A DNA stretch of 64,000 nucleotides, from contig NZ_PIQF01000002.1 of assembly GCF_003987275.1 (NCBI RefSeq), positions 496,001-560,000 of the forward strand, given 5' to 3'. Numbering within the stretch: position 1 is the first letter of the stretch; each line of letters begins with the position of its first letter. The notes under the pieces are model-generated. The model had not been told where the DNA came from. It saw only the letters and a program-made list of their open reading frames with translations, and ran no database searches. This stretch comes from Idiomarina seosinensis. GTDB lineage: Bacteria; Pseudomonadota; Gammaproteobacteria; Enterobacterales; Alteromonadaceae. Of this stretch, positions 1-64,000 are shown one piece after another. The position numbers were made by a program, and so were the translations under genes.

Positions 1-246
1 CAGGCGCACAGATTCTGGTAAATTTTCAGCTAACGCCATTGGTACTACCTGGCTAATTTCGTCGTCTTTAATTAACACGGCACGTTGACTGAGCAACTGC
101 CCCTCGCGGCCATTAAAAGTGACAATATTGGCATTAATCACCGCCATGTCGGCATCAACATCTGTTGTTGTCGAAGTTTGGGCTTGCTGACATGCACTAA
201 CTAGTGCGGCCATTAAAAAAATGAATAAACCACGTCCCGGACTCAT
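1..246 (-). CDS. amidohydrolase-family lipoprotein, N-terminal part only
   Basis: The gene starts at 246 (ATG preceded by a GAGGGG ribosome site) and runs off the left edge, so only 82 codons are visible. The N-terminus has a short basic start, a hydrophobic segment and a lipobox L-V-S-A-C at residues 15-19, which indicates a lipoprotein processed by signal peptidase II. Then follows a low-complexity QAQTSTTT linker and the stretch ADMAVINANIVTFNG, which is the usual N-terminal beta-sandwich entry of metal-dependent amidohydrolases. The metal-binding HxH motif would lie beyond the edge, so the enzyme class is inferred from this N-terminal pattern only. It is divergently oriented to the next gene, with about 114 bp between the starts. 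Confidence 0.6.
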   Translation of the reverse strand, partial: MSPGRGLFIFLMAALVSACQQAQTSTTTDVDADMAVINANIVTFNGREGQLLSQRAVLIKDDEISQVVPMALAENLPESVRL

Positions 247-360
247 TAATAACCCCTCTCACTGTCCTAATTAACAGACTAACCAATACGTTCAGTGTCG
301 GCGACAAGGGTCAGTTTCGCAACTAAGCTTTTCAACTTTATTCAGCACTGGAGATATAAA

Positions 361-966
361 ATGAAGCGGTTCTTAATAGGTCTGGTCATGGCGCTGAGTT
401 GTTATTCAGCCGTGGCCAGCGAGCAATACCTTATCAATGAAAATGACGTGCAGCGGTTCTTTAAGACCATAGCCGCTTTTAAAGCCTACGGCGAGAATAT
501 TAAATCGTCCGAAACAGAAGACCAGTGGGAATACGACGAATACGACGAATACGACGAATACGATGAGTACGAGGCTGAAGAATATGCTGAAAAATATAAT
601 GAGGAACAGTTCCGTGACGACTTCTTTAATTTAATGTCGGTGGAGGGTTTTGAGCAGGGCTTTTTAAACAGTTTCGACGAAGACGACAATCATATAGCGT
701 TAGAGATTGCACAAGACCATGGTTATTCAGATTTAGAAACTCTGGCCTTGCACTACGGGATTATAATGGTCGCAAGCAGTCAGTTATCGTATAAAAAGCA
801 AATTGAAAAAGACCCAACTGCTGCTGCGTTCATAGGTATGTTTATTGGCCCTTTGCTCGACCAAACGTTTCCAGAAAAAACACTGGCAGCAGTTAGTTCG
901 CACCTTGAGGAGCTGGAACAACTAACCTTTGACGACCCGAGGGACTCGGACACTGGTTCCCGTTAG
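361..966 (+). CDS. small acidic secreted protein with YDE repeats
   Basis: I do not recognise the family. The start at 361 is preferred over upstream in-frame codons because it has a GGAG site 8-12 bases upstream and opens a good Sec signal peptide (MKRF, a hydrophobic core, then A-V-A-S/E), predicting an exported 201-residue protein. Mature residues around 58-70 are four consecutive Tyr-Asp-Glu repeats encoded by a 9-bp tandem repeat, inside a long acidic Tyr/Glu/Asp-rich segment. The rest looks like a soluble helical domain. The 3' end runs 45 bp into alr on the opposite strand. The acidic repeat could bind cations or basic partners, but this is speculation. Confidence 0.7.
   Translation: MKRFLIGLVMALSCYSAVASEQYLINENDVQRFFKTIAAFKAYGENIKSSETEDQWEYDEYDEYDEYDEYEAEEYAEKYNEEQFRDDFFNLMSVEGFEQGFLNSFDEDDNHIALEIAQDHGYSDLETLALHYGIIMVASSQLSYKKQIEKDPTAAAFIGMFIGPLLDQTFPEKTLAAVSSHLEELEQLTFDDPRDSDTGSR
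532..567 (+). repeat. 9-bp tandem repeat encoding Tyr-Asp-Glu
   Basis: Four in-frame copies of TACGACGAA lie end to end; the last copy reads TACGATGAG. They encode Tyr-Asp-Glu four times. Because the unit is a multiple of three, copy-number slippage would change protein length without frameshifting. Confidence 0.9.
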
Positions 967-2040
967 CAGGTGCCAGGAAATGGTGTCCGCGCAGCGAGCA
1001 ACTTCGCGGACATCGATGTTTTCGCCCCAAAGCTCAACATCATCCCCCATCGCAACGTCATCAATATGAGTGATATCAATGGTGATCATATCCATCGAAA
1101 CTCGCCCCACCAGTGAGGCTCTCTGACCGTTAACAAAGGTTGGCGTGCCATTCATACATTGCCTTGGGTAACCGTCCGCATAACCGATTGCCACTGTAGC
1201 TATGCGGGTATCGGCGGCGGCTGTCCACTGGCTGCCATAGCCGACCGAATCACCTTTTTTCAGATCATGTATAGCGATAATCGGCGCTTTTAGCGACATT
1301 ACAGGAATTAATTCCTTCTGAATTTCAGTCAACTCCGAAGGATTTACGCCATACATTAACAACCCGCTGCGGACCCAGTCCTTAGACTCTGGCTCACCAC
1401 GCAGCTGCGGATTTAACAACGCAGCAGAATTGTGCAACGAACGACGGTGCTCAGGATAAGTCCGCTTGATGGCTTCGTATTGCTGCCGCTGAAAGTGGTT
1501 AAGTGGTAACCCTGTGTCAGCATTCGCTAAATGCGACATTAACGTCACACTGGCCACATTCGATGAAGCTTCCAGCCGTTTCACAAATAAGTCTGCTTGA
1601 TCGGTCGCAATGCCTAACCGATGCATACCGGTATCAATTTTCAGCCAAATATCCAGCGGCTGCTTTAACGATGCCTGCTCTAGTAGCTCTAACTGCTGCA
1701 GACAGTGCACCACCGTACTGAAGTTTTTATCAACACATAACTTTAGTTCTTCCGCAGTCTGGCAGCCTTCCAGAATGAGTACTGAGTGCTTCGACGCAGG
1801 GCAAGCAGCCCGAAGCGCTAACGCCTCGTCGGTAAATCCAACTGCAAATGCGTCAACCTCGTGCTCAAGTGCATCACAGACGGGCTTTATGCCATGACCA
1901 TAACCATCAGCTTTAACCACGCCCAGTATTGACGCGGAGCCACTGGCGGCTCGAACCCAACGAAGGTTATGTTTTAAAGCGGCTGTATTTATCTCAGCGC
2001 GTGTTTTGCGATAATTCATGGGCGGTTTGTTATTACTCAT
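922..2040 (-). CDS. alr: alanine racemase
   Basis: PLP-dependent interconversion of L- and D-alanine for peptidoglycan. The 372-residue length is typical. Visible motifs are the N-terminal RAEI(N) start of the TIM barrel, the PLP lysine in VVKADGYGHG near residue 43, the second-base tyrosine in VGYGS and the RVSMDM signature of the C-terminal beta domain. ATG at 2040 is used; a second ATG seven codons in (before N-Y-R-K) also fits the family and neither has a strong ribosome site. The stop codon lies inside the 3' end of the convergent acidic-protein gene (45-bp overlap), with no terminator hairpin seen between them. Confidence 0.95.
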   Translation of the reverse strand: MSNNKPPMNYRKTRAEINTAALKHNLRWVRAASGSASILGVVKADGYGHGIKPVCDALEHEVDAFAVGFTDEALALRAACPASKHSVLILEGCQTAEELKLCVDKNFSTVVHCLQQLELLEQASLKQPLDIWLKIDTGMHRLGIATDQADLFVKRLEASSNVASVTLMSHLANADTGLPLNHFQRQQYEAIKRTYPEHRRSLHNSAALLNPQLRGEPESKDWVRSGLLMYGVNPSELTEIQKELIPVMSLKAPIIAIHDLKKGDSVGYGSQWTAAADTRIATVAIGYADGYPRQCMNGTPTFVNGQRASLVGRVSMDMITIDITHIDDVAMGDDVELWGENIDVREVARCADTISWHLLTGTSVRVPRVVKG

Positions 2041-2161
2041 GTTAGCAGCGAGTTTATCCTATTTTTCCTCGAGTTTAACGGAAGTCTTTGCACTTCGTTA
2101 GAGGCTTCAGTAACGTTAAGCCATATTCAGTTTAAATAATTAATAATTTGAGGAAATCGTT

Positions 2162-4204
2162 ATGTGGTTAAAAGCGTCCGCACTGGCTGTCGGCATTAGC
2201 TTGCTTGCCAGTCCCTATACTGCTGCCGAGGCAGAAACATTTAAAGCCGAAGATATTTTTCAGCTTGAATACGCCAACCAGGTAACCATCTCCCCGGACG
2301 GTAAATACATCGCTTACATCAGAACCAGTTTTGACGATATGAAAGATTCTACGCGTGGTTCATTATGGCTGATTGAGACCGACACCGGTGAAGCTTTACC
2401 CATTTTTGACGATGGCCATAGCTACGGCAACCTCAGTTGGTCCAATGACAGTGGTCGACTGGCTTTTACCTCAAACCGAAACGAGAAAAACCAAATTCAT
2501 GTTTATTGGGTGGAACAGCAGAAAGTCGCCAAAGTGTCGCAGGTGCATGAATCGCCTTCGAGTTTAAGCTGGTCAAACGATGACTCAACGATTGCCTTCA
2601 TGATGTCAGTAAAAGCACCGCCGACTGATTTCGCCAAATCAGTAAAAATGCCGAGCAAACCTGAAGGCGCAGAATGGTCCGGCAACCCGGTCATCGTCGA
2701 AGAAACTTATTACCAACGGGATGGCAAAGGTATTTTAGATCCCGCCCACCAACAGGTTTTCACCGTGCCAGCACTGGGTGGTACAGCCCGGCAGTTGACG
2801 GAAGGACCTTACAGCCACCGCGGTCCACTAACCTGGACAGCCGACGACAGTAGCATCGTATTTTCAGCTAATCGCAATGAAGATTGGGCGTATCAAGTTA
2901 ATGAAAGCGATCTTTATTCGGTGTCTGTCAATGATAAGAAGCTAAGCCAAGTCACTGATATCCCTGGGCAGGAGCATTCGGCTCAGTTTTCGCCTAATGG
3001 CGAGCGGCTGACCTACTTACATAGCGGTAACGAGCCGGTGCCATATCATAAAAGTCAGCTGTGGGTTATGGATTGGGACAGCCAAGACAGCCAACAACTG
3101 CAAACAGAGTTAGACCGTTCATTCAGTAATCCGCAGTGGACAGGGCAAGAGAGTATTGCAGTACAATTTGCAGACCGTGGTAAAAACGTGATTGCGTCGG
3201 TTTCTCTTGACGACCAGATGACCCGTCTTACCGACGATGTCGGTGGAACTTATGTTAGCCGCCCTTACACCATGGGCTCATTTAGCGCCGCCGAAAATGG
3301 TGCTATTGCTTATACCCAGGGCAGCGCTTATCGACCTGCGGACGTTGGTTTCATCAATCCAAACGCTGAGCTCACAGCGTTAACCGCGCTGAACGAAGAT
3401 TTACTCGGCTATCGCGAATTGGGTGAAGTTCACGAAATTGAATTTGAATCTCGTTACGACGGAGAGCCGATTCAAGGCTGGTATATTACGCCTCCGGGAT
3501 TCGATAGCAGTAAAGAGTATCCTTTACTACTGGAAATCCACGGCGGGCCTCACCTATCTTATGGTCCGCACTTTGCTGCCGAGCACCAGCGTTACGCAGC
3601 CGAAGGCTACGTTGTATTGTATGTTAACCACCGCGGCAGCACCTCGTACGGCAAAGATTTTGCCATGCTACTCGATGGCAACTATTCCTCTCCGTACGAT
3701 TTTGCTGATCACATGAGTGGTGTTGATGCACTTATCGACAAAGGCTTTATCGACAGTAACAACCTATTTATTGCGGGTGGCTCGGCAGGTGGCATCGCCA
3801 CCGCCTATGCCGTTGGTATGACCGATCGATTTAACGCAGCGGCCGCCACTAATCCGGTGATCAACTGGGTCAGCAAGGTGCTTACTGCGGATAGCTCGGT
3901 AGGACAAATTCATAACCAGTTCCCTGGCATGCCCTGGGAAGAGATAGAGCACTATTGGGAGCGTTCGCCGCTATCACTAGTCGGCAATGTTAAAACCCCT
4001 GTGCTGTTATTTACCGGCGAAGATGATCGGCGCACACCAATCTCAGAAACCGAACAATTTTATCAGGCGCTTCAATTGCAACAGGTAGACACCGCTATGG
4101 TAAGAGTGCCCGGCGCCTCTCATGGCGTGACTGCGCGGCCGTCTAATATGATTGCTAAAATTGAACACGCGCTGGCGTGGTTTGCTAAGTATAAACAAGA
4201 CTAA
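2162..4204 (+). CDS. S9-family prolyl oligopeptidase / acylaminoacyl-peptidase-like, exported
   Basis: A 680-residue serine peptidase with an N-terminal signal peptide (hydrophobic core, cleavage near A-E-A/E). Residues about 30-420 hold WD-like beta-propeller repeats (ISPDGKYIAYI, SWSNDSGRLAFTSNR). The C-terminal alpha/beta hydrolase has HGGPHLSYG near 460 and nucleophile Ser541 in GGSAGG; Asp622 in GEDDRRTP and His654 in ASHG complete the triad. The S9 family cleaves short peptides, often after proline or from acylated N-termini; the exact substrate cannot be read from sequence. A GAGGAAA site precedes ATG 2162. Its stop overlaps the next start by one base (TAATG), suggesting translational coupling to the prephenate dehydratase gene. 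Confidence 0.92.
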   Translation: MWLKASALAVGISLLASPYTAAEAETFKAEDIFQLEYANQVTISPDGKYIAYIRTSFDDMKDSTRGSLWLIETDTGEALPIFDDGHSYGNLSWSNDSGRLAFTSNRNEKNQIHVYWVEQQKVAKVSQVHESPSSLSWSNDDSTIAFMMSVKAPPTDFAKSVKMPSKPEGAEWSGNPVIVEETYYQRDGKGILDPAHQQVFTVPALGGTARQLTEGPYSHRGPLTWTADDSSIVFSANRNEDWAYQVNESDLYSVSVNDKKLSQVTDIPGQEHSAQFSPNGERLTYLHSGNEPVPYHKSQLWVMDWDSQDSQQLQTELDRSFSNPQWTGQESIAVQFADRGKNVIASVSLDDQMTRLTDDVGGTYVSRPYTMGSFSAAENGAIAYTQGSAYRPADVGFINPNAELTALTALNEDLLGYRELGEVHEIEFESRYDGEPIQGWYITPPGFDSSKEYPLLLEIHGGPHLSYGPHFAAEHQRYAAEGYVVLYVNHRGSTSYGKDFAMLLDGNYSSPYDFADHMSGVDALIDKGFIDSNNLFIAGGSAGGIATAYAVGMTDRFNAAAATNPVINWVSKVLTADSSVGQIHNQFPGMPWEEIEHYWERSPLSLVGNVKTPVLLFTGEDDRRTPISETEQFYQALQLQQVDTAMVRVPGASHGVTARPSNMIAKIEHALAWFAKYKQD

Positions 4205-5028
4205 TGCAGGTGACGGAATCTCAACTCGTTACTTTGGGGCCTGCCGGCACGTTCTCGGAGCTTGCCGCGCAGACTTGGTTAAAGCAGCAGTCTCTGGATT
4301 TAACGATTAACATACAGGACTCGTTGCCGGCCGTTATCGAGGCCGTCAATGAGTCACAGCTGGGGCTTACACCGATAGAGAACCTCAGTGAAGGCTTTGT
4401 CTCGCCAGTGGTTGACTCGTTGGTGCATAAATCGCTGCACATTATTGCCGAATTAACCCTACCGGTAGAGTTTCAGATTCTAACCAATCACCCCAAGCCA
4501 AGGTCAATTTATGCACAGTTCGTGGCTGCCGGTCAGTGTCGAAAGGCACTCCAGCAGCTGGCATTACCTGTAACCCATACCAGTAGCAATAGTGAATCGC
4601 TAAACAGCCTACTGGGGACATCGGAACCCTCTGCTGCGCTTGTGCCAAGCCATATACAATGTCCTGATCAACTAACTTTATTAAGCTCACGAGCGGCCGA
4701 CATCGCGCATAACGAAACTCGCTTTGTGGTATTATCAGCAAATAATTTGGCCCCTGCATACGACCCCAACAGACGTTGGAAGAGCAGTGTGCTGTTGATT
4801 GATGACAACGACCATCCAGGACTGTTGGTGGATAGTTTGTCGGTTTTTGCGCGGCGAGCCATAAACTTAACATCAATTGTTTCGCGGCCAACCGGCGGCG
4901 GTTTTGGTCAGTACCACTTTTTCATTGATTTTGATGGCCATATTCAACAGCCTCACGTGCAAGAAGCCCTGGAGCAGCTTGCTAAATTAAACCATTTACG
5001 CTGGTTGGGCAGTTACCAAGCTGCTTAA
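4204..5028 (+). CDS. pheA: prephenate dehydratase, stand-alone, with divergent ACT domain
   Basis: Converts prephenate to phenylpyruvate in phenylalanine synthesis. Residues 9-180 are the dehydratase domain (LGPAGTFSE near the start, catalytic Thr in NETRF near residue 178); about 198-270 is an ACT domain (INLTSI, GGFGQYHFFIDFDG). There is no chorismate mutase domain, unlike the fused P-protein of enteric bacteria. Three usually conserved positions differ: PIENS reads PIENL, and the Phe-binding ACT motifs GALV and ESRP read GLLV and VSRP. This suggests altered or lost phenylalanine feedback, or drift of function. The start overlaps the upstream peptidase stop by one base. Confidence 0.88.
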   Translation: MQVTESQLVTLGPAGTFSELAAQTWLKQQSLDLTINIQDSLPAVIEAVNESQLGLTPIENLSEGFVSPVVDSLVHKSLHIIAELTLPVEFQILTNHPKPRSIYAQFVAAGQCRKALQQLALPVTHTSSNSESLNSLLGTSEPSAALVPSHIQCPDQLTLLSSRAADIAHNETRFVVLSANNLAPAYDPNRRWKSSVLLIDDNDHPGLLVDSLSVFARRAINLTSIVSRPTGGGFGQYHFFIDFDGHIQQPHVQEALEQLAKLNHLRWLGSYQAA

Positions 5029-5056
5029 CCCGATACTTTTAAAAACAGGAGAGTAC

Positions 5057-5710
5057 ATGTCACTGGACGTTATAAAGCATGAGCCAAACCAACCGGCCGA
5101 CGCAGTAATTATCTGGCTACACGGACTTGGCGCATCGGGTAATGATTTTGTTCCGATGACTGAACATTTGCAGTTTGACAATGCCAACCTGCGCTTTTTG
5201 TTTCCTAACGCTCCGCAACTACCGGTGACAATTAATCAGGGCATGGTCATGCCTGCCTGGTACGATATTACTGACATTAGTATCGATCGTACGATAGACA
5301 GCAAGCAGCTAAGAGAGTCTGCGCAACAGGTGCATGCATTAATTGATCAACAAATAGCGGCAGGAATTGATAGTCGCCGTATTATTATTGCTGGTTTTTC
5401 GCAAGGTGGCGCGGTCGGCTACGAAGCGGCATTAACCTACCCTAAAGCATTGGGTGGCTTAATGGCCCATTCGACTTACTTTGCAACGGCCAACGATATA
5501 CAGCCAAGTGACGCGAATAAGGCGTTGCCGGTATTGGTCCAGCACGGCACCCAAGATCCGGTTGTACCGGAAGCATTGGGCCGTAAAGCCGCAGACGAGC
5601 TAAAAAGCCGCGGCTATCCGATGACTTATCAGACCTACCCCATGCCACATTCGTTGTGTCTGGAGCAGGTACAGGATATGAAGCAGTGGCTGGCGGCACG
5701 GTTCAACTAG
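5057..5710 (+). CDS. carboxylesterase / acyl-protein thioesterase family hydrolase
   Basis: A 217-residue cytoplasmic alpha/beta hydrolase of the phospholipase/carboxylesterase family. It shows the oxyanion segment WLHGLGASGNDF near residue 20, nucleophile Ser in GFSQGG near 117, Asp in HGTQDPVVP near 170 and His in PMPHS near 200. Family members hydrolyse short acyl esters or deacylate proteins; the true substrate is unknown. The ATG is preceded by CAGGAGA. The gene is probably the third cistron after the peptidase and pheA (28-bp gap) and ends only 8 bp from the convergent purK stop, with no terminator between. Confidence 0.9.
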   Translation: MSLDVIKHEPNQPADAVIIWLHGLGASGNDFVPMTEHLQFDNANLRFLFPNAPQLPVTINQGMVMPAWYDITDISIDRTIDSKQLRESAQQVHALIDQQIAAGIDSRRIIIAGFSQGGAVGYEAALTYPKALGGLMAHSTYFATANDIQPSDANKALPVLVQHGTQDPVVPEALGRKAADELKSRGYPMTYQTYPMPHSLCLEQVQDMKQWLAARFN

Positions 5711-5718
5711 ATTACCCG

Positions 5719-6804
5719 CTACGCCAATACCTGAAGCTCGTTACACCATTGTGAAGCGAGCTTCTCGCCCCGCTCAAAGGTATCGATCATAAAGTTTACA
5801 TGCCCGACTTTGCGGCCCGGTCGGGGGTCTTTACCATACCAATGACAATCAGCTGCCGACGCCTCCCAAAGGACTTCTGGCAAGCCATCAACACCGATCG
5901 CATTAATCATCAGTGTCGGCGCTACTAAAAAGTCCGGTAGCGGTAACCCGGTAATACAACGAATATGCAAATTGAACTGGTCACAGTTGGCACCGCTCAT
6001 CGTCCAGTGTCCAGAGTTATGGACTCTGGGTGCAATTTCATTAACCAACAATTGCTGATTATCTCCATCACCCACCACAAAAAACTCGATAGCTAAAACG
6101 CCAATGTAATCAATGTGGTCGGTTAGCTTCTGATGATATTCCTGCGCTTGTTGTTCTAAAGCTTCCGAAAACTGCTGAGCACCGGCCATGCTATAGGCTA
6201 AAATTCCGTCCTGATGGACATTGACCGTCAAAGGATAGCCACGCTGTTCGCCGTGATGATCGCGGGCAGCAACAACAGATACCTCGTGAGTAAACGCGAT
6301 CATGTCTTCAACGATACCTGCCCGCTGTCCCGCATCCATCGCCAGCGGCGAAATATCTTGTCCTGGCTTCCAACGCCACTGACCTTTACCGTCATAACCG
6401 CCCCGAGCTGACTTAATAACAACCGGTTTTTCGGTGTTTTCCAGGATTTGCTGCAATTGCTCTGCATCCTCAAACGCCTGCCAAGGGGATGTCGGTATAC
6501 CAAGCTCGTCACACAATGCTTTTTGCGAACGACGGTCAGTTAACTGTTTAAATCGCTCGGCTTTCAATAAGAATTTGTCCTGGGTCCGGCTAACAAGGTC
6601 ATCAGCAAGGTGTTCATGCTCCCAGGTCACGACATCAGCCCAATTTTTGGCTTCGTCTAACGACAGGCTTAACGCCTGCTGACTGCCAAGCGCCATCACT
6701 TTATGTTCGCGATCACTGTAGAGCACACATTGATGTCCCTGCTGGATAACAGCTTTACCCAGCATTTGCCCCAACTGTCCGTTACCCAGAATCAGTATAT
6801 TCAT
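5719..6804 (-). CDS. purK: N5-carboxyaminoimidazole ribonucleotide synthase
   Basis: ATP-grasp enzyme that carboxylates 5-aminoimidazole ribonucleotide to N5-CAIR in purine synthesis. The 361 residues begin with the nucleotide-fold start [12 protein letters not shown]. They contain the ATP-grasp segments [15 protein letters not shown] (near 133) and FTHEVSVV, and the metal site in AIEFFV and [14 protein letters not shown]. Its ATG lies inside the purE stop (ATGA overlap), the usual purEK arrangement. The product feeds directly to PurE. Confidence 0.96.
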
Positions 6805-7292
6805 TTAGGCAGCTCCAGATCCGCATTGGCCATTACTTTATCGCGCTGTTGCTGACGAAACTGTATCACCCGCTCGCGCACGGTTGCATCGAAAGAACCA
6901 ATTATCTGAGCGGCCAACAACCCGGCGTTAGCTGCTCCAGCGTCGCCAATTGCCAGGGTACCCACAGCAACACCTTTAGGCATTTGAACGATAGATAGTA
7001 GACTATCCATACCTTTTAACTGCTTACTGGCTACCGGAACACCAAGCACAGGGATTGCCGTATGCGCCGCTAACATTCCGGGTAAGTGCGCTGCACCACC
7101 GGCTCCCGCTATCACAACTTTGACATCGTCAATTTCTGCCTGCTCCATGTGCGACTTTAATAAGTCGGGCGTACGATGAGCAGAAGCCACTTTTGCCTGC
7201 CAGTCGACGCCGAGGTCATCGAGCATTAATGCTGCTTTTTGCATTGTTGGCCAGTCAGACTGAGAGCCCATAAGAATTAGAACGGAAGCCAT
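6801..7292 (-). CDS. purE: N5-carboxyaminoimidazole ribonucleotide mutase
   Basis: Class I PurE, converting N5-CAIR to CAIR. The 163-residue protein starts at 7292 ([14 protein letters not shown]), with AAGG a few bases upstream. A longer in-frame extension to 7406 is not supported, because the family begins at this GSxSD segment. Catalytic landmarks are GSQSDW, SAHRTP near 45 and [10 protein letters not shown] near 75. It is the first gene of purEK. I see no clear PurR operator in the 190 bp upstream. Confidence 0.96.
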
Positions 7293-7486
7293 GGAACACC
7301 TTTTTGATTGGGTAGATTTCAACCACTTGAAAAGCACGGAATTGTAGCCATCGCGGGCCAAAACTGCAAATAAATCGCAGCTTTTTTGGTCATCTGTTGG
7401 TAGCAATTTAGACCAATGGAGGGTGGCAATGAGATTATTTTAAGGTATGGTTTTAATCTGTTGATTTGTCTTTTAGAGGCCTTACT

Positions 7487-8032
7487 ATGCTTTTATCCGC
7501 AGAAAATTCATTACTGCTGATTGTTGACGCGCAAGAGAAGTTATTACCGGCCATCCATCAACGCGACAACGTTACCTCTCGCATGCGCTGGCTATCGGAA
7601 ATAGCTCTACAACTGAGTCTACCTGTACTTATAACTGAGCAAAACCCGAAGGGGCTTGGCTACACAGTGCCCAATCTGCAGGAAATAATCGAATCTGCAA
7701 GAGTGGTCGAAAAGACCCACTTTAGTGCGATGAAAGAAGAGAGTTTTCGAGAAGTACTCAGCGAATATAATAAAAACCAAGTGGTAGTGATGGGTATGGA
7801 AACCCATGTTTGTGTCATGCAAACAGCCATGGAAATGAAAGCAGAGGGCTATCAAGTTTTCTTACCTTCAGACTGTGTGGGCTCTCGTCGCCCCAACGAC
7901 AAAGAAACCGCAATAGAGCGTTTACGTAATAATGGTGTGCATATTATTACTTCTGAAATGGCTGCTTTTGAGTGGTTAGAGAAGTCTGGTACCGACACAT
8001 TTCGGCATATAAGTCGAAACTGGCTGAAATAA
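7487..8032 (+). CDS. isochorismatase-like cysteine hydrolase
   Basis: A 181-residue member of the isochorismatase/nicotinamidase fold. The catalytic triad is visible as Asp14 in VDAQEK, Lys76 in VEKTHFS and Cys109 in ETHVCVM. The start at 7487 is chosen because AGAGGC lies 7-12 bases upstream; an in-frame TTG at 7466 would put that site inside the gene. The family includes YcaC-type hydrolases of unknown substrate and nicotinamidases; the short form without the nicotinamidase metal motif argues for the former. It is monocistronic, followed by the cold-shock promoter. Confidence 0.87.
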   Translation: MLLSAENSLLLIVDAQEKLLPAIHQRDNVTSRMRWLSEIALQLSLPVLITEQNPKGLGYTVPNLQEIIESARVVEKTHFSAMKEESFREVLSEYNKNQVVVMGMETHVCVMQTAMEMKAEGYQVFLPSDCVGSRRPNDKETAIERLRNNGVHIITSEMAAFEWLEKSGTDTFRHISRNWLK

Positions 8033-8044
8033 TTTGGCTTTTCA

Positions 8045-8072
8045 TTGACAGAGCTTTTGTAGTGTATATACT
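8045..8072 (+). promoter_or_regulatory. sigma-70 promoter of the cold-shock gene
   Basis: A perfect -35 TTGACA (8045-8050) and a -10 TATACT (8067-8072, 5 of 6) are separated by 16 bp. Initiation near 8079 would give a leader of about 137 nt before the csp start. This matches the long 5' leaders known for cspA-type genes, where leader folding controls translation at low temperature. Confidence 0.7.
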
Positions 8073-8215
8073 CGGAGGTGCTGAGAAAATTCGGCTATTG
8101 ATTTGAGATTTGTGTACGAAGTCCTCCTTTTTGCTGTACCTCGTTTTGTAAGTCCAAGTAATACCTAAGTTTCTGAGCAATTGATTTTTAACATGCACTA
8201 CGAGGAAATATCAGC

Positions 8216-8422
8216 ATGTCTACTACGACTGGTAAAGTAAAATTCTTTAACGAAGCGAAAGGCTTCGGTTTCATCGAGCAAGAAAATGGCGCGGACGTTT
8301 TCGTTCATTTCAGCGCTATCCAAGCAGACGGTTTCAAAACTTTGGCTGAAGGCCAGCAAGTTTCTTTCACCGTAGCACAAGGTCCTAAAGGTCCTCAGGC
8401 TGAAAACGTCGTTCCTATGTAA
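8216..8422 (+). CDS. CspA-family cold-shock protein
   Basis: A 68-residue single cold-shock domain that binds single-stranded RNA and DNA. RNP1 (KGFGFI, residues 16-21) and RNP2 (VFVHF, near 30-34) are intact. The ribosome site is GAGGAAA, 8 bases upstream of ATG. A strong promoter, a leader of about 137 nt and a perfect downstream hairpin terminator make this a single-gene unit. Which csp paralogue it is, and whether it is cold-induced, cannot be decided from sequence. Confidence 0.96.
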
Positions 8423-8447
8423 GCAACGCGTTTAAAGAATTCTTAAA

Positions 8448-8480
8448 AACGCCGTTCTGGTTTCAGAGCGGCGTTTTTTT
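8448..8480 (+). terminator. intrinsic terminator after csp
   Basis: A 12-bp stem (AACGCCGTTCTG with CAGAGCGGCGTT, one G-U pair) with a 4-base loop, followed by a run of seven T. It ends the csp transcript. Confidence 0.92.
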
Positions 8481-8494
8481 ATGTGAAATACACT

Positions 8495-8521
8495 TAAATT
8501 TAGTAGGGTTTTAGCCGATAA
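8495..8521 (+). promoter_or_regulatory. sigma-28 (FliA) promoter of the chemoreceptor gene
   Basis: The -10 box GCCGATAA at 8514-8521 is a perfect match to the flagellar sigma-28 consensus. Eleven bases upstream, TAAATTTA (8495-8502) matches the -35 consensus TAAAGTTT at 6 of 8 positions. It lies about 55 bp before the receptor start, tying that gene to the motility regulon. Confidence 0.75.
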
Positions 8522-8576
8522 TAGCTTTATTGATACAAATCAACGCAGCAATGCTACTCAGCTAAGTTATAAAATT

Positions 8577-10148
8577 ATGAGAGATAACGGGCCCGTAACC
8601 CAGAAAGAAAAACACATTCCCGCGCATTACCGGTTGGTCTCATCAACCGATTTAAAAGGGGTCATTACTCACTGCAACCAAGACTTTGTGGATATCAGTG
8701 GCTATACCGAGCAAGAGTTAATTGGCGCCCCCCACAACATTCTGCGTCATCCTGACGTGCCCGCTCCTGTATTCGAGAATATGTGGAAGACCATCAAACG
8801 GGGCAAGCCCTGGATGGGGCTTGTTAAAAACCGCAGTAAAAACGGCGACCATTACTGGGTTAGTGCGTATGTCACCCCGATAATGGAAAACGGTAAGCCA
8901 AAGGGCTTTGAGTCAGTCAGAGTCCCCACCACGGATGAACGAAAAGAGCGGGCAATGGCCGTCTATGCACGGTTAAATAGCGGTAAGCAACCGCTCCCAA
9001 CAATTAAGCGCCTGTGGTTTTCAATTAAGAACCTGTCACCGGTGATAATACCTGGCTTATTATCTACAGCAGCGCTGTGGGCGGTATCCGGTGGTACAGC
9101 AGCGACAATTTCACTGGCAGCGACGCTGGTTTCTGCGGGCTTTTACCGCCACTACATCAGCTCCATGATGCAACGCCTTCTAGATAGCCGGCCAGAGGCT
9201 TTCGATTCCGAATTGGTCGGTATGACCTACTTTCCGACGCATGGCCGCGAAGCCAGGCTGGCCATGTTACTGCACAGTGAAGCGGCTCGAAATTATACCG
9301 CGCTAACTCGCATCAAAGACGCCGTTGCCGGCATTCTCTCAGTGGCAGAAGATACTCGTCAGCAAGCTCGTAACAGTCACGAACAAGTCGGACGTCAAAC
9401 AGCTGCGACCGACCAAACTGCTACAGCAATGAACCAAATGGCTACGGCCATTCAAGAAGTCGCTGGCACCGTTGAAAAGAATGCTGAACAGGCTGACTTT
9501 GCCCGACAAAATGTTGAGCGCAGTGTCGCTCTGGCACGTGACGCCAGCAGCGTTATCATCGACTTACATAAAGCAGTAGAGCAAATAGCGACTACCGTTC
9601 AAGCTCTGGACGAATCGACAGGTGCGATTGGCGAGGCCGCTGATCTTATCTCATCGATAGCTGACCAAACTAATTTGCTGGCTCTAAACGCCGCCATCGA
9701 GGCTGCACGTGCGGGCGAGCATGGTCGGGGATTCTCAGTTGTTGCCGATGAAGTCCGAAACTTAGCCTCTCGGACTACCGACTCAACGGACAGCATTCAC
9801 CAAGTCATCGCCCAGTTACGCGAGCGTGCAAAAGATGCCGTAGAAGTTTCTAAGCAGGGAGAATCTGCGGCAGCAGACGGCGTTGAGAAAGTTCGTAAAG
9901 CCGACGAGGCGTTAGGTGAAATTGCCGAGGCTATTGAGCAAATTGCAGCAATGTCGACGCAGATGGCATCAGCCGTAGAAGAGCAAAGTGGTGTGGCTGA
10001 GCATATTAGTGAGCAGGTCACCGAAATTTCGGACATTGGCCGACAAACCCAGAGGACCTCTGAAGACACAGAATCCTCTAGCCAAGAGCTAGAGAAGACT
10101 GTGAAGGAGCTCTATGAATTAATAGAGCGCTTTAATCTGAAGAATTAG
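8577..10148 (+). CDS. Aer-like methyl-accepting chemotaxis protein with PAS domain
   Basis: A 523-residue receptor. Residues about 18-130 are a PAS domain like that of the redox/oxygen sensor Aer ([30 protein letters not shown]). About 152-190 is a hydrophobic hairpin membrane anchor ([14 protein letters not shown] then [13 protein letters not shown]), and the rest is a HAMP-like linker and a cytoplasmic signalling coiled coil. The tip motif, beginning [19 protein letters not shown] near 360, contacts CheA and CheW. With no periplasmic domain, sensing is cytoplasmic, probably energy taxis through a PAS cofactor; the cofactor is inferred. Expression probably depends on the sigma-28 promoter upstream. 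The 3' end overlaps cysE by 17 bp. Confidence 0.93.
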
Positions 10149-10962
10149 TGTTTATCTTACCGTCGCTTTGATGAGATTCGCGTCGCTCTGCGGCGCGCGC
10201 TGTTTCCTCTAAGAATTCCACATCTTCTACATCAACTTTTGGAATTTCACCGCAAACATCACCACCCAGCTTGTTGACTGCCTGGCACAAATCAGAGACT
10301 TTTTGATCCAACACGTCGACATGATCAAGCATTCGACCGATTGCTGTAGCAACCGGATCCGGGTTATCTGCAGCAATGGCATAGGCATCAAAGCCATAAG
10401 CTTTAGCCATTTTCTTACGACGCTCTGAAGTTTCTTTGTCTATATCTGATTTCGCCACTCGAGCTGGAATGCCAACCATCGTAGCTTTTTCGGGAACATC
10501 TCTAACCACAACTGCATTTGAGCCTATTCTAGCGGCTTCACCGACGGTAACAGGGCCTAATACTTTAGCCCCAGCACCAATAACCACCCCATTTTTTAAT
10601 GTTGGGTGACGTTTCCCTTTGTCCCAGCTGGTACCGCCTAAAGTAACCCCGTGATACAAAGTCACGTCGTCACCAATATCGGCAGTTTCACCGATAACGA
10701 CACCCATGCCGTGGTCAATAAAGAATCGGCGCCCTATTTTAGCACCGGGATGTATTTCGATACCGGTCAACCATCTCGCAATGTTCGATAAAAACCGCGC
10801 TAACCAATACATCCGCCAACACCAAAGTTTATGGCTTATTCGGTGGAACCAGATGGCGTGCAACCCTGGGTAATTAAACAACACTTCAAACGCATTACGG
10901 GCCGCCGGATCACGTTCAAAAACGCTGCGAATGTCTTCCCTCATACCGCTAAAAAAGGCCAT
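10132..10962 (-). CDS. cysE: serine O-acetyltransferase
   Basis: Acetyl-CoA plus serine to O-acetylserine, the committed step of cysteine synthesis. The 276-residue protein has a helical N-terminal domain followed by a left-handed hexapeptide beta-helix (residues about 65-165: [45 protein letters not shown]). The catalytic Asp/His pair is in the DHGMG segment. An acidic C-terminal extension of about 90 residues replaces the short tail of the enteric enzyme; this form resembles the EpsC/SrpH-like subgroup. The final residues usually bind the cysteine synthase active site and end in Ile; here the tail ends N-S-S-D, so complex formation is doubtful. Confidence 0.93.
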
Positions 10963-10977
10963 AATTTTTCTCTATCA

Positions 10978-11427
10978 CTAGCCGAACTGCTTTAAGAGCT
11001 TGTTAACGTCAGCAAGAATCGCGTCTTTCATGCTAACTTCGTAGCCCTCTCGTTCTTTATCCATTTCCCGTATTTTCTTTTTAGGAAACTTCTTTCTATT
11101 TTCATGAGTTGGCATATGTTTAATTTTTTCATACATTTCATGCATTGCAGGATAGTCTTTCGCGTAATCATATTCCACCGCTTCTGGACGGTGATCAAGC
11201 AGCACAACAATACGTAAACAACCTTCGGAGAAAGGGCACTGTTCTTGCTGCATTGCCTTAGCAATAGTAATGATACTCTCGTCAATACGGTCTACCCGCT
11301 TCTGTACCGAGTCCCGACGAAGCTGATTTTGCTGCTTTAACCGGCGTAATAGTTTGCTAGCGTAAAACGCCAGTCCAACAATAATCAGTACACCCAAAAT
11401 AATTATTAATAACATTGTCGCTGACAT
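10978..11427 (-). CDS. DUF2489 membrane-anchored protein
   Basis: A 149-residue protein with one N-terminal transmembrane helix (residues 4-25, LLIIILGVLIIVGLAFYA) and a basic, helical cytoplasmic portion. The pattern matches the family usually found next to yihI in Vibrio- and Shewanella-type genomes; the function is unknown. Two cysteines flank QEQCPFSEGC. It starts on the last base of the yihI stop (TAATG), so the two are translationally coupled. Conservation of this pairing hints at a role with YihI in ribosome assembly, which is inference only. Confidence 0.8.
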   Translation of the reverse strand: MSATMLLIIILGVLIIVGLAFYASKLLRRLKQQNQLRRDSVQKRVDRIDESIITIAKAMQQEQCPFSEGCLRIVVLLDHRPEAVEYDYAKDYPAMHEMYEKIKHMPTHENRKKFPKKKIREMDKEREGYEVSMKDAILADVNKLLKQFG

Positions 11428-11873
11428 TAGTACTCCTCGTCGTCCAAGTCGTCTTCTATATCAATACCCAGTTGCTGTGCTAATTGTTCATAACGCTCAG
11501 ACTTTTTATCCAGGTAACGCTGTTCATCCACGGTCAGCTCCTCACCCGCTTCAAACCGTTCGACTAATGCTTGTAGTTGAACATCTTGCTCTAATTGCTT
11601 GAGCTCTTCCGCGGGTGTGATTTCACTGGGAGTATTCTGTCCCTGCGGAGTCACTAATGGAATTTTTCGACGACTGCCTTTGCGTGGGTCCTGTTTTTCT
11701 GAAACCTGTTGCTCACTATGCGATTTTCCACCAGAGTGCCGTTGTCCCGGTTGATGCCCTTTGCCCTTTCGCTTGCCTTTAGCCGCTTTATCCGGTGTTT
11801 TTTCGTCGCGAGGCTTTTTACCGGGAGCTAGTGGACCCGGCTTTCTAGATTTCTTTTGGCGAGTCATACTCAC
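11427..11873 (-). CDS. yihI: Der GTPase-activating protein YihI
   Basis: A 148-residue, highly charged protein. The N-terminal 80 residues are Lys/Arg/Gly/Pro-rich and probably disordered (RQKKSRKPGPLAPGKK). The C-terminal half is acidic and helical (EELKQLEQDVQLQALVERFEAGE, ending in an Asp/Glu-rich tail), the layout of YihI, which stimulates the ribosome-assembly GTPase Der. The ATG is preceded by AAGGAGTGAGT. No promoter is evident in the first 80 bases upstream, where an orphan terminator for upstream minus-strand transcription sits. Confidence 0.88.
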   Translation of the reverse strand: MSMTRQKKSRKPGPLAPGKKPRDEKTPDKAAKGKRKGKGHQPGQRHSGGKSHSEQQVSEKQDPRKGSRRKIPLVTPQGQNTPSEITPAEELKQLEQDVQLQALVERFEAGEELTVDEQRYLDKKSERYEQLAQQLGIDIEDDLDDEEY

Positions 11874-11956
11874 TCCTTATCATGTGCAATATGCTTATTG
11901 TAACGCATTGCGGGATAATTCGTCAGTGAATGAGTGAAGAGAAGATGATGGGGATT

Positions 11957-11989
11957 AAAAAGAAAAAAGGCGATGCATTTGCATCGCCT
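11957..11989 (-). terminator. orphan intrinsic terminator, minus strand
   Basis: A perfect 10-bp stem (AGGCGATGCA / TGCATCGCCT) with a 2-base loop, followed in the minus direction by TTTTTT, C and more T. Cytochrome c4 already has its own terminator at 12425-12448, and yihI begins downstream of this one. The hairpin must therefore end a transcript that starts inside the gap, or act as a back-up. Confidence 0.88.
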
Positions 11990-12086
11990 GTCTCTCTCAT
12001 ATTTGGCAGCGCACTGCAGCTATGAGAATGGTTGTCACTGCTTCCGAGTTTTTATTGTGGTCTTCCGTAACCGGTCTTTTATTATT
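11957..12086 (-). ncRNA. candidate small regulatory RNA, about 130 nt
   Basis: No protein gene fits here. A promoter (-35 TTGGCT, 16 bp, -10 TATAAT) predicts initiation near 12086, and a strong terminator closes the transcript near 11957. The RNA begins with an A-rich single-stranded segment (AATAATAAAAG), has a second A-rich patch (ACAATAAAAAC), and then a hairpin of CTCATA/TATGAG around an inner GCAG-TGCG-CTGC stem just before the terminator. A-rich AAxAAxAA patches next to a U-tailed terminator are typical of Hfq-bound small RNAs. It does not resemble Spot 42, which lies in this neighbourhood in enteric bacteria. The identity is unknown; the transcript might also start further upstream. 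Confidence 0.45.
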
Positions 12087-12092
12087 GTTTTT

Positions 12093-12120
12093 ATTATATA
12101 ATAAGGAGATCCATAGCCAA
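12093..12120 (-). promoter_or_regulatory. sigma-70 promoter for the candidate small RNA
   Basis: On the minus strand a -35 TTGGCT (12120-12115, 4 of 6) and a perfect -10 TATAAT (12098-12093) are separated by 16 bp. Nothing but the candidate RNA lies downstream before the terminator. Confidence 0.55.
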
Positions 12121-12138
12121 AAGCATTTTCACTCCCTG

Positions 12139-12213
12139 GATTATCGAACATTTTTTTGTTGTTCTTAATTATCGATAATCAATCTCGACCTCTTGTTATT
12201 TTTTTGTGTCGAG
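12139..12213 (-). other. two tandem hairpins with A-rich loops, in the rest of the yihI-cytochrome c4 gap
   Basis: Read on the minus strand, CTCGAC/GTCGAG (12213-12208 with 12189-12184) encloses an 18-nt loop containing AACAAGAG after an A run. Three bases further on, a perfect 9-bp stem GATTATCGA/TCGATAATC (12180-12172 with 12147-12139) encloses a 24-nt loop containing AACAACAAAAAAA. Further AACAAAAAG copies lie at 12362-12370 and 12401-12409, and a small CCTTC/GAAGG hairpin at 12261-12278. The remainder of 11874-12466 is AT-rich with no convincing ORF. The structures could belong to a longer RNA of about 450 nt ending at the same terminator. Confidence 0.5.
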
Positions 12214-12424
12214 CAACGCCGTCTTTTTAATCAACGATCTTATTATTTTTAGCCTGAAGCCCTTCTTATAAATGAAGGTTTCCCTGCAGACGCTGTAAAG
12301 ACTACTGCAATGAGATTTTTATTCAATGATTTTATTGATCTAAAAAACTGATTTTTTATTACTTTTTGTTGTAAAAGCGTATAGTTTAATAATTTCTATG
12401 CTTTTTGTTATGTTTTTAGGTCTT

Positions 12425-12448
12425 AAAAAAGGGCGGTTAAAACCGCCC
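12425..12448 (-). terminator. intrinsic terminator of the cytochrome c4 gene
   Basis: GGGCGGTT and AACCGCCC form an 8-bp stem with a 2-base loop, followed by six T in the minus direction, 18 bases after the cytochrome stop codon. Confidence 0.92.
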
Positions 12449-12466
12449 CTCTATTAAATCAGTTTT

Positions 12467-13093
12467 TTAGTATAAACCGTGTAAGTACTTTGACAGTAAC
12501 TCGATTTCTTCATCGGTCATTTTTTCAGCAACACCACGCATCATACCGTTTGGATCATTTGCTCGCTCGCCACTGCGAAACATCTTAAGCTGAGAAATAA
12601 CGTAGGCTGGATATTGCCCTGAGATATCAGGGAATGCTGCTAATCCCATGCCGTTACCGCGCGGACCATGACAGCCTGCGCAAGAAGGGACTTTACTCTC
12701 CGGGTTGCCGCGCCGATATAAGTCTGCTCCTTTCGCAATCACGTCCTCAGCAGTGTCGCCCTTCGGTTCATCCTGAGAGGCATAAAACGCAGCTAAGTCA
12801 GCCATATCTTGTTTCGACAAACTGGCTACCTGACCCATCATAATCGCATTGTTACGACCTTCTTCGCCGCCAGTCTCTGATGCCGTTTTAAAATCCATTA
12901 ACTGCTTATACAGATACTTTTCGTGCTGACCGGCAAGGTGAGGGTACATATCAGTAGGGGCCGTTCCCTGCGGTCCGTGACATGCCGCACAAACTTGTGA
13001 CTTATTCTTACCTGCTTCAGGATCGCCTTGCTGGGCTAAAGCCACACCGGTTGATCCTAGAAATAATCCCAAAATAATCGCGAATTTTTTCAT
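12467..13093 (-). CDS. diheme cytochrome c4
   Basis: A periplasmic electron carrier of 208 residues with a Sec signal peptide (MKKFAIILGLFLGSTGVALA) and two class I cytochrome c domains. The heme-binding motifs are CAACH (near 41) and CAGCH (near 137), with axial Met candidates in PHLAGQ...MMGQ and NGMMRG. The start at 13093 begins the signal peptide; an in-frame upstream ATG at 13135 would place 14 unrelated residues before it. Cytochrome c4 donates electrons to cbb3-type or related terminal oxidases. Location next to engB is common in gammaproteobacteria. Confidence 0.94.
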   Translation of the reverse strand: MKKFAIILGLFLGSTGVALAQQGDPEAGKNKSQVCAACHGPQGTAPTDMYPHLAGQHEKYLYKQLMDFKTASETGGEEGRNNAIMMGQVASLSKQDMADLAAFYASQDEPKGDTAEDVIAKGADLYRRGNPESKVPSCAGCHGPRGNGMGLAAFPDISGQYPAYVISQLKMFRSGERANDPNGMMRGVAEKMTDEEIELLSKYLHGLY

Positions 13094-13217
13094 GTTTGCT
13101 TCTCTTGTATCTCTAGTGGCGAGCGTCGCCGACATACATCGCTATAAACAGTCTGCTATTTTACACAAAACTCGTGTGGATTAAATGATTAAAACACATT
13201 CAATACCGATTTGATCA

Positions 13218-13246
13218 TTGGCTGATGGGTTGTAATCCGTCATAAT
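13218..13246 (+). promoter_or_regulatory. putative sigma-70 promoter of engB
   Basis: A -35 TTGGCT (13218-13223) and a -10 CATAAT (13241-13246, 5 of 6) are separated by 17 bp, about 46 bp ahead of the engB start codon. Confidence 0.45.
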
Positions 13247-13292
13247 GGAGGTTCGAATACGCCATTCCCAACAATAGAGTGAATCTTGCACC

Positions 13293-13916
13293 GTGCCGGA
13301 TAGTAAACCAATTAACTACCAAACCGCTAAATTTATTACCAGCGCCCCGGATATCAGCAAGTTACCTGATGACACCGGCATTGAAATAGCCTTTGCAGGG
13401 CGCTCTAATGCCGGCAAGTCTAGTGCGTTAAACACACTTACACGTCAAAACTCACTAGCCCGAACCAGTAAAACGCCGGGACGTACTCAGTTAATCAATG
13501 TCTTCGAATTAGATAGTGGACAACGACTTATTGATTTACCCGGCTATGGCTTTGCTAAAGTTCCGTTGGCCGTTAAAGAAAAATGGCAACAGTCGTTGTC
13601 TGAGTATCTGCAAAGAAGAGACTCATTAAAGGGGTTGGTGGTATTAATGGATATAAGACATCCCTTTAAAGAAACCGATCAGGAACTTATTTACTGGGCC
13701 GTTAGCTGTGAAATTCCGGTTTTAGCGTTACTCACCAAAGCCGATAAACTGAAGCAAGGTGCCCGAATGAATATGGTGCTTAAAGCCCGTCAGGCGGCGA
13801 TTGCCTTTAACGGTGATGTTACAGTAGAAGCGTTCTCGTCACTAAAGCGGTTTGGTGTCGACAACGTCGAAAATGTATTAAACCAGTGGTTTAACAATGA
13901 CTCAGACGCACAATAA
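13293..13916 (+). CDS. engB: ribosome-biogenesis GTPase EngB/YihA
   Basis: An essential GTPase for 50S subunit maturation, 207 residues. The G motifs are in order: G1 GRSNAGKSS (residues about 35-43), G2 GRTQ, G3 DLPGYGFA (near 77), G4 LTKADKL (near 145) and G5 SSLK. The start is GTG at 13293, since an in-frame stop lies 15 bases upstream and no ATG precedes the conserved N-terminus. The ribosome site is weak. The 3' end overlaps the EamA transporter start by 20 bp, so the two are co-transcribed. Confidence 0.95.
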
Positions 13917-14829
13917 CCCGCCTCTAAAAGCCTGGTTGTTGTTAGGGCTGTTAGCACTCATTTGGGGTAGTTCGTTTCTATTGATAAAAAAAGGCTTAAT
14001 CGCATTCGGGGCGATGGAGGTCGGCGCATTAAGAATATCGTCAGCGGGATTAGTACTGGCCCCGTTAGTTGCTAAACGACTGCATCGGATTACAGCCAAG
14101 CACTGGGCAAAGCTGGCCAGTGTGGGTTTGGTCGGTAGCCTGATACCCGCCTTTATGTTTTCGATTGCACAAACTCAACTAGAAAGTGGTATTACCGGGG
14201 TATTGAACGCCCTGACTCCAATCTCAACTTTGATCATCAGCGTCTTATTATTCCACCAACAAGCTAAAGTCGCGCAGGTAATAGGCGTGCTTATCGGCTT
14301 GTTCGGCACCATCCTGCTAATGACAGCAGGAGCCAACGGTACCTGGACATTCAACGCCTATGCTTTACTGGTGCTAGTGGCGACAGTTTGCTATGGCCTG
14401 AATTTAAACCTTATTAAGCATAAGATATCTGATCTTAGCCCTTTGACAATAACCGGCGTGTCACTTTTGATGGCTAGTATCCCAGCCACGTTTTATTTGT
14501 TTGTCGGCACTGATTTTATTCAGCAAGTTCAGCAACCTGACGCCCTACTCTCACTAATATCAGTACTTGCCCTTGGCATTGTTGGTACAGCCGGCGCGCT
14601 GGTTATCTTTAATCATGTGGTGCAACTAACCAACACCGTATTTACCAGTTCAGTGACCTATTTAATCCCCGTGGTCGCAATGTTGTTAGGAATTCTCGAC
14701 GGCGAACCTTTTTGGCTTCAACACGGCGTCGGTATGCTGGCCATTCTTGTCGGTGTTTGGTTTGCGAATCGAAAAGGAAGAAGCGGACTTGCGGGTATCC
14801 CCAGAAAAGAAAAAAGCCCGACTCAATGA
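13897..14829 (+). CDS. EamA/DMT-family transporter
   Basis: A 310-residue inner-membrane protein with about ten transmembrane helices in two EamA repeats (first starting [20 protein letters not shown], second near residue 155). The family exports small metabolites such as amino acids; the substrate is not predictable. ATG 13897 lies inside the 3' end of engB. The last codons encode a basic tail and contain the hairpin that terminates polA on the other strand. Confidence 0.88.
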
Positions 14830-14836
14830 GCCGGGC
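14805..14836 (-). terminator. polA terminator, embedded in the 3' end of the EamA gene
   Basis: GCCCG/CGGGC and CTC/GAG form a stem with one mismatch and an AAT loop. In the minus direction it is followed by TTTTTT-C-TTTT. It sits about 110 bp after the polA stop and overlaps the EamA stop region. Confidence 0.75.
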
Positions 14837-14946
14837 GAAAATATAATCCAGGGAGAACAAATTCTGAGAGCTTAAGCACTAGCTTAATTATTGCCCTCAC
14901 ATACTCCGACCGGGGTGGTTAAAAAAAGTTCATGTTTTTTTTAACA

Positions 14947-17715
14947 TTAGTGAGCTTGATCCCAGTTGTCTCCCTTTCCGGCCTCTGCAACCAATGGCAC
15001 ATCAAGGCTTGCGGCTTTTTCCATAACCTTAGCCAGTGCCGGCATATAGTCATTTAGCTTCGACTCTTTAATTTCGAACACCAATTCATCATGCACCTGC
15101 ATTAACATGCGCACATCCTGCTGGCATTGTTGCTCTTCGATCCAGCCATCAACCAAGATCATCGCGCGTTTGATAATGTCCGCGGCGGTTCCTTGCATTG
15201 GTGCGTTAATAGCGGCCCGCTCAGCCCCTTTACGGCGAGCACCATTAGACGCTTTAATTTCAGGTAAAGGCAGTCGACGGCCAAACAGCGTTTTAACATA
15301 CCCCTGCTTTTTCGCCTTTTCCCGGGTATCTTCCATATAATTAAGTACACCAGGAAAGCGCTCAAAATATTTATCCATATAATGCTGAGCTTCGTGCCGG
15401 GGGATGTCCAATTGACGGGCAAGACCGAACGCCGACATCCCATAAATCAGTCCAAAGTTCACCGCCTTAGCTCGCCGCCGCTGCTCATTGCTCACTTCAT
15501 CAAGCGCGCATCCAAATACTTCTGCTGCAGTCGCCCGGTGAATGTCCTTGCCCTCCGCAAAGGCCGTTAGTAATGCTTTATCTTGCGATAAATGAGCCAT
15601 TATCCGTAACTCAATCTGGCTGTAGTCAATAGCCACTATCTTGTAACCGGGTTCCGGCACAAACGCTTGCCTTACACGGCGGCCTTCTGCTGTTCGAATC
15701 GGAATGTTTTGCAAGTTGGGTTCGGTAGATGACAGCCTGCCGGTTGCTGCTACGGCCTGTTGATAAGAGGTGTGTACTCGCCCAGTAGTCGGGTTAATCA
15801 TTCTGGGTAGCTTATCGGTGTAGGTTGATTTTAACTTAGACAAACTACGATGCTTTAGAATCACGTCCGGCAGTGGGTAATCGTGCGCCAGCTCATGTAA
15901 AACATCTTCAGCGGTAGACGGTGCTCCTTTCGGAGTTTTCTTTATTACCGGTAATTCGAGCTTTTCAAATAAGATTTGCTGAAGCTGTTTAGGAGAACCG
16001 AGATTAAACTCTTCGCCGGCAATATCAAATGCTTCACGCTCATACTGAACCAGTAGATCGGCTATTTCGTGGCTTTGTTTAGCCAGCATATCCGCATCAA
16101 CTCTAACGCCGTACTGTTCCATATCAGTTAACACCGGAATTAAAGGTACTTCAATCTCGGTTAGTACGGTTAACAGTTCATCACTGGTTGTTTTGATTTT
16201 TTCCCATAAAATTTCATGCAACCGCAGAGTAACGTCGGCATCTTCCGCGGCATAGGGGCCAGCCTCTTCTAAGGCAATTTGATTAAAGGTTAGCTGCTTA
16301 GCCCCTTTACCGGCAATATCCTGAAACTTAATCGGCTTGTGGTTCAAGTACTGCAAACTCAAAGTATCCATATCATGCCGAGAGCCGACACTATTGAACA
16401 CATAAGAAGCCAACATGGTATCGTTTTTTATGCCCGCAAGACGGATACCATAGCGCCGCAAGATGTGCGCATCATACTTTAAGTTCTGCCCCACCTTGCC
16501 CGGCTTTTCACTCTCAAGTAGTGGTCCTAATTGTTCAAGTAACCAGTCTCTGGATACCTGTTCTGGTGCATCCATATAGTCGTGTGCAACCGGAATATAA
16601 ACGCCTTCGCCCGGCTCAGTCGACAAACTGACCCCGACTAGCTCAGCGTCAATATAATTAAGGCTTGTTGTTTCCGTATCAAATGCAAAGTACTCAGCGC
16701 TCTTAACTTTCTGTAAGTACTCACCAACCTCGTTTTCTGTAAACAGCACGCGGTAAGCATCTCGGACAACCGCAGTGCCGGGTTCGTCGGCTGGCTCCTC
16801 TAGCCCCAGCGCTTGATCTGTAGCCGCGCCTTTTTCAAGTAGCTCTTCCAACCAACGGCGAAACTCACAACGACCGTACAGTTCAGCTAATTGATCATTG
16901 TCTGCGGAAGAAATAGACAACTGCTGCGGATTAAAATCAAGCTCAACATCACACTTAATAGTCGCCAACTCTTGCGACATCAACAGCTGCTCACGGTACT
17001 CTTCGAGCTTTTTCGGCATAGTCTTCGCGCCCCTAAATTCCAGCGAAGCTACTGCGTTGATGTCCTCATAAATCGCCTCAATCGAAGGAATCCCTTGCAG
17101 CAAGGCCTGTGCCGTTTTATTACCAACTTTTGGCAACCCAGGAATGTTATCAGAGCTGTCTCCCATCAATGCCAGATAATCAATAATCTGCTCAGGGCTA
17201 ACTCCAAACTTTTCTTTTACGCCTTCTTCATCGAGCAACGTATCCGTCATCGTGTTAATTAGCATAACGTGCTCATTGACCAACTGCGCCATATCTTTAT
17301 CGCCAGTGCTAATCAAAGTAAAACGGCCTTCCTGACTGGCTTGACTGGCTAACGTACCAATCACATCGTCTGCTTCCACTCCGTCAATGCACAACAACGG
17401 TAAGCCCATTGCTTTAACAATTTCATGCAATGGCTCGATTTGGGTTCTTAAGTCATCCGGCATCGGCGGCCGGTTTGCCTTATAATCCGAGTAAATATCA
17501 CTCCGAAAAGTTTTACCTTTCGCGTCAAAGACCACCGCCATATTTTCTGGCTTATAGCGCTTTAGCAAGCTACGGAGCATGTTGACGACTCCGTAAATAG
17601 CGCCGGTAGGTTCTCCCTTAGAGTTTGTTAAGTGAGGGGGAGCGTGGAATGCGCGAAACAAATACGAGGAACCGTCCACTAAGATAAACGGGTTCTCCGG
17701 TACACTTTTGGTCAT
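14947..17715 (-). CDS. polA: DNA polymerase I
   Basis: A 922-residue repair and Okazaki-processing polymerase. Residues 1-300 are the 5'-3' exonuclease (ILVDGSSYLFRAFHA, DDVIGTLA, GDKDMAQLV). About 330-520 is the 3'-5' proofreading domain with its first acidic motif intact (AFDTETTSL). The polymerase domain has motif A DYSQIELRIMAH, motif B RRAKAVNFGLIYG and motif C QVHDELVFE. Proofreading is therefore predicted to be active. The gene has its own terminator inside the neighbouring EamA gene. A perfect DnaA box lies about 90 bp upstream of its start. Confidence 0.98.
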   Translation of the reverse strand: MTKSVPENPFILVDGSSYLFRAFHAPPHLTNSKGEPTGAIYGVVNMLRSLLKRYKPENMAVVFDAKGKTFRSDIYSDYKANRPPMPDDLRTQIEPLHEIVKAMGLPLLCIDGVEADDVIGTLASQASQEGRFTLISTGDKDMAQLVNEHVMLINTMTDTLLDEEGVKEKFGVSPEQIIDYLALMGDSSDNIPGLPKVGNKTAQALLQGIPSIEAIYEDINAVASLEFRGAKTMPKKLEEYREQLLMSQELATIKCDVELDFNPQQLSISSADNDQLAELYGRCEFRRWLEELLEKGAATDQALGLEEPADEPGTAVVRDAYRVLFTENEVGEYLQKVKSAEYFAFDTETTSLNYIDAELVGVSLSTEPGEGVYIPVAHDYMDAPEQVSRDWLLEQLGPLLESEKPGKVGQNLKYDAHILRRYGIRLAGIKNDTMLASYVFNSVGSRHDMDTLSLQYLNHKPIKFQDIAGKGAKQLTFNQIALEEAGPYAAEDADVTLRLHEILWEKIKTTSDELLTVLTEIEVPLIPVLTDMEQYGVRVDADMLAKQSHEIADLLVQYEREAFDIAGEEFNLGSPKQLQQILFEKLELPVIKKTPKGAPSTAEDVLHELAHDYPLPDVILKHRSLSKLKSTYTDKLPRMINPTTGRVHTSYQQAVAATGRLSSTEPNLQNIPIRTAEGRRVRQAFVPEPGYKIVAIDYSQIELRIMAHLSQDKALLTAFAEGKDIHRATAAEVFGCALDEVSNEQRRRAKAVNFGLIYGMSAFGLARQLDIPRHEAQHYMDKYFERFPGVLNYMEDTREKAKKQGYVKTLFGRRLPLPEIKASNGARRKGAERAAINAPMQGTAADIIKRAMILVDGWIEEQQCQQDVRMLMQVHDELVFEIKESKLNDYMPALAKVMEKAASLDVPLVAEAGKGDNWDQAH

Positions 17716-18123
17716 GAGAGTTAAACCTTAACTGAGGTACTTAGATATAGCATAAAGGATGCCATAGGTCGGTCTTTAACGCTAGCAACTCGCTGTTTGT
17801 AAGTTGTGGATAAGTCTGTTGATAATAGTTAATTCCACAGCGAAAGAGTTACTCTTTGCCGTGTGGGTGGCATCTCTAAGTTATTGATAATGAGGGTTTT
17901 TATTACTGCGGGCATCCCATACTGCCCATCTTATTATAATACTGGTTTCGCTGTGGAAACTTATTTTCAGGCTTCGCTTGGCAACTCTGCATTACTAGCT
18001 AACCGGCCAAACAGATTACCACAAACTCGACATTGGTCTACTGCTATATGCTATTTTCTTAGACCATTTTGTAATCCTTTTTCCGGCTCTTTATAAGCAA
18101 GCCCAACTTTCTTTAGGAAATCA
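17716..18123. other. 408-base gap between polA and the VRR-NUC gene: DnaA box, inverted repeat, no gene
   Basis: A perfect DnaA box (TGTGGATAA, the complement of TTATCCACA) lies at 17805-17813. An exact 13-bp inverted repeat (17833-17845 and 17946-17958) follows, with a competing local hairpin. The only ORF here (17863-18096, 77 codons) has no ribosome site and no family character. Divergent promoters for polA and the nuclease gene must lie here, but I see no convincing pair of boxes. Confidence 0.6.
17833..17958. repeat. 13-bp inverted repeat enclosing 100 bp
   Basis: TTCCACAGCGAAA (17833-17845) and its exact complement TTTCGCTGTGGAA (17946-17958) flank 100 bases. The left arm can alternatively pair locally: CCACA with TGTGG around an AAAGAG-TTA-CTCTTT stem (17843-17857). 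The two foldings exclude each other. Confidence 0.75.
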
Positions 18124-19761
18124 ATGTATTGGAAAGCAGCAGACGTCGATGACCCCGTTTACTATTGGAAAAACTTTAAGTTAGTACAACAGTGGGTAAC
18201 AACCTATCACGACAACTTAATCAGCCCATCGTTAGCCGTAGCATTACAAGATTACGGCCAACTATCCGGCAATGCTCAAAAGCTGTGGCTGAGATTATAT
18301 TCCCGTAAAGGCCACTATTTCCGGAGCGATAAGTTAAGTTACCCAGAGATTGATATTGCCGCAGCAGTTGAAGAGCTAGAAGACCAGCATTGGTTAACCT
18401 TTGCCGACTCAGCAAGCCAAGCTGAATGGCTGGACAAACTGGTCAAGAGCGAGCTTCTGGAGCTCGCAAAAGCACTTCAGATATCGGTCCGTAGCACTGC
18501 AGCTAAACGCACTTTAGTCGATTTAATAATGACCCACAACGTGGAACCGCCAGTTGCTATTTTGCAGCTTGAAAAGAAAGAACTATTTAGCCAGCTAGCC
18601 CTGTTGTTTTTCGGTAATTCAAGACAACAACTATCTGAGTTTGTCGTTACAGCGCTGGGACATCGCTCCTATGAAAATTATAAAATTCGTCCTCAGGGAG
18701 TTTTCCGCAATTTGGATGACTTTCAATTGGTGTTAAAGCTTGAACAGTGGCAAAAGGAGTATAAGGAGCTAGAATCTCCTGAGTTCCGCGTTGAATTTGC
18801 CCGCCAGTTGCGATTAAAAAACTTTTCAGCAAACATACCGACGCATCACGTGGGTAAATTCAGTCGTTTTCTCAATAAGATTGGTCGCGACGCCGAGCGA
18901 GCTGCAAACAACGATGTTGCGATGGAAGTATACGCCTTATCAAGGCGTTCGCCCTCACGGGAACGACAGGTAAGACTGTTAAAGAAACAGGGCGAACTTG
19001 CGCAAGCCCGCCACTTGCTTGAACAAATGCAAGCCTACCCATGGGATGAACCGGAATTGGCGACTGCCAAAAAACTGCTGGCTCGTTGGTTCAACACTGA
19101 TGCTCAAAGCGACTTCGAAATGCTTCCAAAAAGCCAAAAGTCACTATCATTTGCACCTCGTCAGGTTGAGCAGGCAGTCCTTAATGAGTACCGTAAAAGT
19201 GGCTGGGTGGGCGAGCATTGCGAAAACTTGATACCGCAGATACTGTTCGGCTTGTGCTTTTGGGATATTATTTTTGCAGATATTGATGGCGCCTTTGTTC
19301 ACCCCTTTCAACACGGCCCGCGTGATCTAACCTCACAAGAGTTTTATCAAAACCGGAAAAACTTAATTGATCAACAAATTCACCGCATTAGAACGGCGCC
19401 CGAACAAGTACTTGATAAAATTAAACAAACTGTTATCGAGAAGGAAGGCCTAAACAATCCATTTATTCCGTGGAAATTAAAATTAACCGATTGTGCAATT
19501 CGCTGGTTTAGTTATTTACCAGGCGAGGTATGGGCGCAGATATTCGAACGCATCGCTTTTGACATAAAAAACAATCGCAGTGGTTTTCCTGACTTATGGT
19601 TACAAAAAGACAATGGTGAAAGACTACTATTAGTTGAAGTTAAAGGTCCCGGCGATACTATACGCGCTAACCAATCCCGCTGGCTGGCTTATCTGCAATC
19701 ACTTGGCGTGCCAATAAAATTAGTTACTGTGCAGCAAGCTGCTGACGAACCTGCTGAATAA
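18124..19761 (+). CDS. VRR-NUC nuclease, bacterial FAN1-like
   Basis: A 545-residue protein ending in a VRR-NUC domain of the PD-(D/E)xK superfamily. Residues about 480-540 contain GFPDLW, LLLVEVKGPGD and the arginine/glutamine helix, which supply the metal-binding Asp, Glu and Lys. The N-terminal 450 residues are helical, with a SAP-like segment near 115-140 (LVKSELLELAKALQI) and a TPR-like middle, the layout of bacterial FAN1 homologues. FAN1 enzymes cut branched DNA and unhook interstrand crosslinks; activity here is inferred. TTAGGAAA is the ribosome site. The 3' end overlaps aroE by 38 bp. Confidence 0.9.
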   Translation: MYWKAADVDDPVYYWKNFKLVQQWVTTYHDNLISPSLAVALQDYGQLSGNAQKLWLRLYSRKGHYFRSDKLSYPEIDIAAAVEELEDQHWLTFADSASQAEWLDKLVKSELLELAKALQISVRSTAAKRTLVDLIMTHNVEPPVAILQLEKKELFSQLALLFFGNSRQQLSEFVVTALGHRSYENYKIRPQGVFRNLDDFQLVLKLEQWQKEYKELESPEFRVEFARQLRLKNFSANIPTHHVGKFSRFLNKIGRDAERAANNDVAMEVYALSRRSPSRERQVRLLKKQGELAQARHLLEQMQAYPWDEPELATAKKLLARWFNTDAQSDFEMLPKSQKSLSFAPRQVEQAVLNEYRKSGWVGEHCENLIPQILFGLCFWDIIFADIDGAFVHPFQHGPRDLTSQEFYQNRKNLIDQQIHRIRTAPEQVLDKIKQTVIEKEGLNNPFIPWKLKLTDCAIRWFSYLPGEVWAQIFERIAFDIKNNRSGFPDLWLQKDNGERLLLVEVKGPGDTIRANQSRWLAYLQSLGVPIKLVTVQQAADEPAE

Positions 19762-20542
19762 CAGGGTCTATTTGAGGTAGCTCACAATTCCACCAAAGCC
19801 TATAACTCTCGGCCGCCTGCCCGACTAACATGCCTAGTCCGTCATAACATGCTGGTTCAGCGATCTTCTGCACATGCCGAATAAAAGGCGTTGCCGTTGC
19901 CGCGTACATCATGTCGTATATTACAGCTGATGAGGCTAACAAACTATCTGGAACCGCCGGCAAATCACCGTTCAGCGAAGCGCTTGTGGCATTAATAACC
20001 AGCTCAACTCCCGTAACCGGTTGCCAATGGGTCACTGCTTTTATCCGACTACGCCCGGCAGCCAGTGCCTCAGCCTTGGCCGGACTGCGATTATATAGCC
20101 AGATTACTTCGGGCTTCTCATCCAACAGATTCCTTAGTACACCCCGGGCAGCACCTCCGGCACCAATGAGCAATACCCGTTTACCAGACAGATCAACGTT
20201 TAATCGTTTCAAGTCATAAAGCAAGCCTAGCCCATCCGTATTAGCGCCCAATAGACCATGTGCTGCAGTGGCAACCAAAGTATTAACAGCGCCAGCATCC
20301 CTGGCTTCAGGAGTAACCGTATTCGCCAATCTAAAAGCCTGTTGCTTAAAGGGTAGAGTAACGTTAGCTCCCGTTAAGTTTTGTCTAAACAACCGAGCTA
20401 CTGTGGATGCAAAGTTGTACTCAGTTGCTAACTGACGTCGGTAGCTTAACGCATGGCCAAATTGGTTCGCGAATAATTCATGAATAAACGGAGAGTAACT
20501 ATGAGCTATAGGGTTTCCAAAAACGCAAAAATGCTTAGTCAT
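19724..20542 (-). CDS. aroE: shikimate dehydrogenase
   Basis: NADP-dependent reduction of 3-dehydroshikimate in aromatic amino-acid synthesis, 272 residues. Visible are the shikimate site (NPIAHSYSP near 10), the catalytic Lys in NVTLPFK (near 65), Asp in GANTDG (near 102), the nucleotide loop GAGGAARG (near 127) and the NADP-binding NRSPAKA. Its start overlaps the hemF stop by 8 bp. It is the last gene of the dprA-smg-yrdD-tsaC-hemF-aroE unit. Confidence 0.96.
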
Positions 20543-21455
20543 TACTCTTCGACGCCCAATCTTGTGGAATTAAAAAATACTCTGTTAGTTGTGCCTCAGC
20601 CGAGTCAGGAGTCGGCTGCCAGTCATATTCCCAACGCACCAACGGTGGCATAGACATTAAAATGGACTCGGTTCTGCCACCAGTCTGCAAGCCGAATAAT
20701 GTTCCGCGGTCCCAAACTAAGTTAAATTCAACATAACGTCCGCGACGATAGAGTTGGAAATCACGTTGTTGCTCGGTATAAGGCTCATCTTTTCGTTTCT
20801 CGACAATCGGACAATAAGCATCGCAAAAGGCATCGCCAACAGCCTGAATCACTGCAAAGGCATCTTCAAACGACCGATCGTTAAGGTCATCAAAAAATAT
20901 GCCCCCTACACCCCTGGCCTCATTCCGATGCTTTAAGTAAAAATAATCATCGCACCAAGTTTTATATTTCGGGTATAAAGACTCATCTAACTGATCCAGC
21001 GTGTTTTTTGCCTTTTTATGCCAGTCAATGATGTCCTCTTCAACCGCGTAGAATGGCGTTAAGTCAAAGCCTCCACCAAACCACCAAACCGGCTCTTCGC
21101 CTTCCTTCTCAGCAATAAAAAAGCGAACATTCATATGTACCGTCGGGACGTGCGGATTATTAGGGTGAAACACCAGCGATACACCGCAAGCGTTAAAGTC
21201 TCGCCCCTCAAGCTCCGGACGATGAGCCGTAGCGCTTTTGGGTAGCTGTTCGCCGTGCACGTGCGAGAAGCCAACTCCTGCTTGCTCAAATATATTACCC
21301 TGCTTTAACACTCGAGAACGACCACCGCCTCCTTGCTCGCGCTGCCATTCATCCTGTTTAAAACTGCACCCATCAATTGCTTCAATACGGGCACAAATGC
21401 TGTCCTGTAGTCCTGTTAAATAGGCAATAACCGGTTTCAGGTACTGTTCATTCAT
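20535..21455 (-). CDS. hemF: oxygen-dependent coproporphyrinogen III oxidase
   Basis: Oxidative decarboxylation of coproporphyrinogen III to protoporphyrinogen IX in heme synthesis. At 306 residues it is close to the enteric enzyme. Family signatures include GGGRSRVL (near 43), [14 protein letters not shown] (near 100), [13 protein letters not shown] and [16 protein letters not shown]. It requires oxygen, which fits the aerobic profile of the neighbourhood. The gene overlaps tsaC and aroE by 8 bp each, indicating tight coupling. Confidence 0.97.
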
Positions 21456-22011
21456 TATCTCTAACTACCTTTTTCGAAAGCGGATCAATTATTCTAGTGG
21501 GTGAGGTTGCTCCGCCGGTGGGCGCATCAAATATCCAGTTCAATTGGTCAGCAAAATAATTACGCACCTGTTCGGCTGTGCGGGCAGGCTCTTCACCTGC
21601 CGGATTAGCACTGGTTGAAACTAAAGCAGTGCCTAGTTTGCGGCATAACTCCCGGGCCGGCTCAAAGTCAGTTACTCGCACCGCTATAGTGTCTCTGCCA
21701 CCGGTTAATAACTTTGATACGGACGCTCTGGCCGGCAGAACCAAAGTAACCGGGCCGGGCCAATGTGAGAATACGGTAAAGCGCTTATCCTGGCCTATTG
21801 CCTGATCATCAACATACGGCAGTAACTGACTGTAATCAGCAGCAATTAAAATTAACCCTTTATCTGCCGGCCGCTTTTTTAACGTCAAAATTCTTTCTAT
21901 CGCCTGCTCATTCGTAGGGTCACAGCCAAGCCCGAATACGGCTTCCGTAGGATAAGCGATAACCCCTTCTAATAAGGCTTCGCGAGCGGCAGTTAAATCA
22001 AATGTAGTCAC
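21448..22011 (-). CDS. tsaC: threonylcarbamoyl-AMP synthase
   Basis: Makes threonylcarbamoyl-AMP for the t6A modification of ANN-decoding tRNAs. The protein is the short YrdC form, 187 residues, with no C-terminal Sua5 domain. Signatures are [16 protein letters not shown] (residues about 16-31), [13 protein letters not shown] (near 46) and STSANPAGE (near 138). It lies between the yrdD-like zinc-ribbon gene and hemF, an order widely conserved in gammaproteobacteria. Confidence 0.96.
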
Positions 22012-22041
22012 GTTAGGTTACTCCAGAGAATCGTATTGCAA

Positions 22042-22560
22042 TTATAGAGGTTCCGATTTGTACTCACAGCTTTTTTGCGGACAAATATGGCGCACCAACC
22101 CACCTTGTTTTTTGCGCAACAATAATGGGAACTGGCAAATTGGGCAGCTTTTCGAAACTGGCGGTAAATTAACTGAAAAATCACAGTTTGGATATTGAGC
22201 GCAGGCAAAAAATGAGGAGCCCCGGCGGGACGTTTTCTGAATAAGCTGTCCGTTACGCCCATGCTTGGAGCACTCGGGACAGGCAACGCCGTGCTCGGCC
22301 GTGGTGGCATCAGGCTCGGTAATAAAATCGCACTCGGGGAAGCCGCTGCAGCCCACAAATAAACCATAGCGACCACTTTTCAGTTGTAACTCCAGCCCGC
22401 ACTGCGGGCAAGGCACATCGAGTCCTTCCGGCTCAATTTCTGATTGCTCCCGCAGACCGCGGGTAAAATCACACTGAGGAAAGCCCGAACACCCTAAAAA
22501 GCTATTTTGACCTTTGTGTTTTACAACGAGGTCTTTGCCACACTGTGGGCACGTTTGCAT
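22042..22560 (-). CDS. topoisomerase-type zinc-ribbon protein (YrdD-like)
   Basis: A 172-residue protein made almost entirely of four C4 zinc ribbons of the kind found at the C-terminus of topoisomerase I. Each has a CPxC start (residues 4, about 50, 93 and 138) and a second Cys pair such as CSGFPQC. It has no catalytic topoisomerase domain. It is probably a single-stranded nucleic-acid-binding accessory protein; the role is unknown. The gene follows smg by 15 bp. Confidence 0.88.
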   Translation of the reverse strand: MQTCPQCGKDLVVKHKGQNSFLGCSGFPQCDFTRGLREQSEIEPEGLDVPCPQCGLELQLKSGRYGLFVGCSGFPECDFITEPDATTAEHGVACPECSKHGRNGQLIQKTSRRGSSFFACAQYPNCDFSVNLPPVSKSCPICQFPLLLRKKQGGLVRHICPQKSCEYKSEPL

Positions 22561-22575
22561 GACTCTCCCTTAGAA

Positions 22576-23049
22576 TCAGTGCAATGGACCCTCAGGCTCT
22601 TCAAACAATAGCCCTTCCATCTGGTCGTAAGCAGTCTCATGTCCCGGCAGATTAAACAGCACCATCAACACAACCCACTTTAAATCGTCCAGATTAAAGT
22701 TAGCCGTCTCCAGCTCCATCACACGGTCAATGACCATTTCTCGTGTTGCGAAGTCTAACACGCCTAAGTTTTCCAAATAAATTAAAAAGCCACGACATTG
22801 ACTATCTAACCGGACAACTTCTTGCTCTGTAAACACTCGCGTCGATTGTGATGGCTGAGAAGACAAGTAAGACTTGCCGTCTGAGTCCTGCAAATCAGCT
22901 AAGCGTTCTAGCCAAGCCAATGCCTTCTGGATCTCCTGACGGTGAAACCCCGCTCGTGCAAGCTCATCCGTTAACTCGTCGTGGTCGACCACGACTTCCT
23001 GCTCGGAATGTATGTAGTTCTCGAATAAATACATGAGGATATCAAACAT
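22576..23049 (-). CDS. smg: Smg family protein (DUF494)
   Basis: A 157-residue protein with the family's N-terminus [16 protein letters not shown] and an acidic helical body ([17 protein letters not shown]). It is usually encoded between dprA and the zinc-ribbon gene, as here, 3 bp after dprA. The biochemical role is not established, and no catalytic residues can be pointed out. Confidence 0.92.
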
Positions 23050-23052
23050 GGT

Positions 23053-24093
23053 TTAGCGCCTCCCCACTTTTATGTAACCGCCCGGAACAGCCGCAACAGC
23101 CCCTTGTAACTCAAGTAATAGTAATTGTTCAGTAACCTCTGCAGCTGAGAGCCCACTTCTACTAACCAGTTGATCAATAGTGGCAGGTTCTAGTCCCACA
23201 TTAGCGAACAAAGATGAGTTTGCCAAGCTTTCTTGGTCATTCATTTCTTGCTCTATCGGCCCCGCTTGTAGCGGACTCGAGAGATCGAACCAAGCAAGTA
23301 TATCGTCGGGGTGAGTCACCACTTCAGCCCCTTGCTTAAGTAGCCAGTGACAACCTTCCGACTCTTTTGCAAACACTGAACCCGGAACGGCTCCAACGTT
23401 TCTTCCCTCACTAATTGCTGCTATCGCAGTAGAAATAGAACCGCTACGTTTTGCGGCCTCTACCACTACTGTTCCTTTACTGATTCCACTAATAATACGG
23501 TTCCTTCGCGGAAAATGATCCATTCGAGCCGCAACTCCCGGTGGAAACTCAGAAATTAACAATCCTTGGTGAGCAATCAGACGATGCAATTGGCGGTTAC
23601 GCGGAGGGTATATTTTATCGATGCCGGTACCAAGAACCGCAACGGTTAAACCATGCTCGACAGCCGCTTTATGAGCTTGGGCATCGATCCCCATTGCCAA
23701 ACCACTAACGACCGTTACTCCCCGGTTAGCGCTCTGTTTTGCCAACCAATCAGCCATTTGCAAACCACTGTGCGACGCTTTACGACTGCCAACAACAGCT
23801 ACCATTGCTCCCGCTAACAACTCCTTCCGACCTTGCCAAAATAAAAGCCAGGGTGGATTAGAGATAGTTTTTAACAAGACGGGATAGTCTCTATCAAAAT
23901 AGCTGATGACACCCTGATTGGCTTGTTCTTGCCACTTTAACGATGCATTAACCAGACGGCTATCAACCGGTTTCAGCGATTGCTGCCATCGTTCCAGCAC
24001 TTCCGCGGGACAGGCTAGTTCCTTCGCAGCCAGCTTAACTTCTTGTTTTGCACGATTTAACCCCAATAGAATGCATAAATCCTGTTGATTCAC
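23053..24093 (-). CDS. dprA: DNA-processing protein DprA
   Basis: Binds incoming single-stranded DNA during transformation and loads RecA. The 346 residues include the Rossmann-like core (VVAVVGSRKAS near 97, VVSGLAMGIDAQAH near 129, VAVLGTGIDKIYPP near 150, ISEFPPG near 178, RRNRIISGIS near 194). A C-terminal winged-helix domain follows (about 285-346). It is full length, so natural competence is possible, although the window holds no other competence genes. First gene of the minus-strand cluster, divergent from def. Confidence 0.95.
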   Translation of the reverse strand: MNQQDLCILLGLNRAKQEVKLAAKELACPAEVLERWQQSLKPVDSRLVNASLKWQEQANQGVISYFDRDYPVLLKTISNPPWLLFWQGRKELLAGAMVAVVGSRKASHSGLQMADWLAKQSANRGVTVVSGLAMGIDAQAHKAAVEHGLTVAVLGTGIDKIYPPRNRQLHRLIAHQGLLISEFPPGVAARMDHFPRRNRIISGISKGTVVVEAAKRSGSISTAIAAISEGRNVGAVPGSVFAKESEGCHWLLKQGAEVVTHPDDILAWFDLSSPLQAGPIEQEMNDQESLANSSLFANVGLEPATIDQLVSRSGLSAAEVTEQLLLLELQGAVAAVPGGYIKVGRR

Positions 24094-24157
24094 AGACTGT
24101 CCTTACCCCCCATAAATGCGTTAAACTAAGGGTAGTAAAAGCAGAGGAGCTAAAGTT

Positions 24158-24679
24158 ATGTCTAAGTTAACGGTTCTAAAATATCCGGATGAGCGGTTAC
24201 GCAAGGTAGCAGAGCCGATAGCTGGTGTTGATGACGCGCTACGTAGCACTATCGATGACATGTTTGAAACCATGTATGAATCTCAAGGTGTTGGGCTGGC
24301 CGCGACTCAAGTAGACGTTCACCGTCGCCTATTCGTTGCTGACTGTAGTGAAGATCAGAACGAGCCCATGGTGTTTATTAACCCTGAGATTACAAAAGCT
24401 GAGGGTCACTTTACCAATGATGAGGGGTGTCTTTCTTTCCCCAACGTTTACGCTAAAGTCGAGCGCGCGGAACACATCACGGTGAAGGCGATTGACCGTA
24501 ACGGCGAAGAGTTCAGTCTGGACGCAGAAGGGCTATTAGCGATTTGTATTCAGCACGAAATTGATCACCTTAACGGTAAACTTTTTGTCGATTACTTATC
24601 ACCATTAAAGCAAAACCGCATTCGGAAGAAGCTAGAAAAAGAACAACGTATCCAGGAAAAGTTAGAGGCGGACGCATAA
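24158..24679 (+). CDS. def: peptide deformylase
   Basis: Removes the N-terminal formyl group from nascent proteins; metal-dependent, 173 residues. All three motifs are intact: GVGLAATQ (motif 1, near 45), EGCLSFP (motif 2, with metal ligand Cys near 91) and QHEIDHLNG (motif 3, two His ligands and catalytic Glu near 133-137). GAGGAGC precedes the ATG. It heads the def-fmt-rsmB-trkA operon and lies 3 bp from fmt. Confidence 0.98.
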
Positions 24680-24682
24680 CTG

Positions 24683-25645
24683 ATGAAGCAAGCTTTGCGG
24701 GTAGTTTTTGCCGGGACTCCGGACTTTGCAGCCAGGCACTTACAAGCGCTGATAGGCTCTGCACATGAGATAGTTGCTGTTTATACACAGCCCGACCGAC
24801 CGGCCGGGCGAGGTAAAAAATTACAACCGTCGGCGGTCAAGGTGTTAGCAGAGCAATACGATCTGCCCGTTTTTCAACCGCAAAGTCTTAAACCCCAAGA
24901 GCAACAACAACTGCTCGAAACGCTGAATGCGGATGTCATGGTAGTGGTAGCCTATGGTTTGCTTCTGCCGCAGGCTATTCTTGATACACCAGTACTTGGT
25001 TGTATCAATGTACACGGCTCGTTGCTCCCGCGTTGGCGTGGAGCCGCCCCCATTCAAAGGGCGATTTGGGCTGGTGACACAGAGTCAGGAGTCGCTATCA
25101 TGCAAATGGAGGCTGGGCTAGATACAGGACCGGTTCTGTTGGAGCACCGGTGTGCCATTACAGACGACGAAACTAGTAGCTCTTTGTATCATAAACTGGA
25201 ACAGCTAGGTCCTAATGCTTTGTTGTCCGTCTTAGAAGACTTGCCGGCAATGCAACAAACCGCTGAACCTCAAAACGAGACTTTGGCCACTTACGCCAAA
25301 AAGCTCAGCAAAGAAGAAGGTAAAATTAACTGGGCACTTGATGCCGGCCAATTAGAACGAAATGTTCGGGCATTTAACCCTTGGCCGACTGCATTCTTCT
25401 CTATTGATGGCTTTAAAGGAAACCAGTCGACGGTAAAAGTATATGCCGCCGAGGTACTGCCAACACACCCCGACGCAGTTCCCGGAACTATAGTAGAAGC
25501 CTCAACCAAGGGGCTTGATATTGCCTGTGGTGAAGGCGTTTTACGCATCCTTGAAGCTCAGGTTCCCGGTAAAAAACCACAGCCTATAGCAACCATCATC
25601 AACGGTTACGGCACCGTATTCAGCGAAGGTAAACAACTCTCTTAA
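24683..25645 (+). CDS. fmt: methionyl-tRNA formyltransferase
   Basis: Formylates initiator Met-tRNA using 10-formyltetrahydrofolate; 320 residues. Signatures are RVVFAGTPDFAA at the N-terminus, the catalytic Asn/His/Ser region NVHGSLLPRWRGAAPIQRAI (near 109) and the Asp of GLDTGPVL (near 147). The C-terminal tRNA-binding domain is complete. It pairs functionally with def immediately upstream. Its stop overlaps the rsmB start by one base. Confidence 0.98.
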   Translation: MKQALRVVFAGTPDFAARHLQALIGSAHEIVAVYTQPDRPAGRGKKLQPSAVKVLAEQYDLPVFQPQSLKPQEQQQLLETLNADVMVVVAYGLLLPQAILDTPVLGCINVHGSLLPRWRGAAPIQRAIWAGDTESGVAIMQMEAGLDTGPVLLEHRCAITDDETSSSLYHKLEQLGPNALLSVLEDLPAMQQTAEPQNETLATYAKKLSKEEGKINWALDAGQLERNVRAFNPWPTAFFSIDGFKGNQSTVKVYAAEVLPTHPDAVPGTIVEASTKGLDIACGEGVLRILEAQVPGKKPQPIATIINGYGTVFSEGKQLS

Positions 25646-26964
25646 TGACAAATAAAACGACCCAGGCTTCTGGCGCTGAAAGCCGAGCAGCAGCGGCAAA
25701 AATACTCTTTCGCATCCTTGAGCAAGGCGAAAGCTTATCAACGGCTTTTCCTGCAGAAACCAAAGCTCTGGACGCTGGCGACAAACGGCTAGCGCAGGCC
25801 ATTAGCTACGGTGTATTAAGATTCTTGCCAGCTCTCAACAAGTTGGTGGCCGCTAAGCTGGACAAACCCTTAAAAGGCAAGTTTAAAATATTAAACTCTC
25901 TTTTGTTAGTTGGCGCTTACCAACTGTATCAACTACGTACAAAAGACCATGCTGCCGTAAGTGCAACCGTAGAAGCGGCTAAACGACTTAAGCGAAAAAA
26001 TCACACGGGTCTGATCAATGGTGTATTACGTCAATTACTACGCGAAGCTCCAGAACGCGATGAAAATGAACAGCGCCCTCTGCCCGATGATCCACTACAA
26101 AATCATCCTCGTTGGCTTGTCGACATTATAAAATCCGATCACCCGGAACACTGGTTGGAGCTTTTACGAGCCAATAATCAGCATCCACCTATGTGGTTGC
26201 GTGTGAACCAAAACAAGATTTCCCGCTCCGACTACCAGAACCAATTAAACGATAAAGGTATTAATTCAAACGCTGACAGCTTGGTCACAAGCGCGCTGCG
26301 GCTGGATAAAGCAGTTAGCGTTGATCAGTTGCCGGGGTTTGACCAGGGGCTTGTATCGGTTCAGGACCGTTCCGCACAGATGGCGGCTTTTCTGCTAAAT
26401 GCTAATCCCTCTCACCGAGTCTTAGATTGCTGTGCAGCCCCTGGCGGGAAAACACAACACCTACTTGAGCAACATCAGTTCGTGACGCCTTTGACCGCTA
26501 TCGATATTGAACCGCGACGGCTGGTGCGAGTCGAGGAAAACTTGGCCCGCCAAGAGCAGCCCGCCAACGTCATTTGTGCAGATGTCGTCGACACCGAAAC
26601 CTGGTGGGACGGACAGCTTTTTGATCGGATATTATTAGACGCACCCTGCTCTGCAACCGGGGTCATTAGGCGTCACCCGGACATTAAATGGCTACGTCGC
26701 TCATCAGACATCGACTCATTAGTCGCGCTTCAAGCTAAAATTCTTGACCATATTTGGCCATTAGTTGCCAACGGCGGTGAGCTGCTGTACGCAACCTGCT
26801 CTGTTATTAGCAAAGAAAACCAGCAGCAGGTCGATAGCTTCCTAGAACGAACAAGCGATGCTAATCTGATACCTATAAACGAGCAGACAGACACATTGCA
26901 AATTCTCCCGGCGGCAGATGGTGGCGACGGGTTCTTTTACGCAAGGTTTAAGAAGCAACAATGA
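25645..26964 (+). CDS. rsmB: 16S rRNA (cytosine-967-C5) methyltransferase
   Basis: A SAM-dependent rRNA methyltransferase of 439 residues with an N-terminal NusB-like helical domain (1-150) and a Rossmann catalytic domain. Motifs seen: [12 protein letters not shown] (near 257), the [15 protein letters not shown] segment with the first Cys of motif IV (near 332), and ATCSV (motif VI, near 385) with the catalytic Cys. It overlaps fmt by one base and trkA by four (ATGA). Confidence 0.97.
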
Positions 26965-28337
26965 AAATTATCATATTAGGTGTTGGCCAGGTTGGAGGCA
27001 CGCTAGCGGAAAACTTAGTCGGCGAGCGCAACGACATTACCGTTGTCGATACCGATACCGAGTTACTTGAAGAGCTACAGGATAAACATGACCTACAAAT
27101 TATAGTGGGTCACGGCGCGCACCCCGATACATTGCGCCGAGCGGGGGCTGATGATGCTGACCTACTCATCGCTGTTACTAACAGTGATGAAACCAATATG
27201 ATTGCGTGTCAGGTTGCTTATTCCATATTCAACACGCCGACCAAAATTGCCCGGATTCGCTCGGAAGAATACATTCGTTACCGGGACCAGCTGTTCCATA
27301 AAAACGATGCGCCGGTCGACTTTATTATTTCGCCAGAGCAGTTGGTCACCAACTACATCAAGAAGCTGATTGATTACCCTGGCGCACTGCAAGTAATGGA
27401 ATTTGCCAGCGGACGAGCCAGCCTGGTGGCGGTGAAAGCGTACTATGGCGGTAAATTAGTAGGCCATGCAATTTCTAACCTGCGTGAACATATTCCAAAC
27501 ATTGATACCCGTGTGGCAGCAATTTATCGCCAGGGGAAACCCATTCGGCCGACCGGTACTACGGTTATCGAAGCAGACGACGAAGTGTTTTTCATCGCCG
27601 ACACGCGTCACATCAGCACGGTAATGGAAGAGCTCCAGAAGCTTGAAACAAAATACCGTCGGATAATGATTGTCGGCGGCGGTAATATAGGCGCAGGTCT
27701 TGCCAAGCAGCTAGAGAGTGATCATCGCGTTAAGTTAATAGAGCGAGATGAGGCACGTGCTGAAGAGCTGTCACAACGATTAGAGCATACCTTAATTTTT
27801 AAAGGTGATGCTTCTGATCAAAAGCTGTTAGAAGAAGAACACGTCGAAGACATAGATGTCTTTATAGCCGTCACTAACGATGACGAAGCCAACATTATGT
27901 CGGCAATGCTCGCAAAGCGCATGGGTGCCCGTAAAACAATGGTACTTATCCAGCGCAGCGCCTATGTAGACCTAGTTCAGGGTGGCGAAATTGATATAGC
28001 AATATCGCCACAACGAGCGACCATTTCTGCACTGTTAACCCATGTCCGTCGCGGCGATATAGTAAATGTCTATTCGCTTAGAAAGGGGGCGGCTGAAGCG
28101 ATTGAAGCGATAGCTCATGGCGATGAAAAGACTTCTAAAGTGGTGGGCAATGCTATCAAAGATATTAAGTTGCCGCCCGGCACGACTATTGGCTCCGTCG
28201 TTCGAGGTAATGAAGTGTTGATGGCTCATAGCGAGACCATTATTCAGTCTGACGACCACGTGATCCTGTTTTTGCTGGACAAAAAATACATTGACGAGGT
28301 CGAGCGGTTATTTCAGCCTAGCGCCATGTTCTTCTAA
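26961..28337 (+). CDS. trkA: Trk potassium uptake regulatory subunit TrkA
   Basis: A cytoplasmic peripheral protein of 458 residues that gates TrkH/TrkG potassium channels. It has two RCK modules, each with an NAD-binding glycine loop ([13 protein letters not shown] at residue 7; [13 protein letters not shown] near 238) followed by a TrkA-C domain. Final gene of def-fmt-rsmB-trkA, with the channel subunit elsewhere. Its last 30 bp overlap yigZ on the other strand. Confidence 0.97.
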
Positions 28338-28937
28338 AAGCTTTACACGCCCTTGCGTAGCGGCATCTAATTTGCTTTGCAAATCTAACGCCTGTGCGGG
28401 AATTAATGCCAGGCGTTGTTCGACCTCTGCTCCAAAATCACTAGTTATTACTTTTACACCAAACTTACTCCAGAGCGCTTCGATAGCCCCCTGATCAGCA
28501 TAAGGGTAGCGGACCCAGAAAGTCTCACGGTAAACCCGCAGCTCTGTTTGCAGATTTTCCAAAGCATCTGATACAGCTTGGCTATAAGCGCGTTGCAACC
28601 CCCCGGTACCTAACTTGACCCCGCCAAAGTAGCGAACAACAACAGCCGTAATTTCGCCTATCGGTCTATTTTGCAGCACCATTAACATAGGCCGCCCAGC
28701 CGTTCCTGAGGGCTCGCCGTCATCACTACAGGTCAGAACTCTATCATCATAAGGAGAGCCAACAATACTGGCTGTGCAGTAGTGGTTTGCTTTCGGCCAA
28801 CGAAGTTGTACCTTCTTTAAAAAGTCACTCACTTGCTGGTCGTTGCTGGCTGGCGCCAGACAAGCGATAAACCGGCTGTTCTTTACCTCAAGCTCAGATT
28901 CCAGAGATGTCACTGGGCGGTAATAATCTCTAGTCAT
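28308..28937 (-). CDS. yigZ: IMPACT/YigZ family protein
   Basis: A 209-residue protein with the N-terminal UPF0029 (Impact) domain ([30 protein letters not shown] near 73, [17 protein letters not shown] near 97) and a C-terminal DUF1949 domain. Relatives of eukaryotic IMPACT affect translation or bind nucleic acid; the bacterial role is unsettled. Its start overlaps the slt stop by 8 bp, so the two form one unit. Confidence 0.94.
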
Positions 28938-30891
28938 AGCTTGGTTGAATCATCATCGACTCGATGGCTTCAAACAAATTGCCTTGGTTATTGTGCAGCA
29001 AATAATAAATTTGCTGGTAAGACAACACGGCTTTTAAATAATCCCGAGTTTCGTAATAAGGCACTTGCTCAATCCACTCGTCGGCACGGGTGGGCTCATC
29101 GGGAAGCCAGTCGAGTACTTTATAATAACCGGCATTGTAGGAGGCAGTAGCCAATAAGTGATTGTCGGCGAATCGGTCTTTTAATTGGCTTAAATAATAA
29201 GTACCCAGCTCAACATTCACTTTAGGCTGATGCAGCTGTTTAAAGCTAATATTGTCGTTTTTAAGCCGTTTAGCGGTGCTGGGGAGGATCTGCATTAACC
29301 CACGGGCACCGGCCCCCGAATACGCGTCCGCGCGGAACGCGCTCTCTCGCCGCGTAATAGCCATTGCCCACGCTGGCTCAATGCCAACCTTATTTGAAGC
29401 CTGGGTCAACAAGCTTCCGTAGGCCATTGGGAAGCGGATATTAACAGCATCGAAGTAGCCTATTTGTGCCAGTGTCCAAATAGCCTGATCATGCCACTCC
29501 CACTGACTGGCCAGCAATGCGGCCGCCTTATGCTGTTGACCATCAAGCTCGGTCAATAGGTGATTCCACTCTCGTCGGGCATCGACAAAACGTTCTAACT
29601 GAATAAATTCGTACGCGCGTTCTGCGCTGGGATGGCGTCGAACTTCCTCAACCTCCATCAGGCTCACATTAATTGGCTGTTGCTCAAGATTGACCGGTTG
29701 ACCAATGTGAGCGGCTGCCAGAAAACCATAATAATGACGTTCTTCAGCGAGCTTTTGATAGAGCTCATTAGCAGTAAGTTCGTCACCCGTCTCCTCACTC
29801 GCCCGAGCTAGCCAGTAGCGCCATTGCGATCCGCTAGCAATAGCCGGAGGCAAACTTTCTATTACTCTTTTTAATGCGGCAAAGTCACCATCGCTTAAAT
29901 AGGTTGCCAGACGCCATTGCAGAGTTCGCTCATCGAGCGCGGACGGTGGAACTCTTTGGTGCCATACTCTTGCTTCCGCGTGCCCCTTTAAACTCAAAGC
30001 AACCGCAAATTCCTCAGCAATATCTTGTCGTTGCTGAGCTGAAAAAGGAAGTCTAGTACTCAGTTTTTCGTAGGCATTAAGACCGATATTTTCTTCTCGC
30101 CAAATTAATTTTTTTAGCCCGTAAGCGGCTATCTCGGCTTCTTTTTGCCTGTCGACCCCACGCCATGGTTTATCAGAATTAAGTACTGCCGGCGAGTAGC
30201 GAACTTTATGATAAAGCTCACCCAGGTACTGTATTCCCTGAGGCAGCAAACCGGTTAAATAGGGAATTAATGTTGGGTTTCCGCCATCTGCTGCTAAGCC
30301 AATCCGTTCCCAGATTTTTTCTGGTGTGCGACCACCAAGCTCGGCCCACTCGGCCAAGATAGCATTGCATGCTGTAGGGACCGAAAAGCCGTGCTTCCAA
30401 ATAGTATCGACTTTCTTAATAAAGGCTTGATCGGCAAGCCCCCGGTTGCGCTCTGCTTCTATTAACTGGCAACGGTGCGTCAACGTACCGGGGTGTCGGA
30501 AATCGCGAATAAAGCGCTGCTCTTCTCCTTGCCCAGCAAGATAAGTTAGCCACTGACGTCTGAGTTGCCAGTCCAGAGGCGTCCCCTCGTATCGGTCTAA
30601 AAAAGACAGGACTCTATCTTCGTTCGCTAAATAGCCAACTTGCTGTAATCGCTCGAGCTCTAAATAAGGCGCCAAAGGATACTCTTTGAGTCGATTTAAC
30701 AACAACCGGTACTCACTTAAGCGGCCTCGTTTTGCGGCATACTCTGCTTTTAAAAATAACTCGCGTTGCTCTGCTCTAGTATCCGCAGATGTCTCTGCAG
30801 CCTTTACCGGCGCAGCCATGCACAATGCTGTAGTCAGCACGCTGACCACTAAAGAGCGACTGTAACGAATCATAAACGACTGTTTTTTCAT
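28930..30891 (-). CDS. slt: soluble lytic murein transglycosylase
   Basis: A periplasmic muramidase-like enzyme that cleaves peptidoglycan with 1,6-anhydro ring formation. Residues about 40-450 form the superhelical alpha-domain (many Leu/Ala/Trp-rich helices). The C-terminal goose-lysozyme-type domain has catalytic Glu in ITRRESAF, then ARGLMQILPSTAK and ATASYNAG. The start at 30891 gives a proper signal peptide (MKKQSF..VVSVLTTALCMAAPVKA); a GTG at 30939 with a GAGAG upstream would add 16 residues before it and cover a palindrome in the fadB regulatory region, so I prefer the shorter form. Length 653, typical for Slt70. Confidence 0.9.
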   Translation of the reverse strand: MKKQSFMIRYSRSLVVSVLTTALCMAAPVKAAETSADTRAEQRELFLKAEYAAKRGRLSEYRLLLNRLKEYPLAPYLELERLQQVGYLANEDRVLSFLDRYEGTPLDWQLRRQWLTYLAGQGEEQRFIRDFRHPGTLTHRCQLIEAERNRGLADQAFIKKVDTIWKHGFSVPTACNAILAEWAELGGRTPEKIWERIGLAADGGNPTLIPYLTGLLPQGIQYLGELYHKVRYSPAVLNSDKPWRGVDRQKEAEIAAYGLKKLIWREENIGLNAYEKLSTRLPFSAQQRQDIAEEFAVALSLKGHAEARVWHQRVPPSALDERTLQWRLATYLSDGDFAALKRVIESLPPAIASGSQWRYWLARASEETGDELTANELYQKLAEERHYYGFLAAAHIGQPVNLEQQPINVSLMEVEEVRRHPSAERAYEFIQLERFVDARREWNHLLTELDGQQHKAAALLASQWEWHDQAIWTLAQIGYFDAVNIRFPMAYGSLLTQASNKVGIEPAWAMAITRRESAFRADAYSGAGARGLMQILPSTAKRLKNDNISFKQLHQPKVNVELGTYYLSQLKDRFADNHLLATASYNAGYYKVLDWLPDEPTRADEWIEQVPYYETRDYLKAVLSYQQIYYLLHNNQGNLFEAIESMMIQPSYD

Positions 30892-30893
30892 TA

Positions 30894-30913
30894 ATTCAAA
30901 CGCATGTTTAAAT
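30894..30913. promoter_or_regulatory. 20-bp palindrome upstream of fadBA, possible PsrA/FadR-type operator
   Basis: ATTCAAAC-GCAT-GTTTAAAT is a palindrome with one mismatched pair, in the slt-fadB gap about 120 bp before fadB. It resembles the CAAAC-N4-GTTTG type site bound by the fatty-acid-responsive regulator PsrA. The regulator itself is not in this window. Confidence 0.35.
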
Positions 30914-31032
30914 AACCGTTGAAAAATAAGCGTATTCACGCCAAACTCTCTTTACCTTAACCTAAAGCTATCTTAGATTCAGTTTCTTTATAGCTATAGC
31001 TCGAAATTAATGGATGTCGTGGGAGACCCAAC

Positions 31033-34373
<3,341 letters not shown>

Positions 34374-34404
34374 CTTGCGTGTTTGTTGCATGTTGAAGCA
34401 CAAT

Positions 34405-34434
34405 AAGCGGACAGATTCTCTGTCCGCTTTTTTT
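34405..34434 (+). terminator. intrinsic terminator of fadBA
   Basis: A perfect 11-bp stem (AAGCGGACAGA / TCTGTCCGCTT) with a 3-base loop, followed by a run of seven T. Confidence 0.95.
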
Positions 34435-34447
34435 AGGCCTGAATTAA

Positions 34448-34678
34448 ATGAACGCAAATAAACAACTCGACACCTTGGGGCTTCGCTGCCCTGAACCTGT
34501 AATGCTGCTACGCGCCGCAGTCCGTAAGATGAACGTTGGCGAGATCTTATTAATCATTGCAGATGACCCTGCGACAACCCGTGATATCCCCGGTTTTTGC
34601 GATTTTATGGACCATGAGCTGGTTGCTCAGGAAGTTAACGAGACTCCTTACCGCTATTGGGTAAAGAAATCCCATTAA
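34448..34678 (+). CDS. tusA: sulfur carrier protein TusA
   Basis: Relays persulfide sulfur from IscS towards the thiolation of tRNA uridine-34. The 76-residue SirA/TusA fold has the essential Cys in [13 protein letters not shown] (residue 14) and an [17 protein letters not shown] segment. The gene starts 14 bp after the fadA terminator, so it must have its own promoter, or depend on read-through. No tusBCD partners are visible here. Confidence 0.94.
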
Positions 34679-34710
34679 ACTTATTCGGTAGCCAGGTAGC
34701 CAAACTATGG

Positions 34711-35187
34711 TTACAAATACATTTCCCAAAATTCGGCTTGACCAACATCACCTAGCTCGTAGGGTTCAAATCCAAACTTTTTATAGGCATTTTTAGCCCG
34801 GTCATTTTTATCGAGAACTTCTAGAGTTAGTTTTACGCAGCCGCGGAATTGGGCCAGAGTCTTAACTTCCTCTAGCAGCTTCTGAGCAACACCTTCCCCT
34901 CTATATTCGGGAACCACTGCAATATCGTGAATATTCATCAGTGGTTTCGCTGCAAATGTCGAAAAGCCTTCAACACAATTGGCAACACCGACTGGCTGAT
35001 CACCATCAAAAGCTAATAATGAAAAAACGTGGTCTCGTTTATCCATTTCCTTAATCAGATTTTCTTTCACATCCTCGCTAATACCTTCGCTGCCACCCAT
35101 CGGGTCTCTGGCATAAGCATCAAGCATAGCAATAACTGCCTGTGCATGGGCTGGGTTTGAGTAATCTGCTAACGTTATTTCTATCAT
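34711..35187 (-). CDS. GNAT-family N-acetyltransferase
   Basis: A 158-residue protein with a single GNAT fold: the acetyl-CoA-binding motif A is IAVVPEYRGEGVAQKLL (residues about 88-104), followed by LTLEVLDKNDRAKNAYKKFGF, the usual motif B. Substrate unknown. It probably forms a two-gene unit with tag (11-bp gap upstream). Acidic overall and likely cytoplasmic. Confidence 0.88.
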   Translation of the reverse strand: MIEITLADYSNPAHAQAVIAMLDAYARDPMGGSEGISEDVKENLIKEMDKRDHVFSLLAFDGDQPVGVANCVEGFSTFAAKPLMNIHDIAVVPEYRGEGVAQKLLEEVKTLAQFRGCVKLTLEVLDKNDRAKNAYKKFGFEPYELGDVGQAEFWEMYL

Positions 35188-35198
35188 TATTGTTCCAA

Positions 35199-35804
35199 CT
35201 AACTGGTTATCGAAAAATGTCGCATTTGCTCATTCACGGGGTGATAGCAGTGACAATCCACTAAATGGTCATTCATCATACCGACTGCCTGCATAAAAGC
35301 ATAACATATCGTAGGTCCAACGAACTTAAATCCATGTTGTTTTAACGCCTTTGCCATGGCCCTCGACGCTTCACTCTCGGTTGGAACCTCTGCTAATGTC
35401 TGGTATTCATTAATGATCGGGCTACCGCCGACAAACTGCCAAAGCCACGGGGCAAAATCTATACCCTGCTGTCTCATTTTGATGTACGCCGCCGCATTCG
35501 TGAAAATCGCATCTATCTTCGCCCTGCTGCGGATAATTTCCCGGTTGTCGTATAGCTTCTCCCGATCTTCTTTGCTCATATCGCAAATTGCGTCGGGATC
35601 GAAATTTAAAAACGCCCGCTCATAACCGCCCTGTTTTCTTAATATTGTTAGCCAACTCAGACCTGCTTGCTGCCCGTCCAGACATAATTTTTCAAACAGT
35701 TCTATCGGATCAGCGACAGGCCTACCCCACTGCTTATCATGATAAAGTCGATAATCTTCTGCTTGCTCACACCATGGACATCGTTTAAGTCTCGGATTTG
35801 TCAT
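35199..35804 (-). CDS. tag: DNA-3-methyladenine glycosylase I
   Basis: Excises 3-methyladenine from alkylated DNA; HhH-fold zinc protein of 201 residues. The N-terminal zinc-binding Cys is in RCPWCEQ and a His in YHDKQWG; the C-terminal pair is in DHLVDCHCYHP. The base-recognition Glu is in the FEKLCLDGQQAGLSW segment. ATG 35804 is used because AGGGGA lies 5 bases upstream; a TTG at 35822 would place that site inside the gene. Confidence 0.96.
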   Translation of the reverse strand: MTNPRLKRCPWCEQAEDYRLYHDKQWGRPVADPIELFEKLCLDGQQAGLSWLTILRKQGGYERAFLNFDPDAICDMSKEDREKLYDNREIIRSRAKIDAIFTNAAAYIKMRQQGIDFAPWLWQFVGGSPIINEYQTLAEVPTESEASRAMAKALKQHGFKFVGPTICYAFMQAVGMMNDHLVDCHCYHPVNEQMRHFSITS

Positions 35805-35897
35805 TAAGTCCCCTATAACCAAGCCGCATCAAAGGGTATAATCTAGGCATATTTTCTAGTCAGTGGTCAACTGTCATCACGTTTTAAGAGATTTGTT

Positions 35898-36812
35898 ATG
35901 TCCAAATACGATGTGAAAACCTTTCAGGGATTGATTCTTGCACTGCAAGACTACTGGGCTCAACAAGGCTGTGCCGTAGTTCAGCCACTTGATATGGAAG
36001 TTGGTGCCGGAACCTTTCACCCAATGACCTTCTTGCGCTCGATTGGCCCTGAACCATCCAGTTTTGCCTATGTTCAACCCTGCCGCAGACCAACCGACGG
36101 TCGTTACGGGGAAAACCCTAACCGACTGCAACATTATTACCAGTTTCAAGTCATCATGAAGCCGTCCCCTAAAGACATTCAACAGCTGTACCTTGGATCG
36201 CTTGAACTGCTTGGTTTTGACACCTTGACCCACGACATCCGCTTTGTTGAGGATAACTGGGAATCCCCTACTCTGGGCGCCTGGGGCTTAGGCTGGGAGG
36301 TCTGGCTAAATGGTATGGAAGTAACTCAGTTTACTTATTTCCAGCAGGTTGGCGGACTTGAATGTAAACCCGTCGCTGGGGAGATTACCTATGGCCTTGA
36401 ACGTTTAGCCATGTACATTCAGGGTGTTGATAGCATTTACGACTTAGTCTGGACTGACGGACCACGCGGTAAGATTTTCTATCGGGACGTGTTTCATCAA
36501 AATGAAGTTGAGCAATCCACATATAATTTTGAATATGCCGATGTCGATGTTTTGTTCCAGCGATTCGACCACTGCGAACGTGAATGCCAATTATTGATTG
36601 ATAAGTCATTAGCTCTTCCGGCCTACGAACAGGTAATGCGTGCATCCCATGCGTTTAACCTACTCGATGCCAGGCATGCTATTTCGGTTACCGAAAGGCA
36701 ACGTTATATTTTGCGTGTTCGCACCATGGCAAAAGCGTGTGCGGAAGTCTATTACCAGTCTAGAGAAGCGCTCGGTTTCCCACTTTGCCAACCCCAGTCA
36801 GAAGGAGCATAA
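35898..36812 (+). CDS. glyQ: glycyl-tRNA synthetase alpha subunit
   Basis: The class II catalytic subunit of the bacterial alpha2beta2 GlyRS, 304 residues. It begins [19 protein letters not shown], and contains the motif 2 region [20 protein letters not shown] (near 56) and [18 protein letters not shown]. It is followed after 2 bp by glyS, the usual operon. Confidence 0.98.
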
Positions 36813-36814
36813 CA

Positions 36815-38884
36815 ATGAAGACGGATAATTTACTGATTGAGATTGGCACCGAGGAACTACCGCCAAAGTCCCTTAAATTGCTGGGGGATAGCTTTGCTCA
36901 AGGCATATCCAAAGGGCTTAAAGAGTCAGGACTTGCTTATTCATCGGTTAAAGCTCTAGCAACTCCTCGGCGTCTCGCGGTACAAGTTTCACAATTGGAA
37001 GCTGAGCAACAAGACAAAGTCGTCGAAAAAAAAGGACCTTCCGTGGATGTTGCCTTCGACAGCACAGGTACACCAACTAAAGCAGCTGAGGGCTGGGCTC
37101 GCTCGAATGGCATAACCATTGATCAAGCACAAAGACTTAAGACCGATAAAGGCGAGTGGTTGTTGCATAAAGCGGAAGTCAAAGGTGAGAAATTAGAAAA
37201 TATCTTACCGGGAATTGTTGAATCTGCTTTAAAACAGCTACCAATCCCTAAGCCAATGCGTTGGGGCGACTCAGATGCCCAGTTCATACGCCCTGTACAT
37301 ACGTTGACACTGGTATATGGCAGTGACCTGATTAACGCAGAAATACTTGATACTAAAAGCGACCGGCACATACTCGGTCACCGCTTTCACTCGCCAGAAG
37401 GTTTTGAGCTGCACCATTCAGACGATTACGAGCAGCAACTGAGAGAGCACTATGTTATAGCCGATCAACAAACCCGAATGCAGACAATTACTGATGAAGT
37501 TAAAAGGTTAGCAGCGGAAGTTGGCGGAACTGTCGTTCACGACCCCGACCTCATTGAGGAAGTGTCTGCACTTGTCGAATGGCCGGTCGCTTTAACAGCG
37601 ACTTTTGACGCGGAGTTTTTAGCGATTCCTAAAGAGCCTCTTATCGGCACGATGAAGGACGACCAGCGGTACTTTCCAATAGAAGACGATAGCGGTTCAT
37701 TACTCCCCCGATTTATCTTTATCTCTAATATAGAAAGTAAAGATCCTAAACAAGTTATCCAGGGCAATGAAAAGGTAATACGCCCTCGTCTTGCCGATGC
37801 CCAATTCTTTTTCGAAGCGGATAAGAAGTCCTCACTAGCATCACGCGTTGATAAACTGGCTTCTGTGCTTTTCCAAAAGCAACTAGGCTCAATAAAAGAT
37901 AAGTCAGATAGAATTTCGCAATTGTCCGCTGTTATTGCCGAAATATTACACACTGATGCGGATTTAGCTCGCCAAGCTGGTTTTCTATGTAAGGCCGATC
38001 TTGTTACCGAAATGGTTCTTGAGTTTCCTGATACACAAGGCACGATGGGTAAGCATTATGCACTCAACGATGGTGAGCCCGAGATTGTAGCCAATGCTAT
38101 CGAGCAACATTATTGGCCGCGCTTTTCAGGCGATGACCTTCCGACCTCTGATGTTGCTTGCGCGGTTGCGTTGGCAGACAAGCTAGATACCTTGATAGGA
38201 ATTTTTGGTATCGGCCAGGTGCCTAAAGGCGACCGAGACCCGTTTGCTTTACGTCGAGCCGCTTTGGGCTTAATTCGTATTATCGTAGAGAAAGGGCTTA
38301 ACCTGGACCTTCATCAATTAATAGAAGCTGCTGCTGAGCAGTTTGACGAGAAACTGACAAATAAAACCTTAAAAAATGATGTATTTTCATTTTTAATGGG
38401 CCGCTTCCGTCCATGGTATCAAGATCAGGGCATCCAAGTTGATGTTATTCAGGCTGTCATAGCAAACTCACCGTCGCGCCCGGCGGACTTTGATGCTCGA
38501 ATCAAGGCCATAACTGCATTTAAGCAATTAGAAGCCGCAGAGAGCCTTGCAGAAGCCAATAAGCGTGTCAGCAACATTCTTTCAAAGGCACATGTTGAGC
38601 TTACCGGTATGGTGAACCACGATTTATTAATTGAGCCACAAGAGCAAACCTTAGCAGCGAAGATTGCAGAGACCGAATTAAGTTGTAAACCTGAATTAGA
38701 AACGGGTAATTATGAAGGAGCGTTAAATCGTATGGCGTCGCTTAAAGACGATATAGATGCCTTCTTTGACCACGTAATGGTTAACGCTGATGATCAGAAC
38801 ATTAAGCAAAACCGTCTTAACTTGCTGCACCAGCTTCGTGAACTCTTTTTGAGAGTTGCTGATATTTCTTTATTAAACAAATAG
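36815..38884 (+). CDS. glyS: glycyl-tRNA synthetase beta subunit
   Basis: The tRNA-binding subunit, 689 residues. The start at 36815 is set by AGGAG 8 bases upstream and the conserved opening [14 protein letters not shown]; an upstream in-frame ATG inside glyQ has no such support. The protein contains an HD-like segment ([26 protein letters not shown] near 440) and the C-terminal DALR anticodon-binding region. It ends at a terminator shared with gyrB. Confidence 0.97.
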
Positions 38885-38899
38885 TTACCTATAGATAAT

Positions 38900-38933
38900 A
38901 AAAAACCTCGCTTATGACAGCGAGGTTTTTTTA
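38900..38933. terminator. bidirectional terminator between glyS and gyrB
   Basis: An 8-bp stem AACCTCGC/GCGAGGTT is flanked by T-rich tracts in both directions (TTTTTTT on the plus strand; AATAATAAAAA read as T-rich on the minus strand). It separates the two convergent operons. Confidence 0.9.
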
Positions 38934-38953
38934 TGTCCGGTTATCAATAACCG

Positions 38954-42474
<3,521 letters not shown>

Positions 42475-42487
42475 AGTTAGCTAAACG

Positions 42488-43591
42488 CTACAGCCTCATC
42501 GGCATAACAACATAGCAACAAGAATCATCGTTATGTGGCTCGATTAATGCGCTACTGTTTGAGTCCGCTAAAGTAAAACTAACTTCCGAGTCATCAAGGT
42601 TATTGAGCACGTCTAATAAGTAGCTAACATTGAAGCCTATCTCTAGGTCTTCTCCTTGGTAGTCCACTTCAATAACCTCTTCGGCCTGCTCTTGCTCAGG
42701 GTTAGTAGCCGTAATACAGAGTTCGCCACTCGACAAATTCAGCCTAACACCTCTAAATTTTTCATTCGATAGAATTGATGCCCGACCAAACGCTTGTCGC
42801 AAAACATCCCTGTCGGCCACGACTACTTTGTCTCCGCCACTCGGTAGTACACGTCGGTAATCTGGGAACCTTCCATCAACTAATTTACTCGTGAAAACAA
42901 TATTCTGTGTTTCAACACGAATATGGTTATTACCGATGGCTACTGCAACCTCAAGCTCCTCGTCGCCAAGCAAACGTAAAAGCTCTACTACCCCTTTTCT
43001 TGGGACTATCACCTGCCGCTGAGTCAGACCAGGTTGTTGTATGGAGCAACTGCTCATCGCAAGCCGGTGTCCATCAGTAGCAACTGACCGCAACATGCCA
43101 TCATCTGTTTCAAATAACATACCATTGAGATAGTAACGAACATCCTGATTAGCCATCGAAAAATGTGTCTTTTCCATTAATCGCTTAATGACCACTTGAT
43201 CACTGACGAAATTAATTTCGCTGGTCCAGTCGTCAATATTTGGGAAGTCTTCGGAACTTAAGGTACTCAACTTAAACTTGCTTCGTCCTGACTTAACGAA
43301 CGCTTTATCTTCTTCCGCAGAAACTTCTATATTTGAATCTTCAGGTAGGCTCCGAACAATATCCAAAAGCTTTTTAGCAGGTACCGTTACTGACCCATCA
43401 CCTCCCGATGACTCAACATTAACCGAGGAAATTAACTCAACCTCTAGATCGGTACCCGTTAACTTTAACTCATTACCCTCTACCTGAAGTAACAAGTTAG
43501 AAAGAATCGGCAACGTATGTCGACGTTCCACTGCACCACTAACTACTTGTAATGGCTTTAGAAATGCGTCTCGGCTAACTATAAATTTCAT
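42488..43591 (-). CDS. dnaN: DNA polymerase III beta sliding clamp
   Basis: The 367-residue processivity clamp, one residue longer than the enteric protein. Three tandem clamp domains are evident (about 1-120, 125-245, 247-367), beginning MKFIVSRDAFLKPLQVVSG and ending in the hydrophobic-pocket tail YVVMPMRL that contacts client proteins. Co-transcribed with dnaA (30-bp gap) and recF. Confidence 0.99.
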   Translation of the reverse strand: MKFIVSRDAFLKPLQVVSGAVERRHTLPILSNLLLQVEGNELKLTGTDLEVELISSVNVESSGGDGSVTVPAKKLLDIVRSLPEDSNIEVSAEEDKAFVKSGRSKFKLSTLSSEDFPNIDDWTSEINFVSDQVVIKRLMEKTHFSMANQDVRYYLNGMLFETDDGMLRSVATDGHRLAMSSCSIQQPGLTQRQVIVPRKGVVELLRLLGDEELEVAVAIGNNHIRVETQNIVFTSKLVDGRFPDYRRVLPSGGDKVVVADRDVLRQAFGRASILSNEKFRGVRLNLSSGELCITATNPEQEQAEEVIEVDYQGEDLEIGFNVSYLLDVLNNLDDSEVSFTLADSNSSALIEPHNDDSCCYVVMPMRL

Positions 43592-43621
43592 CTAGATATC
43601 CCCTGGTTCTACCCGATCGCA

Positions 43622-44998
43622 CTACGACGATAACGTACGAATTAGGTTGCGATAGTCTTCTTTTATATCGTGTTGTTCTTCTTTTAATTTTTGAATCTGA
43701 CGGCACGCATGTAACACTGTCGTATGGTCACGCCCACCAAACGCATCACCAATTTCCGGTAAGCTATGATTCGTTAATTCCTTTGCGAGCGCCATTGCTA
43801 ATTGTCTGGGGCGAGCAACAGACCGACTGCGACGTTTCGACAGTATATCTGCTAGCTTTATGTTGTAATACTCAGCAACCGTTTTTTGAATATTATCGAT
43901 AGTTACTAATTTCTCTTGCGCCGCAATCAAATCACGCAAAGCTTCCCTAACAAAATCAATCGTTATCGAACGCCCGGTCAATGAGACATTTGCTACAACT
44001 CGATTTAACGCGCCTTCTAACTCGCGTACATTCGAACGCAATCTCTTTGCGATAAAGAACGCAACTTCGTGCGGCATGTGCAACCCGCGTTCTTCAGCTT
44101 TACGAATTAATATAGCTACTCGAGTTTCGAGCTCAGGCGGCTCAATAGCAATGGTTAAACCCCAACCAAAGCGGGATTTCAAACGATCTTCCACACCATC
44201 AATCTCTTTTGGGTAAAGATCACTTGTCATAATGATTTGTTGATTTCCTTCCAACAACGCATTAAAGGTATGAAAAAACTCCTCTTGGGAGCCTTTTTTA
44301 TTGGCAAAGAAGTGAATATCGTCAATCAATAAAGCATCGACCGAACGGTAATATCGCTTAAATTCATCCGTAGAGCTATTACGAATCGAGTTAACCATAT
44401 CCTGCACAAACCGCTCTGCACGGATGTAAAACACCTTCGCGTCTTTCTTATGAGCGATTATACCGTTGCCAACAGCATGTAGTAAGTGAGTTTTACCTAA
44501 GCCAGTACCACCATACATAAACAGCGGGTTGTACACCCCACCAGGATTTTCAGCGACCTGAATAGCTGCTGCTCGAGCTAACTGGTTGGATTTACCCTCG
44601 ACAAAGTTATCAAATGTATACTCCGGGTGAATATTACTTTCAAAAGTCTCTATCTCGCTAGCTGACGCCGACCGACCAAATGTAGGTCCAGTGCGCCTGG
44701 TAGGTTTCTCTGAACGCTTAGAAGTAACACTTGAATTAGATTGAGGGGATTGCCTTACATTACCCACCTTAAGTACGACTTTTGGCGGCTTATTATCAGT
44801 CAACGAGGTTAAGAGTGAATTAATTGACTTGAGATACTTATCTCGAACCCAGTCAACTGAATAAATATTGGGTGCGTATAGGGTCAGTGTGTCGCCAGAT
44901 TGATCCGCCTGAATCGGACGAATCCATGTGTTGAACTGTTGCAAAGGTAGGTCCGACTGCAATCGTTCAGCACATTGCTGCCAAAGCGAATTATTCAC
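43622..44998 (-). CDS. dnaA: chromosomal replication initiator DnaA
   Basis: Binds DnaA boxes and melts oriC; 458 residues. Domain I is 1-85 ([24 protein letters not shown]), a short polar domain II linker follows, and the AAA+ domain III carries Walker [11 protein letters not shown] (near 163), Walker B LLIDDIHF and sensor segments. The C-terminal DNA-binding domain IV has the signature [11 protein letters not shown] (near 425). First gene of its operon; DnaA boxes in the gap upstream suggest autoregulation. Confidence 0.99.
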
Positions 44999-45119
44999 AC
45001 TAACATCTCCACTCTCTTTATAATTATTTATGCGATTAATTGTACTTCAGAGCTCTAAGGATCGCTACCTTTAAACGATTAAATCACCACATATTTATAA
45101 ATCAAACAATGCCTATAAA

Positions 45120-45180
45120 TGTGGGTAACTACACTCATTATCCACATAAATGAGTTTTATATCGACAACTTTGTGGATGA
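45120..45180. promoter_or_regulatory. DnaA-box cluster in the dnaA-rpmH gap
   Basis: One perfect box TTATCCACA (45138-45146) is flanked by two single-mismatch boxes on the other strand (45120-45128 and 45172-45180). The perfect box sits inside an ACTCATT/AATGAGT inverted repeat (45133-45139 and 45149-45155). This is probably the autoregulatory region of dnaA; it lacks the phased GATC array seen at oriC. Confidence 0.65.
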
Positions 45181-45219
45181 AATATTTCAATTTTTAACCA
45201 CCTTACCGCACTATTAATG

Positions 45220-45248
45220 TTGACTACACCGTTAAAGATCGGTAAGAT
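45220..45248 (+). promoter_or_regulatory. sigma-70 promoter of rpmH-rnpA
   Basis: A -35 TTGACT (45220-45225, 5 of 6) and a -10 TAAGAT (45243-45248, 4 of 6) are separated by 17 bp, about 43 bp before rpmH. Confidence 0.55.
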
Positions 45249-45290
45249 CCGCGCTCTAAAATTTAAGCTCTGACCGATGGAATAAATGTT

Positions 45291-45425
45291 ATGAAAAGAA
45301 CTTTTCAACCCAGCGTATTAAAGCGCAAGCGTTCTCACGGTTTCCGTGCTCGCATGGCAACAAAAAATGGCCGTAAGGTTATCGCACGTCGTCGTGCTCG
45401 TGGTCGCAAAGTATTAAGTGCATAA
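45291..45425 (+). CDS. rpmH: 50S ribosomal protein L34
   Basis: A 44-residue, very basic ribosomal protein ([19 protein letters not shown].., ending RGRKVLSA), too short for a simple ORF cut-off but unmistakable. It leads the rpmH-rnpA-yidD-yidC operon that is divergent from dnaA in most bacteria. Confidence 0.98.
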
Positions 45426-45456
45426 GGTATTGGTAGCGGTCACCTAGTGGCTCACT

Positions 45457-45828
45457 ATGCCTGATTATGCCTATGGAAGGGAGTTGCGACTGCTAACTCC
45501 CTCTCACTTCCAAACCGTTTTCTCCAATCCTCCGGTTAAAGCTGTAACAGCTCATGTAACTATGTTGGCTGTACCCAATCTCCTTGATAATCCAAGAATC
45601 GGCGTTACTGTCAGCAAGAAAAGAGCTAAAACAGCAGTCCAGCGTAACCGCATAAAGCGACAAATCCGCGAAACGTTTCGCTTGCGACAGCACAAAATCC
45701 CTAATTTCGATATTGTTGTCATTGCGAAACAAGGTATTGTTGAACTCAACAACGATGAACTTAGAAACACATTGAATTATTTATGGCGAAAATTGGCAAA
45801 GCGTTGCGAACAATACCAATCGCGCTAA
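45457..45828 (+). CDS. rnpA: ribonuclease P protein component
   Basis: The protein subunit of RNase P, which matures tRNA 5' ends; 123 residues. The RNA-binding signature is [13 protein letters not shown] (near 67-79), following [13 protein letters not shown] 45457 has no strong ribosome site, so translation may depend on upstream rpmH. The last 46 bp overlap yidD in another frame. Confidence 0.96.
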
Positions 45829-46058
45829 TTAAAATATACCAATGGACAATATCTCCGATATTAGGGCCTCGTTGTCGATTTTATCCAACTTGTTCGCAAT
45901 ATGCCTGTGAGGCAATAGAGAAACACGGTACAATCAGGGGAATTGGTTTAGCCAGCAAACGCTTAGCCAAATGTCATCCAGGCAGTGAAGGTGGCTTTGA
46001 CCCTGTACCAGAGCAAGACTCAGCACAGGCTAAATCGAATCATTCACACGAACATTAG
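45783..46058 (+). CDS. yidD: membrane protein insertion efficiency factor YidD
   Basis: A 91-residue small protein that assists YidC-dependent membrane insertion. The family core is [28 protein letters not shown] (residues about 19-46), with three conserved cysteines. It overlaps rnpA by 46 bp and precedes yidC by 21 bp, the normal arrangement. The C-terminal His/Gln/Ser-rich tail is variable. Confidence 0.95.
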
Positions 46059-46079
46059 CAACTTAGAGACGAAATCACT

Positions 46080-47750
46080 ATGAATTCGCCACGATCGATA
46101 CTTTTTATTGCTTTTTTAGTGGTGTCCTTTTTCCTATTCCAAACTTGGATGGTCGATACGGCGCCAGGAACCCAGGCATCAAGCGAAACCACTTCGTCAA
46201 ATTCTGCAACTGCAGCTGACAATAGTAACAACACAGTTCCAGAAGCTCAGGGCGCTGTCAGCTCCGATTCATCGGTACCCGACGGTGACCGTCCCGTTGC
46301 CAATACAAACTCCGGGCAGTTAGTTGAAGTTAAAACTGACGTGCTGGATGTTGTTATTGACGCTAATGGTGGTGATATTGTCTCAGCTAAATTACTTAAA
46401 TTTGCTGAGTCTTTAGATTCCGAAGAACGCTTCCAGTTGTTACAAAGAGAGCCGGGTAACCTTTATATTGCTCAGTCTGGTCTAATTGGACCTAACGGAA
46501 TCGATTCAAGCGGCGGTCGCGCCAATTTCTCGGTTCAGCAAAACAACTACACCCTAAACGGTGGCACGTTGGAAGTCCCGTTAACTTACACCAGCGAAGA
46601 TGGCAGTCAGGTGACAAAAATCTTTAGTTTCGAACAGGGTAAATACCACGTCGATGTTCGTTACGAAATACGTAACCAGGGTCAGCAAGCCAAGCAGATG
46701 CAGTTTTACGGTCAGCTACAGCAGACTATGAACGCTGGTGAAGGTGGTAGCATGATAATGCCTACCTATTTCGGTGCCGCCTACTCTCACGATAATGACA
46801 AGTTTGAAAAGTATGACTTAGATGACATGCAAGACCAACGTCTGAATATATCAACGCAGACGGGTTGGATAAGCATGCTAGAGCACTACTTTGTTTCTGC
46901 CTGGATTCCTACCCAACAACAAGACAACCGTTTGTTTTCCCGAGTTGCGGGTAATTCCCAAGCTATTATTGGTGTCATTTACCCAATGGTGCAAGTCGAT
47001 TCAGGCCAAACAGAGACTATCGAGTCAACTTTGTATCTAGGTCCTAAGGACCAGGATTCAATGGCCGCGCTGGTCGAAAACCTAGACTTAACGGTCGACT
47101 ACGGCTTCTTATGGTGGTTGGCACAACCCATATTTAAGTTACTGCAGTTCTTGCAAAGCATCGTCCTGAACTGGGGTCTTGCCATTATCCTGACAACTGT
47201 CGTGGTCAAAGCAGTGTTATTCCCACTGACTAAAGCACAGTACGTGTCTATGGCGAAAATGCGTATGCTGCAGCCTAAAATGACTGCTCTACGTGAACGT
47301 TATGGTTCAGACCGCCAAAAAATGTCTCAAGCCATGATGAAGCTCTATAAAGAAGAAAAGGTGAACCCTCTAGGGGGCTGTTTACCTATGTTGTTGCAGC
47401 TACCGATCTTCTTGGCCCTATATTGGGTACTGCTGGAAAGTGTCGAGTTACGCCACTCACAGTTTGTTTTCTGGATTCAGGATCTTTCAACCAAAGACCC
47501 TTACTATATTCTGCCAATTCTTATGGGCGCGAGCATGTTCTTGATGCAGCGGTTGCAGCCAACACCGACTGCCGACCCAATGCAGCAGAAACTGTTCCAG
47601 TACATGCCGGTTATCTTTACCGTATTTTTCCTATGGTTCCCATCCGGTCTGGTACTTTACTGGTTAGTCAGTAACTTAATCACCATTGCTCAAATGCTGA
47701 TTATTTATAAAGGCCTTGAGAAAAAGGGCATAAACGTCCGAGGAAAATAG
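46080..47750 (+). CDS. yidC: membrane protein insertase YidC
   Basis: An inner-membrane insertase/chaperone of 556 residues. It has an N-terminal transmembrane segment (IDRSILFIAFLVVSFFLF region), then a low-complexity Ser/Asn/Ala linker and a large periplasmic domain (about 75-340). Five C-terminal helices follow, with the conserved FPLTKAQYVSMAKMRMLQPKM cytoplasmic loop and a basic tail KKGINVRGK. Needed for insertion of, among others, the F0 c subunit encoded in this window. Confidence 0.98.
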   Translation: MNSPRSILFIAFLVVSFFLFQTWMVDTAPGTQASSETTSSNSATAADNSNNTVPEAQGAVSSDSSVPDGDRPVANTNSGQLVEVKTDVLDVVIDANGGDIVSAKLLKFAESLDSEERFQLLQREPGNLYIAQSGLIGPNGIDSSGGRANFSVQQNNYTLNGGTLEVPLTYTSEDGSQVTKIFSFEQGKYHVDVRYEIRNQGQQAKQMQFYGQLQQTMNAGEGGSMIMPTYFGAAYSHDNDKFEKYDLDDMQDQRLNISTQTGWISMLEHYFVSAWIPTQQQDNRLFSRVAGNSQAIIGVIYPMVQVDSGQTETIESTLYLGPKDQDSMAALVENLDLTVDYGFLWWLAQPIFKLLQFLQSIVLNWGLAIILTTVVVKAVLFPLTKAQYVSMAKMRMLQPKMTALRERYGSDRQKMSQAMMKLYKEEKVNPLGGCLPMLLQLPIFLALYWVLLESVELRHSQFVFWIQDLSTKDPYYILPILMGASMFLMQRLQPTPTADPMQQKLFQYMPVIFTVFFLWFPSGLVLYWLVSNLITIAQMLIIYKGLEKKGINVRGK

Positions 47751-47758
47751 AAACAAAC

Positions 47759-47786
47759 AAGCCCGGCTATCAGTCGGGCTTTTTTA
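47759..47786 (+). terminator. intrinsic terminator after yidC
   Basis: AAGCCCGGCT and AGTCGGGCTT pair (one G-U) around an ATC loop, followed by a T run. It ends the rpmH-yidC operon. Confidence 0.93.
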
Positions 47787-47865
47787 TATCCTCGATATGT
47801 AATGACGACTGTTTCTAAAAATACCGTTACAATACGGACAGCATTTAAGAAATAAGTTAACGCCA

Positions 47866-49242
47866 ATGCAAACTGAATCCGATTTTACAGATACCATAGT
47901 CGCACAAGCTACTCCTCCGGGCAGAGGCGGTGTTGGCATCGTGCGTGTTAGTGGCAAAGCCAGTGAAGCAGTTGCTAAAAAGCTCCTCGGCCACTGCCCC
48001 AAACCACGAAAAGCAGAGTACCTTCCCTTTAGAGATTTAAACGGCGAAATGCTGGACGAAGGTATTGCTCTTTATTTCCCCGGTCCTAATTCCTTTACAG
48101 GCGAAGACGTTCTCGAGTTACAGGGTCATGGCGGACCCATACTGATTGATATGATCATCAAGGCTATCCTTGAAATTCCTGGTATCCGCCCTGCTCGTCC
48201 TGGTGAATTCAGCGAGCGTGCGTTTCTTAACGATAAGCTTGATTTAACCCAAGCCGAAGCTATCGCGGATCTCATCGACACTAATTCGGAACAAGCCGCG
48301 AAAGCCGCATTACAAAGTCTTAAGGGTGAATTTTCCCATAAAATTGACCAACTGGTGGACGCTGTCATTCATTTAAGAATGTACGTTGAGGCTGCAATCG
48401 ACTTTCCGGATGAAGAAATTGACTTCTTATCCGATGGTAAAGTTACCGGAGATTTAACAGAAATTATCGAGCAGTTGTTCCACATAGAACAACAAGCCAA
48501 GCAAGGCACATTAATGCGCGAAGGTATGCGTATCGTTATTGCTGGCCGTCCAAACGCCGGTAAATCTAGTTTACTTAACGCGCTGGCCGGGCGTGAATCA
48601 GCTATTGTAACTGAGATAGCTGGAACAACTCGTGACGTATTGCGAGAGCATATACAAATAGATGGTATGCCACTGCATATTATTGACACTGCTGGATTAA
48701 GGGAGTCACCTGATCAGGTTGAAAAAATTGGCATCGAAAGAGCCTGGGATGAAATCCGCCAGGCCGACCGAGTGTTGTTTATGGTTGATAGCCAGGAAAC
48801 AAGTGCCATACATCCCGATGACATTTGGCCCGAATTCTTTGCCCAGTTACCTGACGATATGCCTTACACCGTTATTCGTAACAAGGTCGATTTGACGAAA
48901 GAATCAATTGGCCTGGAAGAACACAATGGTATCCCATTGATACAACTTTCAGCGAAAACGGGCCACGGTATTGACCTACTCCGGGACCATTTAAAGCACT
49001 GTATTGGCTATACAGCAACCTCGGAAGGCAGCTTTATGGCACGCCGTCGACACCTGGACGCTCTGGAAAAAGCAAAAGCTCACTTGTTGATCGGACAAGA
49101 ACAACTCGAGCTGAGTATGTCCGGAGAACTGCTAGCCGAAGAGCTGCGCCTTGCACAACAACACTTAAACGAAATAACCGGTGAATTTACCTCAGACGAT
49201 CTTCTCGGCCAAATATTTGGTTCGTTTTGTATCGGTAAATAA
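47866..49242 (+). CDS. mnmE: tRNA modification GTPase MnmE
   Basis: With MnmG (encoded at 54676) it installs the carboxymethylaminomethyl group on tRNA wobble uridine. The 458 residues comprise an N-terminal folate-binding domain and helical domain, with an embedded G domain (GRPNAGKSS near 226, [10 protein letters not shown] near 270, NKVD near 335). The C-terminal Cys motif CIGK is intact. Confidence 0.98.
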
Positions 49243-49269
49243 CTTTCTAACTGTAAAACGAGAACAATA

Positions 49270-50415
49270 ATGACACTTATTCTAAAACTAATAGCCGGCA
49301 TTGCTGGCGGTATCGTTATAGGTTTATTTGCTCCAGATTGGATTAGCCAACTGTTAATTACCTTTAAAAGCCTTTTTGGCCAATTGTTATTTTTTACCAT
49401 ACCACTATTAATTCTGTTTTTTATAACTAGCGGCATAGCGAGCCTTCCCAATAATTCCGGCAAATTACTGGGCAAAACTCTTGGCGTCGCTTATTTGTCG
49501 ACAATAACTGCCGGTACCATCGCCTTTTTTGTCGCCAGTGCAGTTGTTCCTATGTTGAGTGCAGACGCTCAAACAGTTTCAGAGCAAGCAACTAAGACAC
49601 TCGAACCTTTTATTAGCCTGGATGTTCCGCCGCTAATGAGCGTCATGTCAGCGCTTGTAATGGCCTTTATATTTGGTCTTGGTATTGCCGCCACAAAAGC
49701 ACAGCAATTAAAGCAGTTATCCGATCACGGGCGAGATATCATAGAGCTGTTACTGGTTAAGGTAATAATCCCTCTATTACCATTTTATATTGCTGGTGTT
49801 TTTACCGAGATGGCTGTAGCAGATACGGTTTTCGATACTTTAAAAACCTTCGGCATCATCCTGTTGTTAGCAGTAGCTTTACACTGGGTATACATCACCA
49901 GCATGTTCATTATTGCGGGTATTAAAAGCCAGCAATCACCACTAAAGCTGATTAAAAATATGTTGCCAGCTTATTTTACCGCCTTAGGCACAATGTCCAG
50001 TGCTGCAACAATTCCGGTAACGCTGCAAAGTGTTCGCAATAATAATGTTAATGATAACGTGGCTAACTTCTCAGTCCCTTTATGCGCGACCGTTCATTTA
50101 GCCGGCTCAACCATTACTATCGTGAGCTGTGCTGTTGCCGTTATGGTACTGCATAGTGCATTGGCTATTCCTTCATTCTTGACGGTACTGCCGTTTATTA
50201 TGATGCTCGGCATCGTTATGCTTGCTGCCCCTGGCGTGCCCGGCGGGGCTGTTATGTCAGCCGTTGGACTGCTTGGTTCAATGCTTGGCTTTGGTGAAAC
50301 CGCGATCGCGTTGATGATTGCGTTATACATGGCTCAAGATAGCTTTGGCACGGCTTGCAATATAACCGGTGATGGTGCAATTGCAGTGTTAATAGATGAC
50401 TCCGTTAAACGCTAA
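49270..50415 (+). CDS. DAACS-family dicarboxylate/amino acid:cation symporter
   Basis: A 381-residue inner-membrane carrier of the glutamate/aspartate-dicarboxylate symporter family, shorter than the usual 410-440 residues. Features are the hydrophobic N-terminal helices, a serine-free reentrant hairpin region near 245-270 (ALGTMSSAATIPVTLQ) and the conserved substrate region with QDSFGTACNITGDG near 355-370. The asparagine/aspartate pair of the second hairpin is present. It probably takes up acidic amino acids or C4-dicarboxylates with sodium or protons. It overlaps the FUSC gene by 20 bp. Confidence 0.88.
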   Translation: MTLILKLIAGIAGGIVIGLFAPDWISQLLITFKSLFGQLLFFTIPLLILFFITSGIASLPNNSGKLLGKTLGVAYLSTITAGTIAFFVASAVVPMLSADAQTVSEQATKTLEPFISLDVPPLMSVMSALVMAFIFGLGIAATKAQQLKQLSDHGRDIIELLLVKVIIPLLPFYIAGVFTEMAVADTVFDTLKTFGIILLLAVALHWVYITSMFIIAGIKSQQSPLKLIKNMLPAYFTALGTMSSAATIPVTLQSVRNNNVNDNVANFSVPLCATVHLAGSTITIVSCAVAVMVLHSALAIPSFLTVLPFIMMLGIVMLAAPGVPGGAVMSAVGLLGSMLGFGETAIALMIALYMAQDSFGTACNITGDGAIAVLIDDSVKR

Positions 50416-52081
50416 ATTTGCTCACTTCGGATTTGACTACACGCGGTTCCGATTTGGTTTCCGAACCGGAATCGCTGCCTGCCTGTCATTAGTAATTGCC
50501 TGGGCTCTCGGCCTCGAACACCCGCAATGGTCCGCTATGACCGTTTGGGCAGTATCTCAACCAACACGCGGGCTACTACTAGAAAAGGCTGCCTATCGAA
50601 TACTAGGCACTCTTATCGGCACAGTAGTGGGCATGGTATTGGTGGTTACTGCTGGCGATAACATTATTGCGCTTGCGCTTGGCCTTACAGTTTGGGTTGG
50701 GCTGTGTGTTTATGTTGGTAACCTGCTGCACGGGCTTATTTCCTACGGTGCTATTTTAGCCGGCTACTCTGCCTCGATGGTAGCACTGCTGACGCGGACC
50801 CCTGATGCCCTGTTACCTCTTGGAATAGACCGTTTATTAACAGTATTTATTGGTGTGATTACCGCGCTTTTTATTGGTTGGTTATTTACCTATAAAAAAG
50901 CAGAGCAAACATTGGTTAACCAATTTAGGCGGCAAACTGCCGAGAACCTAAAGCTCTTAGCAACTGCCTACCAAACGGGTTCTTTAAGACAGCTGAACAC
51001 TCATGATCGTTTATCACAACTCGCACACCTGGAAGCTCAGCTCATCGAGCACGGTACGGGCTCTCCGGCAGCTCACCTCTCAGCAAAAACCATCAGGCGA
51101 GTTCTAAATGCTCAGATGGGATTATTTGCCCAGCTTGAGGCGAAAGGGATCATCCAGTCTAAAACAATAAGTGAACACTTACATTCTTGCTCGGAGTCTT
51201 TGGTCAAGAATCAAACCAAATCAATCCGGTATCACCTTAAACAAACCCTTAAGGTATTTAACCACCAACCAATGACAGGATATTTTAAAGAGTTTGTCGA
51301 AGCCTCCTTAGCCCGTCTGGAGTTCAGAGATACCGGCACCACTGCGCGCTCGGTTCGTGGCGTTTCCGTGCTGTTGCATCGAGACTGGCGTGGTGCCCGA
51401 CAGGCCGCTATCAGAACCATTATTGCAATGACCATTATTAGCGTTATTTGGGGCTACACCGGGTGGTTTCAAATCGCCTACCTGCTGTTGGGAGCTTCGG
51501 TCATGCTGACCTTATTCTCAACCGCAGAGAACCCCGCAAAAACGATGTATTATGTATTTTTAGGACAAACCGCCGGGGCTATTACAGCTTTGGCTATGCA
51601 AGCGCTAGTCTGGCCTTATGCTGGCTCTATATTGAACATGTTGGTCTGTCTAATGCCGGTTATTTTACTGTCAGCACTGCCAATGTCTCACAATCGAACC
51701 GCTCCCGGTGCCATGGACTTTAATCTTGTGTTCTTATTGCTCATGCAACCGGCACTGCAATACCAGTTTGAACCAATTCAGGCTATCACCATTGCGCTGG
51801 CTGTTATTGCTGCGCCGCTTGTTGCGATGGTAAGTTATCGGCTCGTATTCCCCACTAATCTTCGTAGCCGTCAGCAGCAACTTATTGTTTCCCTTGAAAG
51901 AGACCTTAACGAACTACAACGGCAGCAACTTAGCGGAACAAACTTAACGCGCTATCGGGCGCGACTTTATCATCGTTTATTTAAACTGTTCTTAATGGCA
52001 GATAAATTGGGCGTTGATGCTAAAGTGACTGCAACACATTATTTATTCCGCGTACAACATCAGGTTAACCAACATGAATGA
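50396..52081 (+). CDS. FUSC/AaeB-type aromatic-acid efflux-like protein
   Basis: A 561-residue membrane protein with two sets of about five transmembrane helices (residues 25-170 and 350-490) and a cytoplasmic helical region between them, the layout of the fusaric-acid-resistance/AaeB family. The N-terminal signature is HPQWSAMTVWAVSQPTRG. Family members export aromatic acids with a partner membrane-fusion protein, which is not encoded next to it. It starts inside the symporter gene (20-bp overlap) and ends inside the DUF2007 gene (8-bp overlap). Confidence 0.87.
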   Translation: MTPLNAKFAHFGFDYTRFRFGFRTGIAACLSLVIAWALGLEHPQWSAMTVWAVSQPTRGLLLEKAAYRILGTLIGTVVGMVLVVTAGDNIIALALGLTVWVGLCVYVGNLLHGLISYGAILAGYSASMVALLTRTPDALLPLGIDRLLTVFIGVITALFIGWLFTYKKAEQTLVNQFRRQTAENLKLLATAYQTGSLRQLNTHDRLSQLAHLEAQLIEHGTGSPAAHLSAKTIRRVLNAQMGLFAQLEAKGIIQSKTISEHLHSCSESLVKNQTKSIRYHLKQTLKVFNHQPMTGYFKEFVEASLARLEFRDTGTTARSVRGVSVLLHRDWRGARQAAIRTIIAMTIISVIWGYTGWFQIAYLLLGASVMLTLFSTAENPAKTMYYVFLGQTAGAITALAMQALVWPYAGSILNMLVCLMPVILLSALPMSHNRTAPGAMDFNLVFLLLMQPALQYQFEPIQAITIALAVIAAPLVAMVSYRLVFPTNLRSRQQQLIVSLERDLNELQRQQLSGTNLTRYRARLYHRLFKLFLMADKLGVDAKVTATHYLFRVQHQVNQHE

Positions 52082-52391
52082 CGAATGGGTCGTCGCGTAT
52101 TACGCTAAAGATCCGATAGAGGCTGAGCTGCTCAAAGGCCTATTAGAAAGCCAGTCGATTGAGGCTCAAGTAAGCAGTAATGGTATGATCGGAGGGGTTG
52201 GTGAGCTTCCGGCGGACGCCATTGAAACATCAATTAAAGTAATGGCTGAAGACTACAACCAAGCTCGGCAAGTACTGGAGTCTTACGAGAAGGATGACAG
52301 TCGGGAGATATTTTGTCCTGACTGTGGCGAGACAAACTTTACTAACTTTGAGCTGTGCTGGTCTTGCGGTAAAGCGCTTGCTTCTGCTTAA
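52074..52391 (+). CDS. DUF2007 zinc-ribbon protein
   Basis: A 105-residue protein: an N-terminal DUF2007 domain (WVVAYYAKDPIEAELLKGLLES, residues 5-26) and a C-terminal zinc ribbon with two CxxC pairs (CPDC near 82 and CWSC near 96). DUF2007 is described as a putative signal-transducing domain; no function is established. It is the last gene of the mnmE-proximal chain and overlaps the convergent GIY-YIG gene by 50 bp. Confidence 0.85.
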   Translation: MNDEWVVAYYAKDPIEAELLKGLLESQSIEAQVSSNGMIGGVGELPADAIETSIKVMAEDYNQARQVLESYEKDDSREIFCPDCGETNFTNFELCWSCGKALASA

Positions 52392-52605
52392 CGGGTAATC
52401 GCTTTAATTGCCATTCACGACTCGTCGCTGATGCTCGGCTATCATGTGACTCTTGATATACGACAGTAACCGGCCGTCGGCTTCGGGTATACCGAGCACC
52501 ACCAACTAATTCACCGTTATGTTGCTTGACCCGCCTTTCCAGGTCGGTGGTAATGCCACAGTAGAGACTGCTGTCAGCACATTTAACAAGATATACCTTC
52601 CACAT
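52342..52605 (-). CDS. GIY-YIG nuclease-fold protein (UPF0213/YhbQ-like)
   Basis: An 87-residue stand-alone GIY-YIG domain: VYLVKCADSSLYCGITTDLERRVKQHN supplies the VYL/YCG variant of the motif and the catalytic Arg, and a later Glu is in ATSREWQLKRL. A start at 52605 (MWKVYLV) suits the family better than the upstream ATG at 52659, whose product would begin 18 residues earlier in unconserved sequence. Family members act on structured nucleic acids; the role is unknown. Confidence 0.87.
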   Translation of the reverse strand: MWKVYLVKCADSSLYCGITTDLERRVKQHNGELVGGARYTRSRRPVTVVYQESHDSRASATSREWQLKRLPVKQKQALYRKTSTAQS

Positions 52606-52679
52606 ACACCCGTCTTGAAACTTTATCGACTTAACCCAAGTATAAAGATTAACACGCATTCACGCTTAAAGGAGCGATT

Positions 52680-53231
52680 ATGAGTCGACATTACGACCAG
52701 GCCAAAGGTTTATCGGAACAGCATGACGAAGAAACACATCATTACGTCTTCAATCAAACGATGATGCGTATTAAAGATCCAGCGCGGACATTAAAATTTT
52801 ACAGTGAAGTTTTGGGGATGACATTGGTTAAACGCCTGGATTTTCCTGAGATGGAGTTCTCGCTTTACTTTATGGCAGCAATATCGCCCGAACAACGTAA
52901 GCAATGGTCAACCGATCACAATCAACGGATTAAGCAAACCTTTTCAAGGCCAGCGATGCTTGAGCTCACTCACAACTGGGGCGATGAAAAAGACGACTCG
53001 GTCGAGTTTCACAGCGGTAATAGTGAACCTAAAGGATTTGGTCATATCGGTTTTGCGGTACCTGATATCGATGCCGCCTGTGAGCGTTTTGATAAAATGA
53101 ATGTAGAGTTTCAAAAACGACCACAGGACGGCAATATGAAAGGTATCGCCTTTATCAAAGATCCTGACGGCTACTGGATTGAGATCTTCGCGGCCGACAA
53201 AATGCCGGATTTACTCAGCAAGCATCTTTGA
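52680..53231 (+). CDS. gloA: lactoylglutathione lyase (glyoxalase I)
   Basis: Isomerises the methylglyoxal-glutathione hemithioacetal to S-lactoylglutathione. At 183 residues it is the longer, eukaryote-like form with an N-terminal arm, not the 135-residue enteric form. Metal ligand candidates are Gln26 in NQTMMRIKD, Glu in MLELTHNWG (near 97), His in [11 protein letters not shown] (near 120) and Glu in YWIEIFAAD (near 170). The long form is usually zinc-dependent. AAGGAGCG precedes the ATG. The 3' end overlaps the phosphatase-like gene by 21 bp. Confidence 0.95.
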
Positions 53232-53714
53232 AACTTTACTTTCAAGTGATCTCATACCATGTTGGCGGCCAATTTCGAGTGCTTTTTCCTTCGATTGGCC
53301 GTCCAGCCACGCAGCCCGCAACGCAAATAACGCGCCTACCCGGTTAGCCGAAGCGCAATGCACCAATACCGTTTTATCAACGTTCATTAATAACAATTTA
53401 TCCAGCGCCCGGGCATTGTCAAAAGTAACTCCCATAGCCCCATCAACCGGTACATGATAAAAAGCTAGTTTGTTACTGGTTGTCCACTGAGTTTCAGCAC
53501 TACCCGCCATTTCTTTAATTGAAAGCAGGCTAATAACAACCTCACCACCCTGCTCTTTAAAATATTCAATGTCCTGTTTGTCGGGTACACCCATAACCCA
53601 GATTCTGTCAGTTACCTGAGTTGGTTCCTCAATGCCCTTAGCCTGAGCTGGCATAGAACTACCAGCGGCAGAGACCATGACAAACGCCAATGTCCACATT
53701 AATGATTTAAGCAT
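53211..53714 (-). CDS. exported phosphatase-like protein with CX4R loop
   Basis: A 167-residue protein with a signal peptide ([25 protein letters not shown]). A small alpha/beta domain follows whose loop [11 protein letters not shown] resembles the cysteine phosphate-binding loop of dual-specificity phosphatases. The Cys-to-Arg spacing is four residues (C-ASAN-R), one fewer than the classical CX5R, as in the BLH/DUF442-type phosphatase-like family. The ATG at 53714 has AGGAG 8 bases upstream; an earlier in-frame start at 53741 would precede that site. Function in the periplasm is unknown. Confidence 0.82.
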
Positions 53715-53776
53715 GTTGCTTCTCCTGTAAAATAAACCCAAGTATTCATATTTAAGCTTGAGACAGATTATCTATT

Positions 53777-54229
53777 ATGGCAAACATTCAAATACTGGTT
53801 GGCACCACTTCCGGAAATACCGAATTCTTAGCGGACCACGCAGCGGACTTACTAAAACAGCAAAGTTTCGATGTCGAGCTGCACTACGAACCTAATCTTA
53901 GTGCTATTGACCAAACTCAGCCCTGGCTAATCTTTATAGCAAGCCACGGTGCCGGAGACTACGCCGATTCGATGCTCGATTTTCATCAACAATTACTCGA
54001 CAGCAGCGGTCTAAAGGCTTTCCCTTATACCGTTATTGCTATTGGCGAGTCTTGTTACGACACTTATTGCGCCGCCGGTCGAGATATCGATCAACGGCTT
54101 GATAACCTTGGCGCAAATCGGTTTAGCGATCGGTTAGAAATCGATATGTTGCAAGATGATCCGGAAATTATGGTGGAAAACCAAATTTCTTTTTGGATCG
54201 AAAAACTGCGATCATATACACAAAAATGA
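53777..54229 (+). CDS. mioC: flavodoxin-like FMN protein MioC
   Basis: A 150-residue flavodoxin domain: phosphate-binding loop GTTSGNTEFLAD (near 9), SHGAGDYAD (near 57) and the flavin-stacking region GESCYDTYCAAG (near 92). In enteric bacteria mioC flanks oriC and its transcription crosses the origin; here it has the same orientation and position. It lies 446 bp before mnmG. The identity rests on both sequence and context. Confidence 0.93.
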   Translation: MANIQILVGTTSGNTEFLADHAADLLKQQSFDVELHYEPNLSAIDQTQPWLIFIASHGAGDYADSMLDFHQQLLDSSGLKAFPYTVIAIGESCYDTYCAAGRDIDQRLDNLGANRFSDRLEIDMLQDDPEIMVENQISFWIEKLRSYTQK

Positions 54230-54620
54230 TCGTTAATTTCGGGACTCTTAATGCCGATCGTAGATCCTGTCCACTGACTTACGCACAGCCCTATTTGCTT
54301 GTGGTTAGATCGGGTATAAGATCAGCTAAGGACTGTAGCCCGGTTGGGCATATCTGTGGGGATAACTATGGTTGTGTATAAACAGGGTAGTTATCCACTA
54401 GCTATGATCCCAATTCAAAGCCCGTTACTCACACCTTTTGATCACGCTGTAAATCTTTATCAATAAGGCTTATAGCGATCTATACACAGAAAACCGAAAG
54501 CTAATAGAAGTAATAATAGAAGATCTATAAAGATCTTAAACTGATCTTTCTTAGATCTTTAAACAACAATCTCTTCGTTTAAATCATTGGCTAAAAAATA
54601 ACCTTTTCGATCTGAGTCAA
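54214..54620. other. oriC: chromosomal replication origin oriC (mioC-mnmG gap)
   Basis: Fifteen GATC sites occur between 54196 and 54612. DnaA-box-like 9-mers: TTATACACA on the minus strand (54373-54381), TTATCCCCA on the minus strand (54357-54365), TTATCCACT (54391-54399), CTATACACA (54480-54488), TTACGCACA (54279-54287) and ATATACACA (54214-54222). Four GATCT repeats at 54522, 54532, 54543 and 54554, in AT-rich DNA next to mnmG, form a likely unwinding element. The order (boxes towards mioC, AT-rich 13-mers towards mnmG) matches the enteric origin. No gene is present from 54230 to 54675. Confidence 0.9.
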
Positions 54621-54675
54621 TTCGCGTTAAAATGCCTGGCTCGATTACACGTTTTAACCTAAAGGTCTATTTTTA

Positions 54676-56571
54676 ATGCCACGCACCAGTTCCCAACAGT
54701 TTGATGTCATCGTTGTCGGAGGCGGCCATGCAGGTACCGAAGCGGCTCTTGCAGCAGCCCGAATGGGAAGCCGTACGTTATTGTTAACTCACAATATCGA
54801 TACGTTAGGTCAAATGTCCTGCAACCCAGCCATTGGTGGCATCGGTAAAGGTCATCTGGTAAAAGAAATAGACGCGTTGGGCGGCGTAATGGCTAAAGCT
54901 GCTGACCGAGCTGGTATTCAATTTAGAACCCTTAACTCCTCGAAAGGACCAGCAGTAAGAGCAACTCGCGCACAAGCAGACAGACAACTCTATAAACAAG
55001 CAATTCGATATGCGCTCGAAACTCAACCAAACTTGACCTTATTTCAGCAAGGCTGTGATGATCTGATCGTCGAAAACGATCGAATTTGCGGTGTTGTTTC
55101 GCAAATGGGTTTGAGTTTTTACGCTGACAGCGTCGTCTTAACCGTAGGTACCTTCCTTGGCGGACAGATCCATATTGGTTTAGACAATTACCAAGGTGGT
55201 CGCGCTGGCGATCCACCGGCAAACGCTCTCGCAAAACGGCTTAGAGCTTTACCATTGCGTGTGGAACGCTTAAAAACTGGCACCCCACCGCGTATAGCCA
55301 GCCGGTCAATAGATTTCTCCGGAATGCAGGAACAGCCTGGCGATAACCCGACGCCAGTATTTTCCTATATGGGATCGCGCGCCGATCACCCACAGCAGAT
55401 TTCGTGTTACATCACACATACCAATCAACAAACTCACGATATTATTCGCTCAGGGTTGGATCGCTCGCCAATGTATTCAGGCGTTATTGGTGGTGTTGGA
55501 CCAAGATATTGTCCCTCGATAGAGGATAAAATTGTACGCTTTGAAGATAAAAGCTCTCATCAAATATTTGTCGAGCCAGAAGGGCTTGATACCTTTGAAG
55601 TGTATCCAAACGGTATATCAACCAGTTTACCTTTTGATATTCAGGAACAATTAGTTCGCTCGATTAAAGGTTTTGAAAATGCCGTTATAACCAGACCTGG
55701 ATATGCCATCGAGTATGATTACTTTGATCCTCGTGATCTGAAACAGTCACTAGAGACCAAAGTTATTGAGGGATTGTTTTTTGCCGGACAAATTAACGGC
55801 ACGACTGGCTATGAAGAAGCAGGTGCTCAAGGCTTAATTGCTGGCCTCAACGCTTCATTAAAAGCACAAGGCAAAGACAGTTGGTCACCGAGACGGGATC
55901 AAGCTTATGCCGGCGTGTTAATCGATGACTTATCAACTCTGGGTACTCAGGAACCCTACCGTATGTTCACCTCTCGAGCTGAATATCGTTTGTTATTAAG
56001 AGAAGATAACGCCGATATTCGATTAACTGAAAAAGGTCGTGAGCTGGGATTGGTTGATGATCAGCGCTGGTCTGCGTTTAATCAAAAGATGGAATCGATA
56101 GAGCAAGAAAAGCAACGCCTAAAAACCACTTGGGTGCATAAGGACCATGAAGCTGTGGGCAGCATTAATGCCCTGGTAAAAAGTCCTATTACCAAAGAAG
56201 TTAGTGGTGAAGAGTTATTACGTAGACCTGAAATTCACTATCAGGAGCTGGTAAAAACACCGTTTTTTGAACCAGGCCTGAACGATCCTGCAGCAGCGGA
56301 ACAGGTTGAAATTCAGACCAAATATGCCGGTTATATTTCGCGACAGCAAGACGAAATAGCAAAACAACAGCGGCATGAAAATACACTGCTGCCTGCAGGA
56401 TTCGATTACGCAGGTATTAAAGGTTTATCCAACGAAGTTATTGCTAAACTGAATGACCATCAACCAGAAACGGTTGGCAAAGCGGCTCGTATTTCCGGCA
56501 TTACTCCGGCGGCAATTTCAATGTTGTTGGTTCATCTTAAAAAACAAGGGTTGTTGCGTAAAAGCGCGTAA
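54676..56571 (+). CDS. mnmG: tRNA uridine-5-carboxymethylaminomethyl enzyme MnmG (GidA)
   Basis: FAD enzyme working with MnmE on wobble uridine-34; 631 residues. The FAD dinucleotide loop is [19 protein letters not shown] (near 13), followed by the conserved [22 protein letters not shown] segment (near 47), the RAxRAQADR region and the [11 protein letters not shown] motif (near 385). It is transcribed away from oriC, the arrangement in which it is called gidA. Confidence 0.98.
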
Positions 56572-56580
56572 GGGTTTGTT

Positions 56581-57216
56581 TTGAAAACGGAATTGAAAAA
56601 GCTCATCGAGCAAACAAGATCTGATCATTTAATTGCATTAAACGATCAACAGTTAGACAAACTGACGGCCCTGGTTGAACAGCTGCACAAATGGAATAAA
56701 GCGTACAATCTAACCAGTGTCCGTGATCCTAAAGATATGTTGAGCAAACATATCGTGGACAGCTTGGTGATAGCGCCTTATTTAACAGGTAGGACTTTCA
56801 TTGATGTCGGCACTGGTCCGGGCTTGCCAGGCTTACCTTTAGCCATTGCAGAACCCGATAAGTCGTTTGTATTGCTCGACAGTCTGGGCAAACGCATTCG
56901 TTTTATCCGCCAAGTGTGCCATCAGCTCAATATAGACAATGTAACTGCTGTGCAAAGCAGAGTTGAAGACTACCGACAACAGGATTTTTCCTTTGATGGT
57001 GTGTTAAGTAGAGCCTTCGCCTCACTTAATGATATGCTCAGCTGGTGTCAGCATTTACCAAAAGCTGACGGCAAGTTTTATGCGCTTAAGGGACAATACC
57101 CGCAGCAAGAACTGGACGAATTATCTCAACAGTATAAGATTGACCAGATAGAAAAGTTACAGGTACCCGGTGTCGATGGCGAACGACACATTGCGATTAT
57201 ATCGCCAGCGCATTAA
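56581..57216 (+). CDS. rsmG: 16S rRNA (guanine-527-N7) methyltransferase
   Basis: A SAM-dependent methyltransferase of 211 residues: [21 protein letters not shown] (near 75) is the SAM-binding loop and LSRAFASL lies near 140. The start is TTG at 56581, with only a weak AAGGGT site upstream. It follows mnmG by 9 bp and precedes parA by 31 bp. Loss of this enzyme in other species gives low-level streptomycin resistance. Confidence 0.96.
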
Positions 57217-57247
57217 CACCCGTATAACGATAAGAGGTTAAACACCC

Positions 57248-58039
57248 GTGGCCACTACCATTGCGATAGCGAACCAAAAAGGCGGTGTCGGCAAAACCAC
57301 CACAGCAGTAAATTTAGCAGCCTCAATGGCTGCCACACGCCGAAAAGTCTTGTTAATAGACCTCGACCCGCAAGGCAATGCCACTATGGGCAGTGGTGTT
57401 GATAAGTACGACGTAGATAATACGGTTTACGAATTGCTGGTCGAAGAGAAACCGGTTAAAGATGTGGTGGAAAGTGATACTACTGGTAAATACCATTTAA
57501 TCGCCGCGAATTCCGATGTAACGGCAGCAGAAATTAAATTGATGGAATTTTTTGCTCGAGAAGTACGCTTGCGTAATTCATTAAAAGCGGTTCAGGATGA
57601 CTACGATTTTATATTTATTGATTGCCCTCCATCGTTAAACTTATTGACTGTTAATGCTATGGCTGCTGCCGATTCGGTGCTAGTTCCCATGCAGTGCGAG
57701 TATTATGCGTTAGAGGGCTTAACCGCTCTAATGGAAACCATTCGCCAACTGGCTGAAGTCGTCAATCCAGGGCTTTCAATTGAAGGTATTTTGCGAACCA
57801 TGTACGATCCTCGTAATCGTCTGGCTAATGATGTCTCTGAGCAATTAAAACAGCATTTTGGTGATAAAGTTTACCGTACGGTCATCCCCCGCAATGTACG
57901 TTTAGCTGAAGCGCCGTCGTTCGGTGCCCCTGCCATGTACTATGATAAATCATCGACAGGAGCTAAAGCATACCTATCTCTGGCCGGCGAATTAATTCGT
58001 CGTTCTGAACAACGGGCTAGTGCCGAAGTAAGCTCTTAA
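57248..58039 (+). CDS. parA: chromosome partitioning ATPase ParA (Soj)
   Basis: A deviant Walker A ATPase of 263 residues, binding DNA non-specifically and driving ParB-parS movement. The P-loop is QKGGVGKTTTAVNLA (near 9), with the signature Lys; switch segments LLIDLDPQGNATMG (near 35) and IFIDCPPSLNLLT (near 118) follow. GTG start, with AGAGG upstream. It has no N-terminal autoregulatory domain, as expected for chromosomal ParA. parB follows after 31 bp. Confidence 0.97.
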   Translation: MATTIAIANQKGGVGKTTTAVNLAASMAATRRKVLLIDLDPQGNATMGSGVDKYDVDNTVYELLVEEKPVKDVVESDTTGKYHLIAANSDVTAAEIKLMEFFAREVRLRNSLKAVQDDYDFIFIDCPPSLNLLTVNAMAAADSVLVPMQCEYYALEGLTALMETIRQLAEVVNPGLSIEGILRTMYDPRNRLANDVSEQLKQHFGDKVYRTVIPRNVRLAEAPSFGAPAMYYDKSSTGAKAYLSLAGELIRRSEQRASAEVSS

Positions 58040-58070
58040 CGGGTTATTAAAATAAGGAAATAGACAACTT

Positions 58071-58961
58071 ATGTCGGCAAAAAAACGAGGTTTAGGGCGT
58101 GGGCTAGATGCCTTGCTAACTAACAATAATGCGAGCCAACAAAAACAATCCCAGCAGACATCTGAAGAAATAACAGATGCGGTTGTTAAAGGCGAACTGC
58201 AAAAATTGCCAATAGAGAGTTTAAAGCCGGGCCGTTATCAACCTCGTAAAGATATGTCGCCTGAGGCATTAGAAGACCTTGCTGCATCAGTAAAAGCTCA
58301 AGGCATTATCCAGCCTATCGTGGTGCGTCCGGTTAGTGATGGCGAATATGAAATTATCGCCGGCGAGCGTCGCTGGCGGGCAGCTCAGTTGGCCAAGCTG
58401 GAATTAGTTCCTTGTTTGATCAAAGAGGTTACCGATGAAGCTGCTGTTGCCATTGCGTTAATTGAAAATATTCAGCGCGAAGATTTGAATGCAATGGAAG
58501 AAGCAAACGCTCTACAACGGTTGTTGGACGAATTTAAAATGACCCATCAGGACGTTGCTCAGGCAGTGGGTAAATCGCGTACTACGGTAACCAATTTACT
58601 ACGCTTGAATAACCTCGAATCCGGCGTAAAAACCTTACTTGAACGCGGCGACATAGACTTAGGCCACGCTAAATTGTTATTGGCACTACAGGGTGAGCAA
58701 CAAACCGATGTAGCACAACAAATTGTTGCTAAAGACTTAACAGTGCGCGAGTCTGAAAAATTAGTTCGCAAAACATTAGAACCCCCAAAACCGACCGAAA
58801 AACCAGAGCCTGATGCTGATATTGAGCGACTTCAAACACAACTGTCAGAAACGCTCGGTGCTAAAGTAGCGATCAACCACGGTCGTACAGGTAAAGGTAA
58901 AGTTGTTATTAATTACACTAATTTAGATGAGCTCGATGGCATTCTTTCTCATATAAAATAA
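58071..58961 (+). CDS. parB: chromosome partitioning protein ParB (Spo0J)
   Basis: A 296-residue CTP-dependent DNA clamp that loads at parS. The N-terminus has the ParA-stimulating segment KKRGLGRGLDALL (residues 4-16), the CTP-binding box IIAGERRWRAAQLA (near 96), the ENIQREDLNAMEEA segment (near 128) and a helix-turn-helix near 160 (HQDVAQAVGKSRTTVTNLLRL). A dimerisation tail follows. Its targets are presumably the two parS sites in recF. Confidence 0.97.
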   Translation: MSAKKRGLGRGLDALLTNNNASQQKQSQQTSEEITDAVVKGELQKLPIESLKPGRYQPRKDMSPEALEDLAASVKAQGIIQPIVVRPVSDGEYEIIAGERRWRAAQLAKLELVPCLIKEVTDEAAVAIALIENIQREDLNAMEEANALQRLLDEFKMTHQDVAQAVGKSRTTVTNLLRLNNLESGVKTLLERGDIDLGHAKLLLALQGEQQTDVAQQIVAKDLTVRESEKLVRKTLEPPKPTEKPEPDADIERLQTQLSETLGAKVAINHGRTGKGKVVINYTNLDELDGILSHIK

Positions 58962-59040
58962 CAGCTTTAGCTTAGTCTCTGCGTCACTTGTAGAACTTTT
59001 GTTAAATAGCATTGAAACCATAGCCTGTAGCCAAATTTGT

Positions 59041-59068
59041 TTGCAATTAATCGGCAGATCTTTATACT
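59041..59068 (+). promoter_or_regulatory. sigma-70 promoter of the atp operon
   Basis: A -35 TTGCAA (59041-59046, 4 of 6) and a -10 TATACT (59063-59068, 5 of 6) are separated by 16 bp, about 60 bp before atpI. Confidence 0.5.
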
Positions 59069-59130
59069 AGCGCGAGTTTCATACTGACTGCTAAATAGCG
59101 AGTCAGATGGTAGGCCAACGACCGAGGGTA

Positions 59131-59523
59131 ATGTCAGTGTCTCAGTCAATGACCAGAGCAGGTAGACAGCTAGCTCTAAAAACAATTTCAGGTCAGTTGG
59201 TTATCGTTGCTCTGCTAACTTTAATAGTAGCATTGAGCTTAAGTGGAAAAGCAGCCATCGCGTGTTTTGTTGGCGGACTGGCTGCTGTTGTTCCCAATAC
59301 CTTGTTTGCCGTTATTGCGTTTCTGCACGCAGGCGCTAGAGCAAACCAGAAGGTCGTAAAAAGTTTTTTTGTTGGAGAAGGCGTTAAATTATTACTCACT
59401 GCAGTTTTAATTAGTGCTCTTTTCCTAACAACAGATTTAAATCCAATGTGGTTACTAACTGGCTTCGTTGCTGCGGTTTTAGCACAGTGGATTGCGCCAA
59501 TTTTATTTTTAAAATCAACGTAA
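59131..59523 (+). CDS. atpI: ATP synthase protein I
   Basis: A 130-residue membrane protein with four hydrophobic helices, thought to help c-ring assembly. The start at 59131 (MSVSQSM) gives a length close to the enteric protein, with GAGGG just upstream; earlier (59107) and later (59149) ATG codons are possible. First gene of the atpIBEFHAG operon. Confidence 0.9.
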   Translation: MSVSQSMTRAGRQLALKTISGQLVIVALLTLIVALSLSGKAAIACFVGGLAAVVPNTLFAVIAFLHAGARANQKVVKSFFVGEGVKLLLTAVLISALFLTTDLNPMWLLTGFVAAVLAQWIAPILFLKST

Positions 59524-60333
<810 letters not shown>

Positions 60334-60359
60334 GTTTTAGTTTTATTTTTTAACTTTAA

Positions 60360-60638
<279 letters not shown>

Positions 60639-60675
60639 GCGCGATTCGACGGTCACCAGATAAAGGAGGTCCGTT

Positions 60676-61146
60676 GTGGATTTAAACGCAACTATAATTG
60701 GACAAACGATCGCGTTCATCGTGTTCGTGTGGTTCTGCATGAAATTTGTGTGGCCACCGATCATCAATGCCATCGAAGAACGTCAGAAGAAAATTGCTGA
60801 CGGGTTAAATGCGGGCGAGCGCGCTCAAAAAGACTTAGAGAAAGCCCAGCAAGAAATTGCTGAGCAGCTCAAAGAAGCTAAACAGCAGTCTGCTGAAATC
60901 ATTGAACAGGCGAAAAAACGTGGTGCCAAAATTGTTGAGGAAGAAACTCAACGCGGCCACGAGGAACGTGAAAAAATCGTTGCGTCTGGTCATGAAGAAG
61001 TTACTGCTGAGCGCAACCGTGCTCGTGAAGAACTGCGTAAACAAGTTGCGGTACTTGCCGTAACTGGTGCGCAAAAAATCATTGAGCGCGAAGTTGATAA
61101 AGACGCTCATAGCGACATCGTTGAAAAACTGGTCGCTGAACTTTAA
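60676..61146 (+). CDS. atpF: F0F1 ATP synthase subunit b
   Basis: The peripheral stalk subunit of 156 residues: one N-terminal transmembrane helix ([20 protein letters not shown]) and a long charged coiled coil. GTG start with a very strong AAAGGAGG site. Confidence 0.98.
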
Positions 61147-61163
61147 TTAAGGGGTTAGAGCTT

Positions 61164-61697
61164 ATGTCAGAACTGACTACGGTCGCTCGCCCTTACGCAA
61201 AAGCAGCTTTTGATTTTGCTTTAGAACAGGGAGCGCTCGATAAGTGGGCCGATATGCTCGAATTTGCCGCTGTGGTGGCAAAAGACGAGACCATGGCATC
61301 GTTTTTGAGCAGCTCCTCGACTGTTGAAAAAACATCTGAAGTTTTTATTGGTGTCTGTGGCGACGAGCTAGACGACAGCGCAGAAAACTTTATTAAGGTG
61401 TTGGCGGAAAACCAACGTTTACCCGCTTTATCAGCAGTTAGTGAGCTTTATCGGACATTCCGTGCTGACTACGAAAAAGAAGTTGTTGTTGATGTGAAAT
61501 CCGCAGTTAAACTGCTAAAAGCACAGCAAACAGCATTGAGTAAAGCATTGGAAAAGCGTCTGCAACGCAAAATTAAGCTGAACTGCAGTGTCGATAAGTC
61601 CATTCTCGGTGGACTGGTTATTGAAGCAGGTGACACCGTGATAGATGGCACCTTGCGCGGCAAGTTGGATAGACTTGCTTACGCACTGCAATCCTAA
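61164..61697 (+). CDS. atpH: F0F1 ATP synthase subunit delta
   Basis: A 177-residue stalk subunit joining b to the F1 head: N-terminal helical domain starting [18 protein letters not shown], and a C-terminal domain with [20 protein letters not shown]. Ends 14 bp before atpA. Confidence 0.97.
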
Positions 61698-61711
61698 TTG
61701 GGGACTTGAGC

Positions 61712-63253
61712 ATGCAATTGAATTCAAATGAAATCGCAGAACTGATCAAACAGCGAATTGAGAAGTTCGAAGTCACCAGCGAAGCTCGTAACGAAGGTAC
61801 CATCATGTCTGTGCAAGACGGTATCATTCGCATTCACGGACTTGCAGACTGTCTGCAAGGTGAAATGGTTGAGCTGCCTGGTAATCGTTACGCTATCGCA
61901 CTGAACCTTGAACGTGATTCAGTTGGTGCGGTTGTTATGGGTCCTTATGCAGATTTGCAGGAAGGAACCAAAGTAAAATCGACCGGCCGTATCCTTGAGG
62001 TACCGGTTGGTGAAAAGCTTCTAGGTCGTGTTGTTAACACATTGGGTCAGCCTATTGATGGTAAAGGTCCAATCGAAGCAGACGGCTATGAGCCTGTCGA
62101 AAAAATCGCCCCCGGTGTTATCGAACGTCAATCAGTTGATCAGCCTGTACAAACTGGCTACAAATCAATTGACTCGATGATTCCAGTGGGTCGTGGCCAG
62201 CGTGAGCTTATCATCGGTGACCGTCAAACCGGTAAAACAGCTTTAGCCGTGGATGCTATTATTAACCAGAAAGATTCTGGCATTAAATGTGTTTACGTGG
62301 CAATTGGTCAGAAAAACTCAACCATCTCTGCGGTAGTGCGCAAGTTGGAAGAGCACGGCGCATTGGAAAACACCATTGTTGTCGCTGCTTCTGCTTCAGA
62401 ATCAGCAGCGTTACAATATTTGGCAGCATACTCTGGCTGTACTATGGGTGAATACTTCCGTGACCGTGGTGAAGACTCGTTGATCGTCTATGATGACTTG
62501 TCTAAGCAGGCTGTTGCCTATCGTCAAATTTCACTGTTGTTGCGTCGTCCTCCGGGTCGTGAAGCATTCCCTGGTGACGTTTTCTACCTTCACTCTCGTC
62601 TACTTGAGCGTGCAGCGCGTGTTAACGCGGACTACGTAGAGAAGTTCACTGATGGTAAAGTAAAAGGTCAGACTGGTTCTTTAACTGCTTTGCCTATCAT
62701 TGAAACTCAGGCAGGTGACGTATCGGCATTCGTACCGACTAACGTTATCTCAATCACCGATGGTCAGATCTTCCTTGAAACTGACTTGTTTAACTCAGGT
62801 ATTCGTCCTGCGGTTAACGCGGGTGTTTCGGTTTCTCGTGTTGGTGGTTCAGCACAAACCAAAATCATCAAGAAATTGGGTGGCGGTATCCGTCTTGCTC
62901 TTGCTCAGTATCGTGAATTGGCAGCGTTCGCCCAGTTCGCATCTGACCTTGATGAATCGACTCGTTCACAGTTGGAACACGGTCAGCGTGTTACCGAACT
63001 GATGAAACAGAAACAGTACAAGCCTATGAGTGTGTCTCAGATGGCTGTATCAATTTACGCCGTTGAAAAAGGCTTCTTGAAAGACGTTGAAATCGACAAA
63101 ATCATGGATTTTGAAGAATCACTGCAATCTTTCATGTCGAGCGAATACGCCGAGCTAATGGCTGAGATTGATAAAACTGGCAACTATAACGACGACATCG
63201 ATGCGCAATTGAAAGCCGCGCTTGAGAAATTCAAGCAAACGCAATCATGGTAA
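61712..63253 (+). CDS. atpA: F0F1 ATP synthase subunit alpha
   Basis: The non-catalytic nucleotide-binding subunit of 513 residues, the same length as the enteric one. ATG 61712 ([13 protein letters not shown]) is used, not the in-frame TTG at 61706. The P-loop is [13 protein letters not shown] (near 169); [24 protein letters not shown] and the arginine finger region VSRVGGSAQ lie further on. GGGG precedes the start. Confidence 0.99.
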
Positions 63254-63260
63254 TCGCACG

Positions 63261-63278
63261 TGGCCGCAGTTGCGGCCA
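63261..63278 (+). other. hairpin between atpA and atpG
   Basis: TGGCCGCA-GT-TGCGGCCA is an 18-base palindrome with an 8-bp stem. No T run follows, so it is probably not a terminator; it may stabilise or process the mRNA between the two cistrons. Confidence 0.7.
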
Positions 63279-63307
63279 TTTGTCGTTGAGTTAACAGGAG
63301 AATCGTC

Positions 63308-64000
63308 ATGGCCAGCGGTAAAGAGATAAAAACTCAGATCTCGAGTATCGGTAATACTCAGAAGATCACCAGTGCTATGGAAATGGTCGCTGCGTCGAAG
63401 ATGAAGAAGGCGCAGGAACGTATGGAGGCGAGTCGCCCCTATGCGGACACCATTCGTAAGGTGATTGGTCATGTAGCGCGCGGCAACCTTGAGTATCGTC
63501 ATCCATTTATGGAAGAACGTCAGGTTAAGCGCGTTGGTTACATCATTGTTTCTACCGACCGTGGTTTGTGTGGCGGCTTGAACGGTAATGAGTTCAAAAA
63601 AGTCGTTAAGCACGCTAACGAATGGAAAGAGCAAGATGTAGAAGCAGATTTTGCCGCGATAGGCAGCAAAGCAACCGGTTTCTTCAAGCGCTTTGGTCAA
63701 TTAAAAGCGCAAGTATCAGGGATGGGCGATAAGCCAGAACTGAAAGAAATTACTGGTTCAATCCAGGTTATGCTGGATGCTTTCGAAGAAGGCAAAATCG
63801 ATCGCTTGTACGTTGTATTCAACAAATTTGTGAATACGATGACCCAAGAGCCGACCATTCATCAATTGTTGCCATTGCCGCAAACAGGATCGGACGAGAA
63901 CGTCCAGACAGGTAGCTGGGACTATCTGTACGAGCCGAATCCTGAAAGTATTCTAGATACGCTAATTCGTCGCTTCGTAGAAATGGAAGTGTACCAGGGC
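63308..64000 (+). CDS. atpG: F0F1 ATP synthase subunit gamma (C-terminus cut off)
   Basis: The central rotor shaft. The ATG at 63308 has AGGAG 8 bases upstream. The visible 231 codons begin [21 protein letters not shown] and contain [11 protein letters not shown] (near 80). The enteric protein has about 287 residues, so roughly 56 residues and the stop lie beyond the right edge, which is why it has no closed reading frame here. Confidence 0.97.

Follow-up and report, generated by a model that had tools for sequence, protein, structure and literature searches.

In a 64,000-nt stretch of the Idiomarina seosinensis genome (hereafter the window), the cytochrome c4 gene and yihI are separated by a gap (11874-12466) that, judged from comparative sequence evidence, almost certainly holds an independent regulatory-RNA gene (Table 1). 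The 5′ end of this RNA (12293) is placed from the -10 element of a proposed promoter, and the RNA ends at an intrinsic terminator. When the gap was used as a DNA query against 60 genomes, 22 matched, namely its own genome, 18/18 other genomes of the genus, and three more, among which yihI adjoins the match in G028 only. Most matches within the genus share a conserved block that begins near 12370 and extends as far as the terminator at 11958; in G012 and G014 it is chiefly the 3′ part of the gap that matches. Alignment A1 comprises 17 of the 19 genus sequences (L007 and L015, which are near-copies, were omitted), and 25 of 30 yihI loci were analysed (L027 to L030 and L034, from repeat genomes, were omitted). 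The -35 element reads TTGATT or TTGAAC in some relatives, and the -10 element reads TAGTCT in 14, TATTGT in 4, and TAGGCT in 1 of the 19 rows of the genus alignment. The strongly conserved block upstream (12321-12370) contains an imperfect dyad, ATCAATAAAATCATTGA, and is possibly a regulator or UP-element site; in many other genera, direct repeats resembling TTGTAAAAAAGTTGTAAA stand in its place. The RNA contains no notable reading frame (the longest on its strand is 38 aa), and no tandem repeats were found.

Table 1. Genes, promoters, and RNA elements of the cytochrome c4-yihI locus, in window positions.
Feature	Position	Strand	Remarks
Cytochrome c4 gene, upstream neighbour	12467..13135	minus	18/19 genus loci; absent at L013
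Conserved block upstream of promoter, AACAAAAAG..TTTTTTAGATCAATAAAATCATTGAAT	12321..12370	minus	genus alignment
Proposed promoter	12299..12326	minus	-35 TTGAAT (12326-12321), 16-nt spacer, -10 TAGTCT (12304-12299)
Small RNA in csrC position, ~333 nt	11961..12293	minus	genus matches and alignment of 17
A-rich site 1, AAAAATAATAA	12240..12250	minus	AAnAAnAA here in 17/17 genus sequences
Hairpin CTCGAC/GTCGAG	12184..12213	minus	A-rich site 2 (12203-12193) in loop, present in 17/17; 3/6 pairs changed on both sides
Hairpin GATTATCGA/TCGATAATC	12139..12180	minus	A-rich site 3 (12166-12153) in variable loop, present in only 4-5/17
Conserved GGA site, TCCAGGGAGT	12131..12140	minus	GGA in 17/17
A-rich site 4, AATAAAAACAATAATAA	12079..12095	minus	AAnAAnAA in 16/17; overlapped by the TATAAT of the earlier note
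Short hairpin GGT-TACGGAAG-ACC, loop GGA (CsrA-type)	12059..12072	minus	GGA in 17/17
A-rich site 5, AATAAAAA	12049..12056	minus	AAnAAnAA in 13/17
Conserved block CTCGGAAGCAGTGACAACCATTCTC	12024..12048	minus	third invariant GGA; many invariant columns in 17 sequences
Stem-loop CTCATA..TATGAG	11996..12026	minus	94.9% of cells paired; outer helix without both-sided change
Intrinsic terminator AGGCGATGC..GCATCGCCTTTTTTCTTTT	11957..11989	minus	8/8 pairs intact in 17/17 genus sequences
Probable separate yihI promoter, CTGACG-18-TACAAT	11897..11926	minus	pattern scan
yihI, downstream neighbour, synteny anchor	11427..11867	minus	adjoins RNA in 19/19 genus loci

At the one genus locus where cytochrome c4 was not found upstream (L013, in G017), other sequence abuts the RNA, and the RNA and yihI are still together. 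On the downstream side, GTTACAAT recurs by eye ahead of yihI in relatives. A methyltransferase-like gene, also recognized by eye, lies between the RNA terminator and yihI at L014 to L018 and at many of L033 to L056; many loci of other genera have it, some genus members do too, and the window lacks it. The sole above-threshold Rfam match in the window is a cspA thermoregulator leader at 8076-8478 on the plus strand (106.1 bits).

The earlier note on this DNA had proposed a regulatory-RNA gene in the gap, and conservation and covarying stems bear that proposal out. All of the elements that it listed are present, including the terminator (stem 11989-11968, then a T tail), a TTGGCT-16-TATAAT promoter (12120-12093), both hairpins, and AACAAAAAG copies near 12362 and 12401. 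A pattern scan alone gives 1 terminator against 1.5 expected and 6 promoters against 2.3 expected (sd 2.0), the latter mildly above chance; in the alignment, the terminator and the 12213-12184 hairpin stand out beyond chance by their retained and compensated pairs (Table 1). Stems and terminator are kept across the genus: in 17 sequences, 97.5% of cells are paired over the 28 named pairs, 5 of which have changed on both sides, with 0/500 shuffles as high. In 21 RNAs from other genera, 98.3% of cells are paired over 23 pairs, 12 of which have changed on both sides (0/500 shuffles), and slid controls for these stems pair in ≤55% of cells; both shuffle results carry the caveat that kinship alone can beat shuffles and that the structures were derived from those same alignments. 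To judge from these comparisons, the stems of the RNA are under selection. Fold z scores are -4.00 for 130 nt and -5.36 for 467 nt.

The A-rich loops that the note saw in both hairpins fared differently: the loop of the 12213-12184 hairpin is A-rich throughout the genus alignment, while that of the 12180-12139 hairpin is so in only 4-5/17 sequences, and at the latter place L014, L016, and L017 have, by eye, a stem of different letters. Further downstream, the short hairpin at 12059-12072, in which one pair has changed on both sides in the genus alignment, resembles by eye both GYC-AGGAW-GRC of other genera and GTC-AGGAA-GAC of Escherichia coli csrC. The RNAs of other genera carry that hairpin with 3 bp, in the shape of a CsrA site, together with a GCTTC/GAAGC hairpin that has an A-rich loop. 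Within the adjoining block at 12024-12048, GACAACC.TTCTC is invariant among the genus and three sister-genus sequences, and no stem accounts for this invariance; the block is possibly an antisense or pairing seed.

Motif statistics separate A-rich (Hfq-type) from GGA (CsrA-type) sites. The RNA contains 12 AAnAAnAA motifs, the type bound by the Hfq distal face, against 1.6 expected (0/500 shuffles), all of them within the five A-rich stretches of Table 1, and 5 GGA against 5.9 expected, which is chance level. Counted per 333 nt over both strands of the 64-kb window, AAnAAnAA reaches up to 15 here and ≤4 elsewhere. The same pattern extends over the genus, where 19 RNAs average 11.1 AAnAAnAA (expected 1.6; 19/19 significant) and 5.2 GGA (expected 5.1; 0/19 significant), and over five sister-genus RNAs (AAnAAnAA 10.2, expected 1.5; GGA 5.8, expected 5.7). 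In the 21 RNAs of other genera, both motifs are in excess (GGA 6.9, expected 4.7, 0/300 shuffles; AAnAAnAA 5.9, expected 1.1), and E. coli csrC has 14 GGA against 9.0 expected and 0 AAnAAnAA. Per 100 nt, the 15 loci of family f6 have 3.82 GGA and 0.77 AAnAAnAA, compared with 1.53 and 3.30 in the genus. These numbers fit the Hfq or CrcZ-type reading of the A-rich sites in the earlier note. Its judgement that the RNA is not CsrB-like agrees with the chance-level GGA count and not with the csrC position or the GGA hairpins of related genera. Three of the five GGAs (12135, 12066, and 12045) are invariant in 17/17 sequences, compared with 9.6% of 3-mers (P = 0.008); since these sites are kept beyond chance, the genus has probably not given up CsrA binding altogether, and selection may still maintain it.

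The locus occupies the position of csrC. The csrC gene of E. coli K-12 is flanked by yihA and yihI and has the orientation of yihI; the RNA of the window lies between engB/cytochrome c4 and yihI and is likewise co-oriented with yihI. The 3′ part of E. coli csrC reads GTCAGGAAGAC, followed by an end GGCGACAG..CTGTCGCCTTTTTTCTTT, in the same order and form as in the window. In a search of 149,509 bases, model R1, built from the 21 RNAs of other genera, scored E. coli csrC with 30.2 bits (E = 5.6e-4) and the RNA of the window with 24.5 bits (E = 0.0078). Of the 19 genus loci, 15 had a match that ran to the terminator, and for 6 of these E was ≤ 0.01. R1 gives 18.4 bits to the terminator of E. coli by itself, on the other strand, and misses the window RNA in its own genome at a genome-wide E of 0.01. 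Model R2, built from the genus and three sister-genus RNAs with the terminator included, finds 10/22 RNAs of other genera at E ≤ 0.01 and E. coli csrC at E = 0.21. When R1 was rebuilt without the terminator (R3), it did not find E. coli csrC, and it aligned the window RNA at 12.0 bits (E = 1.2) in a different register, with the best genus locus at E = 0.1. With E. coli csrC lost and the RNA of the window only weakly aligned by the terminator-free model, descent from csrC is not proven by sequence. That descent is nonetheless probable on the basis of the slot, the orientation, the terminator, and the short hairpin, and not of a proven alignment; "csrC position" is the name of a place, not of a function. 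We do not claim membership of the CsrB/CsrC group as a CsrA sponge, because an excess of GGA was tested for and was not found.

Rfam places neither CsrC nor CsrB in the window at gathering score, or in the gap even at E = 5, and gives no match at gathering score on 16 relatives. Below threshold, Rfam CsrC falls on the RNA in 2/11 relatives (L053, E = 9e-6; L056, E = 0.0027); a further match in L048 (E = 0.0074) was discounted, since it coincides with the terminator and is on the wrong strand. The slot is widely occupied in the marine relatives. R1 matched 63 of 295 genomes of the order at E = 0.01; among the best 30 of these loci, cytochrome c4 and yihI both adjoin in 27 and at least one does in all 30. 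An exact family motif was found on 35 named contigs (from Alteromonas, Paraglaciecola, Aliiglaciecola, Bowmanella, Salinimonas, Aestuariibacter, Lacimicrobium, Neptunicella, Pseudoalteromonas, and others), with the RNA between cytochrome c4 and yihI in 35/35. R3, tried on 9 of the 15 f6 loci and three named contigs, finds the f6 RNAs (9/9 given, E ≤ 0.00016) and that of Pseudoalteromonas (E = 8.4e-13), linking the other genera of the family with family f6. At five f6 loci (L084, L087, L091, L097, and L099), a second, weaker R3 match precedes the main match by several hundred bases, in the same orientation, which may point to a longer f6 RNA or to a second copy. The distribution suggests a regulatory RNA in the csrC slot well beyond enteric bacteria; following Csr RNAs by sequence there is reported to be difficult (PMC9927453, PMC11882849).

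The genome background bears on which protein such an RNA could serve. CsrA is encoded in 19/19 genus genomes, and the own genome has an Hfq gene. E. coli UvrY, at E = 1e-40, has no match in any of the 19 genus genomes, compared with 34/41 others and 16/17 in the same family. Rfam CsrB was found in 0/19 genus genomes and 19/41 others, an absence that weighs little because, under stricter filters, it was found in only 6/17 genomes of the same family. Together the UvrY and CsrB results fit a loss of the classical Csr input, with one conflicting report, a source that lists GacS and GacA in Idiomarina (PMC7366521). No UvrY box (TGTAAGN6CTTACA) with ≤3 mismatches occurs at 11718-13651. Two or three CsrA matches were obtained in 10/19 genus genomes (one in the own genome), and Rfam CsrB in none of them. 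A non-exhaustive search of the own genome for a further csrB yielded no candidate: Rfam CsrB gave no match, sites resembling the UvrY box (8 rows at 5 loci; controls, 5 and 9) were not GGA-rich, and the GGA-hairpin motif matches lay inside open frames in 18/18 cases.

We consider the best explanation to be an RNA of the csrC locus that acts as a decoy and has shifted mainly from CsrA to Hfq, a reading to which we give a probability of about 0.4. That the RNA is a decoy for some protein is probable in itself; that Hfq is its main client in the genus stands at or somewhat below an even chance. The RNA would be made as an independent transcript of ~333 nt from its own promoter to the intrinsic terminator, and its four or five A-rich single-stranded stretches, between hairpins and in loops, would each hold one Hfq hexamer by the distal face. 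Titration of Hfq in the cell, in the manner of CrcZ, would then free mRNAs that Hfq holds through A-rich sites, and the three conserved GGA sites would leave limited binding of CsrA. A fuller history, in which a CsrA decoy changed its client as UvrY (and perhaps CsrB) was lost, GGA fell to background, and A-rich linkers expanded until the RNA was mainly an Hfq decoy, is possible but doubtful; relatives already carry the linkers that would have expanded in the genus. If such a client change is true, related genera would be the intermediate, with a two-protein decoy coupling the CsrA and Hfq networks.

Against the best explanation, the A-rich linkers are possibly mere spacers, and the leading alternative builds on this: an ordinary CsrA decoy of the CsrB/CsrC type, in which the A-rich stretches keep GGA hairpins open and Hfq is uninvolved. 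The csrC position, the presence of CsrA throughout the genus, the invariance of 3/5 GGAs, and, in other genera, a GGA hairpin with a covarying pair and an excess of GGA all speak for it, as does the CsrA binding of the probable Pseudoalteromonas counterpart Pf3, in vitro and by RIP-seq (PMC11882849). However, the number of GGAs in the genus is at chance with 0/19 RNAs significant, UvrY was found in none of the 19 genomes, and a spacer needs no retention of AAnAAnAA, which is nevertheless kept in 16-17/17 sequences at three stretches; we regard this alternative as unlikely, though still a serious contender. It is improbable that a CrcZ-like Hfq decoy arose independently in the gap, without descent from csrC: such an origin would agree equally with the AAnAAnAA excess (12 versus 1.6) and with the lack of a detectable sequence relation to E. 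coli csrC once the terminator is set aside, but the slot, orientation, and terminator form are those of csrC, related genera have GGA hairpins and a GGA excess at the same slot, and Rfam CsrC reaches E = 9e-6 in L053.

An Hfq-dependent base-pairing sRNA, with the conserved GGAAGCAGTGACAACCATTCTC block (12045-12024) as its seed and the A-rich sites serving only to load Hfq, is slightly less credible still. The invariance of GACAACCNTTCTC in 20/20 sequences (genus plus three sister-genus) is what such a seed would lead one to expect, but the RNA is very long for an sRNA of this kind, and other genera differ at the like place (GGGAGAAGTGTC), which is partly hairpin there. The lengths proposed in the earlier note, about 130 nt (starting from its TATAAT, 12098-12093) and about 450 nt, are not supported by conservation. 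A separate gene of ~130 nt is very unlikely because, although TTGGCT-16-TATAAT has 10/12 matches and the segment folds well (z = -4.00), neither hexamer is conserved, the TATAAT sits in an A-rich linker that reads TTTAATAATAAC or similar in relatives, and conservation extends to 12293 and beyond, with the conserved promoter at 12326-12299 giving ~333 nt. A processed 3′ fragment of the RNA is possible. Of the AACAAAAAG copies noted earlier, that at 12401 falls outside the conserved block and that at 12362 precedes the 5′ end placed here. Equally little can be said for the RNA being a leader or attenuator, whether for yihI or, in other genera, for the methyltransferase-like gene next downstream: although the RNA is upstream of and co-oriented with yihI wherever both were seen, its terminator is intact in 17/17 sequences, a separate promoter-like site precedes yihI, and many loci retain the RNA with another gene between it and yihI.

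Several known RNAs can be set beside this one. Spot 42 (RF00021) was rejected, as the earlier note had anticipated: there is no Rfam match at gathering score or at E = 5, despite polA and engB nearby. Among the titles of the Idiomarina literature on CsrB, Hfq, and small RNA, none concerns the RNA of the window. Relatives of it may be predicted, reportedly, in Kulkarni 2006. The Shewanella csrC predicted in print, at mutM-SO_4727, is a different locus (PMC3171408). Marine relatives have Csr-type decoys in Aln1a-c of Alteromonas (PMC5864184) and in Pf1 (PMC9927453); the former differ in forming a triple locus within one 404-bp gap, and the latter in being GGA-dense with a putative GacA box.

A closer comparison is Pf3 of Pseudoalteromonas fuliginea, which has 9 GGA, matches TAA/AAT-rich repeats, binds CsrA in vitro (EMSA), as also indicated by RIP-seq, and in E. 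coli leads to higher glycogen (PMC11882849). The RNA of Pseudoalteromonas sp. P1-9 between cytochrome c4 and yihI (L102) reads AATAATAATAAT and has about 10 GGA, and from this locus we infer that Pf3 is probably the Pseudoalteromonas counterpart of the window RNA. If Pf3 is the c4-yihI RNA, its binding of CsrA speaks for a Csr-type role of this locus in relatives. Pf3 differs in being a shown CsrA binder and in coexisting with the GGA-dense Pf1 and Pf2, whereas Rfam CsrB was not found in the genus of the window. Matches of Pf3 to TAA-rich zebrafish repeats puzzled its authors (PMC11882849); they would have a simple reading if the locus carries Hfq-type A-rich sites.

CsrC of E. coli (RF00084) shares with the window RNA its slot, its orientation, the GTC-AGGAA-GAC hairpin, and a terminator of like form (GGCGA..TCGCCTTTTTTCTTT), but it is 246 nt long with 14 GGA and 0 AAnAAnAA (window RNA, ~333 nt, 5 GGA, 12 AAnAAnAA), and no sequence relation between the two was detected without the terminator. 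In Salmonella, CsrC is reported as not enriched by Hfq (63/64 cDNAs; PMC2515195), so that Hfq binding by the window RNA would be a real change. The other point of comparison is CrcZ of Pseudomonas (RF01675), a 407-nt RNA whose six A-rich stretches bind the Hfq distal face and titrate Hfq (PMC4063720), much as the five stretches in 333 nt would do here. In contrast to CrcZ, the window RNA has no above-threshold Rfam match (13.9 and 12.7 bits in the gap; gathering score, 95) and no sigma-54 (RpoN/CbrB) promoter at 12420-12270, where the best match has 4 mismatches. Five sub-threshold CrcZ matches in the own genome (E = 0.1 to 9, none over the cut-off) are meaningless because 9/14 control genomes match too, and the CrcZ locus is presumably a different one. 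CsrA decoy RNAs and Hfq decoy RNAs are generally treated as separate families. If our reading is true, an RNA of the csrC locus with Hfq-type sites would illustrate how a decoy swaps its protein partner and would connect two global regulators of marine bacteria directly.
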